Origin: Brachybacterium massiliense
Lineage (GTDB): Bacteria > Actinomycetota > Actinomycetes > Actinomycetales > Dermabacteraceae
NCBI RefSeq assembly: GCF_900184245.1
Contig: NZ_FXXB01000008.1
Location: 1,340,146-1,404,145 of the forward strand
DNA length: 64,000 nucleotides
Reading direction: 5' to 3'
The translations under genes and the position numbers were made by a program. Of the stretch, positions 1-64,000 are shown piece by piece. The notes beneath the pieces are model-generated. The model ran no database searches, was not told where the DNA came from, and saw only the letters and a list, made by a program, of their open reading frames with translations. Each line of letters opens with the position of its first letter. Within the stretch, counting starts at the first letter, position 1.

Positions 1-46
1 GGGGGGGGGGCCCGGGCCCCCCCGCCCCCCCCCCGCCGACCGAGCC
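1..46. other. G/C homopolymer tract at window edge
   Basis: Ten consecutive G are followed by CCCGGG and long C runs, ending just after the stop of the binding-protein gene. The G-run and C-runs could pair as a very stable stem, so this may act as a terminator for the sugar transporter operon. It could equally be a slippage-prone tract or an assembly edge. No coding sequence is seen. Confidence 0.5.
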
Positions 47-1402
47 TCAGAGCTTGGGCTCGATCTCCTTGGTGTAGATGCCCTCGAGGGTCTCCTTGAG
101 GCCGTCCATCGCCGCCTGGACGTCGCCCTCCTCGGTGACGATCGAGGCGATCGCCTCGGCCATCTCCTGGTCCGCGCCGGGCAGGAACACGCGCGCGAAG
201 TCCTGGGGCTTGGTGACGTCGAGCTGGTCCACCGCGGTCTGGATCTGCGGGGTCTCAGCAGTGAGCTCGGTGAGATCCGCGCTCTTGCGGACCGGCATGT
301 AGCCGGTCGCGGCGGAGAACGCAACAGTGCTCTCGGGGCGACCCATGAACTCGATCAGCATCGCACCGGCCAGCTGCTCCTCCTTGCTGACCGCGGCAGG
401 GATGCCGAGGCCCGCGCCGCCGGTGGGGCAGACGGGGCCGTCCACCGAGCCGCCGGGCAGGAAGCCGACGCCCACGTCGAAGGAGGCGGACTCGAGCACG
501 CCCACCAGCGAGCCGGTCGAGGCGATCGTCGACGAGCACACTCCCGCAGCGAAGGTGTCCGCGGAGTCGCCCGAGGAGACCTGCGCCCAGCCGCCCGAGA
601 ACACGGAGTCCTGCACCCACTGCAGGGCCTCGACGGCCTCGGGCGAGTTGCAGGTGATCTCCCATTCGTCGGACCACGCGGCGCCCTGGCCCCACAGCAC
701 GTTCTGGAGGGTCCAGCCCGCGTAGCCGGCGAGGTCCGGGTACATGTAGGCGGTCTCGCCCTGGGTGAGCTGCGGGGCCCACTCCTCGAACTCGGCCCAG
801 GTCTCGGGGGCGCGATCGGGCAGCCCGGCCTCGGCGAAGTGGTCCTTGTTGTAGTAGAACAGCGGCGTCGAGCGGCCGTAGGGCAGGGCCCACTGCTGGC
901 CGTCGTACTGGTAGTCCTGGACCAGCGAGTCGCGGTAGTCGGACAGATCGATCCCGAGCTGATCGACCAGGTTGTCGATCGGGATGATGTTGCCGTTGAT
1001 GAAGTAGCGGAACCACCACACGTCCGAGAGCACCACGGCGGCCGGCAGGCCCGAGTTCGCGGCCTGCGCGGTCTGGAAGCGCTGGGCGATCTCCTCGTAG
1101 TTCGAGCCGGCGGTCACGAGGTTGACCTCGATGCCAGTCTCCTCGGTGAACGCGGCCAGCAGCTCGGTCTCGACCTGCTGGGAGCCGCCGGGATGGTTGG
1201 TCCAGAAGTCGATCGAGGTGGCGGGCTCGACGCCCTCGAAGTCGAGGTCGAGCTCCTCGGTGCCGCCTGCGCCGCCGTCGTCACCGCCGACGGTGGGGCC
1301 GCCACCGCAGGCGGCGAGGCCGAGCGCGCCGGCGCCGGCGACGCCGAGGCCCAGCAGGGAGCGGCGGCTGAAGCCTCGTGGAAGGTGGAGGGAGCTGGTC
1401 AT
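47..1402 (-). CDS. Carbohydrate ABC transporter substrate-binding lipoprotein
   Basis: 451 aa. This is the extracytoplasmic solute-binding protein (family 1, MalE/UgpB-like) of a sugar importer. The N-terminus carries a twin-arginine motif (SRRSLLG, R13/R14) followed by a hydrophobic stretch and a lipobox LAAC with C32 as the lipidated cysteine, then a Gly/Asp-rich linker. The body reads as a typical SBP_bac_1 protein (DFWTNHPGG near residue 60, PYGRSTPLFYYN in the middle). The ATG at 1402 was chosen because the signal sequence starts right there and AGGAAC lies just upstream; the open frame runs much further but without coding character. It is last in a three-gene operon, 38 bp after the MalG-type permease. 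No ATPase gene is present, so a shared MsiK-like ATPase elsewhere is likely. The exact sugar cannot be read from the sequence. Confidence 0.9.
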   Translation of the reverse strand: MTSSLHLPRGFSRRSLLGLGVAGAGALGLAACGGGPTVGGDDGGAGGTEELDLDFEGVEPATSIDFWTNHPGGSQQVETELLAAFTEETGIEVNLVTAGSNYEEIAQRFQTAQAANSGLPAAVVLSDVWWFRYFINGNIIPIDNLVDQLGIDLSDYRDSLVQDYQYDGQQWALPYGRSTPLFYYNKDHFAEAGLPDRAPETWAEFEEWAPQLTQGETAYMYPDLAGYAGWTLQNVLWGQGAAWSDEWEITCNSPEAVEALQWVQDSVFSGGWAQVSSGDSADTFAAGVCSSTIASTGSLVGVLESASFDVGVGFLPGGSVDGPVCPTGGAGLGIPAAVSKEEQLAGAMLIEFMGRPESTVAFSAATGYMPVRKSADLTELTAETPQIQTAVDQLDVTKPQDFARVFLPGADQEMAEAIASIVTEEGDVQAAMDGLKETLEGIYTKEIEPKL

Positions 1403-1440
1403 GGAGCTGTTCCTTTCGGGGTGGGGCGGACGCGGTCGCG

Positions 1441-2316
1441 TCAGCCGGTCACGCTGCCCTGGGTCAGGCCGGAGACGATGTGACGCTGCAGCATCGCGAA
1501 GACGATCAGGACGGGGAGGATCACCAGGACGGTGCCGGCCATGAGGATGCCCCAGCCGGCGCCGGTGTTGCCCTCGGAGTTGCTCAGCGCCGTGAGCCCC
1601 ACCGGAAGGGTCATGCGGCTGGCCTCCGAGGTGATGATCAGGGGCCAGATGTAGTCGTTCCACTCGGTCACGATGGTGACCAGGGCGACCGTCGCGACAG
1701 TGGGGACCGCGATCGGCACCACCACCGAGAACAGGGTGCGCAGGTGCCCGGCGCCGTCGAGCTCGGCGGCCTCGAGGATGGTGGTGGGCACCGTGAGGAA
1801 GTACTGGCGCAGCAGGAAGGTGCCGAAGGCGGTGCCCAGGCCCGGCAGGATGATCCCCCAATAGGTGTTCACGCCGCCGAGGCCGGCGATCAGCACGTAG
1901 TTGGGCAGGATCGAGACCTGCGGCGGCACCATCAGCGCCACCAGGATCAGCACGAAGATCACGCGCTTGAAGGGGAAGCGCACGAACACCAGCGCGTAGG
2001 CGGTGAAGATCGCCAGCAGCACCTTGATGCTCGCACCGATCGCGGTGACGATCACCGAGTTCAGGAAGAACCTCGGGATCGGCACCGAGTTCCAGGCCGC
2101 CTCGTAGTTGGCGAGCGAGGGGTTCTCCGGCAGCACCACGAGGTCGGTGGAGAGGATCTCCTGCGGTGCCTTGAAGGAGCTGATCATCATCCACAGCAGC
2201 GGCAGCACCATCACGAGCGTCGCGATCAGCAGCGGCAGGTAGCCGCCGGTGAGCGTGGCCCAGAGGTTCTGGCGGGAGAAGGGTCCGTTGTGGCGGCGGG
2301 GCGCGGGGGTGCTCAC
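1441..2316 (-). CDS. Sugar ABC transporter permease, MalG type
   Basis: 291 aa inner-membrane permease of the binding-protein-dependent CUT1 family. About six hydrophobic segments are visible (residues ~28-46, 87-112, 118-134, 155-172, 198-215 and the C-terminus). The cytoplasmic EAA loop, which docks the ATPase, is at about 182-200 (LEAAELDGAGHLR). The GTG start at 2316 overlaps the stop of the upstream MalF-type permease as GTGA, so the two are translationally coupled. The binding protein follows downstream. Function as half of the membrane channel is secure at family level; the substrate is unknown. Confidence 0.9.
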   Translation of the reverse strand: MSTPAPRRHNGPFSRQNLWATLTGGYLPLLIATLVMVLPLLWMMISSFKAPQEILSTDLVVLPENPSLANYEAAWNSVPIPRFFLNSVIVTAIGASIKVLLAIFTAYALVFVRFPFKRVIFVLILVALMVPPQVSILPNYVLIAGLGGVNTYWGIILPGLGTAFGTFLLRQYFLTVPTTILEAAELDGAGHLRTLFSVVVPIAVPTVATVALVTIVTEWNDYIWPLIITSEASRMTLPVGLTALSNSEGNTGAGWGILMAGTVLVILPVLIVFAMLQRHIVSGLTQGSVTG

Positions 2317-3254
2317 GAGTAGTGCACCTTCCTCTCGACGAAGAGGATCTGCGCGACCGTCATCACGATGAGGATCACGAACAGCAGCACCGAGATCGTG
2401 GCCGAGTACCCGGCGCGCGAGTATCCGCCGAAGGCCTGCAGGTAGGACTCGAAGATCATGGTGTTGGTGCCGCGCCCCGTGGGGGTCATGATCCGCAGCA
2501 GGTCGAAGGCCTGGAGGCTGTTCAGCGTGGTGGTGATCAGCAGGAAGAACGTGGTGGGGGACAGCAGCGGCAGCGAGATGCTGAAGAAGCGGCGCACGGC
2601 TCCCGCGCCGTCCAGCTGCGCGGCCTGCATGATGTCCTGGGAGAGGGACTGCAGTCCGCCCAGGTAGACGATCGCGCAGTAGCCGAGGTTCTTCCAGACG
2701 TACACGATGATCACCATGACCAGCGACATCTGCGGGTCCAGGAACCACTGCGGGCTGCCCAGGCCCATCTGGCGCAGGATCCAGGCGAGGACCCCGAAGT
2801 TGGGGTCGAAGATGAACAGCCACACCAGGCCCACCCCGACGCCGGAGAGCACATAGGGGGCGAACACCGCGGAGCGCGCGAGCGTGCGGCCGGGGATGTT
2901 CACGTTCAGCGCGAGCGCGATCAGCAGGCCCAGCACCATCGACCCGCCCACGGTGAGCAGGGTGAAGACCGCGGTGATGCGCAGGCTGGTCAGGCCAGCG
3001 TCGGAGCTGAAGAACTCGATGTAGTTGTCCAGGCCGATGAAGGTCGCGGTGCTCGCCCCGAGCGTCCAGTCGAGCATCGAGTACTGGATGTTCAGGAACA
3101 GCGGACGGTAGGTGAACATCGCGATCAGCACCAGGTTCGGTGCCGCGAAGGCGAGGAACACGAGTGCATCCCGGCGCGCGCGCCGGGTCATCCGGCGGCG
3201 CCTGCGCACCGGTGGGGCCGCGCCAGCGTCGCGGAGTGGCCGGACATCGGTCAT
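2313..3254 (-). CDS. Sugar ABC transporter permease, MalF type
   Basis: 313 aa. First gene of the sugar importer operon and partner of the MalG-type permease. The N-terminus is strongly basic (RRRRRMTRRARRD), followed by six predicted membrane spans; the EAA-like loop is near residue 208 (MQAAQLDGAGAVRRF). The ATG at 3254 is the first start compatible with the basic leader. No strong Shine-Dalgarno precedes it. A good -10 box (TAAAAT on the minus strand, 3320-3315) lies about 60 nt upstream. The gene is divergent from the SMP-30 gene across a 254-bp spacer, suggesting joint control of uptake and lactone metabolism of a sugar. Confidence 0.9.
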   Translation of the reverse strand: MTDVRPLRDAGAAPPVRRRRRMTRRARRDALVFLAFAAPNLVLIAMFTYRPLFLNIQYSMLDWTLGASTATFIGLDNYIEFFSSDAGLTSLRITAVFTLLTVGGSMVLGLLIALALNVNIPGRTLARSAVFAPYVLSGVGVGLVWLFIFDPNFGVLAWILRQMGLGSPQWFLDPQMSLVMVIIVYVWKNLGYCAIVYLGGLQSLSQDIMQAAQLDGAGAVRRFFSISLPLLSPTTFFLLITTTLNSLQAFDLLRIMTPTGRGTNTMIFESYLQAFGGYSRAGYSATISVLLFVILIVMTVAQILFVERKVHYS

Positions 3255-3314
3255 GGAAAGCCCGTTCGGTCAGGAGGGACATGCGGCCGGAGAGCTCATC
3301 CCCCGGCTCGCCCG

Positions 3315-3320
3315 ATTTTA
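3315..3320 (-). promoter_or_regulatory. -10 box of the sugar transporter operon
   Basis: TAAAAT on the minus strand, an unusually A/T-rich hexamer in this GC-rich spacer, 60 nt before the permease start. No convincing -35 box is seen at 17 nt, so activation by a regulator is possible. Confidence 0.5.
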
Positions 3321-3346
3321 GTCGCGCAGCAGCGTTCCCGAGGCTG

Positions 3347-3357
3347 ACTTCGGAAGT
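3347..3357. promoter_or_regulatory. Candidate operator ACTTC-G-GAAGT
   Basis: A perfect 5-bp inverted repeat with a one-base centre, 27 bp upstream of the TAAAAT box and between the divergent transporter and SMP-30 genes. Position fits a site for a regulator of either gene. Short, so it could be chance. Confidence 0.3.
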
Positions 3358-3508
3358 TCGTCCTGCCCGCGTCCCGGCACCGTCACTGACGTTGCGACCT
3401 GTGGAAACATCCGTCGAGGCGCCCGGACGAGGTGCGGCGCGTACGGTGGCCTCGTCGACGCTCTGCTGTCGGCCGTCACCCGCACCCGCACCCGCACCGG
3501 AGGCCCCC

Positions 3509-4408
3509 ATGCACGCCGAACGCATCACCGACTCGATCTGCGGTCACGCCGAGGGGCCGTGCTGGTCCGACACCTGGGGCGGGCTGCGCTGGGTGGACAT
3601 GCTCGCCGGGGACATCATGCACCTTGACGCCGCGGGCGCCGCGAGCGCGCTACGCGGACCTGCGGTGACGGACGGCCCCGGCGGCGCCGCGACCCGTCTG
3701 CCCACCCCGAGCTCCGTGGTGGCGTGCGTGCGCCCCGCCTCGAGCGGAGGTGCCGTGCTCGCGCTCGAGAAGGGCTTCGCGCTCGAGGACGCCGACGGCA
3801 CGATCGATCCGCTGCCGCCCCTGTGGGACGAGGACGTGCGGATGAACGAGGGCGCGATCGCCCCCGACGGCTCGTTCCTGTGCGGCACGATGGGCTACGG
3901 GGCACCGCAGGGCGCCGCCTCGATGTGGCGCCTGCATCCCGACGGCAGCACCACCCGCGAGTTCGGTGACCTCACGATCTCCAACGGGCTCGCCTTCAGC
4001 GCCGACGGCACGCGCGCCTACTACGTCGACACCCCCACCGGGAGGGTGGACGTCTTCGACTGGTCCGACGCCGACGGGCTCGTCGGCCGCCGCCCCTTCG
4101 CCGACCTCGCCGACGAGGACGGTCACCCCGACGGACTGTGCCTGGATGCGGAGGGGAACGTGTGGGTCGCGATGCACTCGGGACACCAGGTGCTCGGGTT
4201 GGATGCGCGCGGCGCGGTCATCGAGCGGATCGCGGTGGATGCCCGCCAGGTCACCGCCTGCACCTTCGGCGGGGAGGACCGTTCGACCCTGTTCATCACC
4301 ACCAGCCGCGAGAACCTCGCCGACGGGGAGGACCCGTCGGCCGGTTCGCTGTTCGCGGTGCGGCCCGGAGTCAGCGGGCCGCGAGCGGAGCTGCTCTTCG
4401 GCGGCTGA
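3509..4408 (+). CDS. SMP-30/gluconolactonase/LRE family protein
   Basis: 299 aa, cytosolic six-bladed beta-propeller of the SMP-30/gluconolaconase family, which hydrolyses sugar lactones in aldose oxidation pathways. Family metal ligands are visible: Glu15 in the opening HAEGPCW motif, Asn in SNGLAFS (~158) and Asp in HPDGLCLD (~208). The ATG at 3509 is preceded by GGAGG and begins exactly at the usual family N-terminus, although the frame stays open upstream. A TACGGT box at 3442-3447 is a possible -10. It is divergent from the sugar ABC importer, so it probably acts on a metabolite of the imported sugar. The particular lactone is not predictable. Confidence 0.85.
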   Translation: MHAERITDSICGHAEGPCWSDTWGGLRWVDMLAGDIMHLDAAGAASALRGPAVTDGPGGAATRLPTPSSVVACVRPASSGGAVLALEKGFALEDADGTIDPLPPLWDEDVRMNEGAIAPDGSFLCGTMGYGAPQGAASMWRLHPDGSTTREFGDLTISNGLAFSADGTRAYYVDTPTGRVDVFDWSDADGLVGRRPFADLADEDGHPDGLCLDAEGNVWVAMHSGHQVLGLDARGAVIERIAVDARQVTACTFGGEDRSTLFITTSRENLADGEDPSAGSLFAVRPGVSGPRAELLFGG

Positions 4409-4423
4409 GCGGCCGCGGCGGCG

Positions 4424-4465
4424 ACGGGCCGCGGCATGCTGCCTGCGCAGCGCGCCGCGGCCCGT
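4424..4465. terminator. Bidirectional terminator between SMP-30 gene and putP
   Basis: A perfect 12-bp inverted repeat (arms 4424-4435 and 4454-4465, ACGGGCCGCGGC and complement) with an 18-nt loop, sitting between two convergent genes. Confidence 0.75.
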
Positions 4466-4487
4466 GCCTCGTCGGCGTCGTGCCGGA

Positions 4488-6047
4488 TCAGCTCGTGGGG
4501 GCCTCCGCGCTGCGGTCGCGGGCCTCTCCGGTGGCGACAGACTCGGCGGTGTCCTCGAACTCCTGCATCGCCTTCGCGGGCGGCTGCGGGGTGACCAGGC
4601 TGACCGCCACCGCGAGCACGAGGCAGACCAGGAAGCCCGGGATGATCTCGTAGAGGTGGTCCTCGCCGAACAGGCCCAGGATGACGTCGAGCGGCTGACC
4701 CTCTGCGCCCCAGGACTGGCCCCAGATGAAGGAGACGACAGCGCCGGAGACCATGCCCACGGCCGCACCGGCCATCGTCAGGCGGCGCCAGAACAGCGAG
4801 AGCAGCACGATCGGGCCGAAGGCCGCACCGAAGCCGGCCCAGGCGAAGCCCACCAGCGCGAGCACCGAGCTGTTCGGGTCCAGCGCCAGCAGCAGCGAGA
4901 TGATCGAGACCACGAGCACGCCGATGCGGCCGCCCCAGAGCTTGCCCACCTCGGTGAGCTTCGCGCCGAAGCCGCCGACGATGTCCTCGATCAGCGCGGA
5001 GCTGGTGACGATCAGCTGCGAGGAGATGGTGGACATGATCGCGGCGAGCACCGCGGCCAGCAGCACGCCGGCGATCATCGGGTGGAACAGCAGCTGGGAG
5101 AGGTCCAGGAAGACCGACTCGCCGTTGGTGGAGTCGGTGAGCACCGCGTCCTGGTTCTGCTGGAAGTAGGCGAGGCCCGCGAGCGCGGTGAACACCGCCC
5201 CGACCACGCACAGGATCATCCAGGTCATGCCCACGACGGTGCCGTACTTGGCATCGCGCGAGGAGCGCAGCGCCATGAAGCGCACGATGATGTGGGGCTG
5301 GCCGAAGTAGCCGAGCCCCCAGGCCGCGGCGGAGATGATGCCGATGGCGGTGCCGCCGGAGGTCAGGGAGCCGAAGTCGGCATTGACCTCGCGCACGGAC
5401 TCGAACATCTGCGCGGGGCCGCCCACCGCGAACATCGCCACGAGCGGCACGATCAGCAGGGAGACCAGCATGATCAGGCCTTGGACGACGTCGGTGTAGC
5501 TCGCGCCGAGGAACCCGCCGAAGAGGGTGTAGAGGATGGTCACGCCGCCCACCAGCAGCATGCCGGTGAGGTAGGGGCCGCCGAACATCGACTGGAAGAA
5601 CACGCCGCCGGCGACCATGCCGGAGGAGACGTAGAAGGTGAAGAAGACCAGGATGATCAGGCCTGCGGCGATGCGCAGGATGTTGGTGCGGTCGTGCAGG
5701 CGGTTGCCGAAGAAGCTCGGCACGGTGATCGCGTTGCCGGCGATCTGCGTGTACTGCCGCAGCCTCGGGGCGACGAAGATCCAGTTCAGCCCGGCACCGA
5801 TGATCAGGCCGATGGCCATCCACGCCTCGACCAGGCCGCCCATGTAGAGCGCGCCGGGCAGGCCCATCAGCAGCCAGCCGGACATGTCGGAGGCGCCGGC
5901 GGAGAGCGCCGCGACGAAGGGGTGCAGCTGGCGCCCGCCGAGCATGTAGTCCTCACCCCCGGTGGTCTTCTTGAAGGCGTGCAGGCCGATGCCGATCATC
6001 GCGCCGAAGTACACGATGAGCGCGACGATGTAGAAGACGAGACTCAT
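4488..6047 (-). CDS. putP: Sodium/proline symporter PutP
   Basis: 519 aa member of the sodium:solute symporter family with about 13 membrane spans, which imports proline with Na+. The N-terminal half carries PutP signatures: GGRQLHPFVAALSAGASDMS near residues 37-57 and the YTLFGGFLGASYTDVVQG region near 180. The C-terminal tail is acidic and cytosolic. The ATG at 6047 follows AGGAG at good distance (TAGGAGTCCTCCC), which rejects longer starts. It is a single gene, convergent with the SMP-30 gene and separated from glpK by 423 bp and a terminator. Length equals the usual ~500 aa. The proline assignment is by family; other SSS substrates cannot be fully excluded. Confidence 0.9.
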   Translation of the reverse strand: MSLVFYIVALIVYFGAMIGIGLHAFKKTTGGEDYMLGGRQLHPFVAALSAGASDMSGWLLMGLPGALYMGGLVEAWMAIGLIIGAGLNWIFVAPRLRQYTQIAGNAITVPSFFGNRLHDRTNILRIAAGLIILVFFTFYVSSGMVAGGVFFQSMFGGPYLTGMLLVGGVTILYTLFGGFLGASYTDVVQGLIMLVSLLIVPLVAMFAVGGPAQMFESVREVNADFGSLTSGGTAIGIISAAAWGLGYFGQPHIIVRFMALRSSRDAKYGTVVGMTWMILCVVGAVFTALAGLAYFQQNQDAVLTDSTNGESVFLDLSQLLFHPMIAGVLLAAVLAAIMSTISSQLIVTSSALIEDIVGGFGAKLTEVGKLWGGRIGVLVVSIISLLLALDPNSSVLALVGFAWAGFGAAFGPIVLLSLFWRRLTMAGAAVGMVSGAVVSFIWGQSWGAEGQPLDVILGLFGEDHLYEIIPGFLVCLVLAVAVSLVTPQPPAKAMQEFEDTAESVATGEARDRSAEAPTS

Positions 6048-6470
6048 GGGAGGACTCCTATCGCGGGGTGAGGAAGGGGACGGGTCGGGGCGGCTGCCCG
6101 GTGCGTCCGCGCCGCACCTCACGGCGCGGCGACGGAGCGCCGCGCGGCGCCTGGGTCGGTGATGGGACCTTCGACCGTACTCGCCGCGACCGGCCGAGGT
6201 GGAGCGCTCCGGGGCTGTTCGCCGCCCGGATGGCGACGACTGCGCTGGCCACTGCACTGTGAACCGGGTCCTAGAAGCAGTTGCCCACGGGGGTGAGCCA
6301 CCTCACGGCCCAGACTCTCACATCCGGCCGCGGCTACCGACGAGTCACCCGGACGTTCCGGACACGCGCCGCAGCCCTGCGCACCCGGTCCCCGCAGGGG
6401 GTGACCGCGCACGCAGGGCTGTGACCTGCAGAGATCAGCCGGCCGGGCGGCTGATTACTGCAGCTGCGCC
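6048..6470. other. Intergenic region between glpK and putP
   Basis: No gene is supported in this 423-bp stretch. It holds the glpK terminator at its right end and must contain the putP promoter. A minus-strand TACGGT hexamer (6179-6174) is a possible -10, which would give a 5' leader of about 120 nt. A small inverted repeat GTGAG-CCAC-CTCAC lies at 6293-6306. Function of both is uncertain. Confidence 0.4.
6426..6463 (-). terminator. glpK terminator
   Basis: Hairpin with perfect arms ATCAGCCG (6434-6441) and CGGCTGAT (6448-6455), a 6-nt loop and outer CTGCAG repeats (6426-6431, 6458-6463), directly after the glpK stop. Confidence 0.7.
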
Positions 6471-8015
6471 TCAGCTGTAGAGCGCCTCGGTGTCCTCGTC
6501 GACCCAGTCGAGGGTGCGCTCGACGGCCTTCTTCCACAGGCGGAGGTAGCGCTCGCGGGTCTCCTCGTCCATCTGGGGCTCCCAGCGCTTGTCCTCGGCC
6601 CAGTTGTCGATGACGTCCTGCTCGCCGTCCCAGAAGCCCACTGCGATGCCGGCCGCGTAGGCGGCGCCCAGCGCGGTGGTCTCGATGACCTGCGGGCGCA
6701 CCACGGGCACTCCGAGGATGTCGGCCTGGAACTGCATCAGGGTCTCGTTCTTGACCATGCCGCCGTCGACCTTGAGCTCGGAGAGCTCGACGCCCTCGCT
6801 CTCGGCGTCGGCGACCATCGCGTCCAGCACCTCGCGGGACTGGAAGGCCGTGGCCTCGAGCGCGGCCCGCGCGATGTGGTTCTTGGTGTGGAAGCGGGTC
6901 ATGCCCACCATCGCGCCACGGGCGTCGGAGCGCCAGTGCGGGGCGAACAGTCCCGAGAAGGCCGGGACGACGAACAGGCCGCCGTTGTCGTCGACCTCCT
7001 TGGCGAGGTCCTCGATCTCGGGGGCGTCCTTGATGAGGCCCAGGTTGTCGCGCACCCACTGCACGAGCGAGCCGGTCACCGCGATCGAGCCCTCGAGGGC
7101 GTAGACCGGCTTGTTCTCGCCGATCTTGTAGGCGACGGTGGTCAGCAGCCCGTTCTCGGAGCGCACCAGGTCCTCGCCGGTGTTGATCAGCATGAAGTTG
7201 CCGGTGCCGTAGGTGTTCTTCGCCTGACCCACCTCGAAGCAGGCCTGGCCGAAGGTCGCGGCCTGCTGGTCGCCGAGGATGCCCGCGATGGGCGTGTCGA
7301 TCAGCAGGTCGTTCTTGCGACCCCTGGCGTACTCCTCGGAGGAGGAGCGGATCTCCGGGAGCATGGACAGCGGAATGCCCATGTCCTTGGCGATGTCCTC
7401 GTTCCAGTCGAGGGTGTCGATGTTCATCAACATGGTGCGGGAGGCGTTGGTGACGTCGGTGACGTGCACGCCGCCGTTGACGCCGCCGGTCAGGTTCCAC
7501 ACCAGCCAGGAGTCGGTGTTGCCGAACAGCAGCTCCCCGGCCTCGGCCTTCTCCCGGGCACCCTCGACGTTGTCGAGGATCCACTTGATCTTCGGGCCGG
7601 AGAAGTAGGTCGCCAGCGGGAGGCCCACGCGCTCCTTGTACTTGTCCGCGCCCTCGTCACCGGCGAGCTCGTCGCAGATGCGCTGGGTGCGGGTGTCCTG
7701 CCAGACGATCGCGTTGTAGACCGGCTCACCGGTGGCCTTGTCCCACACCACCGCGGTCTCTCGCTGGTTGGTGATGCCGACGGCGGCCAGCTGATGGCGG
7801 TTGATGTCGGCACCGGTGAGGGCCTCGCCCACCACCGAGCGGGTGTTCTTCCAGATCTCGATCGGGTCGTGCTCGACCCAGCCGGACTTCGGGAAGATCT
7901 GCTCGTGCTCCTTCTGGCCGGTCGAGACGATCTGCCCGGCGTGGTCGAAGATGATCGCGCGGGTGGAGGTGGTGCCCTGGTCGATCGACATGATGTACAT
8001 GGTCTGGTCGTTCAT
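6471..8015 (-). CDS. glpK: Glycerol kinase GlpK
   Basis: 514 aa FGGY-family kinase; phosphorylates glycerol to sn-glycerol-3-phosphate in the cytosol. The N-terminal phosphate-binding loop DQGTTSTR is at 12-19. Glycerol kinase signatures [12 protein letters not shown] (~140), [18 protein letters not shown] (~180) and the C-terminal [16 protein letters not shown] are present, and length matches the family. The start at 8015 has AAGGAG seven bases upstream. It follows glpF after 81 bp with no terminator between, so glpFK probably form an operon, terminated by the hairpin just after the stop. Together with GlpF and GlpD it completes glycerol uptake, phosphorylation and oxidation. Confidence 0.97.
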
Positions 8016-8096
8016 CGGAACTCCTTCGTCAAGGATGAGTGGTAGGTCGCGGCGGCCGCAGGTCGCGGCGCCGCAGGGTCGTTCAGAAGCGATCGA

Positions 8097-8828
8097 TCAG
8101 AAGTAGAGGATCGAGGCGACGCCGGCGAGGACGCCACCGATCATGGGACCGATGATCGGCACCCACGAGTATCCCCAGTCGGAGCCGCCCTTGTTCTTGA
8201 TCGGCAGGATCGCGTGGGCGAGACGGGGTCCGAGGTCACGAGCCGGGTTGATGGCGTATCCCGTCGGCCCGCCGAGGGACGCACCGATCGCGACCACCAG
8301 CAGCGCGACCGCGAGGGGTCCGAGGTCGTGCGGCGTGTTGCCGAACATGATGATCACGAACACCAGCACGAAGGTCGCAATGATCTCGGTGACCAGGTTC
8401 CAGCCCTTGGAGCGGATCTCCGGACCGGTCGAGAAGGTGCCCAGGATCGCGCCGGGGTCGGTCTCCTGGTCGTAGTGGTTCTTGTACGCGAGCCAGGCGA
8501 GGACCGCGCCGAGGAAGGCGCCGATGGTCTCGGCGATGAAGTAGACGAGCGTGGTCCCGACGTTCACCGGGATCCCCGGGCCGTACTCGGCGGCGCCGCT
8601 CGAGAGCAGGCCGATCGTCACGGCAGGGTTCAGGTGCGCGCCGGTCTTGTACGCGACCCACACGCCGGCGAAGACCGCGAGGCCCCAGCCGAAGTTGATC
8701 AGCAGCCAGCCGCCGCTGTTCCCCTTGGTCTTGCCCAGGACCACATTGGCGACGACGCCACCACCCAGGAGGGTGAGCATCGCGGTGCCCGCGATCTCGG
8801 ACAGCAGGATGGTTCCGAGTGCTTCCAT
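8097..8828 (-). CDS. glpF: Glycerol uptake facilitator GlpF (MIP family)
   Basis: 243 aa aquaglyceroporin with six membrane spans and two half-helices. The two NPA boxes are at 67-69 (HLNPAVTIG) and 194-196 (INPARDLGPR). Asp198 directly after the second NPA-R is the hallmark of glycerol facilitators rather than water-only channels. The ATG at 8828 is preceded by GAGGAGAG. It lies upstream of glpK and downstream of glpD, all on the minus strand. glpD is separated from it by two hairpins, so glpFK likely has its own promoter in 8829-9010. Confidence 0.96.
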   Translation of the reverse strand: MEALGTILLSEIAGTAMLTLLGGGVVANVVLGKTKGNSGGWLLINFGWGLAVFAGVWVAYKTGAHLNPAVTIGLLSSGAAEYGPGIPVNVGTTLVYFIAETIGAFLGAVLAWLAYKNHYDQETDPGAILGTFSTGPEIRSKGWNLVTEIIATFVLVFVIIMFGNTPHDLGPLAVALLVVAIGASLGGPTGYAINPARDLGPRLAHAILPIKNKGGSDWGYSWVPIIGPMIGGVLAGVASILYF

Positions 8829-9014
8829 GTTTCTCTCCTCAGCGGTCCGCGTCGGTGCGAACCGCGATCAGGCTCCTGCCAGCCTCGGACCCCCTCCAGG
8901 ATGCGGCACGGCGATGGGTGCATGCATGGAGGGAGCAGGCCCCGCGCCTCCGATGGCGGGGGCGTCGATCGAGGCCCGGAACAGCTGGTGCAGGTGCTCC
9001 GCAGAGCCCTGCCG

Positions 9015-9035
9015 GGGTGCGCACGATGCGCACCC
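9015..9035 (-). terminator. Second hairpin after glpD
   Basis: A perfect 9-bp inverted repeat GGGTGCGCA-CGA-TGCGCACCC 38-58 bp past the glpD stop. Together with the hairpin at 9041-9065 it forms a tandem terminator. Its TGCGCA core also resembles the TGCAC/GTGCA palindrome upstream of glpD, so an operator role is possible. Confidence 0.5.
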
Positions 9036-9040
9036 TCGCC

Positions 9041-9065
9041 GTGCCCGGTTCTCGTCACCGGGCAC
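9041..9065 (-). terminator. glpD terminator
   Basis: A perfect 9-bp stem (GTGCCCGGT at 9041-9049, ACCGGGCAC at 9057-9065) with a 7-nt loop, eight bases after the glpD stop. Confidence 0.75.
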
Positions 9066-9072
9066 AGGTCGG

Positions 9073-10815
9073 TCATCGTCGGGTGGGCACCTCCGGGGCG
9101 TCGGCGAGGCGGGCAGCAGCCTGCTCATCGCTGGTGGTGCGCTCGCCGTCAAGGCGAGCGGCGATGAAGTCTCGGTAGGTCTCCACCTCGCGGGCGCGCT
9201 CGGCCTCGCCCCAGCCGAGCTCGGGTCCGACGAGCGCGGCGACCTCCTCGGCCGCGTCGACGCCGCGGTCGCGGGTCTCGTAGTCCAGGCGGGTGCGGCG
9301 CTGGAGGATGTCGGCGAGGTGGCGGGCGCCCTCGGCGCGGACCGCGTAGAGCACCTCGGCGCGCAGGTAGCGGGGGGCGTGCTCGAGGGGCGTGCCGAGC
9401 GAGGGGTCCTCGTCGATCAGGGCGAGCACGTCGGTCAGCAGCGTGCCGTAGCGGAACAGCAGCCGGTCGATGCGGATCTCGTCGAAGCCGTAGCGTCGGC
9501 CGATCTCGTGCTTGTCGCGCACGAGCGCCTCGAAGCCCTGGGCGCCGATCACGGGGATCGAGCGGGTCAGGCTGGGGCGACCGGCCTGGGTGTCCCGGAT
9601 CGCGAAGTCGACGACGTCCTCGGCCATCACGCGGTACGTGGTGTACTTGCCGCCCGCGATCGCGGACAGCCCCGGCTCGACCTCCATCACGGTGTGCTCG
9701 CGGGAGACCTTCGCCGAACCGCCTCCGGAGCTCTTCTTCACCGGCTGCAGCAGCGGGCGCAGGCCCGAGTAGACGCCGATGACGTCCTCACGGGTGAGGT
9801 CGTCCTTCAGCACGGCGTTGGCGTGCTCGAGCACGTAGTCGATGTCGTCGCTGGTCGCGCCCACGTCGCGAGGGTCCTGGGTCCACGGGGTGTCGGTGGT
9901 GCCGATGACCCAGTACTCGTCCCACGGGATGATGAACAGCACCGACTTCTCGGTCTGGGTGATGATGCCGGTGTCCGGCACCGCAGGGATGCGGTCGCGG
10001 GCGATGGTGATGTGGATGCCCTTGGAGGCGAGCACCTCGAGGCCGGCCTCGGCCCCGGCGAGCTCCTGCTGGTCCTGGGTCCAGACACCGCCGGCGAGGA
10101 TGGTGTCGCGGGCGTGGACGTCGAACTCCTCGCCGGTCTCCTCATCACGCACCCGGGCGCCGATGACGCGGGTCCCCTCGTGGAGGTAGTCGATCACGGT
10201 GGTGTAGTTGGCGACCGCGGCGTCGTGCTGTGCGGCCGAGCGCACCAGCATCATCACGAAGCGGGCGTCGTCCATCTGCGCGTCGTAGTACTCGAGCGCG
10301 CCCACGGCCTTCTCGCCATCCAGGCCGGGGAAGACCTCGAGCATCTTGCCGTGCAGGAGGTGGCGGTGGAAGGGGACGGCGCGCTTGCGGCCGATGGACT
10401 GCATCGCGTCGTAGAGCATCACGCCGGAGCCGATGAAGCCGCGGTCGATGACCTTCTTGAAGAAGGGGAAGACGAACTTGATCGGCTTCACCAGATGTGG
10501 GGCTGTGTGCTCGATCAGCAGGTCGCGCTCGCGCAGCGCCTCGGCCACGAGCTTGAAGTCGAGCATCTGCAGGTAGCGCAGTCCGCCGTGCATCAGCTTC
10601 GAGGAGCGTGAGGAGGTGCCGGAGGCCCAGTCGTGGGACTCCACCAGGCCGACCGAGAGGCCGCGGGTGGACGCGTCGAACGCGGCGCCGGCGCCGTTGA
10701 CACCGCCGCCGACGACCAGGACGTCCAGCGGCGCCTCTGCGGTCGCGGCGCGGAGGCGTGCCAGATGCTCCGCCCGACCTGCGGGGGTGAGTGCGGACCG
10801 GTGCTGATCGGACAC
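9073..10815 (-). CDS. glpD: Glycerol-3-phosphate dehydrogenase GlpD
   Basis: 580 aa FAD-dependent, membrane-associated enzyme that oxidises glycerol-3-phosphate to dihydroxyacetone phosphate. An FAD-binding Rossmann motif DVLVVGGGVNGAG is at 31-43. The family signature GGLRYLQMLDFKLV is near 88, and a C-terminal DAO_C domain follows with conserved RYG. The GTG at 10815 was chosen because GAAGGAG stands six bases before it and the protein begins as usual in the family; an ATG 60 bp further upstream lacks such a site. It is divergent from a SorC-type regulator with a shared 119-bp control region. Tandem hairpins end the transcript before glpF. Confidence 0.95.
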   Translation of the reverse strand: MSDQHRSALTPAGRAEHLARLRAATAEAPLDVLVVGGGVNGAGAAFDASTRGLSVGLVESHDWASGTSSRSSKLMHGGLRYLQMLDFKLVAEALRERDLLIEHTAPHLVKPIKFVFPFFKKVIDRGFIGSGVMLYDAMQSIGRKRAVPFHRHLLHGKMLEVFPGLDGEKAVGALEYYDAQMDDARFVMMLVRSAAQHDAAVANYTTVIDYLHEGTRVIGARVRDEETGEEFDVHARDTILAGGVWTQDQQELAGAEAGLEVLASKGIHITIARDRIPAVPDTGIITQTEKSVLFIIPWDEYWVIGTTDTPWTQDPRDVGATSDDIDYVLEHANAVLKDDLTREDVIGVYSGLRPLLQPVKKSSGGGSAKVSREHTVMEVEPGLSAIAGGKYTTYRVMAEDVVDFAIRDTQAGRPSLTRSIPVIGAQGFEALVRDKHEIGRRYGFDEIRIDRLLFRYGTLLTDVLALIDEDPSLGTPLEHAPRYLRAEVLYAVRAEGARHLADILQRRTRLDYETRDRGVDAAEEVAALVGPELGWGEAERAREVETYRDFIAARLDGERTTSDEQAAARLADAPEVPTRR

Positions 10816-10909
10816 AGGATGCTCCTTCGCGGCGACGTCGGCGGGCACGCCGCAAGCGCGCCCTGTCGCCGCCATCGTGGAACCTCCGTGCAGTGGAGCG
10901 CAAGCCCGG

Positions 10910-10923
10910 TGCACAAACGTGCA
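10910..10923. promoter_or_regulatory. Candidate operator between glpD and regulator
   Basis: TGCAC-AAAC-GTGCA, a perfect 5-bp palindrome with a 4-nt spacer, 11 bp before the regulator start and 95 bp before glpD. Another GTGCAG lies 20 bp away. It fits an autoregulatory and glpD operator. Confidence 0.45.
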
Positions 10924-10934
10924 AGACTGGGGTG

Positions 10935-11894
10935 GTGAACCCCGACAGCCGCCTGGAAACCGTCTTCACCGCTGCACGGATGTACTACGACGAGAGCCAG
11001 ACGATGGAAGCCATCGCGAGCACGCTGTCCGTCTCCCGCTCGACCGTCTCCCGCATGCTCCGCGACGCCCGTGAGGCCGGCCTGGTCCAGATCACGCTGC
11101 GGCCGCCCGAGGCGCACCGCCTCGAGGACCTCAGCCGACGCATCGCCCGCCAGTACGGGGTCCAGGTGCACGTGGTGCCCACCGAGCCCTACGCCGACGA
11201 GCGCGAGCGGCTCCACACCGTCACCGAGACCGGCGCGGCCCTGCTCGACGAGATGCTCGAGCCCGGCACCACCCTCGGCGTGGCCTGGGGCACCACCCTC
11301 GCGGCGCTGCTGGGGAAGGTGCGCACCCGCCCCGTGCCCGGACTGCGGGTGGTGCAGCTCAACGGCGCCATCAACGTCGAGGGCTCGGGCCTGTCCTACA
11401 TCGCCACCGTGCTCGCCCGCGCCGCGACCCGCTGGGACGCGACCGTGCACCAGTTCCCGGTGCCGGCCTTCTTCGACTACCCCGCCACGCGGGAGGCCAT
11501 GTGGCGCGAGCGCTCCGTGCAGCGCGTGCTCGAGGTGCAGCGCCAGGCCACCGTGGCCGTGTTCAGCGTGGGCGCCTTCGACGCCGAGGTGCCCAGTCAC
11601 GTCTACACCCACAACTACCTCACCGCCGAGGACCTCCACTCCCTGCGCGCCGACGGTGCTGTGGGCGATGTGTGCACCGTGTTCCTGCGCGCGGACGGCA
11701 CCTTCCGCGACATCGCGATGAATCAGCGCGGCTCCGGGACCGGACCGGACCGGCTGGCTCGGATCCCGCGCCGCCTGCTGGTGGTCTCAGGCTCCCGCAA
11801 GGCGCTGCCCCTGCGCGCAGCGCTGCGGGCGGGGGTCGCGACCGACGTGGTGCTCGACGAGGTCACCGCCGCGCACCTGCTAGCGCTCCGCTGA
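10935..11894 (+). CDS. SorC/DeoR-type sugar-binding transcriptional regulator
   Basis: 319 aa. The N-terminal helix-turn-helix (about residues 18-45, MEAIASTLSVSRSTVSRMLRD) is followed by a SorC-type effector domain related to sugar isomerases/DeoR C-termini (SYIATVLARAA and GVAWGTTLAALL regions). Length is typical of the SorC family. The GTG at 10935 is the first start before the HTH; a start 45 bp later would cut into it. No Shine-Dalgarno is seen, so translation may be leaderless. Being divergent from glpD with a palindrome between, it is likely the local regulator of glycerol genes, responding to glycerol-3-phosphate or dihydroxyacetone phosphate. That role is inference; actinobacterial glycerol genes are more often under IclR-type GylR. 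Confidence 0.85.
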   Translation: MNPDSRLETVFTAARMYYDESQTMEAIASTLSVSRSTVSRMLRDAREAGLVQITLRPPEAHRLEDLSRRIARQYGVQVHVVPTEPYADERERLHTVTETGAALLDEMLEPGTTLGVAWGTTLAALLGKVRTRPVPGLRVVQLNGAINVEGSGLSYIATVLARAATRWDATVHQFPVPAFFDYPATREAMWRERSVQRVLEVQRQATVAVFSVGAFDAEVPSHVYTHNYLTAEDLHSLRADGAVGDVCTVFLRADGTFRDIAMNQRGSGTGPDRLARIPRRLLVVSGSRKALPLRAALRAGVATDVVLDEVTAAHLLALR

Positions 11895-11920
11895 CCCGCG
11901 GCGCGGGCCTCCATCCCGCC

Positions 11921-12017
11921 AACAGCCCACTGGCGAACCACCCCCCTCCGCTCCCCCACAACAGCCCACGGGCGAACCACTTTCGGCCCATTTCCGGTTC
12001 GGCAGCAGGCTGTTGTT
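11921..12017. repeat. Palindromic repeat, copy A (with extra half copy)
   Basis: A half element AACAGCCCACTGGCGAACC at 11921-11939, then a fuller copy with left arm at 11960-11980 and right arm at 11996-12017 (GGTTCG...GGCTGTT). It matches the arms of the copies at 13331 and 13553. Confidence 0.7.
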
Positions 12018-12133
12018 AGCGGAGCCATGACGGCCGGCCGCAGTTTCATCGCCAAACAGTGCAGTGGCGTCGATGGCGTCGGCAGCGGCACCGGTAACGC
12101 CGGCGTGGCAGCGCCCCGCGCCGGGCTGCGGCG

Positions 12134-13219
12134 TCAGCTCGTCGGCTGCTGTGCGGCGATGCGCCCGCTGGGCCGCTTCCGAGCCAGCTCGTCGATGAAG
12201 CGTCTTATGCGCGACTCGTCGGGGACCACCAGTCCACGGCCGCCGAGCTCGTCGGCCAGTCGGAGCAGGATCCGGCGCGGATGCCACAGGTCCTCGCCGT
12301 TGGCACGGATGATGGTCCACCCCAGCGCGGCGATCGCATCCCGACGCTGCTCGTCCTCGCGCCACTGCTTCTTCGCCCGGCGATGGTCGTCCCCGTCGTA
12401 TTCGAGCACGCACATGGCGTCCGGCCAGGCGAGGTCGAGATAGCGTGTACGGTCGCTGCGTCGTTCCTGGACAGGGAGGTTCAGCTCGGGTTCGGGGAAC
12501 CCGGCGCCGAGCAGCAGCAGTCGCGTGAGGCTCTCCCCGGGCGACCATGACCGCCCTCGCACATCCGGCAGCACCGCAGCCAGGCGCGCGTTGCCCCGCC
12601 GCCCGCGCATCCTCGAGACATGGACGGCCAGGTCCGCAGCGGTGGTCGGTGGGCATTCGGTCTTTCCCGCGACCACGGCGTCGGCGGCGGCGACGAGATC
12701 CCAGGGTGGCAGGAGCGTGGCGAGCTCGCGCAGCACCTCGGCTGGCGAGGAGACCACGAGTTTGTCGCGCTCCATGCTCGGGCCCGGCTCCCACCGATGG
12801 ATCGTCGCACCCCGCACCGACGATGAGCCCTCCCCCTGAGCGACGCGAGCGTGAATGACGGGGAGCTCAGCGCCGGTCCGCAAGGAGGTGCCGGCGGACA
12901 CCGGAGGCAGCGGAGAATGGCGCCGCCCGCCGGACTCGTCGACCCTGCGCAGCGCCACCTTGTTCTCGAGCTTCAACGGGAGCGGTATGTCCCACAGCAG
13001 CGCGGCCGTCGTATGGCTGATCACGCTGCCGGGGAGCACCTTGTTCTGGAGCACCCATGCCATGGCCTCGAGGCTCGCCGGGTGGTCGCTGAGCATGTGG
13101 AAGCCGGGGAAGACCTTCGTGAAATCAGGTCCGGCGAGGTCGCGGCTGTGCGCGCCGGCGTCGAGCCACTGCGTCCGTGTCATCAGCGCACCGGCGTAAC
13201 GCTCCCAGTTCCTCGCCAT
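12134..13219 (-). CDS. AbiEi-like / DUF559 endonuclease-fold protein
   Basis: 361 aa, predicted cytosolic. The N-terminal ~90 residues (TRTQWLDAGAHSRDL...VISHTTAALLWDIPLP) look like the winged-helix domain of type IV antitoxins (AbiEi). The C-terminus (~265-345) has the pattern of a DUF559/very-short-patch-repair-like nuclease fold: YLDLAWPD, then CVLEYDGDDHRR, with a final GWTIIRANGEDLW. No AbiEii-type nucleotidyltransferase toxin lies next to it, so this is a stand-alone form common in actinobacteria. ATG 13219 sits 7 nt after a TACGGT box, suggesting a leaderless mRNA. The gene is bounded on both sides by palindromic repeats. Biochemical role is not established. Confidence 0.75.
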   Translation of the reverse strand: MARNWERYAGALMTRTQWLDAGAHSRDLAGPDFTKVFPGFHMLSDHPASLEAMAWVLQNKVLPGSVISHTTAALLWDIPLPLKLENKVALRRVDESGGRRHSPLPPVSAGTSLRTGAELPVIHARVAQGEGSSSVRGATIHRWEPGPSMERDKLVVSSPAEVLRELATLLPPWDLVAAADAVVAGKTECPPTTAADLAVHVSRMRGRRGNARLAAVLPDVRGRSWSPGESLTRLLLLGAGFPEPELNLPVQERRSDRTRYLDLAWPDAMCVLEYDGDDHRRAKKQWREDEQRRDAIAALGWTIIRANGEDLWHPRRILLRLADELGGRGLVVPDESRIRRFIDELARKRPSGRIAAQQPTS

Positions 13220-13226
13220 ATCGACG

Positions 13227-13232
13227 ACCGTA
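13227..13232 (-). promoter_or_regulatory. -10 box, leaderless start of AbiEi-like gene
   Basis: TACGGT on the minus strand, seven bases before the ATG at 13219; no Shine-Dalgarno follows, so transcription probably begins at the start codon. Confidence 0.55.
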
Positions 13233-13330
13233 CGGAGGCGAGGGCCGACGGGCGCGCTTCGCGCGGCACTTGTGGACAGCAGGCGGCTGTGGAGGACCAG
13301 TGCGCGCCCCTCGACCTCACCGGGCCGAGG

Positions 13331-13386
13331 AACAGCCCGCTCACGAACCGCTTCCGGCGCAGATCCGGTTTGCCAGTGGGCTGTTG
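13331..13386. repeat. Palindromic repeat, copy B
   Basis: Left arm AACAGCCCGCTCACGAACC (13331-13349) and right arm GGTTTGCCAGTGGGCTGTT (13367-13385) are complementary with a few mismatches; the centre is about 17 nt. Belongs to the same family as copies A and C. Confidence 0.75.
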
Positions 13387-13550
13387 CCGGGGAAGCGGCC
13401 GACGGGCAGCGGCCAACGACCGACGGGGCGGCGGCGGCCGATGGGCAGGGACCAGCGGACGGCGGCCGACGGCCGATGGAGCGGCGGGCGGCGGGCGGCG
13501 GCGGCCGACGGCCGATGGGGCGGGCGGCAGCTGAGGCGAACGGGTGATGC
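13387..13550. repeat. Low-complexity GGCCGACGG tract
   Basis: Irregular repetition of (CGG)CCGACGG and CCGATGG units together with GGCGG runs, lying between palindromic copies B and C. No gene is supported here; the whole stretch 13220-13618 upstream of the AbiEi-like gene is non-coding repeat DNA. Confidence 0.65.
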
Positions 13551-13552
13551 AG

Positions 13553-13604
13553 CAGCCCGCTCACGAACCAGAAACAGCCCGATCTTGGTTCGCCAGCGGG
13601 CTGT
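13553..13604. repeat. Palindromic repeat, copy C
   Basis: Left arm CAGCCCGCTCACGAACCA (13553-13570), an inner AACAGCCC (13573-13580) and right arm TGGTTCGCCAGCGGGCTGTA (13585-13604). It lies 15 bp after the fdhD stop and could double as its terminator. Confidence 0.75.
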
Positions 13605-13618
13605 AGGCGGGGCGAGGC

Positions 13619-14491
13619 TCAGCCCTCGGCGGCGCTGAGATCGAGCCGCTCGGGGTGGGTGTAGAGGTTCATGCGTCCGTCGCCGTCCTCGGCCGCGCGG
13701 GTGAAGCCGACCAGGGTCATGCCGAACTCGCGGGCGGTGTCCACGGCGAGCGAGCTCGCGGCGGAGACGCAGGCCAGCAGCGGGATCCCCGCCATGCAGG
13801 CCTTCTGGGCGATCTCGAAGCTCGCCCGGGAGGAGACCAGCAGGAAGCAGTCGCTCAGCGGCAGACGGTCCTCGAGCAGCGCCCAGCCGATCACCTTGTC
13901 GACCGCGTTGTGCCGGCCCACGTCCTCGCGCACCACCAGCAGGTTCCCCTTGCGGTCCACGAGCGCGGCCGCATGCACCCCGCCGGTCCGGGCGAAGACG
14001 GGCTGGCGCGTGGTCAGCTCGCGGGCAGCGTCGAGGATCGTGCCGGGCGTGAGCGTCCAGTCGCGGCCAAGGGTGTAGCGGCTGCGTCGGCGCACCGCGT
14101 CGATGCTCTCGCTGCCGCACACCCCGCAGGCCGAGCTGGTGGAGAAGTTCTTCGTGGCCACCGGCAGCAGCTGCGGCCGCGCGGTGGTGAAGTCCATGAC
14201 GTTGTAGGTGTTCTGCGCGAAGCCGGTGCCGTCGTCGACCACCGCGCCGTCGCAGTAGCGGGCCTCGCGGATGTCCTCGCGGTGGGTGATCAGCCCCTCG
14301 CCGTGGAGGAATCCGTGGATCAGCTCGACGTCGTGGCCGGGCGTGCGCATCGTCAGCGACAGCTGCTGACCGTTCAGCCGGATGTCCAGCGGCTCCTCGA
14401 CGGCGACGTGGTCGCTCTTCCGCCCCGCGTACAGCCGACCCTCGCGCACACGGACGGTGCGGATGCGGGTGCTGTCGGTGATCCGGCCCAT
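13619..14491 (-). CDS. fdhD: Sulfurtransferase FdhD, formate dehydrogenase accessory protein
   Basis: 290 aa. FdhD passes sulfur to the molybdenum cofactor to activate formate dehydrogenases. The functional CxxC is visible as CGVC (C122, C125). The conserved TxGxHAAAL region (~168) and REDVGRHNAVDKVIG (~188) are intact, so the protein looks functional. The ATG at 14491 lies six bases after a TATCCT box with no Shine-Dalgarno, again a leaderless arrangement. No formate dehydrogenase gene is in the window, so its client must be encoded elsewhere. Confidence 0.95.
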   Translation of the reverse strand: MGRITDSTRIRTVRVREGRLYAGRKSDHVAVEEPLDIRLNGQQLSLTMRTPGHDVELIHGFLHGEGLITHREDIREARYCDGAVVDDGTGFAQNTYNVMDFTTARPQLLPVATKNFSTSSACGVCGSESIDAVRRRSRYTLGRDWTLTPGTILDAARELTTRQPVFARTGGVHAAALVDRKGNLLVVREDVGRHNAVDKVIGWALLEDRLPLSDCFLLVSSRASFEIAQKACMAGIPLLACVSAASSLAVDTAREFGMTLVGFTRAAEDGDGRMNLYTHPERLDLSAAEG

Positions 14492-14497
14492 CCCTCG

Positions 14498-14503
14498 AGG
14501 ATA
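14498..14503 (-). promoter_or_regulatory. -10 box of fdhD
   Basis: TATCCT on the minus strand, six bases before the fdhD ATG; suggests a leaderless transcript. Confidence 0.5.
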
Positions 14504-14564
14504 GTCCGCCCACCTGCGGTGCGGCCGGTCGGGGCGAGCTTGCGGGGGCGGGTCACGCCCCGGG

Positions 14565-15086
14565 TCACTCCTCGTCGGCCGAGCCCCCGCCCTCCTCCGA
14601 CCGCGCGTCGCCCTCGGCGAGGCCGCGCGCCAGCTCGAGCTGCTCCTCCCAGCCGCGAAGGTTCTCCTCGTAGTTGCGCCGGCGCACCGCCTCGTCGAGG
14701 CCGAGCCGGGCGAAGCCGCGCTCGCGCACCGTCAGGCGCACCAGGTTCCGGCTGGCCGTCCCGGCGGGGTCGATGACGAACTCGACGGTGTTGTTGGGTG
14801 CGTCGGAGATCTCGCCGAGCCCTCCGCCCAGCCAGCGGAAGAAGATCCGGTACGGAGCCTCGTGCGCCTCGATGCCGAGCTGGAGCCTGCCGTGCACCGG
14901 GTCGATCACCTCGGTGACGGGGCCGTGGCGCCTGATCTCGTGCTCGCGGTACTCGCCGTCGTTGATGAACCATCCTGGTTCGCGTATCACCGAGAACACT
15001 CGCTCGGCGCTCGCAGCGATCATCACGCTGCGCTCGATCTCGTCAGGCACGGGGGCTCCTGCGGGGAGGGCCGACTCGTCAGCCAT
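14565..15086 (-). CDS. SRPBCC family protein (polyketide cyclase-like fold)
   Basis: 173 aa. The START/SRPBCC helix-grip fold is suggested by the opening IERSVMIAASAERVFSVI, the central strands (HGPVTEVIDPVHGRL, FVIDPAGTASRNLVRLTVRERGF) and the long C-terminal helix NYEENLRGWEEQLELARGL, as in AHSA1-type proteins. The ATG at 15086 has GAGGAG eight bases upstream, which decides it over a start 93 bp further out. A second SRPBCC gene precedes it, separated by a strong hairpin. Ligand and role are unknown. Confidence 0.75.
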   Translation of the reverse strand: MADESALPAGAPVPDEIERSVMIAASAERVFSVIREPGWFINDGEYREHEIRRHGPVTEVIDPVHGRLQLGIEAHEAPYRIFFRWLGGGLGEISDAPNNTVEFVIDPAGTASRNLVRLTVRERGFARLGLDEAVRRRNYEENLRGWEEQLELARGLAEGDARSEEGGGSADEE

Positions 15087-15144
15087 GACTGTGCTCCTCA
15101 GCTCGCGGGGCGGCGTCGTCGCCGCCTTGGGGGAATCCTGACAG

Positions 15145-15179
15145 ATGAGGGCCGCCGGGGCGAGCCCGGCGACCCTCAT
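15145..15179 (-). terminator. Terminator after the second SRPBCC gene
   Basis: A 15-bp stem with a single mismatch (arms 15145-15159 and 15165-15179) and a GCGAG loop, eleven bases beyond the stop at 15190. Confidence 0.75.
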
Positions 15180-15189
15180 GCCGTCATGG

Positions 15190-15678
15190 TCAGGGCTTCG
15201 TGACCGCCGCGGCGAGGAGGTTCAGCGACTCCTCGAGGTCCTTCTCGGGGATCGCGGGGAAGCCGACCTTCTCGAGGAGCTTCTGGTCCTCCACGCGGGA
15301 CCAGTCGTAGGTCAGCGAGACCTCGGTGGCGTCCGAGCCCTGCGGCTTGAGCTCGTAGAGCCATTCCCAGCCCAGCGGTGCCTCGGGGGCGCTGCCGTCG
15401 GCCGCCTCCGGGGCGGGCTGCCAGCCGATCATCTTGTTCTCGTCGTAGGCGGTGACGAAGTTGTGGGTGCGGTAGTCCCCGCCCATCTCCGCGCGGTGCA
15501 TGTTCATCACGAACTTCTGCCCGCTCGCGGTGATGCGTTCGGTGTCGTCGGCGGCGCGCACGGTGCCGGAGCCGTCGAACTCGTGGTGGCGCGCCGGCAG
15601 CGTGAGCACCTCGAAGACGTCCTTGGCGGGCACATCGAGGATGCGGGACACGGTCAGGTGCGTCGGGTTCTCAGTCAT
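15190..15678 (-). CDS. SRPBCC family protein
   Basis: 162 aa, SRPBCC/polyketide-cyclase-like fold. The N-terminus THLTVSRILDVPAKDVFEVLTLPARHHEFDGSG is the usual opening of this family. Trp residues in GWQPAPE and the C-terminal helix EKDLEESLNLLAAAVTKP complete it. The start at 15678 has AGGGTGACGGG before it and begins at the domain edge; an ATG 36 bp upstream is possible. It lies between the OpuC operon and the other SRPBCC gene, with its own terminator. No specific function can be given. Confidence 0.78.
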   Translation of the reverse strand: MTENPTHLTVSRILDVPAKDVFEVLTLPARHHEFDGSGTVRAADDTERITASGQKFVMNMHRAEMGGDYRTHNFVTAYDENKMIGWQPAPEAADGSAPEAPLGWEWLYELKPQGSDATEVSLTYDWSRVEDQKLLEKVGFPAIPEKDLEESLNLLAAAVTKP

Positions 15679-15757
15679 CCCGTCACCCTGCCGCATCCGC
15701 CGCCGGCCCGTCACGTCTGCGCCGACCGTACGGTTGATCCGTCGGCAGGCGCACGGC

Positions 15758-16711
15758 TCAGACCAGCCCCTTCTCCGTCAGCCAGTCGGTGGCGATGTCC
15801 GCCGAGCTGCGCTGGTCCTCAACGCTCTGACGGTTCAGCTCGACCAGGTCGGCGGCGCTGAGCTCGGCGAGCACCGCATCGATCGCGGCGGCAGCGGCGT
15901 CGTCGATCTTTTCGGAGACCACCGGCACCACGTTCTGCGGCAGGATCAGCGACTCGGGGTCCTCGAGCACCACCAGGTCGTTCTGGGCGATGGTGGGATC
16001 GGCGGTGTAGATGTTCGCCAGCTGCACATCGCCGTCCAGCAGAGCCTGCACGGTGAGCGGGCCGCCGGAGTCCTCCACGGGCACGACGCTGACGTCCACG
16101 CCGTAGACCTCCTTGACACCCTCGGAGCCGTAGGGCCGCACCTCGAACTCGCTGTTCGCGGCGATCCTCAGGTCCTCGTCCACGCCTGCGAGGTCACCGA
16201 TCGCGGTGAGGGAGTGGGTCTGGGCGAACTCCGCGGTGGTGGTGTAGGAGTCCTGGTCGGAGGCCTCCGCGAAGGACAGCACGCGCAGCCCGTCCGGGAG
16301 GGCCTCGCCGAGGGCGGAGCTGATCTCCTCGGGGCTCGCGGCCTGGGCCTCGGGGTCGTAGTGCTGGAGCAGGTTGCCGAGGTACTCGGGCAGCAGGTCC
16401 AGCGCGCCCTCCTCGAGCTCGGGCATGTACACCTCGCGCTGACCGATCTGGTACTGCCGGTCCACGGTGAGGCCCTCCCCCTCGAGCACCTGCGCGAAGA
16501 GCTCCGCGATGATCTCGTTGGAGTAGTAGGCCTGGGAGCCGATCGCGATGGTGCCTCCGCCGCTCTCGCCTCCCCCGTCGGAGCCGCTGCCGCCGCCGCC
16601 GGTGTCGCCCTCCTCGAAGGGGTCGGAGCTTCCGCAGGCGGCGGCGCCGAGGGCGATGCCGCCCAGGCCGAGCGCGCCGAGCAGGTGGCGCCGGGTGCTG
16701 TGGTGTGTCAT
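15758..16711 (-). CDS. Glycine betaine/choline ABC transporter substrate-binding lipoprotein (OpuC type)
   Basis: 317 aa. The signal peptide has an RRHLLGALGLGG core and a lipobox GAAAC with lipidated C26, followed by a Gly/Ser-rich linker. The OpuAC-like binding domain follows (IAIGSQAYYSNEIIAELFAQVLEG at ~55-78, then ELEEGALDLLPEYLGNLL). The Asp-Leu-Leu-Pro-Glu-Tyr stretch is typical of ProX/OpuCC choline and betaine binders. It is the last gene of a four-gene operon in the order ATPase, permease, permease, binding protein. Likely role: compatible solute import under osmotic stress. Confidence 0.9.
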   Translation of the reverse strand: MTHHSTRRHLLGALGLGGIALGAAACGSSDPFEEGDTGGGGSGSDGGGESGGGTIAIGSQAYYSNEIIAELFAQVLEGEGLTVDRQYQIGQREVYMPELEEGALDLLPEYLGNLLQHYDPEAQAASPEEISSALGEALPDGLRVLSFAEASDQDSYTTTAEFAQTHSLTAIGDLAGVDEDLRIAANSEFEVRPYGSEGVKEVYGVDVSVVPVEDSGGPLTVQALLDGDVQLANIYTADPTIAQNDLVVLEDPESLILPQNVVPVVSEKIDDAAAAAIDAVLAELSAADLVELNRQSVEDQRSSADIATDWLTEKGLV

Positions 16712-16738
16712 GGGGTTCTCCTCAGGTGGGGGGCGGGA

Positions 16739-17410
16739 TCAGGCGGCGCGCAGACCGCGCGGGGTGCTCAGGCGCTGGATCAGCAGCAGGGCGAGGTCCA
16801 GCACCAGGGCGAGCGCGATCACCAGCAGGGAGCCGGCGATCATCTGGGGGTAGTTCTGGGAGCCGAGGCCCTGGAAGATGTACCGGCCCAGGCCCCCGTT
16901 GCCGACGTAGGCGGCGAGCATCGCGGTGGCCACGACCTGCACGGTCGCGCCGCGCACGCCACCGATCAGCAGCGGCATGCCCAGCGGGAGCTCGACCCGG
17001 GTGAGGACCTGCAGCTCGGTCATGCCCTGGGCGCGCGCGGCGTCGACGGTGGCGCGGTCGGCCGATTCGACGGCGGAGTAGGCGCCAGCCAGCAGGGACG
17101 GGATCGCGAGGATCACGAAGGACAGCAGCGGGGCGGTGAGCCCGATGCCCATCAGCAGCGCGAACAGGGTCACCAGGCCTAGGGTGGGCAGGGCGCGGGC
17201 GGCGCCGGCGGTCGCGACGACGAGGCCCTTGAACCGGCCGGTGTGGCCGACGGCCAGGCCCAGCGGGATCGCCAGCAGCGCGGCGAGCAGGATGCCGAGG
17301 GCGGTGTAGCCGAGGTGCTCGAGGGTGCGCAGCGGGATCCCGGCCGGTCCGCTCCAGCGGGAGGGTTCGGCGAGCCAGCGCAGCGATTCCACGAAGGGGC
17401 TGTCGTTCAT
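16739..17410 (-). CDS. OpuC-type ABC transporter permease
   Basis: 223 aa, about five or six membrane spans. It shows the BPD_transp_1 fold with ARAQGMTELQVLTRVELPLGMPLLIGG as the EAA-like loop (~130-155). The ATG at 17410 overlaps the stop of the upstream permease (ATGA), so the two are translationally coupled. A start 30 bp earlier would lie inside the neighbour. Together with the other permease it forms the heterodimeric membrane channel of the osmolyte importer. Confidence 0.88.
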   Translation of the reverse strand: MNDSPFVESLRWLAEPSRWSGPAGIPLRTLEHLGYTALGILLAALLAIPLGLAVGHTGRFKGLVVATAGAARALPTLGLVTLFALLMGIGLTAPLLSFVILAIPSLLAGAYSAVESADRATVDAARAQGMTELQVLTRVELPLGMPLLIGGVRGATVQVVATAMLAAYVGNGGLGRYIFQGLGSQNYPQMIAGSLLVIALALVLDLALLLIQRLSTPRGLRAA

Positions 17411-18057
17411 GGCCTGCTCCCTTCGACGCGGCGGGTCCACGGCATGATCAACCGGCCCAGCAGCACCAGCAGCGCGTCGGTGAGCAGGGCGAGCACGGCG
17501 GTGAGCACGATGCCGGCGGCGATCTCCTCGACGATGCCGCGGCGCACCCCGTCGGTGAACAGCATCCCGAGGCTGGGCACGCCCAGCACGCCGCCGACGG
17601 TGACCAGCGAGATGGTGCTGACCGCCACCACCCTCACTCCCGCCAGCAGTACCGGACCGGCCAGCGGCAGCTCGACCTGCAGGAACCTCGCGGCCGGTGC
17701 GTAGCCCTGCGCGGTGGCGGAGCCGAGCACGTCGCGGCTCACGGAGCGGAAGGCGTCCGAGGCGGTGGGGACCATCAGCGCGAGCCCGTACAGCGACAGG
17801 GCGATCGCGATGTTCAGCGGGGAGCGCACGGAGGTGCCGATCAGTCCCGGCAGCAGCACGAACAGCGGCAGGGAGGGGATCGCGTACAACAGCCCCGAGG
17901 TGGTGGTCACCGAGGTGCGCAGCCAGCCGCGGGCGTTGGCGAGCTTCGCGAGCGGCAGGGACAGGAGGAACGCCACCAGGATCGGGGGCAGGGCCTGGAC
18001 CAGGTGCGCTCCGGTGTAGGAGGCGAGCACATCGAGGTTGTCCAGGACCCAGGTCAC
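17407..18057 (-). CDS. OpuC-type ABC transporter permease
   Basis: 216 aa, multi-spanning permease with an EAA-like loop at about 124-150 (ATAQGYAPAARFLQVELPLAGPVLLAG). The GTG at 18057 overlaps the ATPase stop as GTGA, and its own stop overlaps the next permease start, so three genes are coupled. The hydrophobic profile and small size are typical for OpuCB/OpuCD partners. Confidence 0.88.
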   Translation of the reverse strand: MTWVLDNLDVLASYTGAHLVQALPPILVAFLLSLPLAKLANARGWLRTSVTTTSGLLYAIPSLPLFVLLPGLIGTSVRSPLNIAIALSLYGLALMVPTASDAFRSVSRDVLGSATAQGYAPAARFLQVELPLAGPVLLAGVRVVAVSTISLVTVGGVLGVPSLGMLFTDGVRRGIVEEIAAGIVLTAVLALLTDALLVLLGRLIMPWTRRVEGSRP

Positions 18058-18878
18058 GAGGGCCGCTCCCCGGCGAGGACGCCTGCGGCGCGGCCGTCGG
18101 CGTCGACCACCACGTCGCGGCCGTCCACCCGCTCGACGTGCAGGGTGCGGGCCCCGCGGTCGGCGCCGACGAAGCTGGCGACGAAGTCGTCGGCCGGGGC
18201 GGCGAGGATCTCCTGCGGGGTGCCGACCTGCGCGATGATCCCGCCGGGCCTCAGGATCACCACCCGGTCGCCGAGCAGGAACGCCTCGTCGATGTCGTGG
18301 GTGACGAACACGATCGTCTTGCGCAGCTCGTGCTGGAGGCGCTGCAGCTCGCGCTGGAGCTCGCTGCGCACGATCGGATCCACCGCCCCGAAGGGCTCGT
18401 CCATCAGCAGGATGTTCGGATCGGCGGCGAGGCCTCGGGCCACGCCCACGCGCTGCTGCTGGCCGCCTGAGAGCTGGGAGGGATAGCGGGAGGCGAGCGC
18501 GGGGTCCAGGCCCACCGTCTCCATCAGGTCGTGGGCGCGCTCGCGGGCCTCGCGCTTCGCGGTGCCGCGCAGCACGGGGACGGTGGTGATGTTGTCCAGC
18601 ACGGTGCGGTGCGGGAGCAGTCCGGAGGCCTGCATGACGTAGCCGATGCTGCGGCGCAGCTGCACCGGGTCGAGCGCGGCGACGTCGTCGCCGTCGATGA
18701 GGACGCGGCCCGCGGTGGGCTCGACCATCCGGTTGACCATCCGCATCAGCGTGGTCTTGCCGGAGCCGGAGGAGCCCACCAGCACCAACGATTCATGCGA
18801 GGCGATCTCGAGGCTGAAGTCCTGCACGGCGAGCGTGCCGCCCGGGTACTCCTTGCGGACGTTCTCGAATGCGATCAC
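18054..18878 (-). CDS. Glycine betaine/choline ABC transporter ATP-binding protein
   Basis: 274 aa. Complete nucleotide-binding domain: Walker A GSSGSGKTT (35-43), signature LSGGQQQR (136-143), Walker B ILLMDEP (156-162), and H-loop His194 in VTHD. Closest in pattern to OpuCA/ProV. Unlike full-length OpuCA (~380 aa with two CBS domains), only a short ~35-residue tail follows the NBD, so the CBS ionic-strength sensor is absent or reduced. The GTG at 18878 starts the operon. A terminator of the upstream pdxK gene lies just before it. Confidence 0.9.
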   Translation of the reverse strand: MIAFENVRKEYPGGTLAVQDFSLEIASHESLVLVGSSGSGKTTLMRMVNRMVEPTAGRVLIDGDDVAALDPVQLRRSIGYVMQASGLLPHRTVLDNITTVPVLRGTAKREARERAHDLMETVGLDPALASRYPSQLSGGQQQRVGVARGLAADPNILLMDEPFGAVDPIVRSELQRELQRLQHELRKTIVFVTHDIDEAFLLGDRVVILRPGGIIAQVGTPQEILAAPADDFVASFVGADRGARTLHVERVDGRDVVVDADGRAAGVLAGERPS

Positions 18879-18962
18879 GGAGACTCCCGGCGTGGTCGGA
18901 CCGACGAGCGTTCACCGCCGGATGCTCCACCCTATCGATCAGGCCCCCGCGGCGGCGGTGCG

Positions 18963-18978
18963 CGGACCGGCCGGTCCG
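18963..18978 (-). terminator. pdxK terminator
   Basis: Perfect palindrome CGGACCGG-CCGGTCCG followed by a smaller GCCCG/CGGGC hairpin, 20 bases beyond the pdxK stop. Confidence 0.5.
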
Positions 18979-18998
18979 GGCCCGCCCGGGCGTGCGGC

Positions 18999-19799
18999 TC
19001 AGCCGCGGTAGGCGCCCTGGTAGACCGCGTCGAACGGCGTCGCGCCCTCCTGACGGTGCTCGATCGAGCTGGTGACCACGGCCTTCGCGGTGCGGGCGGC
19101 CTCCAGCGGGGTCGCGCCCTTGGCGAGCTCGGCGGTGACCGCGGCGGCGAGCGTGCAGCCCGCGCCGGAGACGCGGTGCTCGCCGATCTTCGGGCTGCGC
19201 AGCTCGACGGTCTGCTCGCCGTCGAAGAAGACGTCCACCGCGTCCTCGCCCTCGAGCACCACACCGCCCTTGGCCAGCACGATCACGCCGTAGCGCTCGT
19301 GGATGCGGCGTGCGGCCTCGGTGAGCTGCTCGATGTTCTCGATGCTGTCCATCCCGGAGAGGGTCAGCGCCTCGAAGTGGTTGGGGCTCACGAAGGTGGC
19401 CAGCGGCAGGATCTTCTCCTTGAGCGCGTTGTCGGTGTCCAGCGCGGCGCCGGGCTCCTGGCCCTTGCAGATCAGCACCGGGTCCAGCACCACGTTCGTG
19501 AAGGAGCGCTCGGCGAGCGAGGCGGCGACGGTGTCGATCGTGACGGGGGTGCCGAGCATGCCGATCTTCACGGTGTCGATCTCGTGGGCGGCGGTGGTGG
19601 CCTCGATCTGGTCCGCGATCACCTGCGGGTCCACGGGCACGAAGCGGTGGGCCCAGTCGTTCTTCGGATCGAAGGAGACGATGCAGGTCAGGGCTGCGGT
19701 GCCGAAGGTGCCGAGCTGCTGGAACGTCTTGAGGTCGGTCTGCGCGCCGGCGCCTCCGGTGGTCTCGGAGCCGGCGATGGTGAGGGCGACGTGAGTCAT
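18999..19799 (-). CDS. pdxK: Pyridoxal/pyridoxine kinase, ThiD-like (PdxK type)
   Basis: 266 aa ribokinase-fold kinase. The N-terminal LTIAGSETTGGAGAQTDLKTF block (6-26) is shared by ThiD and the Gram-positive ThiD-like pyridoxal kinases. The following FDPKNDWAHRFVPVD and VLDPVLICKGQEPG segments resemble Bacillus PdxK more than HMP-P kinases, and the anion hole GAGCT (HRVSGAGCTLAAAV) is intact. It probably phosphorylates B6 vitamers in salvage; a ThiD role is the alternative, and no thi gene lies near. ATG 19799 has AAGGAAGG upstream. pdxH, the other B6 salvage gene, lies at 37.3 kb. Confidence 0.8.
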   Translation of the reverse strand: MTHVALTIAGSETTGGAGAQTDLKTFQQLGTFGTAALTCIVSFDPKNDWAHRFVPVDPQVIADQIEATTAAHEIDTVKIGMLGTPVTIDTVAASLAERSFTNVVLDPVLICKGQEPGAALDTDNALKEKILPLATFVSPNHFEALTLSGMDSIENIEQLTEAARRIHERYGVIVLAKGGVVLEGEDAVDVFFDGEQTVELRSPKIGEHRVSGAGCTLAAAVTAELAKGATPLEAARTAKAVVTSSIEHRQEGATPFDAVYQGAYRG

Positions 19800-19890
19800 G
19801 GGGCCTTCCTTGGAGGTGTCGTCGTACGGCGCCGCGCACGCCCGGGCCCCACGGAGCATGGGGCCGACGGGGCTGTCGCCGCGGCGCTGA

Positions 19891-20010
19891 CCGCGCGCTC
19901 CCAGGGCCCGGGACCCCGTGGGTCCCGCCTGCCCGTCGCAACGGTCCGGCCGCGCGCTCCCAGGCGCCGGAGCTCCCGAGGGAGCGCTCCGACCCGTCGC
20001 AGCGGCCGAT
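19891..20010. repeat. Two tandem ~60-bp hairpin units upstream of pdxK
   Basis: Both units begin with CCGCGCGCTCCCAGG (19891-19905, 19950-19964) and end with CCCGTCGCA (19932-19940, 19993-20001). Each has its own small stem in the middle (GGGACCC-CGT-GGGTCCC; GCTCCC-GA-GGGAGC) although the middle sequences differ. The block lies in the divergent pdxK/GtrA spacer, 90-210 nt upstream of pdxK. Confidence 0.6.
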
Positions 20011-20032
20011 CCTGCGATGGTAGCGCCTCCGG

Positions 20033-20038
20033 TACAGT
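20033..20038 (+). promoter_or_regulatory. -10 box of the GtrA gene
   Basis: TACAGT seven bases before the GTG start; leaderless arrangement. Confidence 0.5.
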
Positions 20039-20045
20039 GCCGGTC

Positions 20046-20573
20046 GTGCTGACGCCCGACCCGACGACGGAGCAGACCCCGCCTCCGTCCGCCGCCCCCT
20101 CCCGAGACGCTCCTGCGCGCTCGGGCGCGGCGGCGCTGCTCGGAGAGCACCTGCGCCCCACCCTGAAGTTCCTGCTGGTGGGCGGGATCGTGTTCCTGCT
20201 CGACGCGGCGATGTACAACCTGCTGGTGTTCTGGCATCCCACGCACGGCTGGGGCGAGGGGATCATGCACGGCAGCCCGCTGACCGCGAAGGTGATCGCG
20301 GTCGCGATCGCCTCGTGCCTGACCTACCTGGGCAACCGGCTGTGGACCTTCGGGGACCGCCCCCGCCCGGACACCACCCGCTCGATCATGATGTTCGTGC
20401 TGGTGAACCTCATCGCCGCGGGCCTGCAGCTTTCCTGCCTTGCGTTCTCGCGGTACGTGCTGGGCCTGGACTCGGTGCTCGCGGACAACATCTCCGGCAC
20501 CGTCATCGGCCAGATCGTCTCCACCTCCTTCCGGTACGTCACCTACGGCCGCTTCGTCTTCCCCCGGCGCTGA
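20046..20573 (+). CDS. GtrA family membrane protein
   Basis: 175 aa with a ~40-residue Pro/Ala-rich cytosolic N-terminus and four membrane spans. GtrA family features are clear: FLLVGGIVFLLDAAMYNLL (first span), the YLGNRLWTFGDR motif after span two, and the closing SFRYVTYGRFVFPRR. GtrA proteins take part in moving polyprenyl-linked sugars across the membrane for surface polysaccharide or teichoic acid glycosylation. The GTG at 20046 follows a TACAGT box by 7 nt, so translation is likely leaderless. The next gene begins three bases after the stop. Confidence 0.85.
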   Translation: MLTPDPTTEQTPPPSAAPSRDAPARSGAAALLGEHLRPTLKFLLVGGIVFLLDAAMYNLLVFWHPTHGWGEGIMHGSPLTAKVIAVAIASCLTYLGNRLWTFGDRPRPDTTRSIMMFVLVNLIAAGLQLSCLAFSRYVLGLDSVLADNISGTVIGQIVSTSFRYVTYGRFVFPRR

Positions 20574-20576
20574 CCG

Positions 20577-21272
20577 ATGCCCACCCTGCTCGCGAACCCC
20601 TCCGCACCCCTGGCCACGGGCCCCACCTGGCCCGGGGACTGGTCGACCTTCTGGCCTGACATGGTGATCGGCTGCGTGACCGGCCTGATCATCGGCCTGG
20701 CGCTGTGGCTGCTGCAGATCTGGGCCGATCAGCGCCATGCGCGCAAGGTGGCCAGGCGGGTCTCGCTGCGGATCGTGCAGCCGCTGCTGCTGGTGCTCCA
20801 GCGCCCCACCTACACGCAGGGGTTCAGCGAGATCTCCGTGCTGCCGCGCAAGCACCGCACGGCCCTGTCCCTCATCGAGCAGTCCGATCTGGACGACTGG
20901 CACGAGGAGCTGGCCACCGAGCTCACCGAGACGCTGCGGGACTACCGGGGCAGGCTGTGGAACCTCCAGGCCGACGCCGACGACCTCGAGCAGGCGGTCG
21001 AGCGCTGGTTCACGGTGCATCGCACCTCCCCGGTGGTGCGGGAGTGGGTGGAGGCGCGCCTGCTGGGCGCGAGCGAGGACTACCTGCGGGCGATGGTGCG
21101 CAGCGAGGACGACTACGAGGCGATCGCGGCCGCGGGCTCCCAGATCGTCTCGAGCCGTCTGGTGCGCAAGCATGCCCGGGCCTACGGGCAGGCACTGCGC
21201 AAGGCGGATCGGACGATGCAGAACCTGATGCCGATCCTCATCGAGAACGTGCGGCGGCGCTCGAACCGCTGA
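20577..21272 (+). CDS. Single-span membrane protein of unknown function
   Basis: 231 aa. One hydrophobic segment (~28-47, DMVIGCVTGLIIGLALWLLQ) is followed by a long, charged, helix-rich cytosolic part (ADQRHARKVARRV..., DLDDWHEELATELTETLRDYRGRLW). No known domain is recognised. It starts three bases after the GtrA stop and is surely co-transcribed with it, so a role linked to envelope glycan export is possible but unproven. Confidence 0.7.
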   Translation: MPTLLANPSAPLATGPTWPGDWSTFWPDMVIGCVTGLIIGLALWLLQIWADQRHARKVARRVSLRIVQPLLLVLQRPTYTQGFSEISVLPRKHRTALSLIEQSDLDDWHEELATELTETLRDYRGRLWNLQADADDLEQAVERWFTVHRTSPVVREWVEARLLGASEDYLRAMVRSEDDYEAIAAAGSQIVSSRLVRKHARAYGQALRKADRTMQNLMPILIENVRRRSNR

Positions 21273-21315
21273 ACGGCGCCGGACTCCGGGCGTCGGACTC
21301 TGAGAGACTCTGAGC

Positions 21316-22542
21316 ATGGAGATCACCGGCCCCTGGACCCGTGCCGCCGCCGCTGCCGGCCTGCTGAAGGACGGCGTGGCCCGCCCCACCGTGTTCGCGC
21401 AGATGTCGGCGCGCGCCGCCGAGCACGGCGCGCTGAACCTCGGTCAGGGCTATCCCGACGACGCACCTCCGCAGGCGGTGACCGAGGCCGCCGTCGCGGC
21501 GATCCGTCGCGGGCAGAACCAGTACCCGCCCGGCGCCGGGGAGGCAGTGCTGCGCGAGGCGATCGCGGAGCACCAGGCCACCTGGTACGGGCTGCGCTGG
21601 GATCCCGCGCGCGAGGTGCTGGTGAGCACGGGCGCCACCGAGGCGCTCGCGGCGACGATCCTGGCGCTGGTGGAGCCAGGAGACGAGGTGATCACCCTCG
21701 AGCCGTTCTACGACCAGTACGCGGCGATGATCGCGCTGGCCGGCGGGGTGCACCGCACGGTGCCGCTGACCACCCGCACCGACGGCGCCACCGGGGACCT
21801 GGTGCTCGACGTCGACGAGGCGGAGCTGCGGGCCGCATTCTCGGAGCGCACCCGCCTGGTGCTGGTGAACACCCCGCACAACCCCACCGGGCTGATGCTG
21901 TGGGTGGGCGCCCTGCAGGCGATCGTCGAGGAGGCCAGCAGGCACGACGCCCTGATCGTCACCGACGAGGTCTACGAGCACCTCACCTTCGGACCGGCGC
22001 ATCTGCCGATCGCGACCCTGCCCGGCGCGCAGGACCGCACCATCTCGATCTCCTCGGCGGGCAAGACCTTCTCGGTGACGGGCTGGAAGATCGGCTGGAT
22101 CACCGCGCGCGAGGAGCTGCTCACCGCGATCACCGGGGTCAAGCAGTGGCTGACCTACTCCTCCGGGGCGCCCTTCCAACCGGCCGTCGCGGCGGGGCTG
22201 CGCCTGCCCGCCTCGGCCTTCCACGATCTCGCCGCCGAGCTGCGCTCGCGCCGGGATCTGCTCACTGACGGGCTGCGCGAGATCGGCTTCCGGGTGAGCG
22301 TGCCCGAGGCCGGGTACTTCACGGTCGCGGATGCTTCCCCGCTCGGGGAGCCCGACGCCGACGCGCTCGCCGAGCGCCTGCCCTCCGAGGCGGGAGTGGT
22401 CGCGATCCCGCTGTCGGCCTTCTACCGCGACGGCGCCGCCGGGGAGGCGAGCTCGTACCTGCGCCTGGCCTTCTGCAAGTCCCGCTCCACGATCGAGCAG
22501 GCGCTCGAACAGCTGGACACCTGGGCGGCGCCCCGACGCTGA
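21316..22542 (+). CDS. PLP-dependent class I aminotransferase
   Basis: 408 aa, fold-type I aminotransferase. Key residues: NLGQGYPDDAPP near the start, NTPHNPTG (~183), DEVYEHL (~216), the PLP Schiff-base lysine K250 in SSAGKTFSVTGWKIGW, and the C-terminal substrate-carboxylate Arg in SYLRLAFCKS. This pattern is that of the methionine/kynurenine aminotransferase-like and DapC-type (succinyl-diaminopimelate) enzymes of actinobacteria; sequence alone does not separate them. The ATG at 21316 starts at the family's normal N-terminus. It follows the membrane protein gene after 43 bp. Confidence 0.88.
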   Translation: MEITGPWTRAAAAAGLLKDGVARPTVFAQMSARAAEHGALNLGQGYPDDAPPQAVTEAAVAAIRRGQNQYPPGAGEAVLREAIAEHQATWYGLRWDPAREVLVSTGATEALAATILALVEPGDEVITLEPFYDQYAAMIALAGGVHRTVPLTTRTDGATGDLVLDVDEAELRAAFSERTRLVLVNTPHNPTGLMLWVGALQAIVEEASRHDALIVTDEVYEHLTFGPAHLPIATLPGAQDRTISISSAGKTFSVTGWKIGWITAREELLTAITGVKQWLTYSSGAPFQPAVAAGLRLPASAFHDLAAELRSRRDLLTDGLREIGFRVSVPEAGYFTVADASPLGEPDADALAERLPSEAGVVAIPLSAFYRDGAAGEASSYLRLAFCKSRSTIEQALEQLDTWAAPRR

Positions 22543-22699
22543 AAGACAGGAAAAGCGATGATCTAAGTCCTCAGATTGTGACCACTGCGAGATGACACGG
22601 GAAGAAGAACGCCCCGAACGCAAATATCATATGAATCGCAGCAGTGATCGATCGTACACTTCTAGATCCTCGAAGGAGGAGCGCGCCCGCGCCAACGCC

Positions 22700-23578
22700 A
22701 TGTCCGTCCCCCCGAACTCCCCTCCTGGCCAGGGAACACCGAATTCGTGGTACCCGACCTCCGCGAATGGAAGCGGTCCACGATTTCCCTCCAGCGTCCC
22801 GTCACAGCAGAGCCCCTACGGCTCTCCCTACGGGGTTCCGATCGACCACAGCCCCTACCCTGGCCGCCACAACGGAGGCCCGTACGAAACCCAGTACGGC
22901 ATGCCTCCGGGGCAACAGCCTCCACCTCCGCAGCCCTCTGGTAGCGGAGGAGTCGTCAAATGGCTCGTCATCGGCTGCCTCGGTTGCGCCGGAATCCTCG
23001 TGCTCGGCTTCCTTGCGATGATCATTCTCGCGATCATCGATAGCCCGAGCTCAGACGAAAGCGCCGGATCCCGCCCGACCTCCACCATCGAATCCGGTGC
23101 GAGTGACGCTGGCGGAGCTGAAAGTACACCCGAGAGCACCAAGGCGGCCGACGAAGACGCACCTGCCGACGACGATGCCGGACCTGTTGACCCGTCGGCG
23201 ATCGTCAAAGAGACCGACACCGCCACAGTCACCATCATCTCGACCGAACGAACTCAGGTACTGCGCGATTCCTGGTGGGAGTCCACGACCGACAACGAGT
23301 ACTTCGTCATCGACATCAGCTATGAGAACAAGTCGTCCGAGAGTCTTAGCATCTGGGCGAGCGACATCATCCTCGTGGACACCGAGGGTCGTGAGCACGA
23401 TGCGAACACCGATGTATCTCTAGCCCTCGAGAACCCCATCATCATCGAGGACGTCAACCCCGGCTTGACTATCACCGGAACCCTGGTCTACGAGACCCCG
23501 CCGGGAACCCAATTCAGTGAACTTCGGTTCGAGAGCAGGTACGGATCAGGGGAAGAGCTGACCATCAGTTTCGAGTAA
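22700..23578 (+). CDS. Membrane-anchored protein with DUF4352-like extracellular domain
   Basis: 292 aa. A Pro/Gln/Tyr/Gly-rich cytosolic N-terminus (residues 1-90, with repeated SPYG/PYG) is followed by one membrane span (~92-115, VKWLVIGCLGCAGILVLGFLAM), a Ser/Thr/Asp-rich linker and a beta-sandwich-like domain (EYFVIDISYENKSSESLSIWASDIILVDTEGRE) typical of DUF4352. The start is uncertain: ATG 22700 gives the usual MS-P-P-P-type N-terminus, but AAGGAGG lies 20 bases before it and in-frame ATGs occur at 22592 and 22631. Base composition is less GC-rich than all neighbours, with many A/T-ending codons, hinting at recent acquisition. Function unknown. Confidence 0.75.
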   Translation: MSVPPNSPPGQGTPNSWYPTSANGSGPRFPSSVPSQQSPYGSPYGVPIDHSPYPGRHNGGPYETQYGMPPGQQPPPPQPSGSGGVVKWLVIGCLGCAGILVLGFLAMIILAIIDSPSSDESAGSRPTSTIESGASDAGGAESTPESTKAADEDAPADDDAGPVDPSAIVKETDTATVTIISTERTQVLRDSWWESTTDNEYFVIDISYENKSSESLSIWASDIILVDTEGREHDANTDVSLALENPIIIEDVNPGLTITGTLVYETPPGTQFSELRFESRYGSGEELTISFE

Positions 23579-23600
23579 ATCTCCCTCTTCCCATGCGAAA

Positions 23601-23641
23601 AGAGCCCTCCTCCCTCTCCTTACGAGAAGGAGGAGGGCTCT
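23601..23641. terminator. Bidirectional terminator
   Basis: A perfect 13-bp stem (AGAGCCCTCCTCC at 23601-23613 and its complement at 23629-23641), flanked by A-rich sequence on the left. It lies between two convergent genes and is the strongest classical terminator in the window. Confidence 0.9.
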
Positions 23642-23674
23642 CCCCATACTGCGCAGAACGCAATGGGAATCGGA

Positions 23675-25879
23675 TCAGCCGCGGGCGGTGAACTGCTCGC
23701 CGTGGAAGGTGCGCCCGAGGGTGCGCGGGGAGGCGCCGGAGGCATCGAGGTACGGCGTGATGCCGCCGCGGTGACGGGGGAACCCGGCGCCGAGGATCAG
23801 CGCGAGGTCCACCTGCTCGGGCCGCTCGACCACGCCCGTCTCGAGCATCAGCGCGATCTCCTCGGCCAGTCCGTCCTGGACGGTCTCCAGCAGCGCGTCG
23901 CCGACGGGCGCCTCGGCGCCGCCGCTCGCGCCGGTGCCGAACACCTCGGCGACGGTGGGCGAGACCGGCGGGTGCACCGCGGACTTGCTGCGCTCGGTGA
24001 AGCGCGCCTTCCTCTCCGCCATCGCGGACAGGCCCGGGGAGGCGTGGAAGCGGTCGCCGAGCTCCTCGACCAGCACCGTGCCCACGTGATCGGCGACGGC
24101 CAGCCCCACCAGGTCCAGCAGGGCGAAGGGCCGCATCGGCATGCCCAGCGGGTCGAGCGAGGCGTCCACCTCGGCCGGGTCCGCGCCGGCGTCGACCGAG
24201 GCGAGCACCGCGCCGAGCACCCGGAACAGCAGACGGTTGACGATGAAGCCGGGAGCGTCGGCGCTGCGCACCGCGAACTTCCGCAGCCGGCGCACCACCT
24301 CGAGGCCGGTGGCGAGGGTGGTCTCGTCGGTGGCCTCGGTGTGGATCACCTCGACCAGCGGCATCTTCGCGACCGGGTTGAAGAAGTGCAGGCCCACCAC
24401 TCGCTCGGGGTGGGCGAGGTCCTCCGCCATCCTCGTCACCGAGAGGGAGGAGGTGTTGGTGACCAGCAGGGCATCCTGCTCCAGCACGCTCTCGAGCTCG
24501 GCGAAGACGGACTTCTTGATCGCCAGCACCTCGGGGACGGCCTCGAGCACGAGGTCGCAGCCGGCGAGCTCCTGCAGGTCCGTGGTCGCGGAGAGGTTCC
24601 CGGCCACCGCGGTGGCGGTGGCCTCGTCGAGTCGGCCGCGGGCGGCGGCCTGGGCGATCACGTCGCGCGCGGCGCCCAGGCCCTTGGCGGCGATGTCCTC
24701 GTCGAGGTCGCGCATCACCACCGGGACCTGCAGGCCCAGCGCGAGCTGCGCGGCGATCTGGGAGGCCATCAGCCCGGCGCCGGCCACGCCCACCCGGCGG
24801 ATCTCGCGGGCGCCGTCCACCGGGGTGCGGCCGGGCTTGCCGCGACGCAGCAGCTCGGCGGAGTACATCGAGCCGGCCGCGGCGTCGCTGCGCACGAGGT
24901 CCTCAAGCGCGGCGGCCTCGCGGGCGAGGGCCTCCTCGAGGGTGGAGCCGGGCAGGTCCTGCAGCAGCGCGAGGGCGCGGGCGGCGGCGGGCGCGCCCTG
25001 CGTCTCCAGTCGCGCCGTCCAGGTGCGGCGGGTCTCGGCGTGGCCGTGGGCGGCATCGAGCGCATCCAGCAGCGCCTCGGCCTCGGGGGTGCCTGCGGCG
25101 GGCACCGGGGCGGTGCGTCCGCCCCAGGCGCCGTCGGCCGCGAGCGCGCCGGAGGGCACGGACTCGGCGAGCGCGGGATCCACCACGTCGGCGTCGGCCT
25201 CATCGAGGTCGACGTGCGCGGCGACCAGGGCGGCGAACTCGTCGAGCGCCTCGTCGAGATCGGCGGCGAGCTCGTCGACCAGGCCGATCTCGAGGGCCTG
25301 CTCGGCGCTGAGCTGCGTGTCGCGCGCGGGATCCTCGAGGATCATCCGCACGGCGGTCTCGGCGCCGACGACGGACTGCAGCAGGGTGGTCCCGCCCCAG
25401 CCGGGCAGGATCCCCAGGCCCGTCTCGGGCAGGCCGAGCCCGCGCACGCCCGCGGCGGCGGTGCGCACGTCGGCCATCAGCGCGACCTCGAGGCCGCCGC
25501 CGAGCGCGACGCCGTTGAGGTGGGCGAGCACGGGGACGGGGCTGGTGCGCACGCGCACCTGCATGTCATGGGCCTGGCGGGTCAAGCTCTCGACGCTCGC
25601 GGCGGCGGTGGGATCGGCGAACATCGACAGGTCGGCGCCGGCGAGGAAGACGCGGCCGGTGCCGGTCATCGCGATGGCCTGGATCTCCCCGGCCTCGGCA
25701 CGGTCCAGCGCGGCGCCGAGCGCCCCGGTGACGGCCTCGATCGACTGCGGGCCGAGTGTCGCGGGGCGGCGCTCCTCGCCCTCCGGCGGGGCGAAGGTCA
25801 GCACTGCCACCGTGCCCAGCCCGGGGTGCTCTCGATCCTCGGCGAGGACTCGGGTGACGTGCTCGGTGTAGCTGCTCAT
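23675..25879 (-). CDS. fadB: FadB-type bifunctional enoyl-CoA hydratase/3-hydroxyacyl-CoA dehydrogenase
   Basis: 734 aa. The N-terminal crotonase domain (1-~200, oxyanion region FLAGADLSMF and GVALGGGLEVALMADVR) carries out enoyl-CoA hydration. A Rossmann domain begins near 360 with VGVAGAGLMASQIA, and the HAD signature VGLHFFNPVAKMPLVEVI follows near 500; two C-terminal dehydrogenase domains end the protein. It converts enoyl-CoA to 3-ketoacyl-CoA in fatty acid beta-oxidation. The ATG at 25879 is preceded by GAAAGG and fits the domain edge; a start 48 bp upstream is unlikely. The thiolase partner is not adjacent but at 34-35 kb, and both upstream regions share a similar inverted-repeat-like site. 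Confidence 0.93.
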   Translation of the reverse strand: MSSYTEHVTRVLAEDREHPGLGTVAVLTFAPPEGEERRPATLGPQSIEAVTGALGAALDRAEAGEIQAIAMTGTGRVFLAGADLSMFADPTAAASVESLTRQAHDMQVRVRTSPVPVLAHLNGVALGGGLEVALMADVRTAAAGVRGLGLPETGLGILPGWGGTTLLQSVVGAETAVRMILEDPARDTQLSAEQALEIGLVDELAADLDEALDEFAALVAAHVDLDEADADVVDPALAESVPSGALAADGAWGGRTAPVPAAGTPEAEALLDALDAAHGHAETRRTWTARLETQGAPAAARALALLQDLPGSTLEEALAREAAALEDLVRSDAAAGSMYSAELLRRGKPGRTPVDGAREIRRVGVAGAGLMASQIAAQLALGLQVPVVMRDLDEDIAAKGLGAARDVIAQAAARGRLDEATATAVAGNLSATTDLQELAGCDLVLEAVPEVLAIKKSVFAELESVLEQDALLVTNTSSLSVTRMAEDLAHPERVVGLHFFNPVAKMPLVEVIHTEATDETTLATGLEVVRRLRKFAVRSADAPGFIVNRLLFRVLGAVLASVDAGADPAEVDASLDPLGMPMRPFALLDLVGLAVADHVGTVLVEELGDRFHASPGLSAMAERKARFTERSKSAVHPPVSPTVAEVFGTGASGGAEAPVGDALLETVQDGLAEEIALMLETGVVERPEQVDLALILGAGFPRHRGGITPYLDASGASPRTLGRTFHGEQFTARG

Positions 25880-25933
25880 CAGTGACCTTTCGCGATCTCT
25901 TCGTCGAGGGCAGGCGACTCCCCGCACAGTTGT

Positions 25934-25952
25934 CTGATACCGGGGGTTTCAG
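25934..25952. promoter_or_regulatory. Candidate fatty-acid operator upstream of fadB
   Basis: CTGATACCGGGGGTTTCAG, an inverted repeat with 7 of 8 arm positions paired, 55 bp before the fadB start. A similar site (13 of 19 positions identical) occurs at 35271-35289 before the thiolase gene. Confidence 0.5.
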
Positions 25953-26035
25953 GTAGATCATGCCTCACATCGGCACAGGGTGTCCACCGCGCCCGCCTCG
26001 CAGCCTGCGCCGCAGCCCCCACCGTTCCGGGGCGC

Positions 26036-26821
26036 TCAGGGCATCTCGATCCAGGCGCCCTCCTCGAGCTCCTGCCCGGCGTCGATGAGGACGAAGTGAC
26101 CGCCGCGGCCGACGTCGTCGGACATCTCGATCACGAGCTCGGAGACGAACTCCTCCCCCGGATCGGCGCCGACCTGCTCGATGTCCTCGTCATGGCGCGG
26201 GGTGACCACGTAGACCTGTCGGTGGATGGTGTCCTCCGGGCCCACGTAGGCGCACTGGATCCATGCGGCGTAGCCGCCGTCGAAGGGGGTCTCGCCGTGG
26301 TGGACGCCCTCGAGCGTGAACATCACGTACCGCCGGCCCTCGCCGGGCTCCGCGGTGAAGGAGTTCGCGTCCAGGATCTCCTGGGTCGCGTCCCAGTCCA
26401 CCGCGGTCACGGCCACTTCGACCTCCGCCTCGACCTTGGCCGGCTGCAGCGGGAAGGAGGCGCCGAAGGGGACGGCCTGCTCGCGTCCCACCGGGATGTC
26501 CGCAAGAGGCTCGCCCGTCGGCGGGGCGGCGTCCTCGGTGCTCTGCTCGGCCGGCTCGTCGTCGGCGCCCTCGGCCTCGCCGCCGGACCCCGAGCGCTCT
26601 GCGGGCTCCGACTCCCCGGCCGAGGCGGGGCTCTCGTGCTCACCGGCCACCGGGGCGCCGCCGTCGTCCTGCAGCGCCCGGACGCCGAAGAAGCCGCCCA
26701 CGCCGAGCAGCAGGCCCGCGATCACGGACAGGCAGCCGACGGCGGCATAGAAGCCGGTGCGCGGCCGACGCTCGGGCAGCCGCTGGGTGGGGGCGGTCAG
26801 GCGCGTGGTGCGGTGGTCCAT
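26036..26821 (-). CDS. Single-span membrane protein with extracellular domain
   Basis: 261 aa. A short basic cytosolic N-terminus, one span at about 25-50 (AAVGCLSVIAGLLLGVGGFFGV), an acidic low-complexity linker (SAGESEPAERSGSGGEAEGADDEPAEQ) and an extracellular beta-rich domain (RRYVMFTLEGVHHGETPFDGGYAAWIQC...GGHFVLIDAGQ). Overall plan equals that of DUF4352-type proteins. It forms a pair with the next gene downstream of the same plan. Function unknown; possibly an envelope or stress-sensing protein. Confidence 0.7.
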   Translation of the reverse strand: MDHRTTRLTAPTQRLPERRPRTGFYAAVGCLSVIAGLLLGVGGFFGVRALQDDGGAPVAGEHESPASAGESEPAERSGSGGEAEGADDEPAEQSTEDAAPPTGEPLADIPVGREQAVPFGASFPLQPAKVEAEVEVAVTAVDWDATQEILDANSFTAEPGEGRRYVMFTLEGVHHGETPFDGGYAAWIQCAYVGPEDTIHRQVYVVTPRHDEDIEQVGADPGEEFVSELVIEMSDDVGRGGHFVLIDAGQELEEGAWIEMP

Positions 26822-26914
26822 CGCGGCGCGGTGGTCCCTTCTCCTCGTACGGGCACAGCGTGCGGCGGCACGGCCGCGGCCTGCGGGTCACGCTAGCGCA
26901 CCCGGGCGGCGGCC

Positions 26915-27739
26915 TCAGGTGCCGACGTAGAGGATCTCCCCGGTGTAGGTCTCCACCCCCAGGCGGAAGGACTCGATCTCGGTCTCGGGGACCAGGAAGG
27001 CGCTGCGGAAGGTCGCGCTGCGTCCGCTCTCGAGCGGGCTGATCGCCGTCATCGGGTCGGGGACGAGGCCCTCGCCGATGTCCGGGAAGTAGCTGCGCTC
27101 TGATTCTCCGGTGAGCCAGAGTTCCTCGGCGGGGGCGAGCTGACCTGGCCCGTCGTAGCGCACCTCGTAGGTCGCCAGCACCAGGCGGTAGCCGTCCTGG
27201 AGGAGGGTCTCCTCCTGGGCGGCGGGGGCGGTGGCGTCGAGGTCCACCTCGAGCGCGGTGACCGAGATGGTGCCGTCGGTCCAGGTGCTCCAGCTGAGGG
27301 TGTGCTCGCCGGGGGCGGCGGGCTGCTCGAAGCCGCCGGTGCCGTCGGAGATCTCGCGCCCCGACTGGTCGGTGACGGTGCCGGGCTCACGCTCCGGGGA
27401 GGCGCTCTGATCCGGTGCGGTCGCCTGCACGGTGGTGGTCGCGACGGGCTCGGGGGAATGCCCGAGCCGCTGCAGGCCGCCCATCACCAGGGCGACGGTG
27501 GCGACCAGGGCGGTCGCCTGGACCAGGACGATCGCGACGATCGCCCAGGCGGGCAGCGCGCCCCGTCGGCCCGCGAGCGGATCCGGCGCGGTGGGCTCCG
27601 GCGCGGTGGGGCCGACGCGATCGCCGCCGCCGCGGGGCTGCTCGCCCGCGCGTTCGGGCATGACGAGGAGCTCCGGCTCGGAGGGGACGGTGTGCTCCTC
27701 CCACTCGTAGCCGGTGGGAGACTCCCGACCCTGCGCCAT
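26915..27739 (-). CDS. Single-span membrane protein with extracellular domain
   Basis: 274 aa. Cytosolic acidic/Pro-rich N-terminus, one span at about 63-87 (LPAWAIVAIVLVQATALVATVALVM), a Pro/Ser/Glu linker, then an extracellular beta-sandwich-like domain with YRLVLATYEVRYDG and ATFRSAFLVPE, as in DUF4352 proteins. ATG 27739 lies seven bases after TATGCT without a Shine-Dalgarno, so it is probably leaderless; an ATG 12 bp upstream overlaps that box and is less likely. It precedes the similar gene at 26036-26821. Confidence 0.7.
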   Translation of the reverse strand: MAQGRESPTGYEWEEHTVPSEPELLVMPERAGEQPRGGGDRVGPTAPEPTAPDPLAGRRGALPAWAIVAIVLVQATALVATVALVMGGLQRLGHSPEPVATTTVQATAPDQSASPEREPGTVTDQSGREISDGTGGFEQPAAPGEHTLSWSTWTDGTISVTALEVDLDATAPAAQEETLLQDGYRLVLATYEVRYDGPGQLAPAEELWLTGESERSYFPDIGEGLVPDPMTAISPLESGRSATFRSAFLVPETEIESFRLGVETYTGEILYVGT

Positions 27740-27746
27740 GGGTACG

Positions 27747-27752
27747 AGCATA
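27747..27752 (-). promoter_or_regulatory. -10 box of membrane protein gene
   Basis: TATGCT on the minus strand, seven bases before the ATG at 27739; near-consensus hexamer and leaderless spacing. Confidence 0.6.
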
Positions 27753-27849
27753 GGGCGCTGCGCCAGCGTCCCAGCACCGGGTCGCTGCGCGCCCCGTGAC
27801 AGTGCGGCGGCTAGGCCGTACGGTGGAGCGAGCCCGACGAGAGGATGCG

Positions 27850-28308
27850 ATGCACGCCCCGGACCGGACCACCCCGACAGACCACACCGGCCCCGCAGGC
27901 CGCACCGACCAGCGGGCGCATCGGGTACCGGCGCGGACCCACCTGCTCGGCGCCGTGCTCTACACCGTCGGGGTCTGCGGGATTCTCGGGGGCTTCCCCT
28001 CGCCCCTGGCCGAACTGGGGCTCGGGCTCGGGGCCCTGCTCCTGGCGATCGGGACGATCATCGTCTCCCGCGCCCAGCTCCATCACCACGGACGCACCAC
28101 CTCCTATCCCGTGATCGGCGGCCCCCGCTCCCTGCTCACCGCCTGGATCGCGGCAGGACCGCTCCTGTTCCTCTTCCTGCTCCCCGCCGCCACGCCGATG
28201 CGCGTGCCCGTTCTCCTCGCGCTCCTGCTCGGCACGGTCTTCTACGCGGTGTTCCGCCTCCAGGACGCCGACCTCAGCGCGGCAGCCTCAGCCGCTTCGT
28301 CCCGGTAG
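27850..28308 (+). CDS. Small multi-span membrane protein
   Basis: 152 aa. After ~30 hydrophilic residues rich in Asp/Thr/Pro it has about four hydrophobic segments (~33-52, 55-72, ~97-113, 115-135). No known family is recognised. The ATG at 27850 is preceded by GAGAGGATG, and a TACGGT box lies at 27819-27824. It is divergent from the gene at 27739 and 36 bp ahead of the cysteine desulfhydrase gene. Function unknown. Confidence 0.65.
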   Translation: MHAPDRTTPTDHTGPAGRTDQRAHRVPARTHLLGAVLYTVGVCGILGGFPSPLAELGLGLGALLLAIGTIIVSRAQLHHHGRTTSYPVIGGPRSLLTAWIAAGPLLFLFLLPAATPMRVPVLLALLLGTVFYAVFRLQDADLSAAASAASSR

Positions 28309-28332
28309 GGCGAGCCGGGACGCACCACCCGC

Positions 28333-28338
28333 TACGGT
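28333..28338 (+). promoter_or_regulatory. -10 box of the Cds1 gene
   Basis: TACGGT six bases before ATG 28345, with no Shine-Dalgarno between; leaderless arrangement. Confidence 0.5.
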
Positions 28339-28344
28339 CATCCC

Positions 28345-29460
28345 ATGGATCACAGCACGGCATGGCCGCAGCGGCTCGAGGACGTGGACCGCAGCGATGA
28401 TGCGCTGCGGGCCTGGGTGGCGGAGCGGATCCGCCGGCTGGAGGCCGACGGGCGGCGCAGCGCCGACACGCACCTGGTGAGCGTCGACCTGCCGCCGGAG
28501 TGGGACATCCAGCTGTACCTCAAGGACGAGTCCACCCACGCCTCGGGCAGCCTGAAGCATCGTCTGGCACGGTCGCTGTTCCTGTTCGCGCTGGTCAACG
28601 GTCAGCTCCGCCCCGGGATGCCGGTGATCGAGGCGTCCTCGGGCTCGACGGCCGTGAGCGAGGCGCACGTGGCGCGGATGCTGGGCATCCCCTTCGTCGC
28701 GGTGATCCCCCGCGGCACCAGCTCCCGCAAGATCGCCCTGATCGAGGCGGCGGGCGGGCACTGCCACGTGGTCGAGGGCGCGGAGTCGATGAGCCGGGAG
28801 GCGCAGCGCCTGGCCGAGGAGCGCGGCGGACTGTTCCTGGACCAGTTCACCCACGCCGAGCGCGCCACGGACTGGCGGGGCAACAACTCGATCGCCGTCA
28901 GCGCCCTGTCCCAGCTCGAGCTCGAACCGCATCCGGTGCCGCGCTGGATCGTCGTCGGCGCCGGCACGGGAGGCACCAGCGCGACCTTCGGGCGCCTGCT
29001 GCGCTACCGCAGCCTGCGCACCTCGCTGTGCGTCGCCGACGTCGAGAACTCGGCGTTCTTCGAGGGCTGGGTGCGGCAGGACCCGCACCACACCACCGAC
29101 CGGGGCTCGCGCATCGAGGGGATCGGTCGCCCGCAGGTCGAGCCGAGCTTCGTGCCCGGGGTGGTGGACCGGATGATCCGGGTGCCCGACGCCGCCTCGG
29201 TCGCCGCCGCACGATACCTCTCGGAGCACCTGGGCCGGCGCGTCGGCGCCTCGACCGGCACCAACCTGGTGGCCGCCGCGCAGCTGATCGCACAGATGCG
29301 CGAGCGCGGCGAGAGCGGCTCGGTGCTGACCCTGCTGTGCGATCCGGGCGATCGCTACGCGGACACCTACTTCGACGACGACTGGGTCGCCTCGCAGGGC
29401 TGGGAGCTGGGCCCCTGGCGCGAGGCGCTCGAGCGGATGCTCCCGCTCGGACGGCGCTGA
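28345..29460 (+). CDS. cds1: PLP-dependent cysteine desulfhydrase, Cds1 type
   Basis: 371 aa, fold-type II PLP enzyme. The PLP lysine is K71 in [27 protein letters not shown] (~96-109) binds the substrate carboxylate, [15 protein letters not shown] (~214) the PLP phosphate. The domain order and the [11 protein letters not shown]-terminus match the mycobacterial Cds1 group, which releases H2S, pyruvate and ammonium from L-cysteine. A cysteine synthase activity is the alternative reading of the family. The gene is monocistronic, with its own TACGGT box at leaderless spacing. Confidence 0.85.
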
Positions 29461-29485
29461 GCCCGCCGGGCGTCGACGGCTCTGG

Positions 29486-29857
29486 TCACTCCGCTCCCCC
29501 GGGGGTCGGCTCGCCCCGCCAGATCAGCCCCACATGCCCGCGCGCCGAGGACGGCGTCTCCGGCCCGTCGACCCCCGGGTCCTGGGGCCTCACCTCGACC
29601 ACGTGGAGCAGGCCGTGCGGACCGAGGTCGAGCCGATCCCCCGCCGTGACGTCGTGAGTGCTCGTGGACTCGGGGAGCGTCACGTGCAGCCGCGCGCGAG
29701 CCCGCCGCCGGCCCGTCGCCGGATCCGCTGCCGTCCGAGCGCTCATCACCCCGATCCGGGCCGGTCCGAGCCGGGCCTGCGTGCTCTGCAGGATCAGAGC
29801 CTCGACGGCCCCGTCCTCGGCCGGCACCACCAGGGTGCGTCTGCGTGCGTCGGTCAT
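29486..29857 (-). CDS. Hypothetical protein, partner of the WXG100-calpain gene
   Basis: 123 aa, soluble, beta-rich looking (RTLVVPAEDGAVEALILQ, ARARLHVTLPESTS, GPHGLLHVVEVRPQ). No signal peptide, membrane span or recognised domain. The ATG at 29857 overlaps the stop of the protease-like gene as ATGA and GGAGG lies upstream, so it is translationally coupled to it. The position would suit an immunity protein, chaperone or secretion partner. That is inference from arrangement only. Confidence 0.65.
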   Translation of the reverse strand: MTDARRRTLVVPAEDGAVEALILQSTQARLGPARIGVMSARTAADPATGRRRARARLHVTLPESTSTHDVTAGDRLDLGPHGLLHVVEVRPQDPGVDGPETPSSARGHVGLIWRGEPTPGGAE

Positions 29858-30990
29858 CTCTCCTCCACCCACTGGTCCCTCGGCGGTGCCACGTACACCG
29901 AGTCGATGTTCGCCATGATCTGCTCGGGCGTCAGATGCGGTGCCCGATCGCCGTTGCCCCCGGTGTAGTCGCTTCCTGCGCCCCACGGGTTCTCGAGATG
30001 GATGGTGGACCCGTTCGCCCCCGCCACCAGGTAGGCATGGTTCTCCACGAGCGAGACACCCTCCCGGTCCGCGTCGCTGTTCTCGGTGCCCAGGACGACG
30101 GTGTAGCCCTGGTCCTGCAGCGCTTCGATCGCCCGCGCATCGAGCGTCCTCCCGGACCCGAAGCTCTCGATGTCCCATCCGAGCCCCGTGCCCGAGACGG
30201 GGTCCTGCAGGATCTGCAGGTCCTGCGGCATCGGCACACCGGTGACGGCCTCGACCACGGTGCCGGCAGAGCCCGCGTAGGTGCCGTCCTCCTCGAGCAC
30301 GCCGTGCTGGACGAGCGCGGCCTCGTAGAGCGTCATCCAGTTCTGCAGCCCGTCCGAGCCGCGCGCGCCGTTGTTGATGACCTCGCCGTCGACCGTGACC
30401 GTTACCGGCTTCCCGTCCTGGTACAGGGTGACCTCGTAGTGCTCCGGACCGATCTGCTCGATGCGGTCCATGAAGTACTGCGGATCCTGCTCCGAGAGAC
30501 CGCCGAGCATGGCGATCGTGATGCAGTTCGGGACCCCCTCCTGGTTCATCGAGGCGATCCCGTACTCCGCAGGGTCGTCGATCGGAATGTCGTCGCGCAG
30601 GTTCCGCCTGCCGGTGAACGGGTTGAGACCGCCGTCGAAGCCGAAGAAGCCGTTGTGCCAGCCGATCCAGGCGAAGCCGGTGTCGTCGTACTCGGCGGCG
30701 CCGTCCTCCGCGATGCCGGCGGGACCGCCCTCGACGGCGGAGGCCCGCTCCTGCGCCTGCGCGTGCTCGTCGAGCTCGTCGCCGCGCACGGCGAGCGCCT
30801 CGAGAGTCGACCGCCACTGGGCGCTGACCCCCTGCCAGCGCGTGCGGAGCTGCTCGGCGTCCTCGCCCACCCAGGTCACCGTGCGCACGGCGCTGTCGAG
30901 CGCGTCATGCAGCTGGGCTGCACGCCGTCCCTCCTCGCGCGTCCTCACAGCCAGCTGCTCCAGCTGTTCGGTCCGTGCTCCCCAGAACAT
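29854..30990 (-). CDS. WXG100-like domain fused to calpain-like cysteine protease
   Basis: 378 aa without a signal peptide. Residues 1-88 form a predicted helical hairpin with a central WVG (W40-G42) and flanking LRTRW, as in WXG100/ESX substrates. Residues ~105-370 carry a calpain (C2)-like pattern: Cys156 in GVPNCITIAMLGGL, His318 in ENHAYLVAG and Asn334 in ENPWG, in the right order and spacing for the catalytic triad. An NWMTLYEAALVQ helix (217-228) matches the calpain core. Start ATG 30990 lies after GGGGGA at close range. A likely secreted effector or toxin of a type VII-like route; no secretion genes are in the window. A small gene overlaps its stop by four bases. Confidence 0.75.
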   Translation of the reverse strand: MFWGARTEQLEQLAVRTREEGRRAAQLHDALDSAVRTVTWVGEDAEQLRTRWQGVSAQWRSTLEALAVRGDELDEHAQAQERASAVEGGPAGIAEDGAAEYDDTGFAWIGWHNGFFGFDGGLNPFTGRRNLRDDIPIDDPAEYGIASMNQEGVPNCITIAMLGGLSEQDPQYFMDRIEQIGPEHYEVTLYQDGKPVTVTVDGEVINNGARGSDGLQNWMTLYEAALVQHGVLEEDGTYAGSAGTVVEAVTGVPMPQDLQILQDPVSGTGLGWDIESFGSGRTLDARAIEALQDQGYTVVLGTENSDADREGVSLVENHAYLVAGANGSTIHLENPWGAGSDYTGGNGDRAPHLTPEQIMANIDSVYVAPPRDQWVEER

Positions 30991-31321
30991 CCCGTCCCCC
31001 CGTCGTCTCGATAGGGGAACCCTAGGAGAGGGAGCACCGCCTGACCATGGGGAGCACTCCCCAGTGAGAGCTCCCCGGTGAGAGCTCGCGGGAGAGCTCT
31101 CCGGGCGGACACGATCTTCGTCGGCATGGCCCACAACCCGCTGGTCGAGCAGTGGTGCGAAGCGCTCGTGGCACGCGGCCCCCGCCTGCACATGCACCGG
31201 CCCCGGCATCTGGGCGCGCCCCTGTGACGGCCCGCTCGGGGCGTTGGTCCCGCGCCCCGGGAGATCCGCGCGGAAGGATCGACCTGACCTGCACCGACCC
31301 GTATGACGTGGAGTGGACCCG
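30991..31321. other. Intergenic region between the calpain-like and ABM genes
   Basis: 331 bp without a supported gene. It holds the promoter for the calpain-like gene. Short direct repeats of GTGAGAGCTC and GAGAGCTC lie between 31065 and 31105. A 33-codon frame at 31125-31226 has no recognisable relative. Nothing else is visible. Confidence 0.4.
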
Positions 31322-31605
31322 ATGACCGTCGTCAAGATCAACCGCCTGGCCGTTCCCGAGGGGAAGCACGAGGAGCTCGAGAAGCGCTTCGCGCAGCGCA
31401 AGCACTCGGTGGACCAGGCTCCCGGCTTCGAAGGCTTCGAGCTGCTGCGCCCGGTCGGGGAGGGGAGCAGTACTTCGTGGTGACACGCTGGGCCGACGAC
31501 GAGAGCTTCCGCGCCTGGGCTGCGCAGCGCTCGCCCCGCGACCCGTCCCAGACCGTCTCGCCCGCCGAGGGGATCCTCGAGTTCGAGGTCGTGGACCTGG
31601 ACTGA
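31322..31605 (+). pseudogene. Antibiotic biosynthesis monooxygenase (ABM) family, frameshifted
   Basis: The first part (ATG 31322, MTVVKINRLAVPEGKHEE...FELLRPVG) and the second part (EQYFVVTRWADDESFRAW...FEVVDLD, stop 31605) are the two halves of one ~95-aa ABM ferredoxin-like domain but lie in different frames. The first frame stops at 31483. One missing base in the G-rich run at about 31456-31466 (CGGGGAGGGGA) would restore it. Intact relatives are small dimeric monooxygenases or IsdG/HtrA-like haem-degrading enzymes. Either a real inactivating mutation, a programmed or phase-variable slip, or a sequencing error. Confidence 0.8.
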
Positions 31606-31623
31606 GGTCGCGTCACGAAGGAC

Positions 31624-31658
31624 GGCGCGCGACTCCTCCTCGTGAGGGGTCGCGCGCC
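31624..31658. terminator. Bidirectional terminator
   Basis: Stem GGCGCGCGAC (31624-31633) with GTCGCGCGCC (31649-31658), extended inward by further pairs to a 5-nt loop, followed on the right by a pyrimidine-rich stretch. It lies between the convergent ABM and lipoprotein genes. Confidence 0.8.
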
Positions 31659-31704
31659 ATCTCTTCTCGGCAGGCCTCAGCGGCCGCGTCGCACCGGGGT
31701 CGGC

Positions 31705-32523
31705 TCAGCCCTGGGGCAGACGGGTGAACAGGTAGCAGGCGCGGTCGCCGTCGAACCCGCTCTGGGCGGTGGCGTACCAGGTGCCGTCGCCGTCCTCATC
31801 GGGCGTGCCGGTCACCTCGCACGTCCCGTGCTCGCCGCCGTCGGCGACCTCGCACTCGGCGGTCAGATCTGCCGGCAGCTCACCATCGTGGCTGTGGCCC
31901 ATCATCACTGCGGAGGTCACGTCCTCCGCGAGGTCCTCGTCGGTGACCTGTGAGAGGTCGTTCTCGGCAGTCACCTGGAGCGCGTGCTCCGCACCGGGGG
32001 CGACGGGCAGGTCGGGGGCACCCTGGCCGCTCACGCCGAACAGCATCGCGGTGCCGTCGAAGCCGGTGGAGACCATCCGCACCTGCGCGGTCCGGGTCGT
32101 ATCGCTCCCGTCCATGGCGGCGAAGGTGCAGGTCGCGGCGGAGCCGTCGAGCTCGGCCGTGCCCTCGCAGGTCGCGCCGGTGCCGGCGAGGAACTCGGTG
32201 CCCTCGATCCCCTCGGCGCTCATGGCGGTGACGGGCTGGCTGCCGTGCAGGGTCAGCATCGCGAGGTAGGCGGAGGCGTCCTCCGGGGCGAAGCGCTGCG
32301 TGGAGACGGTGCCGGACCAGTCCTGGGGCAGAGCCCCCTCGGCAGGGGCGGAGTCCTCGCCGCCCGTCGCACGGGCCTGCACCTCACCTCCTGCAGAGCG
32401 TTCGCCGGAGGCGGATGGGCCGTGCAGAGCGGGGCCGGTGCCGCACCCTGCGGCGAGCACCGCCACCGCACCGATCGTGAGGAGCTGTGCGCCGTAGCGG
32501 CGAACCCTGGTGGACAAGGCCAT
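31705..32523 (-). CDS. Putative lipoprotein of unknown function
   Basis: 272 aa. Signal peptide (residues 1-27, RVRRYGAQLLTIGAVAVLAAGC) with a clear lipobox ending in C27. A Gly/Ser/Ala linker follows, then a secreted domain with two Cys pairs (GATCEGTAELDGSAATC and AECEVADGGEHGTC) that could form disulfides. The ATG at 32523 has AAGGAGGG upstream, which decides the start. No domain is recognised. Its upstream region includes a TAAAGT hexamer usable as -10. Confidence 0.75.
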   Translation of the reverse strand: MALSTRVRRYGAQLLTIGAVAVLAAGCGTGPALHGPSASGERSAGGEVQARATGGEDSAPAEGALPQDWSGTVSTQRFAPEDASAYLAMLTLHGSQPVTAMSAEGIEGTEFLAGTGATCEGTAELDGSAATCTFAAMDGSDTTRTAQVRMVSTGFDGTAMLFGVSGQGAPDLPVAPGAEHALQVTAENDLSQVTDEDLAEDVTSAVMMGHSHDGELPADLTAECEVADGGEHGTCEVTGTPDEDGDGTWYATAQSGFDGDRACYLFTRLPQG

Positions 32524-32656
32524 GGGAGCGTCCCTCCTTGCTGGACAGCAGCCACCGAACGATGACCACACCACGGACTTTACGATCTCTTGACCGTTGT
32601 GCGCACGCTTCTTTGCAAGGTCTCCTCAAGCGTGTCGCGGCGGCCTTCCGCGGCGC

Positions 32657-33979
32657 TCACGCGAACGCGCTGACCCCGGTGATCGAGCGGCCCACGATGA
32701 GCGACTGCATGGTGTCGGTGCCCTCGTAAGTGTGCAGCGCCTCGATGTCGCTGCGGTGGCGCACCACCCGGTTCTCGAGCAGGATCCCCGAGCCGCCCAG
32801 CAGGTCACGGGCGTTCGAGGCGATCTCGCGGGCGGCGCGGGTGTTGTGCACCTTGGCGAGGGAGGCCTGCTCGGGCCGGATGCTGCCCGCCGCCTCGAGC
32901 TGGGCCAGGCGCAGGCAGTACAGCTGCATCGCGGTGAGGGTCTGCAGCATGTCGCTGAGCCGCACCTGCACGTGCTGGGCCTTGGCCAGCGGCCGGCCGA
33001 ACTGGATCCGGGTCCGGGCGTGCTCAAGGGCCGCCTCGTAGCAGGCGGTCGCGTGGCCCAGGGCGCCCCAGGCCACGCCGGCGCGGGTGGCGAACAGGAC
33101 CTTCGAGGTGTCCTTGAAGGACCGGGCGCCGGGCAAGCGCTGGTCCAGGGGGATCCGCACGTCGGTGAGGGTGACGTGGGCCTGATGGATGGCGCGCAGC
33201 GCGACCTTGCCGCGGATCACCTCGGCTCGGTAGCCGGGCAGCGACTGGTCCACGAGGAAGCCGGAGACCTGCCCGTGCAGCTCGGGCTGGGAGTCGTCGT
33301 CCACCCGCGCCCAGACCACGGAGAGGTGGCAGCCGGCGCCGTTGCCGATCCAGCGCTTCTCGCCCGAGAGCACCCAGCTGTCCCCGTCGCGCCGGGCGAC
33401 GGTCTCCAGGGAGACGGAGTCGGAGCCGTGATCAGGCTCGGTGAGCGCGAAGGCGGCGAGCTCGGAGCCGCTCGCGAGCGGCTCGGCCCAGCGCTGCTTC
33501 TGCTCCTCGGAGCCCAGCAGCATGATCGAGCGCAGGGCGAGGCCGCCCTGGACGCCCACCATGGTGCCGACGCTGCCGTCGAGACGGGACAGCTCCATGT
33601 TCACCAGGCCCGTCGCGAGCGGGGAGAGGGTGCGCCGGCCGGGCACGTCGAGCCCGTCGGTGAGCAGGTCGAGCTCGCCGAGGCGGGCAATCAGCTCGAT
33701 CGGGTACTCGCCGCGGTCCCACCAGTCGTTGATCTGCGGGAGCACCTCGTCGGCGAGCGAGCGGGCGTCGGCCCAGGCGCGCAGGTCCTCGCCGGCGACG
33801 TCCTGGAACAGGGCGAGATGGTCGGCGGCGGTGGGGAGCAGCTCGGCCGGCGCGGCGGCGGTGGCATCGGGCGGGGAGACCACGGCGCGGCCTGTGACCA
33901 CGGAGTCGCGGCGCTCCTGGCCGCCGGGGTCGATGGTGCCGCCGAGGGAGATCTGTCCGGGGTCGTTGCTGATGGTCAT
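32657..33979 (-). CDS. Acyl-CoA dehydrogenase (glutaryl-CoA dehydrogenase-like)
   Basis: 440 aa flavoenzyme of beta-oxidation-type reactions. The FAD/substrate regions LTEPDHGSDSVSLET (~178) and SGEKRWIGNG (~205) are present. The C-terminal YEGTDTMQSLIVGRSITG block contains the catalytic Glu in the same setting as in glutaryl-CoA dehydrogenase. The ATG at 33979 overlaps the thiolase stop (TGATG), so the two are coupled; a GTG three bases earlier is possible. The pair thus serves acyl-CoA or dicarboxylyl-CoA breakdown. The chain-length preference is not readable. Confidence 0.9.
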   Translation of the reverse strand: MTISNDPGQISLGGTIDPGGQERRDSVVTGRAVVSPPDATAAAPAELLPTAADHLALFQDVAGEDLRAWADARSLADEVLPQINDWWDRGEYPIELIARLGELDLLTDGLDVPGRRTLSPLATGLVNMELSRLDGSVGTMVGVQGGLALRSIMLLGSEEQKQRWAEPLASGSELAAFALTEPDHGSDSVSLETVARRDGDSWVLSGEKRWIGNGAGCHLSVVWARVDDDSQPELHGQVSGFLVDQSLPGYRAEVIRGKVALRAIHQAHVTLTDVRIPLDQRLPGARSFKDTSKVLFATRAGVAWGALGHATACYEAALEHARTRIQFGRPLAKAQHVQVRLSDMLQTLTAMQLYCLRLAQLEAAGSIRPEQASLAKVHNTRAAREIASNARDLLGGSGILLENRVVRHRSDIEALHTYEGTDTMQSLIVGRSITGVSAFA

Positions 33980-35196
33980 CACTTGATCCTCTCGATGATC
34001 AGGGCCATGCCCTGCCCGCCGCCGACGCAGAGGGTGGCCAGGCCGAAGCGGCCGTCGCGCTCGGCGAGGCCGTTGAGCAGGGTGGTGGTCATGCGGGCAC
34101 CGGTGGAGCCCCAGGGGTGGCCGAGCGCGATCGCTCCGCCGTGGACGTTGAGCCGGTCGTGGTCGATGCCGAGGTCCTCGGCGGCGGGGAGCACCTGCGC
34201 GGCGAAGGCCTCGTTGAACTCGACCAGGTCGATGTCCTCGATGGTCATGTCGGCGAGGGCGAGCGCCCTGCGGGTCGCCTCCACCGGGCCGAGGCCCATG
34301 ATCTCGGGGCTGAGGCCGGAGACGCCGGTGGCGACCACGCGGGCGAGCGGGGTGATGCCGAGCTCCTTCGCGTAGGTCGCCTCCATGATCACGAGCGCGG
34401 CGGCGCCGTCGTTGAGGGGGCAGCAGTTGCCGGCGGTGACGGTGCCCTCCGGGCGGAAGACGGGGTCCAGGGCGCTGACGGCCTCGAGGGTGACGCCGTC
34501 GCGCGGGGAGTCGTCACGGCTGATCACGGTGCCGTCGGGCAGGGTGACGGGGGTGATGTCGCGGTCGAAGAATCCGGACGCCTTCGCGGCCTCGGCGCGG
34601 TTCTGGGAGCGCACAGCGTACTCGTCCTGGGCCTGGCGGGTGATGCCGCGCAGCTCGGCGACGTTCTCGGCGGTCTGGCCCATGGCGATGTAGGCGTCGG
34701 GCAGCTCGCCGTCCTCGCGCGGATCGTGCCAGGGGGCGGGGATCTCGCGGGCGGCGCGCTTCTCGGTGCGCTCCCAGGCGGGCTGGAACAGCGGGTCGCG
34801 GGAGTCCTCCTCCATGAGCTTGCCGCTGCTGGAGGAGATCGACTCGACGCCCGCGGAGATCACGGCGCGGGCCTCGCCCGAGACGATCGCGTGGAAGGCG
34901 CTGCGGGTGGTCTCGATCGAGGAGGCGCAGAAGCGGGTGACGGTCGCGCCGGGCACGGAGTCCAGGCCCAGCCGCACCGCGACGGTGCGGGCGAGGTTGC
35001 CGCCCTGCTGACCCTCGGGGATCGCGCAGCCCAGCTGGAGATCGTCGATCGTGGTGGGGTCGAGCTGGGGCACCTGGTCCAGGGCCGCCTGGATCATCTG
35101 GCCCACGAGGTCGTCGGGGCGGAGGTCCTTGAGCGCCCCCTTGCGGGCGCGGCCGATGGGTGAGCGGGCGGTGGCGACGATGACGGCCTCGGGCAC
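33979..35196 (-). CDS. fadA: Acetyl-CoA C-acyltransferase (FadA-type thiolase)
   Basis: 405 aa degradative-type thiolase that cleaves 3-ketoacyl-CoA to acetyl-CoA and a shortened acyl-CoA. The nucleophile is C90 (TRFCASSIETTRSAFHAI). The His of GGAIALGHPWGSTGAR is near 360, and the second catalytic Cys is near 391 (TLCVGGGQGMAL). The GTG at 35196 has AAGGAG seven bases upstream, and the protein begins with the standard PEAVIVATARSPIG; the open frame further upstream is not coding. It is first in a two-gene operon with the acyl-CoA dehydrogenase. A -10 TAGTAT lies inside a site similar to the one upstream of fadB. Confidence 0.95.
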   Translation of the reverse strand: MPEAVIVATARSPIGRARKGALKDLRPDDLVGQMIQAALDQVPQLDPTTIDDLQLGCAIPEGQQGGNLARTVAVRLGLDSVPGATVTRFCASSIETTRSAFHAIVSGEARAVISAGVESISSSSGKLMEEDSRDPLFQPAWERTEKRAAREIPAPWHDPREDGELPDAYIAMGQTAENVAELRGITRQAQDEYAVRSQNRAEAAKASGFFDRDITPVTLPDGTVISRDDSPRDGVTLEAVSALDPVFRPEGTVTAGNCCPLNDGAAALVIMEATYAKELGITPLARVVATGVSGLSPEIMGLGPVEATRRALALADMTIEDIDLVEFNEAFAAQVLPAAEDLGIDHDRLNVHGGAIALGHPWGSTGARMTTTLLNGLAERDGRFGLATLCVGGGQGMALIIERIK

Positions 35197-35270
35197 GTGG
35201 AATCTCCTTCGACGGCGGTGTCTGCGGGGGCGGTCCGCCGGGACCGCGCGATGCACGATACCGGACGTTC

Positions 35271-35289
35271 CTGATACTACGGGTTGCAC
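35271..35289. promoter_or_regulatory. Candidate fatty-acid operator and -10 of the thiolase operon
   Basis: CTGATACTACGGGTTGCAC, sharing CTGATAC, the central GGGTT and CA with the site before fadB. The minus-strand -10 hexamer TAGTAT (35279-35274) is embedded in it, as expected for a repressor site. A further GATACCGG half site lies at 35258-35265. Confidence 0.5.
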
Positions 35290-35329
35290 ATACCTCGAGG
35301 GAAGGCGGGCCGACGCATCGGGCGAGCGG

Positions 35330-35335
35330 TAGTCT
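35330..35335 (+). promoter_or_regulatory. -10 box of the GNAT gene
   Basis: TAGTCT seven bases before ATG 35343, with no Shine-Dalgarno; leaderless arrangement. Confidence 0.55.
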
Positions 35336-35342
35336 CCCCCGC

Positions 35343-35858
35343 ATGAGCGACGCCCGCCCCGCCTTCACGATCGACACCCCGACCCTCGAGGACGTCCCCG
35401 CGCTGGCCCGGGTGCACGTGCGCGGCTGGGAGATCGCCTACTCGCATCTGCTCGAGGGCGAGCACTGGTTCGGGCAGGAGGCGATCGAGCGCCGGATCGG
35501 GCACTGGACCACCTGGCTCACGCCCGGCACCCGGGCCGCCGACGAGGGCGTGTACCGGGTGGGCCGTGACGGCGAGGGCGCCGTGATCGGACTGGCGGCG
35601 TCCTGGCCGCCGCGGGATGCAGAGCCGGTGCGGCCCCGCGAGCTGTCCGTGCTCTACCTCGACGAGGCCTGGCTGGGCACCGGCCTCGCGGCCGCGCTCA
35701 CCGAGGCGATCCTCGAGGGCGGACCCGCGAGCGTGTGGGTCGCCGAACAGAATCCACGAGCACGCCGCTTCTACGAGAAGCTCGGCTTCCGCGCCGACGG
35801 GGCCACACAGGTCGAGGAGCAGCTCGGGCACCTCCGGGACATCCGCATGGTGCGCTGA
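35343..35858 (+). CDS. GNAT family N-acetyltransferase
   Basis: 171 aa single-domain acetyltransferase. The acetyl-CoA-binding motif A is represented by ELSVLYLDEAWLGTGLAAALTEAIL (~100-124, with the G-x-G/A loop), motif B by NPRARRFYEKLGFRADG (~140-156). The N-terminal LARVHVRGWEIAYSHLL is typical of the subgroup. Substrate unknown. The gene is divergent from the thiolase operon and appears leaderless. Confidence 0.87.
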   Translation: MSDARPAFTIDTPTLEDVPALARVHVRGWEIAYSHLLEGEHWFGQEAIERRIGHWTTWLTPGTRAADEGVYRVGRDGEGAVIGLAASWPPRDAEPVRPRELSVLYLDEAWLGTGLAAALTEAILEGGPASVWVAEQNPRARRFYEKLGFRADGATQVEEQLGHLRDIRMVR

Positions 35859-35944
35859 GCCGGCCGCGAGATCACCCCACGGTCTGATGTGCTCGCGCCC
35901 GTCGGGGGACGCCCGGGAGGGGCCCGTCGGCCGATGGTGGAGCC

Positions 35945-36250
35945 ATGAGAAACGCGACCATCTCCACCAGCCGAACCCGAGCCACCGCCAACACCCCGCT
36001 GATCGACTACCGCCCGCTGCCCGCCTCCTTCGGGGACCGCGAGGGGCTGCGCGCCGTGCGCGCCGCGAAGTCCCGCGCCGCCCGCCGAGGAGAGGATCCC
36101 AGCACGTTGCAGCTGCCGGCGGCGAGGGACGCCGCGCCGGCGCGCCGCCGGACGGGAAGGCCCCGCCGACCGGGGCTGCTGCCGCTGCTGGGGCGCATGC
36201 CCGGCATCCACCGCCGGGGCACCGGCGGCGGACGGCTGCTGCACGCCTGA
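35945..36250 (+). CDS. Small basic hypothetical protein
   Basis: 101 aa, very rich in Arg and Ala (RAVRAAKSRAARRGED, ARRRTGRPRRPG), no membrane span. The ATG at 35945 has GGTGGAG before it, and codon use is similar to neighbouring genes, but no homologous family is recognised. Could be a small nucleic-acid-binding protein or a chance frame; the case for a gene is moderate. Confidence 0.4.
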   Translation: MRNATISTSRTRATANTPLIDYRPLPASFGDREGLRAVRAAKSRAARRGEDPSTLQLPAARDAAPARRRTGRPRRPGLLPLLGRMPGIHRRGTGGGRLLHA

Positions 36251-36291
36251 GAGCGCACCGTCGGACCCCGGCCCCGACACCGACATATCAC

Positions 36292-36320
36292 TTGCCACTT
36301 CGTGAAGTCACACGTAGAGT
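36292..36320 (+). promoter_or_regulatory. Complete promoter of the membrane protein/winged-helix operon
   Basis: -35 TTGCCA (36292-36297), a 17-bp spacer and -10 TAGAGT (36315-36320), seven bases before ATG 36328. The best sigma-A-type promoter in the window; the transcript should be leaderless. Confidence 0.75.
36297..36308. promoter_or_regulatory. Operator-like repeat inside the promoter
   Basis: ACTTC-GT-GAAGT, a 5-bp inverted repeat starting at the last base of the -35 box and filling the spacer. Binding here would block RNA polymerase; the winged-helix protein encoded by this operon is the natural candidate. Confidence 0.5.
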
Positions 36321-36327
36321 TTCCATC

Positions 36328-36879
36328 ATGGAAAACAACATGGAGGGCCCGCCCGCCAGCGCCGAGGAGGCGCGTGCCGCCCTCGCCGACCTGGACACCG
36401 ACGCCACGCAGCTCGCCGCCCGCCTGACAACGCCCTGGTGGTACCACCTGACCCTCGGGACGATGGTGGCCGGGGCGATCGGGGCGCAGGCGCTGCCCGG
36501 GGTGTCCTCCACGGTGGTGATCGTGCTGATCATCGTCTGGATCCCCTTCCTGATGAAGGCCTACACGAGCCGCAGCGGTGTCGCTCTGACCCGCCCGGCG
36601 GGGCCGCGCAGCACACGGATGCTGCTGCTGATCCTGGCGGTGCTCGCGGTGCTGATGGGCTCCGTGGTGCTGCTGAAGCTGGGTGGGATGGTGTCCTGGT
36701 GGGTGCTGGTCCCGGCCGTGCTCGGGTTCGTCGCGACCGTGGTCCTGGGGCGCCGCTACGACGCCGTGCTGCGCTCGGAGATCTCCGCACGTGCCGGTGA
36801 GCCGGGGCAGACGGGGCGCGCAGGAGGGGCCGGGCGCGCAGGAGAGGCGGGGCGTGCAGGAGAGGCGGGGCAGCGATGA
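36328..36879 (+). CDS. Four-span membrane protein co-transcribed with winged-helix regulator
   Basis: 183 aa. A cytosolic helix (~10-32) is followed by four hydrophobic segments (~43-57, 60-76, ~93-112, 118-138) and a C-terminal tail made of GRAGGA/GRAGEA repeats encoded by three 18-bp DNA repeats. No named family. It is translated from a leaderless start (a second ATG 12 bp downstream is possible), and its stop overlaps the regulator start as ATGA. This two-gene plan (small membrane protein plus small winged-helix protein) is common in actinobacteria; what it responds to is unknown. Confidence 0.75.
   Translation: MENNMEGPPASAEEARAALADLDTDATQLAARLTTPWWYHLTLGTMVAGAIGAQALPGVSSTVVIVLIIVWIPFLMKAYTSRSGVALTRPAGPRSTRMLLLILAVLAVLMGSVVLLKLGGMVSWWVLVPAVLGFVATVVLGRRYDAVLRSEISARAGEPGQTGRAGGAGRAGEAGRAGEAGQR
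36814..36867 (+). repeat. Three 18-bp tandem repeats
   Basis: Units start at 36814, 36832 and 36850 with the pattern GGGCGYGCAGGAGRGGCS. They encode the six-residue repeat GRAG(G/E)A at the end of the membrane protein. Copy number may vary between strains. Confidence 0.75.
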
Positions 36880-37214
36880 GCAGGTCGCGCGATGCGGAGC
36901 CCGCGCCCACCTTCCACGAGCTGATCCATGCGCCGGTGCGGCTGCGGATCTGCGGACTGCTGCGGCCGGTGGACGAGCTCGAGTTCGCGGTGCTGCGCGA
37001 CACCCTGCAGCTCAAGGACGCGAACCTCTCGAAGAACCTCAGTCAGCTCGCCGAGGCGGGCCTGGTCAGCACCCGCAAGGAGTTCTCCCCCGCACGGGAC
37101 GATGCCCGCAGGCTCACCTGGGTCTCGCTCACCGCCGAGGGCCACACCGCGCTCGCCGCCCACCTGGCCGCCCTGCGCGCGATCGCCGAGGGGGATCCGG
37201 CCCTGCCGGGCTGA
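36876..37214 (+). CDS. Winged-helix transcriptional regulator (ArsR/MarR-like)
   Basis: 112 aa. The small winged-helix fold is visible: HELIHAPVRLRICGLL (helix 1), ELEFAVLRDTLQLKDANLSKNLSQLAEAGLVSTRKE (HTH with recognition helix at ~52-63) and the wing RRLTWVSLTAEGHTAL. No metal-binding cysteines, so not a classical ArsR metal sensor. It overlaps the preceding membrane protein gene by four bases and likely binds the ACTTC-GT-GAAGT repeat in the shared promoter, i.e. autoregulation. Confidence 0.83.
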   Translation: MSRSRDAEPAPTFHELIHAPVRLRICGLLRPVDELEFAVLRDTLQLKDANLSKNLSQLAEAGLVSTRKEFSPARDDARRLTWVSLTAEGHTALAAHLAALRAIAEGDPALPG

Positions 37215-37292
37215 GACCTCCGAGGATCGCGCCCATGACATCGCGGCCTGCCACGGGTGATCATCCGCCTGCCGCCTTGGCTGCGGCGGGCC

Positions 37293-37298
37293 TAGGAT
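37293..37298 (+). promoter_or_regulatory. -10 box of pdxH
   Basis: TAGGAT seven bases before the pdxH ATG, without a Shine-Dalgarno; leaderless arrangement. Confidence 0.6.
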
Positions 37299-37305
37299 CA
37301 CGGCC

Positions 37306-37989
37306 ATGAGCGACGCGTCCTCCTCCCGCCGTCTCGCCGGCGAGCGCACCGACTACCTGGCCGGTTCGCTGCCCGACGACGCCCCCGCGGACCCCCTGGC
37401 CCTGTTCGAGATCTGGCTCGAGGAGGCCTTCGCCCGCCGCGAGGAGCACGCCGACCTGCCGGACCCGTCGGCCGTGGTGCTCTCGACCGTCGCGCTGAAT
37501 GGGCAGGGCACGCCCTGGCCCCGCTCGCGCACCGTGCTGCTGAAGGGCCACGACGCCGAGGGGTTCGTGGTCTACACCAACCTCGGCTCGGACAAGGGGC
37601 ACGAGCTCGAGCAGACGCCCCGCGCGGCGCTGCTGATGCCCTGGTATCCGCTGCAGCGGCAGGTGCGGATCGAGGGGACGGTCGAGCAGGTCCCGGCGGA
37701 GATCTCCGACGCCTACTGGGCTCAGCGTCCGCGCGGCTCGCAGCTCGGCGCATGGGCCTCGCAGCAGTCCCGCGAGATCACCTCCCGCGAGGCGCTCGAG
37801 GGACAGTACGTGCAGGTCGAGGAGCGTTTCGAGGGCTCCGAGGTGCCGCGCCCGGGGTTCTGGGGCGGTCTGCGGGTGCGGCCTGCGCGGATCGAGTTCT
37901 GGCAGGGCCGAGCGCACCGCTTCCACGACCGGATCCGTTACACCGCGACGGCCGACGGCAGCTGGGAGCGCCACCGCCTGCAGCCCTGA
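37306..37989 (+). CDS. pdxH: Pyridoxamine 5'-phosphate oxidase PdxH
   Basis: 227 aa FMN enzyme that oxidises pyridoxine- and pyridoxamine-5'-phosphate to PLP. FMN/substrate regions are intact: PWPRSRTVLLKGHDAEGFVVYTN (~63-86), SDKGHELEQTPRAALLMPW (~89-107), QRQVRIEGTVEQV (~110-122) and the C-terminal EFWQGRAHRFHDR with its conserved Trp, Arg and His. Length fits the family. It stands alone, apart from the pdxK-like gene at 19 kb, with which it would complete B6 salvage. Confidence 0.95.
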   Translation: MSDASSSRRLAGERTDYLAGSLPDDAPADPLALFEIWLEEAFARREEHADLPDPSAVVLSTVALNGQGTPWPRSRTVLLKGHDAEGFVVYTNLGSDKGHELEQTPRAALLMPWYPLQRQVRIEGTVEQVPAEISDAYWAQRPRGSQLGAWASQQSREITSREALEGQYVQVEERFEGSEVPRPGFWGGLRVRPARIEFWQGRAHRFHDRIRYTATADGSWERHRLQP

Positions 37990-38005
37990 GACGGGGGCAG
38001 TGCCT

Positions 38006-38057
38006 GACCAGCATCACTGCAGGGTCAGGGTCACTGCTGGACCAGCGTCACTGCAGG
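38006..38057. repeat. Direct repeat at the 3' end of the AAA ATPase gene
   Basis: GACCAGCRTCACTGCAGG occurs at 38006-38023 and 38040-38057, period 34 bp, one mismatch. The second copy includes the last codons and stop of the ATPase gene, so the gene's tail has been duplicated in its 3' flank. Confidence 0.65.
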
Positions 38058-38767
38058 TGGCGCAGGAATCGCTGCGGGGTGTCCAGGAAGCTGCGCCAGG
38101 TGCGCACCAGGGAGAGGTCGTCGTAGTCGGTGCGGCGCAGCCCCCACTCCCCCACCTCGTACAGATCCGCGCCTGGCAGCGCGGCCAGCACCGGCGAGTG
38201 GGTGGACAGGATGATCTGGGAGCCGCCCTCGACGAGGTCCCCGAGCAGGCCCAGCAGGGCCAGGCAGCCGGACAGCGACAGCGCCGACTCGGGCTCGTCC
38301 AGCAGCCACAGGCCGCGGATGCGGGAGCGCTCGCTGACCAGGGCGAGGACGGACTCCCCGTGGCTGCGCTCATGCATCATCCCGCCCACACCGATCTCCT
38401 CGTAGTAGGTGAACAGTGCGTGCATCGTCTCGGCGCGCAGGAAGAACCCGGACCTCGGCGCACCCGCACCGCGCACCAGCTGCAGGTGCTCGGCCAGCAC
38501 CGACTCGGTGGCACGCGTGGCATGCATCGCCCCGGTGCCGCCGCCCTCGGGGTTCAGGCCGTAGGCGCCGGCGATCGCCTCCACCAGGGTGGATTTCCCG
38601 GCACCGTTGTCCCCGGTGAGCACCGTGATCCGACCCAGCTCGAGACCGTCCTGGAGGATCTGGCGCACCGGAGGGAGGCTCCCGGGCCAGGCGTTCGGAT
38701 CGGCCGGGGCGAGGTGGTGCTCGCGCAGTGCGCGCAGCGGGAGCTGTGGGCCGTCGATCGGTGCCAT
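38048..38767 (-). CDS. AAA family ATPase (ABC/SMC-like)
   Basis: 239 aa, cytosolic. Walker A TGDNGAGKSTL (~50-60), a short insertion, signature-like region ALSLSGCLALLG, Walker B GLWLLDEPESALS (~175) and switch His in ILSTHSPVL (~209). This is the compact ABC-type ATPase fold (COG3910-like) lacking TOPRIM or membrane partner. ATG 38767 is preceded by CATGCT-GGAGCC, i.e. a possible box at leaderless distance or a GGAG site. No neighbour suggests a role; it is divergent from the thioredoxin-like gene. Confidence 0.8.
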   Translation of the reverse strand: MAPIDGPQLPLRALREHHLAPADPNAWPGSLPPVRQILQDGLELGRITVLTGDNGAGKSTLVEAIAGAYGLNPEGGGTGAMHATRATESVLAEHLQLVRGAGAPRSGFFLRAETMHALFTYYEEIGVGGMMHERSHGESVLALVSERSRIRGLWLLDEPESALSLSGCLALLGLLGDLVEGGSQIILSTHSPVLAALPGADLYEVGEWGLRRTDYDDLSLVRTWRSFLDTPQRFLRHLQ

Positions 38768-38885
38768 GGCTCCAGCATGCCGTGCGCGGGCTCGTCGATA
38801 TGCTCTGTCCACCCGGGTCGCGGTGCGGCCGCGGGTGCCGCCGTCCCTGTGCGCTGCGCGCCGTCCTCCCCTGCCGAGGTGCCCC

Positions 38886-39737
38886 ATGACCACGTCCCGC
38901 TCCCGCACCCCGCTGCTGCTGGCGATCGGCGGCGGCGTGGCCTGCCTGGCGCTGATCGTGCTGCTGGTGGTCTCGGTGACCGTGGGCGTGCTGGTCTACC
39001 GCGACGGGGAGACCGGCGCGAGCGCCACCGCGGGGCCGACGGGGGCTGGATCGAGGACCACGGAGCCCGGCACGGACGGTCCCGAGGAGACAGAGCCGGC
39101 GGGAACGGAGCCGGCGGGAACGGAACCGGAGGAGACCGGCCCGTCGGACACTGATCCCCCGCAGGCCGACGCACCCTCCGGTGAGCTGATCCTGCCGCCC
39201 GGCGTCGACGAGGACCAGCCGTACCTCGAGCTGAGCACGAGCGAGGACGGCCCGGTGGTGGACGTGTACCGGGATTTCCTCTGCCCGCCGTGCAAGGACT
39301 TCCAGCGCATCCACGGCGATGACCTGATCACCATGGCGCTGCAGAACTCGATCACCCTGCGGGTGCATCCGCGGCCCATGCTCGATGACCGCTCCACCCC
39401 GCCGGGTTACTCGGGCCGCGCGGCCCACGCCGCGGTCTGCGCCTATGCCGAGGATCCGGAGAAATGGTTCCCGGCGGAGATCGCCCTATTCGACAACCAG
39501 CCCGGTGACGAGGGCCTGCCCGATCACGAGATCATCTACCTCGTCAACGAGGCCACCGGCCTGGACATCAGCGAGTGCTACGAGAAGGGCGAGTACCACG
39601 TGTGGCTCCAGGAGGTGGTCGAGCCGGAGGCCCTCCAGGCCGTCTCGGGCACCCCGGAGGTGCTGATCGACGGGCAGCCCTTCACCGGGGACCTCGGCCG
39701 CTCGGGCACCCTGAAGCAGGCGATCGAGGAGGCATGA
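38886..39737 (+). CDS. Membrane-anchored DsbA-like thioredoxin-fold protein
   Basis: 283 aa. N-terminal membrane anchor (~10-37), a Thr/Glu/Pro-rich linker with repeats of (A)GTEPAGTEP (45-95), and an extracytoplasmic DsbA-type domain with active site CPPC (C133, C136) in YRDFLCPPCKDFQ. A cis-Pro segment VSGTPEVLIDG (~257) completes the active site. It is expected to form or reshuffle disulfides in secreted proteins. The ATG at 38886 begins the membrane anchor. A TATGCT box at 38799-38804 is a plausible -10 with a leader of ~75 nt. Confidence 0.88.
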   Translation: MTTSRSRTPLLLAIGGGVACLALIVLLVVSVTVGVLVYRDGETGASATAGPTGAGSRTTEPGTDGPEETEPAGTEPAGTEPEETGPSDTDPPQADAPSGELILPPGVDEDQPYLELSTSEDGPVVDVYRDFLCPPCKDFQRIHGDDLITMALQNSITLRVHPRPMLDDRSTPPGYSGRAAHAAVCAYAEDPEKWFPAEIALFDNQPGDEGLPDHEIIYLVNEATGLDISECYEKGEYHVWLQEVVEPEALQAVSGTPEVLIDGQPFTGDLGRSGTLKQAIEEA

Positions 39738-39824
39738 GCCCTCGCGGATGACCAGTCGGCGACGCGGCGGCGAACACCTGAGGACGCCTCGGGGCACCGC
39801 CTGGGAAGGTCCGGATCCGGTGCC

Positions 39825-39830
39825 TACGGT
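39825..39830 (+). promoter_or_regulatory. -10 box of the SRPBCC gene
   Basis: TACGGT six bases before ATG 39837. The intervening GGAGCC could also serve as a weak Shine-Dalgarno, so leaderless status is less certain here. Confidence 0.45.
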
Positions 39831-39836
39831 GGAGCC

Positions 39837-40298
39837 ATGCGCACCGAGACCAGGCACTCCCCCGACGGCCTCACCCACGACGCCGGGTGGCAGCTCGCCC
39901 TGCGCCGCGCCCTCCCCGCCCCCGCCGAGGACGTCTGGCGCCGGCTGCTGGCCGAGTGGCTGCCGCAGTGGCTGGGGGTGGACACGGTGCCGCAGATGGT
40001 CGGCGCGCCGCTGCGCGATCAGGGGCGGGTGCGGGGCCGTGTGATCGGCTGCCACGTGGGCCGACGGGTGCGGGTGCGCTGGACGCCCCGGACCCTCGAC
40101 CACGAGACCGTCTTCCAGGTGACCCTGCAGGAGCCCTCCGGCGCGGCGTCCGGCGAGACGACGATCGAGCTGCACCAGGAGCGGCTGCTGGGACCTGCGG
40201 AGCGTCAGAGCCTGATCGAGCACTGGACCACGGTGCTGGACGCACTGGTCGCCGCTTATGCGACCGAGGGCGCCGGGCCGCAGGACCTGCCCGGCTGA
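39837..40298 (+). CDS. SRPBCC domain protein (AHSA1-like)
   Basis: 153 aa. LALRRALPAPAEDVWRRLLAEWLPQWLGVD is the opening strand and helix of the activator-of-Hsp90/SRPBCC fold. It is followed by the strand region GCHVGRRVRVRWTPRTLDHETVFQVTLQE and the long C-terminal helix LIEHWTTVLDALVAAYA, as in AHSA1-like proteins. Ligand unknown. It is the third SRPBCC gene in the window. It is convergent with the lysozyme gene. Confidence 0.78.
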   Translation: MRTETRHSPDGLTHDAGWQLALRRALPAPAEDVWRRLLAEWLPQWLGVDTVPQMVGAPLRDQGRVRGRVIGCHVGRRVRVRWTPRTLDHETVFQVTLQEPSGAASGETTIELHQERLLGPAERQSLIEHWTTVLDALVAAYATEGAGPQDLPG

Positions 40299-40336
40299 GC
40301 GGTCTCAGGCTGCAGGTGCCGCAGGCCGAGCCGGTC

Positions 40337-41233
40337 TCAGCCGGCGTCGTCGGATCCGCCGATCTCGTGCGTGATCGCGCCCTCGCCCTCGGGGATCGCG
40401 GCGTGCTCGCGCAGCACCTCGATGCGGGCGACGTCGATGTCCACCCCGCCCGAGATCCCGGAGACGGTGCCGTCGAAGCGCAGCTGCCACACTGACCAGT
40501 CCTCCTGCGCGGGGCGCTCGCGCTGGGAGAACAGCCAGTCCGGCCGGCCGTCGGCCACGGGCAGGCCGTAGTGCTCGCGCCACTCGGAGGAGGAGTAGAC
40601 GACCACGCGCCGCCCCCAGGCCTCCTCGATGACGGCGGTGAAGGCGTCGATCTCGGCCTGGGCGCGCTCGGCCTCGGGCCGGTCATCGCAGGCGCCGTCG
40701 AACTCGAGGTCGAGCGCCGGGGGCAGGGCTGAATCGTCCGGCGGTGCGGCGACGAGGAAGTCCTGGGCCTGCTGGGCGCCGGGTGAGCACAGGGTGAAGT
40801 AGTGGTAGGCGCCGGGGGTCAGCCCCGCCGCCTTCGCGCCGTCCCAGTTCTGGCGGAAGTGGGTGTCGGTGAAGCCGGAGCCCTCGGTGGCCTTGACGTA
40901 GGCGAAGGAGTAGCCGTCAGCGGCGACCTGCGCCCAGTCGATGTCCTGCTGGTGGCTGGAGACGTCGACGCCCATCACCTCGTCGGCCGCGAGCTCGACA
41001 CCCTCGGGCAGATTCTCGAGCGCGGCGGCGCCCTCCGGTGTGGCGGCGGCGCTCATCGCGGCGTCGTCGGCTCTGAAAGGTGCGGGATCGGTCAGTGCCT
41101 GCGGGTCGTCGTCCCCGCGAAGCGCACCGATCAGCGTGATCGTGCACCCGCCGATCACCAGCACCAGCAGCAGCGCGAGGGCACCCGCGACGATCTGTCG
41201 ACGCCGGACCTGCTCTGGGGTGAATCGGGGCAC
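40337..41233 (-). CDS. GH25 lysozyme (muramidase), membrane anchored
   Basis: 298 aa. An N-terminal uncleaved anchor (~14-38) is followed by a linker and a full GH25 domain: GVDVSSHQQDIDW (88-100) with Asp90, YVKATEG (112-118), and the acidic catalytic motif LDLEFDG (174-180) with Asp175 and Glu177, then VWQLRFDG and GVDIDVAR. GH25 enzymes cut the glycan of peptidoglycan. The GTG start lies seven bases after TACCGT (41246-41241), leaderless. Likely a cell-wall remodelling enzyme. Confidence 0.92.
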   Translation of the reverse strand: MPRFTPEQVRRRQIVAGALALLLVLVIGGCTITLIGALRGDDDPQALTDPAPFRADDAAMSAAATPEGAAALENLPEGVELAADEVMGVDVSSHQQDIDWAQVAADGYSFAYVKATEGSGFTDTHFRQNWDGAKAAGLTPGAYHYFTLCSPGAQQAQDFLVAAPPDDSALPPALDLEFDGACDDRPEAERAQAEIDAFTAVIEEAWGRRVVVYSSSEWREHYGLPVADGRPDWLFSQRERPAQEDWSVWQLRFDGTVSGISGGVDIDVARIEVLREHAAIPEGEGAITHEIGGSDDAG

Positions 41234-41240
41234 GGTGCGG

Positions 41241-41246
41241 ACGGTA
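41241..41246 (-). promoter_or_regulatory. -10 box of the GH25 lysozyme gene
   Basis: TACCGT on the minus strand, seven bases before the GTG at 41233. Confidence 0.55.
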
Positions 41247-41320
41247 CCGGAGCGGGCGGCGCAGACGTGGGAGAACGTGCCGCTGCGGTCGGTCTGCGCG
41301 AGCCCAGCGGCCTCGCGCCC

Positions 41321-42058
41321 TCAGCGGGCGAACAGCGTCGCGAAGGCGCGCAGCAGCCGCGGCGGCTGGTCGGCGACCTCGTGCTCGAGCGCGGCGAAGA
41401 CGTCCTCCATCTCGTCCGGGGAGAAGTACCCGTGGTCGCGGTAGGCGCGGGCCCGTTCGATGATCGAGGGGACATCCAGCTCGGGATGGAACTGGGTGGC
41501 GTACTGGCGGGCGCCGACGCGGAACATCTGCACCGGGCTCACCGCCCCGGAGGCGAGCACCGTGGCGTGCGGCGGGAGGGTGGTGATCGCTTCCTTGTGG
41601 CCCACCAGGCCGGTGAAGGTCTGCGGCAGGCGCGCTTCGCGGATCAGCGGGTCCTGCGCACCGGCCTCGGTGAGGGTGACCTTGATGGCGCCGAGCGGTT
41701 CGCCGTAGGTCTTGTCCACCTGGGCACCCTGGTGGGTGCCGAGGGTGCCGATGCCGTAGCAGGCACCGAGGAAGGGGATGTCATGCTCGACCACCTGGTC
41801 CAGCACCCGGAAGATCTCCTGCTCGGCGCGGAGCTGTTCGGCGGGCTTGGTCTCCACCGCATCGGAGACGGTGAAGGGGCTGCCGCACAGGATGATCCCG
41901 GAGATGTCCTCGGCGCCCAGGTCGGGGAAGGGTTCGCGGTCCAGGCGGGCCCAGATCAGCTCGTCCTCGGCGAGGCCGGTGAAGTCGAGCACGGCGGCGC
42001 GCTCGGTGGCGGCGACGTCGTCCTCGGGGCGGGTGGCGATCTGCACGAACGGTTTCAC
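41321..42058 (-). CDS. Class I glutamine amidotransferase (GuaA-like GATase)
   Basis: 245 aa. The catalytic Cys is C100 in FLGACYGIG; His191 and Glu193 are in QFHPELD, completing the triad. It is a stand-alone GATase1 domain without a synthetase domain, as in actinobacterial GMP synthase-like amidotransferases of unclear partner. The GTG at 42058 lies seven bases after TAGCAT; the frame stays open upstream but without signals. It is divergent from the phosphotransferase gene. Confidence 0.83.
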   Translation of the reverse strand: MKPFVQIATRPEDDVAATERAAVLDFTGLAEDELIWARLDREPFPDLGAEDISGIILCGSPFTVSDAVETKPAEQLRAEQEIFRVLDQVVEHDIPFLGACYGIGTLGTHQGAQVDKTYGEPLGAIKVTLTEAGAQDPLIREARLPQTFTGLVGHKEAITTLPPHATVLASGAVSPVQMFRVGARQYATQFHPELDVPSIIERARAYRDHGYFSPDEMEDVFAALEHEVADQPPRLLRAFATLFAR

Positions 42059-42065
42059 GAGGGTG

Positions 42066-42071
42066 ATGCTA
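42066..42071 (-). promoter_or_regulatory. -10 box of the GATase gene
   Basis: TAGCAT on the minus strand, seven bases before the GTG at 42058; leaderless arrangement. Confidence 0.6.
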
Positions 42072-42152
42072 ACGGGCCTGGCGGGGTGCTCCGGCCCCGT
42101 AGTCTGCGAGAGCGCCCACAACGCTCGAGGGAGCTGCGTTCGAAGGAGAGGC

Positions 42153-43217
42153 ATGCCCGCACCCGACCGCGACGGCCCGTCGCGCAGAACGTCTGCGCGC
42201 TGTGCCTCCGTGCGCGGCGCGTCTTCGCGCCATGCCCCGCGGGTCGCGGGTCATCCGCTGCCCGCGCTGCTGGCCAGCAGCGATGACCCTGACGTGGCGG
42301 CCTGGCGCGACGGGCTGCCCGCGCTGGTCGACGGACTGCTGGATCGGTGGGGGCTCACCGCCGGCGCGCCGTTCGAGCCGGGTGGTTCGAGCGCCTGGGT
42401 GGCGCCGGTGCGGGAGGCGGATGGGGCGCAGCGGGTGCTCAAGGTCGCCTGGGCCCACGACGAGGCCCGGGACGAGGCGGCGGGGATGGCGGCCTGGCAG
42501 GGGCGCGGGGCGGCGCGGGTCCACCGCCAGGAGCAGCAGGGGCAGACCTCGGCGCTGCTGCTGGAACGGGTGTGGCCGGGGAGGCCGCTGGCCGAGCTGC
42601 TCGACTGGCCGCGACGAGACGAGATCGTCGCTGCGGTGGCACAGCAGCTGTGGGTCCCGCCGGCAGAGCTGGTCGAGGCTCAGGTGTTCGAGGCGGACCT
42701 GGTCGAGCCGGGGCAGGCCGGACGCTTCCGGCCGCTGGCGCAGATGTGCGCCCGGTGGGCGGACTCCGCGCAGCAGCGGGCCGACGCGGGCGCCTCGCCC
42801 CTGCCTGCCGAGCTGGTGGCCCACGGGCTCGAGCTGTTCCGCGAGCTGCCGCGGCAGTGGGACGGCGAGGCGGTGCTTCTGGCCACCGATCTCCATCCCG
42901 GCAACGTCCTGGTCGCAGAGGGCGACGGGACCGCGGCCGACGGTGCGTACGAGAGCCCCGATGGTCGACGCTGGGTGCTCATCGATCCGAAGCCTTATGT
43001 GGGCGATCCGCACTATGACCTGCTGCAGCACATGTTCAATGATCCGGATCGTCTGCGGGCACAGCCAGGGGCCTTCGCCGAGAGGATGGCCGGCCTCGCC
43101 GGCCTCGATCCGTGGCGTCTGCGTCAGTGGCTGTTCGCTCGCTGCGTCCAGGCGTCAGGGGTCCTCGCCGCCGCGAGCGAGGCGGCGCAGTTCCTCGTCG
43201 ACGCCGGCGTCGACTGA
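42153..43217 (+). CDS. Aminoglycoside/hydroxyurea phosphotransferase family kinase
   Basis: 354 aa. The APH-type kinase fold: a nucleotide-binding N-lobe with the ATP-contacting Lys in QRVLKVAWAHDEA (~97), the catalytic loop LLATDLHPGNVL (~243-254) and the metal-binding LIDPKPYVGDPHYDLL (~273-288). The pattern belongs to the APH(6)/hydroxyurea phosphotransferase group, which includes streptomycin 6-kinases. Resistance activity cannot be claimed from sequence. Start ATG 42153 has AAGGAG upstream, TAGTCT at 42100-42105 may be its -10. Its last 182 bp overlap antisense with the HNH gene. Confidence 0.85.
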   Translation: MPAPDRDGPSRRTSARCASVRGASSRHAPRVAGHPLPALLASSDDPDVAAWRDGLPALVDGLLDRWGLTAGAPFEPGGSSAWVAPVREADGAQRVLKVAWAHDEARDEAAGMAAWQGRGAARVHRQEQQGQTSALLLERVWPGRPLAELLDWPRRDEIVAAVAQQLWVPPAELVEAQVFEADLVEPGQAGRFRPLAQMCARWADSAQQRADAGASPLPAELVAHGLELFRELPRQWDGEAVLLATDLHPGNVLVAEGDGTAADGAYESPDGRRWVLIDPKPYVGDPHYDLLQHMFNDPDRLRAQPGAFAERMAGLAGLDPWRLRQWLFARCVQASGVLAAASEAAQFLVDAGVD

Positions 43218-44853
43218 AGCTCTGCAGCGGGGCGGGCGGAGGTGTCTGCGTCGGCTCCCCACCATCCTCCTGCTCGTGCCGCCAGGGCCGCACCAGGGCC
43301 GTCGGGGTCGTGATCCGGGTGATGCCCGAGTGCCCGGTCCATTGCACCCGGTGTCCGGGCCGGTCGGAGTCCTCGACCCGCGCCACGTGCGCGGCCGAGA
43401 CCTCCTTCTGGTTGCAGTGCGCGCACAGGCCCTCGCCGTTGTCGAGGCTGGTGGGCCCTCCCCGGGAGACGGGCTGGATGTGGTCGCTCTGGCGCACGGC
43501 CGCGTTGCAGTACGGGCCGCGGCAGGTGGTGTCGCGCAGGCTCAGGAAGCGTTTCATCGCGGGTGGGAACTCGCGGGCGCTCGAGTCCATCGCCACCAGC
43601 TCGCCGGTGGTGGGGTGGGTGTAGAGGCGGCGCAGGGTGACGCGGATCTGGTCGCCGCTCGCCCCGTAGGGGTCCTGGTCCGGGTCCTCCGGGGTGGCGA
43701 GTGCGGCGCGGAGCTGTTCGCGCACCGCCTCGACGGGGACGGAGCCGTAGCCCTCGAGGTGCGCGGCGTCCCCGGAGTCGGGGTGCAGCAGGGCGTGGTC
43801 GGTGATGATCACGCCGATCTCGAGGGTGGGCGGAGGGGTGATCACGCGGGCACCGCGAGCGGTGACGTCGGTGCGGGCTCTGCCATCGGTCCGGGCAGTG
43901 CCGTCAGCACCGTCGGCACAGGCGCTTCCGTCAGCGCCGTCGGCCGTCCTCCCCGCCGCCGTGCAGTCGCCCAGGAAGATGTCCCGGAAGGCGTCGGCCA
44001 TCGCGGCGCCGTGCCCGCCCCGGGCCCCGGCGGCGCGCCGACGCTCCGCCTCGAGCGAGAGCGCCTTGGCGATGCGGCGGGCGTCGATCGCCGACAGACG
44101 CGCGGAGAGGGTGGCCATCCCGTTCTGCCCGGGGGTGAGGGTGACGTGGCGTTCTCGCATCGCGCGGCGGTGACGGAGCGTCGTGCCCTCGGGATCGAGC
44201 TCGTTCGCGATCGCGGCCACCGCGTCCTTCCAGCGGCGCGTGCCCGCACCATCGAGCTCCGGCAGACGTTCCCCGAGCTCGCGATCCACGGAGCGGGCGA
44301 GATCAGGATCGAGCACCGAGACCGCCCCGGCCACGGCGTAGGCGGCATCGCCGCTGATCCTGCCCGTGCGCAGCGCCGTCATCATCTGGGGCAGCAGCTC
44401 GACCAGGCGCCCCGCAGAGGCCAGGGTGCGGCCCGCGGCGTGCGGGGAGCGGCGGGTGGTCAGGGAGATGTCCTCGGTGGTGGCGCTGTCGGCGTCGGCG
44501 TCGGTCCGGCTCCGGGAGGGCTCGGCCGCACGCTCGTGGGCAGCCCTGTCCCGCGCCGCGGCGCGACGGTCGCGGCGGGTGGCATCGCGGAGCGCGATCA
44601 CGGCACGGGCCTCGAGGGCTTCGAGCGCCGTCCCGGTCTCGCGCAGGTTCCCCAGCAGCGTCGTGAGGTCCCCTCGTGCCGTGCCGTCGAGATCGAAGGC
44701 GGTGCCCGGGTTCCCGGCGAGCTCCTTCAGTAGGTGCGCGAGGTCCCCGAACGCCTCGGCCACTCCGAGCGGTCCAGCCTGCCGCAGCGCAGCCAGGTGC
44801 TCCTGGGGGAAGAGCCCTCCCCCAGGTGCCCGGTCACGTGTCGCAGCAGTCAT
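43036..44853 (-). CDS. DUF222/HNH endonuclease domain protein
   Basis: 605 aa. The DUF222 region (about 30-350) leads into a C-terminal HNH nuclease motif at ~455-495: CRGPYC, then SDHIQPVSRGGPTSLDNGEGLCAHCN with two CxxC pairs as zinc ligands and the catalytic His in DH. A low-complexity insert (ADGADGSACADGADG..) sits between the domains at ~305-335, and the last ~100 residues are Arg/Ser-rich. DUF222-HNH genes are abundant in actinobacteria, often as intron- or phage-like solitary nucleases. The start at 44853 lacks a good Shine-Dalgarno. The 3' end runs 182 bp into the opposite-strand phosphotransferase gene. Confidence 0.88.
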   Translation of the reverse strand: MTAATRDRAPGGGLFPQEHLAALRQAGPLGVAEAFGDLAHLLKELAGNPGTAFDLDGTARGDLTTLLGNLRETGTALEALEARAVIALRDATRRDRRAAARDRAAHERAAEPSRSRTDADADSATTEDISLTTRRSPHAAGRTLASAGRLVELLPQMMTALRTGRISGDAAYAVAGAVSVLDPDLARSVDRELGERLPELDGAGTRRWKDAVAAIANELDPEGTTLRHRRAMRERHVTLTPGQNGMATLSARLSAIDARRIAKALSLEAERRRAAGARGGHGAAMADAFRDIFLGDCTAAGRTADGADGSACADGADGTARTDGRARTDVTARGARVITPPPTLEIGVIITDHALLHPDSGDAAHLEGYGSVPVEAVREQLRAALATPEDPDQDPYGASGDQIRVTLRRLYTHPTTGELVAMDSSAREFPPAMKRFLSLRDTTCRGPYCNAAVRQSDHIQPVSRGGPTSLDNGEGLCAHCNQKEVSAAHVARVEDSDRPGHRVQWTGHSGITRITTPTALVRPWRHEQEDGGEPTQTPPPAPLQSFSRRRRRRGTAPPRSRRRGPLTPGRSERTATDADATDRGRRGRPSSRRRPLAVPADDPDH

Positions 44854-44968
44854 ATCCCCATCGTTCCTGCAGGTGAGGGCGCGGTACAGGGCAGTGGCCG
44901 GAATGTGGATCCGGGGGCGGTGTGGAGGAACGGTCACCGTTGGAACGGGCCGGCCCAGCACCTCCCCG

Positions 44969-45020
44969 CGGCCCCGCCGAGTCCCTGCGCGGCCCCGCTG
45001 AGTCCCGATGAGGCCCTGCT
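44969..45020. repeat. 21-bp imperfect tandem repeat
   Basis: CGGCCCCGCYGAGTCCC units begin at 44969 and 44990, with a decayed third at 45011, in the divergent spacer between the HNH and gpx genes. No role is apparent. Confidence 0.5.
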
Positions 45021-45094
45021 GGCCCCGGCGCGGCGTCCCGAGCCGCCGACGTACGCGACCACCCAGCGTCCGCCCGTCGCGCCACAATGGAGCC

Positions 45095-45586
45095 ATGACG
45101 ACTCTCGCCGACTTCTCCACCACCACCCTCTCCGGCCAGGAGCAGCAGCTCTCCGAGCACCTCGGCTCCGTGGTGCTCGTGGTCAACACCGCCAGTCGCT
45201 GCGGGCTCACGCCCCAGTACGCCGGGCTGCAGGAGCTGCACGAGCGCTTCGGGGAGCGGGGCCTGACGGTGCTCGGCTTCCCCTGCGACCAGTTCATGCA
45301 CCAGGAGCCCGGCACCGATGCCGAGATCGCCGAGTTCTGCGAGGTGAACTACGGGGTCACCTTCCCGATGTTCTCGAAGGTCGAGGTCAACGGCGAGGAT
45401 GCCCATCCGCTGTTCGGCTGGCTGACCGGCGCGCACGGCGAGGACATCCCGGCCGGGCCCATCGAGTGGAACTTCGCGAAGTTCCTGCTGGGCCGCGACG
45501 GGACGGTGCTGCGCCGTTTCGCCCCGCAGACCGAGCCCGCCGAGATCGCCGACGAGATCGAGGCGGCGCTCACCGAGCAGGCCTGA
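45095..45586 (+). CDS. Glutathione peroxidase family thiol peroxidase
   Basis: 163 aa thioredoxin-fold peroxidase that reduces hydroperoxides, in bacteria usually with thioredoxin. The peroxidatic C36 is in NTASRCGLTPQY, the family motif GFPCDQFMHQEPG follows at 61-73, and Trp/Asn of the tetrad are in IEWNFAKFLLG (~129-139). A further Cys in EFCEVNYG (~81) is the likely resolving residue. The start at 45095 fits the domain; GGAGCC lies before it. It is convergent with the serine hydrolase gene across a shared terminator. Confidence 0.95.
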   Translation: MTTLADFSTTTLSGQEQQLSEHLGSVVLVVNTASRCGLTPQYAGLQELHERFGERGLTVLGFPCDQFMHQEPGTDAEIAEFCEVNYGVTFPMFSKVEVNGEDAHPLFGWLTGAHGEDIPAGPIEWNFAKFLLGRDGTVLRRFAPQTEPAEIADEIEAALTEQA

Positions 45587-45616
45587 GCGGCCAGGCCCCC
45601 GGTCCCCGGCCGCTCA
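45584..45616. terminator. Bidirectional terminator
   Basis: A perfect 9-bp stem TGAGCGGCC (45584-45592) and GGCCGCTCA (45608-45616) with a 15-nt loop, beginning at the gpx stop codon itself. Confidence 0.75.
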
Positions 45617-45661
45617 GCACGTCTGCGCGGCAGCACCGCTGCGCCTCGGCGCCTCACCGGC

Positions 45662-47491
45662 TCAGCCCTCTCGGGTCCAGCCGTCGGCGACGACGAGGGC
45701 GCGGTCCGCGTCCCGGTCGGTGTTCAGCAGCTCGCGTCGGCCCTCGCTCACCCGGATCCGGTCCACCCAGGCACCGAGCCCGCGCGTGGAGGCGTCGGTG
45801 GTGAGCGTGAGTCGGATCTGCACCTCACCCGCGAGCGCGCTCTCGCCGTCGGCCAGGGGGAACATGCCGGTCCAGGCGGCCCGCCGGCCCCAGCCGGTGA
45901 TCCGGCCGTCGGGGATCTCCACCGGTTCCTGGTGCCTGGCCTCGAGTCTGCCGGCGAGCGGGGTCCAGGTCTCGCCCTGGTCGGCGGAGGCCTCGAGGGC
46001 GAGCACGTCGTAGGCGGTCTCGAGGTGCGCGAACAGGTCCAGGCGCAGCTCGGGCTCCTCCCCCGTCAGGTCCACGGCCAGGCTGAGAGTCGCGGTGGTC
46101 TCGTCCTCGTCGCCCGCGTGCCAGCCGCCGCGCAGCTGCTTCGGGACGAGTCCGAGCGCGTGGGCCACGCAGGTGGAGACCTCGCGCCGGGTGACCGAGG
46201 TGGTGGACCATTCGCGGGTGGGGTGCACCGAGTTGGCCAGCATGATCACGATCGTGTCGGTGAGCGGATCGATCACCAGCGAGGTACCGGTGAAGCCGGT
46301 GTGGGTGCCGCTGTAGGGGCTGGTCAGGCCTGCGTGGTAGTACCAGGCCTCGAGCTCGGGGCCCAGGCCCCGCCGCGCACCGCCCACCCCGGTGACCTCG
46401 GCGATGTTGTCGGTGAACATGTCCTGGACGGTGCCCGCCTCGAGGATGCGCGCCCTCCCGTAGCGGCCGCCGCCGAGGAACATCTGGGCGAAGACCGCGA
46501 GGTCCCGGGCGGTGGAGAACACTCCCGCGTGTCCGGCCACTCCGCCGAGGGAGTAGGCGTTCTCGTCGTGCACGTGGCCGTGCACGAGGTAGCCGTAGTA
46601 CTCCACGTACTCGGTCGCGGCGATCCGGGGTTTCAGCTCGGCGGGCGGGTTGTACATCGTCTCGGTCATCCCCAGCGGTGCGGTGATGTGCTCGTGCACG
46701 TACGCGTCCAGGCTCTGCCCGGAGAGCTGCTCGACGATCAGCCCGAGCGTGATCAGCCCCAGGTCGGAGTACACGTACTCGGTGCCGGGCGGGGTGGTGG
46801 GCTCGACCGTGAGCACGGCCCCGAGCCGGGAGGGGATGTCCGGGTGGGCGGAGTAGAGGTTGATGAAGGGCGGCAGCCCGCCGACGTGGGTGAGCAGGTG
46901 GCGGACGGTCACCTCGCCCTTGCCGTTCTCGGCGAAGCGCGGGACGTGTTCTGCCACGCGGTCCTCGAGGCCCAGGCGCCCCTGCTCGACCTGCTGCATC
47001 ACCGCGGTCGCGGTGAAGATCTTCGAGATCGAGGCGAGGTCGTAGATCGTGTCGGTGCGGGCCGGGATCCACTGGTCCGCGGGCAGCTCGGTGGAGGCGT
47101 CCCGCCAGCGCAGCGCGTACCCGTCGGCATGCTCGTAGGCGATCCCGGCCTGTGAGGCGACCAGCAGGGAGGCGCTCGCGAAGCGGGGCGGGTCGAACTC
47201 GAGCCCGGCACGGAGGATGCCCGGCAGCTGCTCGAGCACCTCGGCGTCGAGGCCGACGGCGGCCGGGCTCGCCTCCCGCAGCGTCCGGCCGGAGCGCTTG
47301 CGCGCCCACGGGTGCCGGTGCGGCTCGCCGCGGCTCCATTCCGGGGCGGAGCGCGCCGCGGCGGCGTCGGGCCGGTCCTTGCGCGGGGCGGGGTCGCCCA
47401 TCGCGCGCGCGGCGGCGGGGAGGCCGACGGCCCCTGCGGCGGCGAGGGCTCCGGCGGTCAGTCCTGTCCGGCGGGACATGCGGGGGTCCAT
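45662..47491 (-). CDS. Secreted serine hydrolase (beta-lactamase class C/PBP4* family)
   Basis: 609 aa. A Tat-type signal (SRRTGLTAGALAAAGAVGLPAAARA) predicts export. The class C beta-lactamase-like domain follows with S-x-x-K (SISK, ~154), Y-S-D in YVYSDLGLITLG (~252) and an HTGFTGTS segment (~409). The last ~170 residues are beta-rich (QGETWTPLAGRLEAR and onwards), an accessory module. Such enzymes are esterases or D-aminopeptidases/PBP-like rather than resistance enzymes. Start ATG 47491 has AAGGAG upstream. Another ATG 12 bp in is possible. Confidence 0.87.
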   Translation of the reverse strand: MDPRMSRRTGLTAGALAAAGAVGLPAAARAMGDPAPRKDRPDAAAARSAPEWSRGEPHRHPWARKRSGRTLREASPAAVGLDAEVLEQLPGILRAGLEFDPPRFASASLLVASQAGIAYEHADGYALRWRDASTELPADQWIPARTDTIYDLASISKIFTATAVMQQVEQGRLGLEDRVAEHVPRFAENGKGEVTVRHLLTHVGGLPPFINLYSAHPDIPSRLGAVLTVEPTTPPGTEYVYSDLGLITLGLIVEQLSGQSLDAYVHEHITAPLGMTETMYNPPAELKPRIAATEYVEYYGYLVHGHVHDENAYSLGGVAGHAGVFSTARDLAVFAQMFLGGGRYGRARILEAGTVQDMFTDNIAEVTGVGGARRGLGPELEAWYYHAGLTSPYSGTHTGFTGTSLVIDPLTDTIVIMLANSVHPTREWSTTSVTRREVSTCVAHALGLVPKQLRGGWHAGDEDETTATLSLAVDLTGEEPELRLDLFAHLETAYDVLALEASADQGETWTPLAGRLEARHQEPVEIPDGRITGWGRRAAWTGMFPLADGESALAGEVQIRLTLTTDASTRGLGAWVDRIRVSEGRRELLNTDRDADRALVVADGWTREG

Positions 47492-47657
47492 GGGGCTCCT
47501 TCGCGTCAGGACGCGCCCGGCCGGTCCCTCGGGGGAGCGGCCGACACACCGCCGACCAACCTAACCAGCGCCTCGGCGAGTGGCAAGCCTCACAGCCGCT
47601 CAGTCGGCGGGGTCAGCCCGGCCGACCCTGCCGGCGCGGCCGGCGCGGTCGGCCCGG

Positions 47658-48221
47658 TCACCGCAGCCCCGGGAGCTGCGCGGCCCGCGCCCGGCGCACC
47701 TCGCCGATCCCCAGGCCGAGGAGCACCAGGCCGGTGATCGTCACTGCCCAGCGGAGGATCTCGATCGTCCACTGCAGCACCGCGAAGACCGTCTCGACGC
47801 CGCCGGAGAGCATCGACCCCTCGATGGTGAGCGAGAAGAACAGCCCGAACAGCGCGACGGCCAGCAGCAGGCTCGCCCCGATCCGCAGCTTCCCGTCACC
47901 GCGGATCACCACGAGGATCCCCAGGACCACGGAGGCCAGCTTCAGGCCGTAGTCGATCACGACCACCCCGAGGATCACGAGGATCAGCACGACGAGCCGG
48001 GCCGCGAAGCCCGGCCCCTCCAGATCCATGTCGCGCGCCAGGTCCTCGAGGAAGCCCGTCCGCGCGGCGACGAACACCAGCACGACGCCCGCCAGCTCCA
48101 GCAGCACCGTCAGCAGCGAGAGGATCGCGAGCGCGATCGCGGGGCGCAGCGGCTGCCTCTCGGGAGCGACCCGTGTCCTCGCCGCCGCTCGTCCGTACCC
48201 CTCCGGGCTGCTGTGCACCAT
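47658..48221 (-). CDS. Four-span membrane protein
   Basis: 187 aa. A basic N-terminus precedes four hydrophobic segments (~30-52, 75-96, ~112-130, ~147-175). No recognised family. The start at 48221 follows GGAGGAGG. It is located 15 bp behind the S9 peptidase gene and is probably co-transcribed with it. Function unknown. Confidence 0.7.
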   Translation of the reverse strand: MVHSSPEGYGRAAARTRVAPERQPLRPAIALAILSLLTVLLELAGVVLVFVAARTGFLEDLARDMDLEGPGFAARLVVLILVILGVVVIDYGLKLASVVLGILVVIRGDGKLRIGASLLLAVALFGLFFSLTIEGSMLSGGVETVFAVLQWTIEILRWAVTITGLVLLGLGIGEVRRARAAQLPGLR

Positions 48222-48236
48222 GTCTGTCCTCCTCCG

Positions 48237-50360
48237 TCAGTCCCGCTGCAGCGCGAGCACCGGGACGCATGCCGGGCTGAAGCCCAGCACCTGCCCGTAG
48301 AAGGACAGCGACGCCTCGACGGCCCGAATGATGTTCTCCGCCTTCCGGAACCCGTGCTGCTCTCCCTCGAACAGCAGGTAGGCGTGCGGGATCCCCTTCG
48401 CGGCGAGCGCGTCGCGGAACAGCTCGGACTGGCTGGGCGGGACGATCCTGTCCTCGTCGCCCTGGAGCAGCAGCACCGGGACCTCGAGCTCGTCGACGTG
48501 GTGCAGCGGGGCGCGCTCGACATAGAGGTCGCGGCGCTCCGGGTAGGGGCCCACCAGGCCGTCGATGTAGCGGGACTCGAAGTCATGGGTGTCCAGCCGG
48601 AACTTCTCGAGCTCGGCCACCCCGAAGCTGGAGGCGCCCGCGGCGAAGGTGTCGGTGCGGGTCAGGCAGGCGAGCGTGGTCCAGCCGCCGGCGCTCCCGC
48701 CCTCGATCGCGAGCCGGTCCCCGTCGGCGATGCCCTCGGCGACCAGGTGCTCCATCACGGCGACGGTGTCCTGCACATCGACCACGCCCCACTGCCCGCG
48801 CAGGCGGTTGCGGTAGGCACGGCCGTAGCCGGTGGAGCCGCCGTAGTTCACCACCACCACACCGAGGCCGCGGGAGGTGTAATAGGCGATCTGCAGCGAG
48901 AGCACGGGCGAGACGTGGGCGGTGGGGCCGCCGTGCACCTGCGCGATGAACGGCGGCAGCTCGCCCTCGCGCCCCGCGAAGCCCTCCTGGCGGGGCCGGT
49001 GGACGATCGCGTGGACCACGCCGCCGTCCGGCAGCGGCACCTCGATGCTCTCGCCCTCCGGCAGCAGGCCGGGAGCGGGAGCGTCGTCGCGCGAGGAGCG
49101 CAGCAGGGTCAGCGGCGACAGCGCGGGGGCCGACGACCCGGCTCCGTCGGCCGCTGCGTCGCCGAGGTCCAGGCGGGCGACGTGGATCCCTGTGAACTGC
49201 GTGGGCGAGGCGCCGGTGAGCGCGAGCAGCCCGTCCTCGCGCAGGTGGGCGGTCCCGATCTGGGTGAGCGGGCAGTCCAGCGCGCTCAGCTCGCCGGTGC
49301 TGATCCGCAGCACCGACAGCGAGGTCGCGGCGCGACCGTGCTCAACCAGGACGCGATCGGGATCGAGCACCTGGAACCAGGTGCTGCCCAGCCCCCACAT
49401 CGGTCCGGCGAACTCCTCCTCGCGCTCGAGCACCTGACGCGCCCCGCCGTCGGCCGACCAGACCCAGGGGTTCCACCAGCCGGAGGCGTCGGAGAGGAAC
49501 CCGAGGCTCCGGTCGTCGAGCCATTCGGGCTGCAGGACCGACTCCTCGGTGCTGCCGGCGATGATCTCGCCCTCCCCGGCGCTGCCGTTCATCAGCGGCG
49601 CGAGGTGCAGCTGCGTGCCGTCCCAGGGCATCTGCGGATGCTCCCAGCTGAGCCAGGCGAGCTGCGAGCCGTCGGGGCTGAGGCGCGGGTGCGCGACGAA
49701 ACGGGCCGACGGGGTGATGCGACGCAGCGCGGACGCGTCCTCGGCGGCCGAGCCGTCCAGCGGGACCGCGACCACGTACCGCTCGATGTGCGGTGCGCCG
49801 TCGGCCCCGGTGCGGGGCCCCTCCTCGCCGCCGGTGTGGTCCTCGCAGATCCACCACACCTCGGAGGTGCCGTCGGCGAGGGTGACCACGGTGGGGTCGG
49901 CCCAGCGCAGCGACGGCCCGTGCGCGCTGTCGACCTCGGGGCCGACGGGGGTCAGCGGCAGCGGCTGCTCCCCCTCGCGCAGGGAGTGGACGCGCTGGTC
50001 CTCGAAGTTCACGAACACCACCAGCGGCGGCCGACGGATCTCCTCGTCGGCCGTGCCGGGCACGACGGTCCAGGAGGCGCCGCCGTACTCGTGGACGCGG
50101 GAGCGGGCGTTGTAGGGGGCCGGGAGCACGGTGACCGGCTCGGCGGGGGCGTCCGCACCGTCGGCGGCATCGCTCCCCGGCACGGCGACCGCACCGGCGG
50201 TGCGCACGATCGCCTGGCGGCCGCCCTCGGTGGAGATGCCCTCCGTCCACCACACCGCGTCCCCGACCAGGCGCGGGGCGCCGAGGCGGATGCCGCCGGT
50301 CGCGAGCAGCTCGGCGGTCAGGGGCGAGGGCCAGGAACCGTACGGGAGCGTGGTGATCAT
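48237..50360 (-). CDS. S9 family peptidase (prolyl oligopeptidase/acylaminoacyl type)
   Basis: 707 aa. A beta-propeller N-terminal part (~1-430) is followed by the alpha/beta-hydrolase domain with the nucleophile in IEGGSAGGWTTLA (~S555), Asp in LLLQGDEDRIVPPSQ (~636) and His in EGEQHGFRKAEN (~669). These are the S9C/dipeptidyl aminopeptidase-acylaminoacyl peptidase signatures. No signal peptide is seen, so it is cytosolic. ATG 50360 begins the propeller. An earlier start would run into the mrpG region. Confidence 0.92.
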   Translation of the reverse strand: MITTLPYGSWPSPLTAELLATGGIRLGAPRLVGDAVWWTEGISTEGGRQAIVRTAGAVAVPGSDAADGADAPAEPVTVLPAPYNARSRVHEYGGASWTVVPGTADEEIRRPPLVVFVNFEDQRVHSLREGEQPLPLTPVGPEVDSAHGPSLRWADPTVVTLADGTSEVWWICEDHTGGEEGPRTGADGAPHIERYVVAVPLDGSAAEDASALRRITPSARFVAHPRLSPDGSQLAWLSWEHPQMPWDGTQLHLAPLMNGSAGEGEIIAGSTEESVLQPEWLDDRSLGFLSDASGWWNPWVWSADGGARQVLEREEEFAGPMWGLGSTWFQVLDPDRVLVEHGRAATSLSVLRISTGELSALDCPLTQIGTAHLREDGLLALTGASPTQFTGIHVARLDLGDAAADGAGSSAPALSPLTLLRSSRDDAPAPGLLPEGESIEVPLPDGGVVHAIVHRPRQEGFAGREGELPPFIAQVHGGPTAHVSPVLSLQIAYYTSRGLGVVVVNYGGSTGYGRAYRNRLRGQWGVVDVQDTVAVMEHLVAEGIADGDRLAIEGGSAGGWTTLACLTRTDTFAAGASSFGVAELEKFRLDTHDFESRYIDGLVGPYPERRDLYVERAPLHHVDELEVPVLLLQGDEDRIVPPSQSELFRDALAAKGIPHAYLLFEGEQHGFRKAENIIRAVEASLSFYGQVLGFSPACVPVLALQRD

Positions 50361-50416
50361 GGGGACAGGGTATGCAGTGTGCGGGCCGGTCGGCGCACCG
50401 ACGGCAGGCGCGCCCC

Positions 50417-50812
50417 TCAGCGATCCTCGCTGTGCGGCTCCTGCTCCCCCTCCCCCGGTGCCCGGGCGAGGTCCTGCGGGGCCGTTCGCGGGTCCACGGG
50501 AGAGCCCGAGAGATAGGCGGCGCGCGCCAGGACGTTCGAGGCGATGGAGGAGACGATGATCAGCGCCAGCGCGGTGAGCAACGTCTTCACCAGCACGAAG
50601 GGGTCGAGACCCGTGGTGCGGGTGTGCTGCAGGAAGGCACCGATCACGATCATCGGCAGGCCCAGACCTGTGGCAGGGGACAGCACGTTGATGCGACTCA
50701 AGGAGTCGCGGGCGTGGAACATCGACAGCGCGGCGGTGAGCATCCAGAAGGCACCGCCGATCAGCAGCACGGCGATCAGCACCGTCAGGGCGAGGTCGAG
50801 CGCGGGATTCAT
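50417..50812 (-). CDS. mrpG: Mrp Na+/H+ antiporter subunit G
   Basis: 131 aa, three membrane spans in the first ~105 residues (ALTVLIAVLLIGGAFWMLTA, LGLPMIVIGAFLQ, VKTLLTALALIIVSSIASNVLARAAY), then an acidic tail. This is the standard PhaG/MnhG fold. The ATG at 50812 overlaps the stop of mrpF (ATGA). It is the last gene of the mrpACDEFG operon, all six genes of which overlap; the complex exchanges cytosolic Na+ for protons and supports pH and salt tolerance. Confidence 0.93.
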   Translation of the reverse strand: MNPALDLALTVLIAVLLIGGAFWMLTAALSMFHARDSLSRINVLSPATGLGLPMIVIGAFLQHTRTTGLDPFVLVKTLLTALALIIVSSIASNVLARAAYLSGSPVDPRTAPQDLARAPGEGEQEPHSEDR

Positions 50813-51069
50813 CGGCGCCCCTTCGTGAGGATGCGGGCAAGTGCCACGGTGGCGAGGATCCCCAGCACGGACGCGATCAGCGCGGCGTCCACAGCGGCGG
50901 CCGAGCTGTTCACCAGGCCGAGCAGCACCAGCACCCCAATGCCGGAGAAGAACACCAGGTCGCCCACCACCGCGCGGCTGGCGGGATCCGGGGCGGTCGC
51001 CACCCGGAACAGGCCCACCAGGATCGCTGCGCCCAGCAGCACCACGGTGGTCCACAGGATGATGGTCAT
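50809..51069 (-). CDS. mrpF: Mrp Na+/H+ antiporter subunit F
   Basis: 86 aa with three membrane spans. The conserved family motif VATAPDPASRAVVGDL (~23-38) is present. Its ATG overlaps the mrpE stop, and its stop overlaps the mrpG start, each by four bases. Length is normal for MrpF. Confidence 0.94.
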   Translation of the reverse strand: MTIILWTTVVLLGAAILVGLFRVATAPDPASRAVVGDLVFFSGIGVLVLLGLVNSSAAAVDAALIASVLGILATVALARILTKGRR

Positions 51070-51554
51070 CGCTCGTCCTCCTCCTGCTCGTTCGGGTGAC
51101 GGACCGGGCCGGTGCGGTGACCCGCGGCCCGGATCCGACGGACGGCGCGCCCGTCGGCGAAGCGCTCGTCGGCCGCACTGCGCGACCGGCGCGGGCGCAG
51201 CGCCGCCTCGGCGCCGTCCCGTCCGCGGGAGGCCCGAAGCAGCCGCTCCTCCATCTCCCGGAGCTCCTCGACCACCTGCTCGCGCGAGTCCGCGAACAGC
51301 ACATGGACGAACAGGCTCGGCTCCTCCTCGAGGGTGCCGTGCGCCGTGCCCACCACCAGCGTGCCCGGCGTGATCGTGATCGACGAGGCCATCGCGATGA
51401 TCTCCAGGTCCGTGGTGGCCCGCAGCGGGTACTCCACAATCGCGGGCGAGCTGCGGGTGCGGGGGCTGTACACCCCGGCGGCCACCGCGAAGGAGCCCTT
51501 CACGATCTCGCCGATCATCCACAGCACGTAGGTGAGCGTGTACCAGGCGCGCAT
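51066..51554 (-). CDS. mrpE: Mrp Na+/H+ antiporter subunit E
   Basis: 162 aa. N-terminal membrane part with YVLWMIGEIVKGSFAVA, then the MrpE domain with ATTDLEIIAMASSITITPGTLVV (~46-68) and FVHVLF. The C-terminal ~60 residues (EEERLL.. to the end) are Arg/Glu-rich and longer than in many MrpE proteins. The ATG at 51554 overlaps the mrpD stop by one base (TGATG). Confidence 0.92.
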   Translation of the reverse strand: MRAWYTLTYVLWMIGEIVKGSFAVAAGVYSPRTRSSPAIVEYPLRATTDLEIIAMASSITITPGTLVVGTAHGTLEEEPSLFVHVLFADSREQVVEELREMEERLLRASRGRDGAEAALRPRRSRSAADERFADGRAVRRIRAAGHRTGPVRHPNEQEEDER

Positions 51555-53092
51555 CAGCCGATCACCGCCTCGACGTAGGCCTCGACATCCAGCAGGTCCG
51601 CGGCGGCCACGTCGATGCTGGGCAGCACGGCGCCGATCCCCGCGAACAGCGCCAGCGACAGCGCGATCATGGCCGCGCCCGGGGCCAGCAGCCGCCGCGG
51701 CACTCGCACCTCGTCGGGCAGCGGCTGCTCCTCGCCGCGGCCCGTGGTCGGATCGTCCGGCCGGTAGGTGGTCATGTCCTCACCCCAGGCCAGGCGGCGC
51801 CACACCCGCTGCAGGCCCAGCAGGGAGCCCACGGAGGCGACCACCACCGCACACAGAGCCGCCCAGCCCAGCACGGCGTCCCCGGCGGTGATCTGCTGGG
51901 AGGAGGCCTGCAGCAGGCCCACCTTGCCCCACAGGCCGGAGGTGGGCGGCAGGCCCACCAGGCTGAACATGCCCAGCGCCATCACCGCCATCACCCACGG
52001 CTCGCGCCGGGCCAGGCCGCTGAGGCGGTCCAGGCGGCCCGAACCGTAGGTGTGCTCGAGCGCGCCGGTGGTGAGCAGCAGGGAGGACATCGTGATCACG
52101 TGGTGGACCAGGTAGAGGATGCCCGCGGTCACCGAGAGCTGGGTGAGCAGCACCAGGCCCAGCAGGATGTGGCCCACGCCGGTGACCATCTGATGGCCCA
52201 TCGCGGTGCGCACCCGGGTGGCCGCGGCGGTGGAGAACGCGCCCACCAGGATCGTGGCCAGCACCAGCACCGCGAGCACGGTGAGGAAGGGGAGGTCGTC
52301 GCCGAAGGCGACCGCGACGATGCGGTAGATCGCGTACAGCGCCACCTTCGTATGCAGGGCGGAGAACAGCGCCATGATCCCGGCCGACGTGGCGGGGTAG
52401 GCCCGCGGCAGCCACGAGTGCACCGGCACCATGCCGCCCTTCACGGCCAGCGCCAGCAGCACCACGGCCAGGGCCGCGGCGGTGACCGGGTCCTCGCTGC
52501 CCGCGCCGGCCAGCGCGGCGAGGTTGACCGTGCCTGCGGTGCCGTACACGAATCCCACGCCGATCAGCAGCACTGTCGAGGTGAGCAGGTTGACCAGTAC
52601 GAAGAGTCGGCCGATGCCGAGCCGGCGCCAGGTGCCCGTCAGCGCGATCAGCGCGTAGGAGGGCATCAGCATCACCTCCACCCACACGAACAGGTTGAAG
52701 AGGTCGCCGGTGAGCAGCGCGCCGTTCACGCCGGCGCCCAGCAGCAGGAGCAGCGGCGGCACGAAGCGGTACCGCGACTCGCCGGTGAGGATGAGGAACA
52801 CGGTGGCGGCGAGCGTGGACAGCGCCGTCACCAGCAGCATCACGGCGCTGAGGGTGTCGGAGACGAAGGGGATCGCCAGCACGTCGGCGAAGCCGCCGAC
52901 GGCGTGGGAGAGCACCGGCACGGTGCGGTGGAAGGCCAGCAGCCACAGCGCGCCGAGCGCCACCAGCAGCGGGGCGCCCAGCATCACCGCGACCTCCACG
53001 GGGCGGCGGCGCACCACCACCAGCGCGGCGGCGCCCAGCAGGGGCACCACCACGAACAGCGGCAGCAGGGCGGGGTTCACGGCGGGGATCAT
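51554..53092 (-). CDS. mrpD: Mrp Na+/H+ antiporter subunit D
   Basis: 512 aa with about 14 membrane spans, homologous to NuoM/N-type proton-pumping subunits. Conserved VWVEVMLMPSYALIALTG (~136), KGGMVPVHSWLPRAYPATSAGIMALFSALHTKVALYAIYR (~220) with the key Lys and His residues, and GLPPTSGLWGKVGLLQA (~375) are intact. Coupled by one-base overlaps to mrpC and mrpE. It is a proton-translocating core subunit. Confidence 0.95.
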   Translation of the reverse strand: MIPAVNPALLPLFVVVPLLGAAALVVVRRRPVEVAVMLGAPLLVALGALWLLAFHRTVPVLSHAVGGFADVLAIPFVSDTLSAVMLLVTALSTLAATVFLILTGESRYRFVPPLLLLLGAGVNGALLTGDLFNLFVWVEVMLMPSYALIALTGTWRRLGIGRLFVLVNLLTSTVLLIGVGFVYGTAGTVNLAALAGAGSEDPVTAAALAVVLLALAVKGGMVPVHSWLPRAYPATSAGIMALFSALHTKVALYAIYRIVAVAFGDDLPFLTVLAVLVLATILVGAFSTAAATRVRTAMGHQMVTGVGHILLGLVLLTQLSVTAGILYLVHHVITMSSLLLTTGALEHTYGSGRLDRLSGLARREPWVMAVMALGMFSLVGLPPTSGLWGKVGLLQASSQQITAGDAVLGWAALCAVVVASVGSLLGLQRVWRRLAWGEDMTTYRPDDPTTGRGEEQPLPDEVRVPRRLLAPGAAMIALSLALFAGIGAVLPSIDVAAADLLDVEAYVEAVIG

Positions 53093-53421
53093 CAGTCGTG
53101 GGTCTCCCCGGTGTCGGGATGGGCGGTCATGTCGTCGTCCCGGCCGATCACCGCGAGGGTGAGCATGAAGATCGTGACCGCCATCGTGATCACGATCGCG
53201 GTGAGCACGAACGCCTGGGGCAGCGGATCGGCCATCTCGGCGCGGGAGGAGAGGTCGGTGAGCGGCTCGGCCCGCCAGCCGGGCACGCCGGTGGCCAGCA
53301 GGGCGAAGTTCGCGGCGTGGCTGAGCAGGGTCATCCCGAACACGGCGCGCACCATGCTGCGCTGCAGCAGCAGGTACACACCGCCGGTGACGAGCACGGC
53401 CACGGTCAGGGCGAGGATCAT
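53092..53421 (-). CDS. mrpC: Mrp Na+/H+ antiporter subunit C
   Basis: 109 aa, NuoK-like subunit with three membrane spans (LALTVAVLVTGGVYLLLQ, MTLLSHAANFALLATG, AFVLTAIVITMAVTIFMLTLAVI). ATG 53421 overlaps the mrpA stop as ATGA, and its stop overlaps the mrpD start. The full operon order is mrpA-C-D-E-F-G, with MrpB as part of MrpA. Confidence 0.94.
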   Translation of the reverse strand: MILALTVAVLVTGGVYLLLQRSMVRAVFGMTLLSHAANFALLATGVPGWRAEPLTDLSSRAEMADPLPQAFVLTAIVITMAVTIFMLTLAVIGRDDDMTAHPDTGETHD

Positions 53422-56400
53422 CGGCGTCCGGCCTCCCTCGGCTTCGTTCCGGCGGTCAGGTGCGCGGTGCCCGCCCCGACCCGTCGGCGGCGCGCGGGCT
53501 CGCCGCGGGTGGTGTCCAGCGGGCCGGGCAGCTCGCCCTCGACCGCCTCGTCGGTGCGCTCGCGGGTGCCCTCGCCGGACTTCTCGCCCGTGGTGGCGCC
53601 GGCGCCCAGCAGGTTCACGGCCACCATCACCAGGCCCAGCACCGCCAGGTACACGCCCAGGTCGAAGATCATCGAGGTGGAGACGTGCTGGCCCAGCAGG
53701 TAGCCGTGCAGCGGCTCGAGGAAGCCCTCGTGGAGGAAGCCGAGCACCCCGGAGCCGAGCGCCACCAGCACGCCCCCGCCGATCAGCAGCAGCGGCAGGC
53801 GCGGCGGGCCGATCTGGCGGTCCCGGGAGGTGGACAGGTACAGCAGCGCCACGATCGCGGAGCCCACCAGGGCGGCGATGAAGCCGCCGCCGGGGGCGTT
53901 GTGGCCGCGCAGGAACAGCATCAGCGACAGCAGCGCGAGGATCGGGCCCACCACGCGCACCATCAGCTGCAGCGCGGCGGCGTTGCCCCAGGCCGAGGAG
54001 ATGGCCCGGTGCGCGGAGGTGCCCTCCTCGCGCAGGTGCGGGGCGTCGACCTGCTCGTCGGCGCGGGCGGGGTCGATGAACATGTGGCGCACGCTGGAGA
54101 GCACGGCCACGATCGCCACGCCCGCCATGCCCAGCACGGAGAGCTCGCCGAGCGTGTCCAGCGCACGGAACTCCACCAGGATCACGTTGACGATGTTGTG
54201 GCCGCCGGTGATCTCCTCGGCATTGTCGATGTAGTACTCGGCGACCTCGCTGCGGCCGCGCCGGCCCATGAACGCGAACACGCCGGCGCCGGAGGCGAGG
54301 CCCACCGGGACCGCGATCAGCAGCGCGCCCAGTCGGCGGGAGCGGCGCGGGGCACCGTCGCGCTCCGGGGCCTCGAAGCGCTGCGGCAGCCGCTGCAGCA
54401 CCAGCATGATCACGATGATCGTCAGCGATTCCACCAGCAGCTGGGTGAGGGCGACGTCCGGGGCGCCCAGCGCCAGGATCTGCACGGTGGCGAGGATGCC
54501 CACCGCGGAGAGCGCCACCGCCGCGCCCAGCCGGTCCCGTCGCGTGGCCACCACGATCACGGCGGCGGTGACCAGCACCAGCAGGACCACGTCGATGCCG
54601 CGGTTCATGCCCTGCTGCAGCGGGGCGAGGTCCCCCCACAGCACGGCGAGGGAGCCCAGCACCACCGCGGCGAAGGCCAGCAGGATCGCGCCCAGGTGGC
54701 GCATCGGGTCATCGGTGGCGATGGGGCGCACCAGCACCGCCGCGACGCGCTCGGCGAGGCGGTCCACCGCCGTGAGCACGCGGGCGCCGTCCACGGGGAA
54801 GGGCCGCGCCTCCAGGGCGGGCAGCACCCGCTTCCGCGCCAGCGCGATCGCCACACCCAGCGCGATGATGGCGACGGTGAGGCCCAGCTCCGGGGTGATC
54901 CCGTGCCAGAAGGCCAGGTGGGGGTGGAACTCGCCGCCCAAAGCTGCGTCCATCGCGCGGCCGACGGGGGTGTCCAGCACCCCCACCACCAGCGCGAGCG
55001 GCAGGCCCACCAGGATCGGCAGCGCGGCCGGGCCCAGGAACAGCAGGCCGGGGGCGTGGGCGTCCTCGGCGCGCACCAGCGCGCCGGTGGCGTCATGCGC
55101 GCCGGGGGCCGACGGCGCCCGCTCCCCGTCCACGCGGGCCAGGAGCTCCTCGTCACGACCGTCCACGAAGGCGCCCAGCACGATCTTCGCGCAGTAGGCG
55201 AAGGTGAGCACGCTGGCGCCGGCGATGCCGAGCGCCACCGCCCAGGGCGCCCAGGCAGGGCCGCCGGTCTCGAGCGCGCCGGTGAGCAGCGACTCCTTGG
55301 AGACGAAGCCGAGCATCGGCGGCAGGCCCGCCATCGACATGCAGCCCAGCACGGTCACCGCGAAGGAGCCGGGCATCGTGCGCCACAGCGCCGGCATGCG
55401 CCGCAGCTCGCGGGTGTGCACGGCGTGGTCCACCACGCCCACCATCATGAACAGCCCGGACTTGAACAGGGCGTGCGCGATGGTGTGGAGCACGGCGGCG
55501 AGGATCGCGTACTCGGTGCCCACGCCGATGAGGGTGACGATCAGGCCCAGCTGGCTCACCGTCGAGTAGGCCATCAGCTTCTTCAGATCGCCCTGCTGCA
55601 GGGCCAGGAAGCCGCCCACGAAGGCGGTGATGATCCCCGCCACGATCAGCAGCACGTTCCAGGCGGGGACGTCGTGGAAGGCGGGGCTGAAGCGCAGCAG
55701 CAGGAAGATGCCGGCCTTCACCACGGCGGCGGCGTGCAGGTAGGCGGAGACCGGGGTGATCGCGGCCATCGCATCAGGCAGCCACACGTGGAACGGGAAC
55801 TGGGCGGACTTCGTGCACGCCGCGACCGCGACCAGGAGGGCGACCAGCGTGGTGAACGCCGGGTCCTGCTGCCAGATCCCGTCGGCCAGCACCTCGCTGA
55901 GGGAGGTGGTGCCCAGGCGCAGCACCATCAGCGTGACGGCGCTGAGCAGGGCCAGGCCGCCCAGGAAGGTGATCAGCAGGGTGCGCATCGAGGCGGCCTG
56001 CCCGGCCGCGCCGGAGCGGGCGATCAGCAGGAACGACGCGATCGAGGTGAGCTCCCAGGCGATGAACAGCAGCACCAGGTCGTCGGCGAGCACCAGGGTC
56101 ACCATCGACAGGGTGAACAGCGCCATCACCAGGGAGAAGCTGAGATTGCGGCCCACCGGGAGGTACCGCGCCGAGTAGGCGAGCACCACCGCGCCGATCA
56201 CCAGCGCGATCATCGAGAAGACGATGCCGATCCCGTCGGCCCGCAGCGCGAACTCCACGCCCCACTGCGGCGCCCACGGGACGGCGAAGGTGGTGGCCGG
56301 GTCACCGGCCCCGCCCGCCATGACGGCGGCGGTGGCGGGCAGCAGCGCCGCGGCGGCGGCCAGGTAGAGGGCGGCGAGGACCCAGCAGGCCGCACGGCCC

Positions 56401-56480
56401 ATCAGCCGATCCAGCACCGGGGTGACGGCGACCGTCGCGGCGAGGATCAGCAGGGTCCACAGCACGGGCACCGTCAGCAC
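53418..56480 (-). CDS. mrpA: Mrp Na+/H+ antiporter subunit A (MrpA/MrpB fusion)
   Basis: 1020 aa, more than 20 membrane spans. The first ~500 residues are NuoL-like (ELTSIASFLLIARSG at ~143, KSAQFPFHVWLPDAMAAITPVSAYLHAAAVVKAG at ~221, MAGLPPMLGFVSKESLL at ~377), the proton channel part. After ~600 the MbhD/E-like region follows. The last ~200 residues (GHNAPGGGFIAALVGSAI) correspond to MrpB, which has no separate gene here. GTG 56480 begins the first span. A TAGACT box at 56531-56526 may be the operon's -10, giving a ~40-nt leader. Confidence 0.95.
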   Translation of the reverse strand: MLTVPVLWTLLILAATVAVTPVLDRLMGRAACWVLAALYLAAAAALLPATAAVMAGGAGDPATTFAVPWAPQWGVEFALRADGIGIVFSMIALVIGAVVLAYSARYLPVGRNLSFSLVMALFTLSMVTLVLADDLVLLFIAWELTSIASFLLIARSGAAGQAASMRTLLITFLGGLALLSAVTLMVLRLGTTSLSEVLADGIWQQDPAFTTLVALLVAVAACTKSAQFPFHVWLPDAMAAITPVSAYLHAAAVVKAGIFLLLRFSPAFHDVPAWNVLLIVAGIITAFVGGFLALQQGDLKKLMAYSTVSQLGLIVTLIGVGTEYAILAAVLHTIAHALFKSGLFMMVGVVDHAVHTRELRRMPALWRTMPGSFAVTVLGCMSMAGLPPMLGFVSKESLLTGALETGGPAWAPWAVALGIAGASVLTFAYCAKIVLGAFVDGRDEELLARVDGERAPSAPGAHDATGALVRAEDAHAPGLLFLGPAALPILVGLPLALVVGVLDTPVGRAMDAALGGEFHPHLAFWHGITPELGLTVAIIALGVAIALARKRVLPALEARPFPVDGARVLTAVDRLAERVAAVLVRPIATDDPMRHLGAILLAFAAVVLGSLAVLWGDLAPLQQGMNRGIDVVLLVLVTAAVIVVATRRDRLGAAVALSAVGILATVQILALGAPDVALTQLLVESLTIIVIMLVLQRLPQRFEAPERDGAPRRSRRLGALLIAVPVGLASGAGVFAFMGRRGRSEVAEYYIDNAEEITGGHNIVNVILVEFRALDTLGELSVLGMAGVAIVAVLSSVRHMFIDPARADEQVDAPHLREEGTSAHRAISSAWGNAAALQLMVRVVGPILALLSLMLFLRGHNAPGGGFIAALVGSAIVALLYLSTSRDRQIGPPRLPLLLIGGGVLVALGSGVLGFLHEGFLEPLHGYLLGQHVSTSMIFDLGVYLAVLGLVMVAVNLLGAGATTGEKSGEGTRERTDEAVEGELPGPLDTTRGEPARRRRVGAGTAHLTAGTKPREAGRR

Positions 56481-56931
56481 CCCGTGCGAGCGTGGGCGGC
56501 GGCGTCAGGGCGGGGCATGGCGGCGAGTCTAGCGAAGCCGCCTGAGGGCTCAAACGCGCCGCGAGCTCTCCCGGCGCCCCGGCGCCTCGCGCACGCGCGC
56601 GAGAGAAACTCGTCTCCGCCCCGGGCGGGGGCCGCGGAGGGGCCCGGGATCCGGTGAGCAGGTTCACAGCCGGGCCGCGGGAGCAGGGCGGCCGACGAGC
56701 CGGGCGCGGGGCTGTCGGATCGGGCCGGAGGCCGGCCGGGCGGGCACAGGTCCGTCGGCCGACGGACCCGCGCGGCAGCAGGACGGCCCCGCACGGCGCG
56801 AGGAGTCTCGCGGGGCGCGGGGCCGTTCGGGCGCGGTGCGGGGCCGACGTCGCTGCGACGCCGGCGCCGCATCGGCGGAGCACCGGATCAGTGGCAGATC
56901 CGTGCGAGATCAGTGCGAGATCCGCACGGGG
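56481..56931. other. Intergenic region between phoX and mrpA
   Basis: 451 bp without a supported gene. The left end carries the mrp promoter candidate (56526-56531). It contains the perfect 20-bp palindrome GGTCCGTCGGCCGACGGACC (56749-56768), the hairpin at 56783-56826, and close to the phoX stop a short direct repeat of GTGCGAGATC (56902-56911, 56913-56922). Strong GC-rich secondary structure dominates. Confidence 0.5.
56783..56826 (-). terminator. phoX terminator (branched hairpin)
   Basis: Outer arms ACGGCCCCGC (56783-56792) and GCGGGGCCGT (56817-56826) enclose an inner stem GCGAG-GAGT-CTCGC (56798-56811). About 105 bp downstream of the phoX stop. Confidence 0.55.
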
Positions 56932-58992
56932 TCAGCCGCGCTGGGGCAGCACCTGGACCACGGTGGGCTTGGGGCCCTGGCCGTCGTAGTCCGGGAAGTA
57001 GGACAGCTGCGCGCCCCACTCGCCGTCCTCGCCCGGGTGCTGCACCGAGACGAAGGCCGTGCGGTCCTCGTCGCGGATGATCGGACCGCAGGTCTCGCCG
57101 TCACGGGGCACGGAGAGGAACTGCTCCACGCGGCCGCGGGCCTCGCCGCCCAGGGTCACCCGGAACAGGCCGTCGTTGTAGCCGATGCCGGAGGGCGCGC
57201 CGTCGGTGGAGATCCACAGGTTGCCCACCGAGTCGAAGGCCAGGTTGTCCGGGCAGGAGATCGGGGAGACCTGCTCCACCGGGAAGCCGGAGAAGTAGGT
57301 CTGATCGCCCTGGGCCGGGTCGCCGGCCACCAGCAGCAGGGTCCACGCGAAGGCGGTGGAGGTCTGGTCGCCCTGCTCGTCGATCTCCACGATGTGGCCG
57401 TCGCGGTACTCGGTGCGGGGGTTGACCTCGTCCGCCCCGGCGTAGTCGCCGACGCCGCGGTTGGAGTTGTTGGTGCAGGCCACGTACACGCGGCGGGAGT
57501 GGAGCGACGGCTCCACGTCCTCGCAGCGGTCCATCTTGGTGGGGCCCACGGCGTCCGCCGCGAGGCGGGTGTGCACCAGCACCTCCTCGAGGGTGAAGCC
57601 GGGCACCGCGGACTCGCCGTCCAGCACCAGCGGCAGCCACTCGCCGGAGCCGTCGAAGGCGCCGTCCTCGGGCAGCTCGCCGGAGCCGTCGATCTCGGAG
57701 GCCGGGGAATTGCCGGTGAACTTCGCGACGAACAGGTCGCCGTTCTCCAGCAGGGTCATGTTGCGCGCCCTGTCCCCCTCCACGTAGGAGTCGCGGGAGA
57801 CGAACTTGTACAGGTAGTCGAAGCGCTCGTCATCGCCGGAGTACGCGACGACCTTGCCGTTCTCGGCGACGATCACGTTGGCGCCCTCGTGCTTGAAGCG
57901 GCCCAGCGAGGTGTGCTTGCGCGGGGTGGAGGTGGGATCGAAGGGATCCACCTCGACGATGTAGCCGAAGCGGTTGATCTCGTTCTCGTAGCCCTCGGTG
58001 GTGGCGTCGAAGCGCTCGTGCTTCGACTCCCAGCCCCGGGCGGTGGCGCGATCGGCGAAGCCGTAGCGCTGCTCGGCCTCCGAGGTGGCCGCGGAGCGGA
58101 AGTAGCCGTGGAAGTTCTCTTCGCCGGAGAGCAGGGTGCCCCACGGCGTGAGTCCGACGGCGCAGTTGCCGAGGGTGCCCAGCACGGTGCGGCCCTCGGG
58201 GTCGTCCACCGTCTTCACCAGGTCGCTGCCGGCGGCGGGGCCGGTGAGCTGGAACTCGTCGTCCAGGTGGATGCGGCGGTTCGGCGCGGCGCCGCGCACG
58301 TAGGAGTAGGGGAAGTTCTTGTTCTTCCGCTCCAGCTCCACCACGGTGAGGCCGTGGGCGGCCATGCCGATCTCGATCGCGTCGTCCGCGTCGGTCTCGG
58401 GCGGGAACATGATGTTCTCGTTGGTGTACTCGTGGTTCACGAACATCACGGCCCGCTTGCCGTTCGTGCCCGGGATCTCCTGGATCTCGGTGTAGTCGTT
58501 GTTGTAGCCGAACTGGAGGCGCTGCGCCTCGGCGCTCTGGGCGTTCCAGTCGAAGTCCGGGGCGTCGTCGAACAGCGGATCGCCCCAGCGGATGATCGGG
58601 TGCCAGTCGAAGCCCTCGGCGACGGTGAAGTCGTCGGCGGTGTACTCCACGGGCGCGATGGCCTCGAAGCGCAGCTTCGTGCCGTTCGGGGCCAGCGCGC
58701 CGGACTTCCCGCCGTTGCCGTTCCCGTTGCCATTGCTCTTGCCGTTGCCGTTGCCGGGCGCGGCGAGGGCGCCCTGGGTGCCGCCCAGCGCGATCGCGAG
58801 CGCACCGGTGCCGCCGCCCAGCACCGCGCGGCGCGAGAGCGCGGAGGAGGCGATGTCGCGGAAGGTGGGGTTGTCGCTGTGGTTGCAGGGGCCGAAGGCG
58901 CACTGGCTGGCGCACTTCAGGGCGCAGGTCACCGCCGAGCGCTTGCCGCGCGCGGCGTCCTTCATGAGCAGGGGCAGGTCGATCAGAGCCAT
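56932..58992 (-). CDS. phoX: PhoX family alkaline phosphatase
   Basis: 686 aa exported phosphatase, a Ca/Fe-dependent beta-propeller enzyme that frees phosphate from organic phosphomonoesters. The N-terminal ~60 residues carry the Cys-rich CALKCASQCAFGPCNHSDN block usual for actinobacterial PhoX. A Tat motif SSALSRRAVLGGG (~50-62) and a hydrophobic segment ending near AAPG follow, then an NGNGKSNGNGNGN linker. Family segments present include FVNHEYTNENIMFP, GTLLSGEENFHGYF, GRFKHEGANVIV and SCPDNLAFDSVGNLWISTDG. The ATG at 58992 is favoured because AAGGA is 10 bases ahead; a GTG nine bases earlier sits too close to it. No convincing PhoP box was found upstream. Confidence 0.93.
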   Translation of the reverse strand: MALIDLPLLMKDAARGKRSAVTCALKCASQCAFGPCNHSDNPTFRDIASSALSRRAVLGGGTGALAIALGGTQGALAAPGNGNGKSNGNGNGNGGKSGALAPNGTKLRFEAIAPVEYTADDFTVAEGFDWHPIIRWGDPLFDDAPDFDWNAQSAEAQRLQFGYNNDYTEIQEIPGTNGKRAVMFVNHEYTNENIMFPPETDADDAIEIGMAAHGLTVVELERKNKNFPYSYVRGAAPNRRIHLDDEFQLTGPAAGSDLVKTVDDPEGRTVLGTLGNCAVGLTPWGTLLSGEENFHGYFRSAATSEAEQRYGFADRATARGWESKHERFDATTEGYENEINRFGYIVEVDPFDPTSTPRKHTSLGRFKHEGANVIVAENGKVVAYSGDDERFDYLYKFVSRDSYVEGDRARNMTLLENGDLFVAKFTGNSPASEIDGSGELPEDGAFDGSGEWLPLVLDGESAVPGFTLEEVLVHTRLAADAVGPTKMDRCEDVEPSLHSRRVYVACTNNSNRGVGDYAGADEVNPRTEYRDGHIVEIDEQGDQTSTAFAWTLLLVAGDPAQGDQTYFSGFPVEQVSPISCPDNLAFDSVGNLWISTDGAPSGIGYNDGLFRVTLGGEARGRVEQFLSVPRDGETCGPIIRDEDRTAFVSVQHPGEDGEWGAQLSYFPDYDGQGPKPTVVQVLPQRG

Positions 58993-59251
58993 GGGAGGCA
59001 CATCCTTCTCCGTCGTGGATTCCCCGTGCGTGGGAGCGTGCAGGGCCGAGATGACGGTGCGCCAGAGAAGTGAGGAGCGGCCTTCCGGGTGGGCAACGAG
59101 AGATGGACTCTGCGCAACCCGAGGATGTCGGCGCAGGTCAGGGACGTGCGAGCGGAATGCTCGGTCAGGAGTGCGCTGCCCGGGCGCGAGTGCCGGCGGT
59201 CGCGGCCGGCCGACGGGCGGGCGCGGCGCAGGCCCCGGCGCGCCCGCGGTG

Positions 59252-59665
59252 TCAGTCGCGCGGGGGCGGCACGAAGTCGCGCGGCTTCACCAGCACCACC
59301 GGCACCGGGGACTCGATCGCGACCCGCTGCGAGGTGGAGCCCAGCAGGATCTTCCCGATCGGGGTGCGGCGGCGGATCCCCAGCACCACCAGCTCCACGT
59401 CCCCCTCGTCGACGGCGTCGAGGATGTCGTCGGCCGGATCCGCCCGGGAGGGCACCGTGCGCAGCTCGTGCGGGAGGCCCGTCTCCTCCAGTCGCTCGGC
59501 GAGGGGCCGGGGATCGGTGACGCCGCGGGCCGTGCGCGGATCGAGGCCCTTCTCGGAGGCGAGCACCAGCAGCGAGTCCCCGCGCCGGGTCGCCTCCGCG
59601 ACGGCGTACTCGAGGGCGGCCTCGCTGGTAGCGCTGGGCACGTAGGCCAGCAGGACGGTGGGCAT
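59252..59665 (-). CDS. Universal stress protein (UspA family)
   Basis: 137 aa single Usp domain. The opening PTVLLAYVPSATSEAALEYAVAEA and the C-terminal GKILLGSTSQRVAIESPVPVVLVKP match the UspA fold. The ATP-binding G-rich segment is partly changed (LGIRRRTPIGKI). ATG 59665 has AAGGAG upstream. It is 35 bp behind the APC permease and likely co-transcribed with it, a frequent pairing of transporters with Usp proteins. Confidence 0.88.
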   Translation of the reverse strand: MPTVLLAYVPSATSEAALEYAVAEATRRGDSLLVLASEKGLDPRTARGVTDPRPLAERLEETGLPHELRTVPSRADPADDILDAVDEGDVELVVLGIRRRTPIGKILLGSTSQRVAIESPVPVVLVKPRDFVPPPRD

Positions 59666-59700
59666 GGGAGCTCCTTCGGGGTCGACGGGACGGGGCGGGC

Positions 59701-61161
59701 TCAACGGCGGCCGATGTCGTCGGGGCGGTGGAAGCGGGTGCGGCGTGCCCGGATCGCGCCGTTGTAGAGCCACGTCACCACGTACAGCGCCAGGCCCACC
59801 ACCAGCAGACCGCCGGCGATCACGTAGTTCTGCAGCGGCTGCGCGATCGGGGAGACCAGGGCGAAGGAGGTGAGCGCGCCGATGATCGGCAGCACCGTGG
59901 GGGTGCGGAAGTGCCGCACGTCCACCCGGTCCCGCCGCAGCACCAGCACCGAGATGTTCACCAGGCCGAACACCGTCAGCAGCAGCAGCGCCGTGGTGCC
60001 GCCCAGCGCCGCGATGGTCTCGTCGGCCAGCACGTAGCGCACCGACAGCACCAGCGCGAACGCCAGCACGGTGGAGAAGAGGATGCCCGCGTACGGGGTG
60101 CGGCGGCCGCGCAGGACGCCCTTGAGGAAGCCGGGCAGCACGCCCTGCTTGGACATGCCGTACAGCAGGCGCGAGGCCATCATCATGTTGATCAGCACGG
60201 TGTTGGCGACCGCGAAGATCGAGATGAACGCGAAGATGGTGTCGATCGGGATGTTCGGGGCGCCCACCTCGACCACGGTCAGCAGCGGCGTGGTCGCCTC
60301 GGTGAGCTTCCCGATCGGGACCACCGCCACGGCGATCACCGAGATCAGCACGTAGACCACGCCCGTGATCGACAGGCCGCCGATCAGCGCCTTGGGGAAA
60401 TTCTTGACCGGGTCCACGGTCTCCTCGGCCATGTTCACCGAGTCCTCGAAGCCCACCATCGAGAAGAACGCGAGCGCCGTCGCGCCGATGATCGCCATGA
60501 ACAGGCTCTTGTCCCCGGCGGTCTCGAAGAGGATCACGCGGGAGAAGTCCGCCTTGCCCTCGGCGATCGCGAAGAAGCCCACCAGCACCACCAGCATCAG
60601 GCCGGTCAGCTCGATCAGGGTCAGCACCACGTTCGCCTTCACCGACTCCGAGACGCCGTAGAGGTTGATGCAGGCCACCAGGGCCAGGAACACCAGCGCG
60701 ATGACCGTGGCGGTCCCGAAGGAGGCCCCGCCCAGGCTGTCCTCGAGGCTGAAGGCCTTCAGCACGTTATCCGCGAGGAAGATCGCGCTGGTCGACGCCG
60801 AGGTGATGCCCGAGGAGAGCACCGCGAAGGTCACCATGAAGGTGAGGAAGTGGATGCCGAAGGCCTTGTGCACGTACAGCGCCGCACCGGCGGCCTGCGG
60901 GTACTTGGTGACCATCTCGACGTAGGACAGCGCCGAGACCATCGCGACGGCGAAGGCGATGATGATCGGCAGCCAGCCGGCGCCGCCGACCTCGCCGGCG
61001 ACCTTGCCGGTCAGTGCGTACACGCCGGTGCCGAGGATGTCGCCGACGATGAACAGCAGCAGCAGCTTGGGCGTGATCGCCTTCTTCAGCTCCGGCTGGT
61101 CGATGCTCGGGCCGCCGGCGTCGGCGGCCGGCTCGGGGGCGGTCGGGGTCGACTCGCTCAT
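59701..61161 (-). CDS. APC family amino acid permease
   Basis: 486 aa with about 12 membrane spans. The APC start IVGDILGTGVYALTGKVAGEVGGAGWLP (~38-66) contains the conserved GxG substrate loop. FFSMVGFEDSVNMAEETVDPVKNFPKALIGG (~229-259) is the family's central motif. The N-terminal 30 residues are acidic and cytosolic. ATG 61161 follows GGAGGG. The transported amino acid or polyamine cannot be inferred. Forms a likely operon with the Usp gene. Confidence 0.92.
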   Translation of the reverse strand: MSESTPTAPEPAADAGGPSIDQPELKKAITPKLLLLFIVGDILGTGVYALTGKVAGEVGGAGWLPIIIAFAVAMVSALSYVEMVTKYPQAAGAALYVHKAFGIHFLTFMVTFAVLSSGITSASTSAIFLADNVLKAFSLEDSLGGASFGTATVIALVFLALVACINLYGVSESVKANVVLTLIELTGLMLVVLVGFFAIAEGKADFSRVILFETAGDKSLFMAIIGATALAFFSMVGFEDSVNMAEETVDPVKNFPKALIGGLSITGVVYVLISVIAVAVVPIGKLTEATTPLLTVVEVGAPNIPIDTIFAFISIFAVANTVLINMMMASRLLYGMSKQGVLPGFLKGVLRGRRTPYAGILFSTVLAFALVLSVRYVLADETIAALGGTTALLLLTVFGLVNISVLVLRRDRVDVRHFRTPTVLPIIGALTSFALVSPIAQPLQNYVIAGGLLVVGLALYVVTWLYNGAIRARRTRFHRPDDIGRR

Positions 61162-61256
61162 GGGGCCCTCCAGGGGAGAGTGCGGAGCCGGCGGCGGGGA
61201 CGCCCGGGGCCGACGGATGGCCCGGACGGGGAACCCCGCACAACGGTGCAGGCACT

Positions 61257-62882
61257 CTACTTCTCGGTGACCGTGCTCACATCCGGAGGGTCGCCGGCGC
61301 CGACCAGCGTCTCCGACGTCCGCTCGTCGGTCTCCTCGTCGGCCTCATCGGCCTCGGAGCTGTGGGAGTCCAGGCGCAGGGTCTGCACCCACTGGCGCGA
61401 GGCGTCGGAGCTGATCGCCATCACGCCCAGGGCGGAGGCCCCCGCCCCCACCAGCAGCGCGTGGGAGACCTCGCCGCTCATCGACGTGGCCACGGCCAGA
61501 CGCGCGAAGGCATCGGCGGTGAACAGGGCCATCAGCGCGATGCGTGCCCAGCGGCTGCGGCGCAGCACCCCGATCTGGAGCACCAGCAGGCCGGTTGCGA
61601 AGGCGGTGGCGAGGGCGATCTCCTCCGGGGCCGGCAGTACCAGCGCCAGATCCGGGAACAGTGCCGGCAGATCCGTGCCGGTGAGCATCGACACCCACTG
61701 CACCCCCACCAGCACCGCCTGCAGCAGCACCAGCAGACCGGTGAAGACCACGGTGGGCGGCGGCAGATGATGATCGGAGGCGCGGGCGATCACCTCGTGG
61801 AAGTCATCGACCGTCTCCTGCCACTGGGCGGTCAGCTCGTCGGCGACGTCGGTGCGCCGACCCGTCGGCGCGCCCAGGCGTGCCGCCGCGAGCGCCGACT
61901 GGGTCGCGGCGCGGGCACGGGACTTCATCACCGAGGTACCGGTGGGGCGGTGGCGGGCCAGCATCATCGCGCTCGCCCCGTCGGAGCGCGCGGCCGCGCC
62001 CTCCACGTCGAGCACCGGCAGGTCGCCGTCGGTGCGGATCCGGTCCCCCTGCCCGTTGCGGTGGTGATACGCGGCGGAGAACTCCTCGATCACCTCCACC
62101 TCGATCTGCGGGTCCGCGTAGCGCACCGTGTCGACGACGTAGTCGCGCTCGACGTCGATGTTCTCGTCGATGCGGTGGGTGATCTGCAGGGTGAAGAAGG
62201 AGAAGCCGACGGCGCGGTCATAGGTGCCCGCGGCGAGCCAGTCCGCGCGGTATCCGCCAGGCAGCACGAAGTCCTTCGGCATCCGCCAGAAGCGCACGTG
62301 GTGGCGCTTGGTGGTGGTGCCGCCCACCTCCTGCTGGTACGTGAAGTCGTGGCGCCGGCCCATCAGGTACAGATCCGAGACGGGCGCGGCCGGATAGGAG
62401 CGGCGCAGCAGCGTCGAGCGCACCATCGACCAGGCCGAGGAGAGGGTCCGCTCCTCGGCGAGCACCCAGCCGGCCCGCCGCATCGCCACGTGCAGGTCCC
62501 GCTCGGAGCCGTCGAAGGCCAGATTGATCGGGTCCGAGAGCACCCCCTCGGTGGTGCGGGTGCGGCCGAAGAAATAGTCCGGCAGGTAGATCCACGTCAT
62601 CAGCTGATGCAGGCGCGGCAGCGTGATGTAGGTCAGCAGCACCCAGAACCCCAGCAGGTACAGCAGTCGCACCGGGGTCAGCGAGACGCCCTCGACCAGG
62701 TACAGCAGCGCCAGCCACAGGGACACCACCACGCCCGCGGCGATGAACAGGTTGTCCAGCAGCGCGTACAGCTCGAACCGGGGACCGGTCGGGGTGTGCC
62801 CGCGCGGATGGTCGTAGACGGGGCGCTCCTGCGGGACCGGCCGGTCCAGCGGGATCAGGCGTGAGGCGCGCGCCGGGGTCAT
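61257..62882 (-). CDS. LssY_C domain membrane protein
   Basis: 541 aa. After two membrane spans (~30-52, 58-78) comes a cytosolic region with LPDYFFGRTRTTEGVLSDPINLAFDGSERDLHVAMRRAGWVLAE, the characteristic LssY C-terminal domain pattern, then several further spans in the last third. LssY_C is found near PAP2 phosphatases and lipid-linked processes, but its function is not known. The start is uncertain: ATG 62882 is proposed because residues upstream look non-domain; GTG near 62932 is an alternative. It is divergent from the aldo/keto reductase gene. Confidence 0.78.
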   Translation of the reverse strand: MTPARASRLIPLDRPVPQERPVYDHPRGHTPTGPRFELYALLDNLFIAAGVVVSLWLALLYLVEGVSLTPVRLLYLLGFWVLLTYITLPRLHQLMTWIYLPDYFFGRTRTTEGVLSDPINLAFDGSERDLHVAMRRAGWVLAEERTLSSAWSMVRSTLLRRSYPAAPVSDLYLMGRRHDFTYQQEVGGTTTKRHHVRFWRMPKDFVLPGGYRADWLAAGTYDRAVGFSFFTLQITHRIDENIDVERDYVVDTVRYADPQIEVEVIEEFSAAYHHRNGQGDRIRTDGDLPVLDVEGAAARSDGASAMMLARHRPTGTSVMKSRARAATQSALAAARLGAPTGRRTDVADELTAQWQETVDDFHEVIARASDHHLPPPTVVFTGLLVLLQAVLVGVQWVSMLTGTDLPALFPDLALVLPAPEEIALATAFATGLLVLQIGVLRRSRWARIALMALFTADAFARLAVATSMSGEVSHALLVGAGASALGVMAISSDASRQWVQTLRLDSHSSEADEADEETDERTSETLVGAGDPPDVSTVTEK

Positions 62883-62988
62883 CGGGGCGCACCGGTCCGC
62901 GTCGGCGTCCACGGGGCGGTCCCCGTGCTCCACGAGCTCATGGGCCCATCGTAAGGTTGAGCGGTCCGCGACTTCCCAGGAGGAACCC

Positions 62989-63822
62989 ATGACCATCGCC
63001 TCGCTGCCGTTCCACGACGGCCGCTCCATCCCCCAGCTCGGCTACGGCGTGTTCAAGGTCGATCCGGACATCGCGGCCGACGTCACCGCGCAGGCCCTGA
63101 CCGCCGGGTACCGCCACATCGACACCGCCCGGGCGTACGACAACGAGGAGGGCGTGGGCCGCGCCGTCGCCGAGTCCGGGATCGCCCGCGAGGACCTGTT
63201 CATCACCACCAAGCTGTGGAACGACTCCCACGCCTACGACGACGCGATCGCGGCCTGCGAGGCCTCGCTCGAGCGGCTCGGCCTCGACTACCTCGACCTG
63301 TACCTGGTGCACTGGGCCGTGCCCGCGCAGGGGCAGTACGTCGAGGCGTGGAAGGCGCTGATCACGCTGCAGGAGCGCGGCCTGGTGCGCTCGATCGGCG
63401 TCTCCAACCATCCCCGCCCGCAGCTCGAGGAGATCATCGAGGCGACCGGCGTGGTCCCCGCGATCCACCAGATCGAGCTGCACCCCTACTTCCAGCAGCG
63501 AGACCTGCGCGCGCTGCACGCCGAGCACGGCATCCTCACCCAGGGCTGGGGCCCGCTGGGCCAGGGCAAGTCCGATCTGCTCGAGAACGAGACGATCACC
63601 TCGATCGCCGCCGCGCACGGCATCACGCCCGCGCAGACGGTGCTGGCCTGGCACCTCGCCCACGGCTTCGTCACCATCCCGAAGTCGGTCACGCCCTCAC
63701 GGATCGTGGAGAACCTCGCCTCCGTCGACGTGACGCTCACCGCCGAGGAGGTCGCGGCGATCGACGCGCTGGACCGCCCGGACGGCCGCGGCGGCGCGGA
63801 CCCGGCCACCAAGACCGCCTGA
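62989..63822 (+). CDS. Aldo/keto reductase
   Basis: 277 aa NADPH-dependent TIM-barrel reductase of the 2,5-diketo-D-gluconate reductase-like group (AKR5). Catalytic tetrad D45, Y50, K75, H108 is intact (HIDTARAYDNEEG, TTKLWN, YLVHW). The cofactor region VTIPKSVTPSRIVENL (~225) is conserved. The ATG at 62989 has AGGAGG at ideal spacing. Physiological substrate unknown; such enzymes reduce reactive carbonyls or keto sugars. Confidence 0.95.
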   Translation: MTIASLPFHDGRSIPQLGYGVFKVDPDIAADVTAQALTAGYRHIDTARAYDNEEGVGRAVAESGIAREDLFITTKLWNDSHAYDDAIAACEASLERLGLDYLDLYLVHWAVPAQGQYVEAWKALITLQERGLVRSIGVSNHPRPQLEEIIEATGVVPAIHQIELHPYFQQRDLRALHAEHGILTQGWGPLGQGKSDLLENETITSIAAAHGITPAQTVLAWHLAHGFVTIPKSVTPSRIVENLASVDVTLTAEEVAAIDALDRPDGRGGADPATKTA

Positions 63823-63922
63823 GGCCCGGCGGGACGGGGGTGCCTGGGCGCCTCCCCCGCGCTGGCCTTCCCCGAAGTGACCACGCCCGCTGCGGCCTCC
63901 CCCTAGGTGACCGAACAGTAGC

Positions 63923-63976
63923 TGGCGGATGAGCGCACGCTCTTCGTATATAGGAAGAGCGTGCGCCTATCCGCCA
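63923..63976. terminator. Long hairpin downstream of the aldo/keto reductase gene
   Basis: Arms of 23 bp (63923-63945 and 63954-63976) with only two mismatches enclose GTATATAG. This is by far the longest stem in the window and lies 100 bp past the reductase stop. A terminator is the simplest reading, although there is no T-run and a mobile or regulatory palindrome is possible. Confidence 0.6.
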
Positions 63977-64000
63977 CCTCCCGGGATCGTCCCGGCCCCC

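Follow-up and report, generated by a model that had tools for sequence, protein, structure and literature searches.

A WXG100-type/calpain-type fusion protein and its candidate inhibitor encoded by overlapping genes in Brachybacterium massiliense

The window, which is the whole 64,000-nucleotide stretch of Brachybacterium massiliense DNA that was analysed, was found to contain two overlapping genes. The first (P0001) encodes an N-terminal WXG100-type helical hairpin followed by a calpain-type (C2) peptidase core, and the second (P0002) encodes a small partner protein. P0001 is probably a type VII-exported protease of the polymorphic-toxin type and P0002 its dedicated inhibitor or immunity protein. 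The partner gene was found to be linked to C2 toxin genes and to diverge together with the C2 core, and paralogues with the same N-terminal module (N-module) and other C-termini were present.

Organization of the gene pair

Both reading frames were found to be open in the window (Table 1). Their ends and strand, the four-base overlap and the positions of W40-V-G42, C156, H318 and N334 in P0001 agreed with the original prediction when the ORF coordinates were rechecked. A GGAGGAG sequence was present immediately upstream of the P0002 start, within the P0001 gene, and the two proteins are predicted to be encoded on one message.

Table 1. Positions in the window of the two genes and of their domains and predicted catalytic codons
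Feature	Position	Strand	Remark
P0001, 378-aa WXG100-type/calpain (C2) fusion	29854..30990	minus	ATG at 30990, stop at 29854
WXG100-type helical hairpin of P0001, N-terminal, residues 1-92	30715..30990	minus	
W40-V-G42 of P0001	30865-30873	minus	
Calpain-type peptidase core of P0001, residues 116-373	29872..30645	minus	
C156 codon, predicted catalytic	30523..30525	minus	C in 27/27 covering rows
H318 codon, predicted catalytic	30037..30039	minus	H in 28/28 covering rows
N334 codon, predicted catalytic	29989..29991	minus	N in 28/28 covering rows
P0002, 123-aa partner, predicted all beta, DUF6406-like	29486..29857	minus	ATG at 29857, stop at 29486
Stop/start overlap of P0001 and P0002, four bases	29854-29857	minus	ATGA

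The hairpin and the calpain-type core

The predicted structure of P0001 (pLDDT 80.1) was found to contain a two-helix hairpin (residues 7-37 and 45-88), then a linker of low confidence (88-123) and finally a calpain-like core. Calpain cores made up all of the 20 Foldseek matches at E<=1e-3, and the Cys, His and Asn residues were found in the order typical of calpains, the oxyanion Gln being present as well. Residue conservation was counted in a 28-row alignment, using only the rows covering each position. The oxyanion residue Q150 was conserved in 26/26 rows, and C156, H318 and N334, instead of the poor conservation that would speak against a peptidase, were invariant (Table 1). Sequence evidence on its own makes P0001 a weak C2 case, as Pfam Peptidase_C2 (PF00648) matched it with E 0.0091 and 15.5 bits, below the cut-off of 23.8, and a PDB sequence search gave no informative match. 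The paralogue L001 of the same genome, aligning with P0001 residues 134-251 (E 2.8e-10), was found above this cut-off with 45.7 bits. The fold and the conserved residues together assign P0001 a calpain-type core, as had been claimed originally and as the structural comparison with calpain cores suggested then bore out, and the core is predicted to be proteolytic.

The W40 and G42 residues were each conserved in 22/23 covering rows, the exception being the stand-alone C2 protein L002. The Pfam WXG100 model gave nothing at E<=1 against P0001; it matched the paralogue L003 with E 4.6e-4 and 20.8 bits, below its cut-off of 27.3, and the WXG100 protein of the type VII-like locus itself with E 0.0046. 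The originally proposed WXG100-type hairpin was upheld by the helix-WXG-helix model, by this conservation and by the homology described below. The L002 gene (G000:C3:687025-687543) was found beside a phosphofructokinase-like gene (by eye), with no partner observed, and similar C2 matches were present in many genomes of the genus.

The small partner protein

The predicted structure of P0002 was all beta (pLDDT 88.0) and thus not that of a small helical type VII partner. P0002 matched nothing at E<=1 in Pfam and NCBIfam, at E<=0.1 in PADLOC or at E<=5 among PDB sequences, in keeping with its first description as an unrecognised protein, and neither the calpain beta-sandwich domain nor staphostatin was present among the fold matches listed. 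P0002 is regarded here as a candidate calpain-family inhibitor or immunity protein.

The type VII-like locus and the N-module proteins

A type VII-like locus in the same genome was found to contain a PP2C-like gene (by eye), a 1488-aa EccC-like ATPase and several WXG100 proteins. The ATPase contained FHA and FtsK/SpoIIIE domains (FtsK_SpoIIIE E 1.8e-51) and reached 197 bits against the EccC model TIGR03925, whose cut-off is 346.55. The same model matched 38/38 genus genomes, above the cut-off in only three, and weak matches were also found in 8/14 control genomes, so the locus is called type VII-like by its layout and not by TIGR03925. The mycosin model matched this genome below its cut-off only, and 5/14 controls matched too.

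An N-module HMM was built from 22 toxin N-module sequences, none of them from the type VII-like locus. It matched ORFs adjoining the EccC-like ATPase in all five fetched loci (L107 and L113-L116; gene lists were viewed for L107, L113, L114 and L116), with E 4.6e-19 at best to 3.1e-13 in L107, the locus of the window's own genome. The hairpin of P0001 was thereby found to be homologous to the WXG100 proteins of that locus. At L107:11044-12633 a WXG100 gene pair beside the ATPase gene was present twice in tandem, as also at L113:10794-12352, and the copies encode identical proteins except for the called start in L113.

P0001 was matched in 39/47 genomes of the family, and the matches listed covered mostly residues 2-95 and lay where longer frames begin. 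Nine genes outside the type VII locus, including that of the window, were matched by the N-module HMM in the fetched stretches of the own genome. They contained differing C-termini, three with C2 cores (window, L071 and L072) and others with a weak hydrolase match (L110) or a weak ApoL match (L109). Such a common N-module with differing C-termini in one genome is what a polymorphic toxin family would show. The type VII-like setting and the coupled partner gene of the originally claimed protease toxin were found, and export of the toxin is predicted.

Among the paralogues with C2 cores, L003/L072 (G000:C5) was found as a WXG-C2 gene in two separate open pieces, with genes for a small partner and for a lipoprotein beside it; the third, L001/L071 (G000:C1), was adjoined by a divergent lipoprotein gene only, with no small partner. 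The L109 protein contained a hydrophobic, glycine-rich C-terminus and was followed by a 274-aa gene downstream, the hydrolase match of L110 was of the alpha/beta type with a 257-aa gene upstream, and L112 contained two N-module genes near each other.

Partner and lipoprotein genes in the genus

A C2 match was found in 33/38 genus genomes, so that calpain domains, held by the original prediction to be rare in bacteria, are not rare within this genus. In the genus stretches fetched for the neighbour survey 34 C2 genes were tabulated, 33 with an N-module match nearby. The small beta gene adjoined 24 of the 34 loci, as did a divergent lipoprotein family, and both were present at 15. One locus (L077) contained neither, followed by another lipoprotein-like gene downstream. 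The small gene was absent from ten loci, nine of which contained the divergent lipoprotein; although of another family, it may act as the actual immunity factor at those loci. The window contained the small gene only, and the divergent lipoprotein of other loci was not found in it, so P0002 would stand alone there.

It is highly unlikely that the divergent lipoprotein is the real immunity protein, with P0002-type proteins accessory and the window pair decaying or domesticated. Its presence at 24 loci, including those nine, and the broken state of several paralogues would fit such a reading, but both window frames are open with a conserved triad, nine of the ten loci where the lipoprotein was not found contained the small gene (one of them, L082, ends at a contig edge), and the linkage of the partner persists outside the genus.

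A small-protein profile of 23 rows, built from genes adjacent to C2 genes, gave 23 matches at E<=3.5e-15 in the 38 genus genomes, 22 of them adjoining C2 genes; the adjacency of its own 23 rows is given by construction, and the informative part is the absence of confident matches elsewhere in the genus. The single confident match away from a C2 gene (L146, G025:C13) was found beside a toxin remnant, a damaged WXG-C2 gene with no C2 match left, where the small gene and the lipoprotein persist. That both outlast the toxin is as expected of a protective gene. A weaker, broken copy of the small gene (L147 in G028, E 6.4e-6) was likewise found beside a damaged WXG-C2 gene. The single-sequence search with P0002 gave three weak genus matches away from C2 genes (G023, G034 and G018:C2, E 1.3e-4 to 0.01), which the profile search did not contain. 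The small gene therefore accompanies the toxin at most loci but not always; of the two kinds of solitary gene named beforehand as evidence against a pair, the toxin without the small gene was found at ten of the 34 loci and the small gene without a C2 gene once among the confident matches in the genus, beside the L146 remnant.

In animal calpains a beta domain follows the core, and P0002 might play a comparable role as a separate regulatory subunit by which the protease is activated or kept stable. The all-beta prediction, the position next to the calpain core and the gene overlap would suit this role, as would the bacterial calpain homologues described as lacking calcium-binding sites in a part of PMC4631099; it is nonetheless quite improbable, since a regulatory subunit would be missing from the ten loci without the small gene, and the partner and lipoprotein left beside the L146 remnant fit protection better than activation.

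Genes flanking the island on both sides were shared with G003, and one gene on one side with G018, which places P0001 and P0002 in a variable island. This island (window 23675-35289, L074 and L084) was found between conserved fatty-acid-metabolism-like genes (names by eye), with three N-module genes in the G003 stretch versus one in the window.

Related loci beyond the genus and DUF6406

Other genera of the order also contained WXG-C2 proteins matched by the fusion profile, and in three of these genera the partner recurred (L184-L188), with the small beta gene present after the C2 gene (profile E 2e-19 to 1e-11). A weaker match to the small beta gene was found at L194 (3.6e-8). Among the remaining WXG-C2 loci of the order, no partner was recognised at L189 and an apparent lipoprotein only was present at L190. 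In G217 and G336 of the same class, a C2 gene without an N-module match, whose N-terminus looked by eye to be of the membrane type, was followed by an apparent lipoprotein with the beta domain (E 1.6e-11 and 1.3e-10), present twice over by eye; G760 contained the same layout but without a profile match. In G588, G585, G136, G210 and G340 the C2 gene was followed by plain and apparent-lipoprotein copies. The evidence for this beta domain in the lipoprotein copy was strong for G210 and G136, fair for G340 and weak for G588 (E 7.6e-4) and G585. No partner was recognised for the large C2 proteins of family f25. At L193 (G548) the C2 gene was found with a 98-aa gene upstream and, downstream, a plain/lipoprotein pair of another, unnamed domain.

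Both G210 copies were found above the cut-off of Pfam DUF6406 (PF19944), with 5e-10 and 5.4e-17. The same model gave nothing at E<=1 against P0002, which is therefore termed DUF6406-like and not a member. In a profile-profile comparison the P0002 family matched the comparison set A4 (eight rows, four above the DUF6406 cut-off) with Prob 94.4 and E 8.4e-8, scoring 45.1, while 60 shuffles reached no more than 11.2. The partner profile, searched class-wide in 394 genomes, gave two matches outside the genus, one of which was the DUF6406 protein of G167. A plain copy was found adjoining the C2 gene at L226, L235 and L238, which were reached via DUF6406. Only six of the 30 fetched DUF6406 loci contained a C2 gene in the stretch and 24 contained none, which makes the fold family wider than C2 inhibition alone. 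At C2-free sites (L227-L229, L231-L234 and similar) DUF6406 apparent lipoproteins recurred by leucyl-tRNA-synthetase-like and acyl-CoA-ligase-like genes, and DUF6406 proteins also by a SecA-like gene (all gene names by eye).

Co-divergence of the partner and the protease core

Distances were compared for 21 toxin-partner pairs with a Mantel test. The partner distances correlated with those of the C2 core at r=0.86 and of the N-module at r=0.80, with partial correlations of 0.59 and 0.38, respectively (Mantel p 0.001), and across 195 divergent pairs the values were 0.50 for the core versus 0.15 for the N-module. This tracking of the core, together with the C2 loci that carry the beta domain without a WXG module, argues that the partner serves the protease and not the export arm.

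The same evidence bears on whether P0002, rather than being an inhibitor, acts as a secretion chaperone or adaptor and brings the fusion to the type VII exporter. Such a protein would suit the gene overlap, the small partners common beside type VII substrates (described in a part of PMC10765036) and the five loci with the small gene upstream of the toxin (L085, L086, L089, L094 and L098). However, the partner follows the C2 core more than the hairpin, related beta domains are present after C2 genes without the WXG module, P0002 is predicted all beta whereas the EsaD partners treated in that part of PMC10765036 are small and helical, and the lipoprotein copies would sit on the wrong side of the membrane. 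A chaperone is therefore unlikely, and of the two roles originally offered, immunity or chaperone, that of an inhibitor or immunity protein is favoured.

Discussion

We infer that the WXG100-type hairpin would take P0001 to the type VII-like exporter of the genome and that the C-terminal calpain-type cysteine peptidase would cause harm within or at the cell of a competitor. P0002, translated from a shared message by way of the stop/start overlap, would bind the protease core in the cytosol, keeping the producer safe before export, and would also neutralise this toxin when it comes in from kin. The beta domain of related loci, present also or instead as an apparent lipoprotein, may guard the outer face.

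The fusion itself, thought at first to be possibly undescribed, is already known, as WXG100-calpain proteins of Herpetosiphon and Segniliparus with a WXG100 domain in a C2 peptidase homologue, like P0001, were reported by Rawlings 2015 (PMC4631099), where a reviewer considered them likely secreted T7SS toxins. In the accessible part of that paper no partner gene comparable to P0002 is discussed, and the Brachybacterium calpains named there are short and peptidase-only, unlike P0001. In the literature searched, WXG100 and calpain were found together in two papers, PMC4631099 and PMC13243786, and DUF6406 was named in no paper.

The pair resembles polymorphic toxin systems in its common trafficking module, variable C-terminal toxin and adjacent small immunity gene (Zhang 2012, PMC3482391). 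The examined portion of that paper contains a suggested peptidase inhibitor (Imm35, with Tox-PL1) and a lipoprotein (Imm65) and does not mention calpain. The staphopain/staphostatin and Bacteroides fragilis C10 pairs likewise combine an exported cysteine protease with an inhibitor that is encoded next to it and co-transcribed, and two of three Bacteroides staphostatin-like inhibitors contain predicted lipoprotein signals, but these proteases belong to families C47 and C10 without a type VII hairpin, as far as covered by the available part of PMC2873492. Cpe1-Cpi1 likewise pairs a papain-like protease toxin, used between bacteria, with a cognate immunity protein of the inhibitor type; however, the toxin is a Gram-negative T6SS/CDI effector, and its core is likened to the ComA and LahT peptidases, not to calpain, in the text available of PMC12136450. 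TipC shows that the immunity protein of a type VII toxin can be located on the outer face of the membrane (a part of PMC6193138). DUF6406 proteins are profile-related to P0002 and occur as plain and apparent-lipoprotein copies by some C2 genes, but their model was not matched by P0002 and most of their fetched loci lack a C2 gene.

Within the scope of these searches, two things are new: that C2 toxins are linked to a DUF6406-like partner, and the two-compartment layout of that partner. We tentatively suggest, at somewhat less than even confidence, that Actinobacteria possess a dedicated DUF6406-like inhibitor family for calpain-type toxins, a functional counterpart of calpastatin, which would travel with the C2 core irrespective of the export module and which, as a plain copy in the cytosol, as a lipoprotein in the membrane or in both forms, would provide two-compartment self-protection.

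Bacterial calpains are poorly understood; according to the part of Rawlings 2015 available (PMC4631099), if one reported preparation was a mixture, no bacterial calpain has been characterised biochemically. An expressible protease-inhibitor pair would make such characterisation testable and, if the proposal is true, would assign a role to those DUF6406-like proteins that are linked to C2 genes. The occurrence of a plain and a lipoprotein copy together suggests a way in which a producer could protect itself on either side of the membrane from the protease it exports, and the partner gene, probably a built-in safety catch, may explain how bacteria handle calpain-like proteases without self-digestion.
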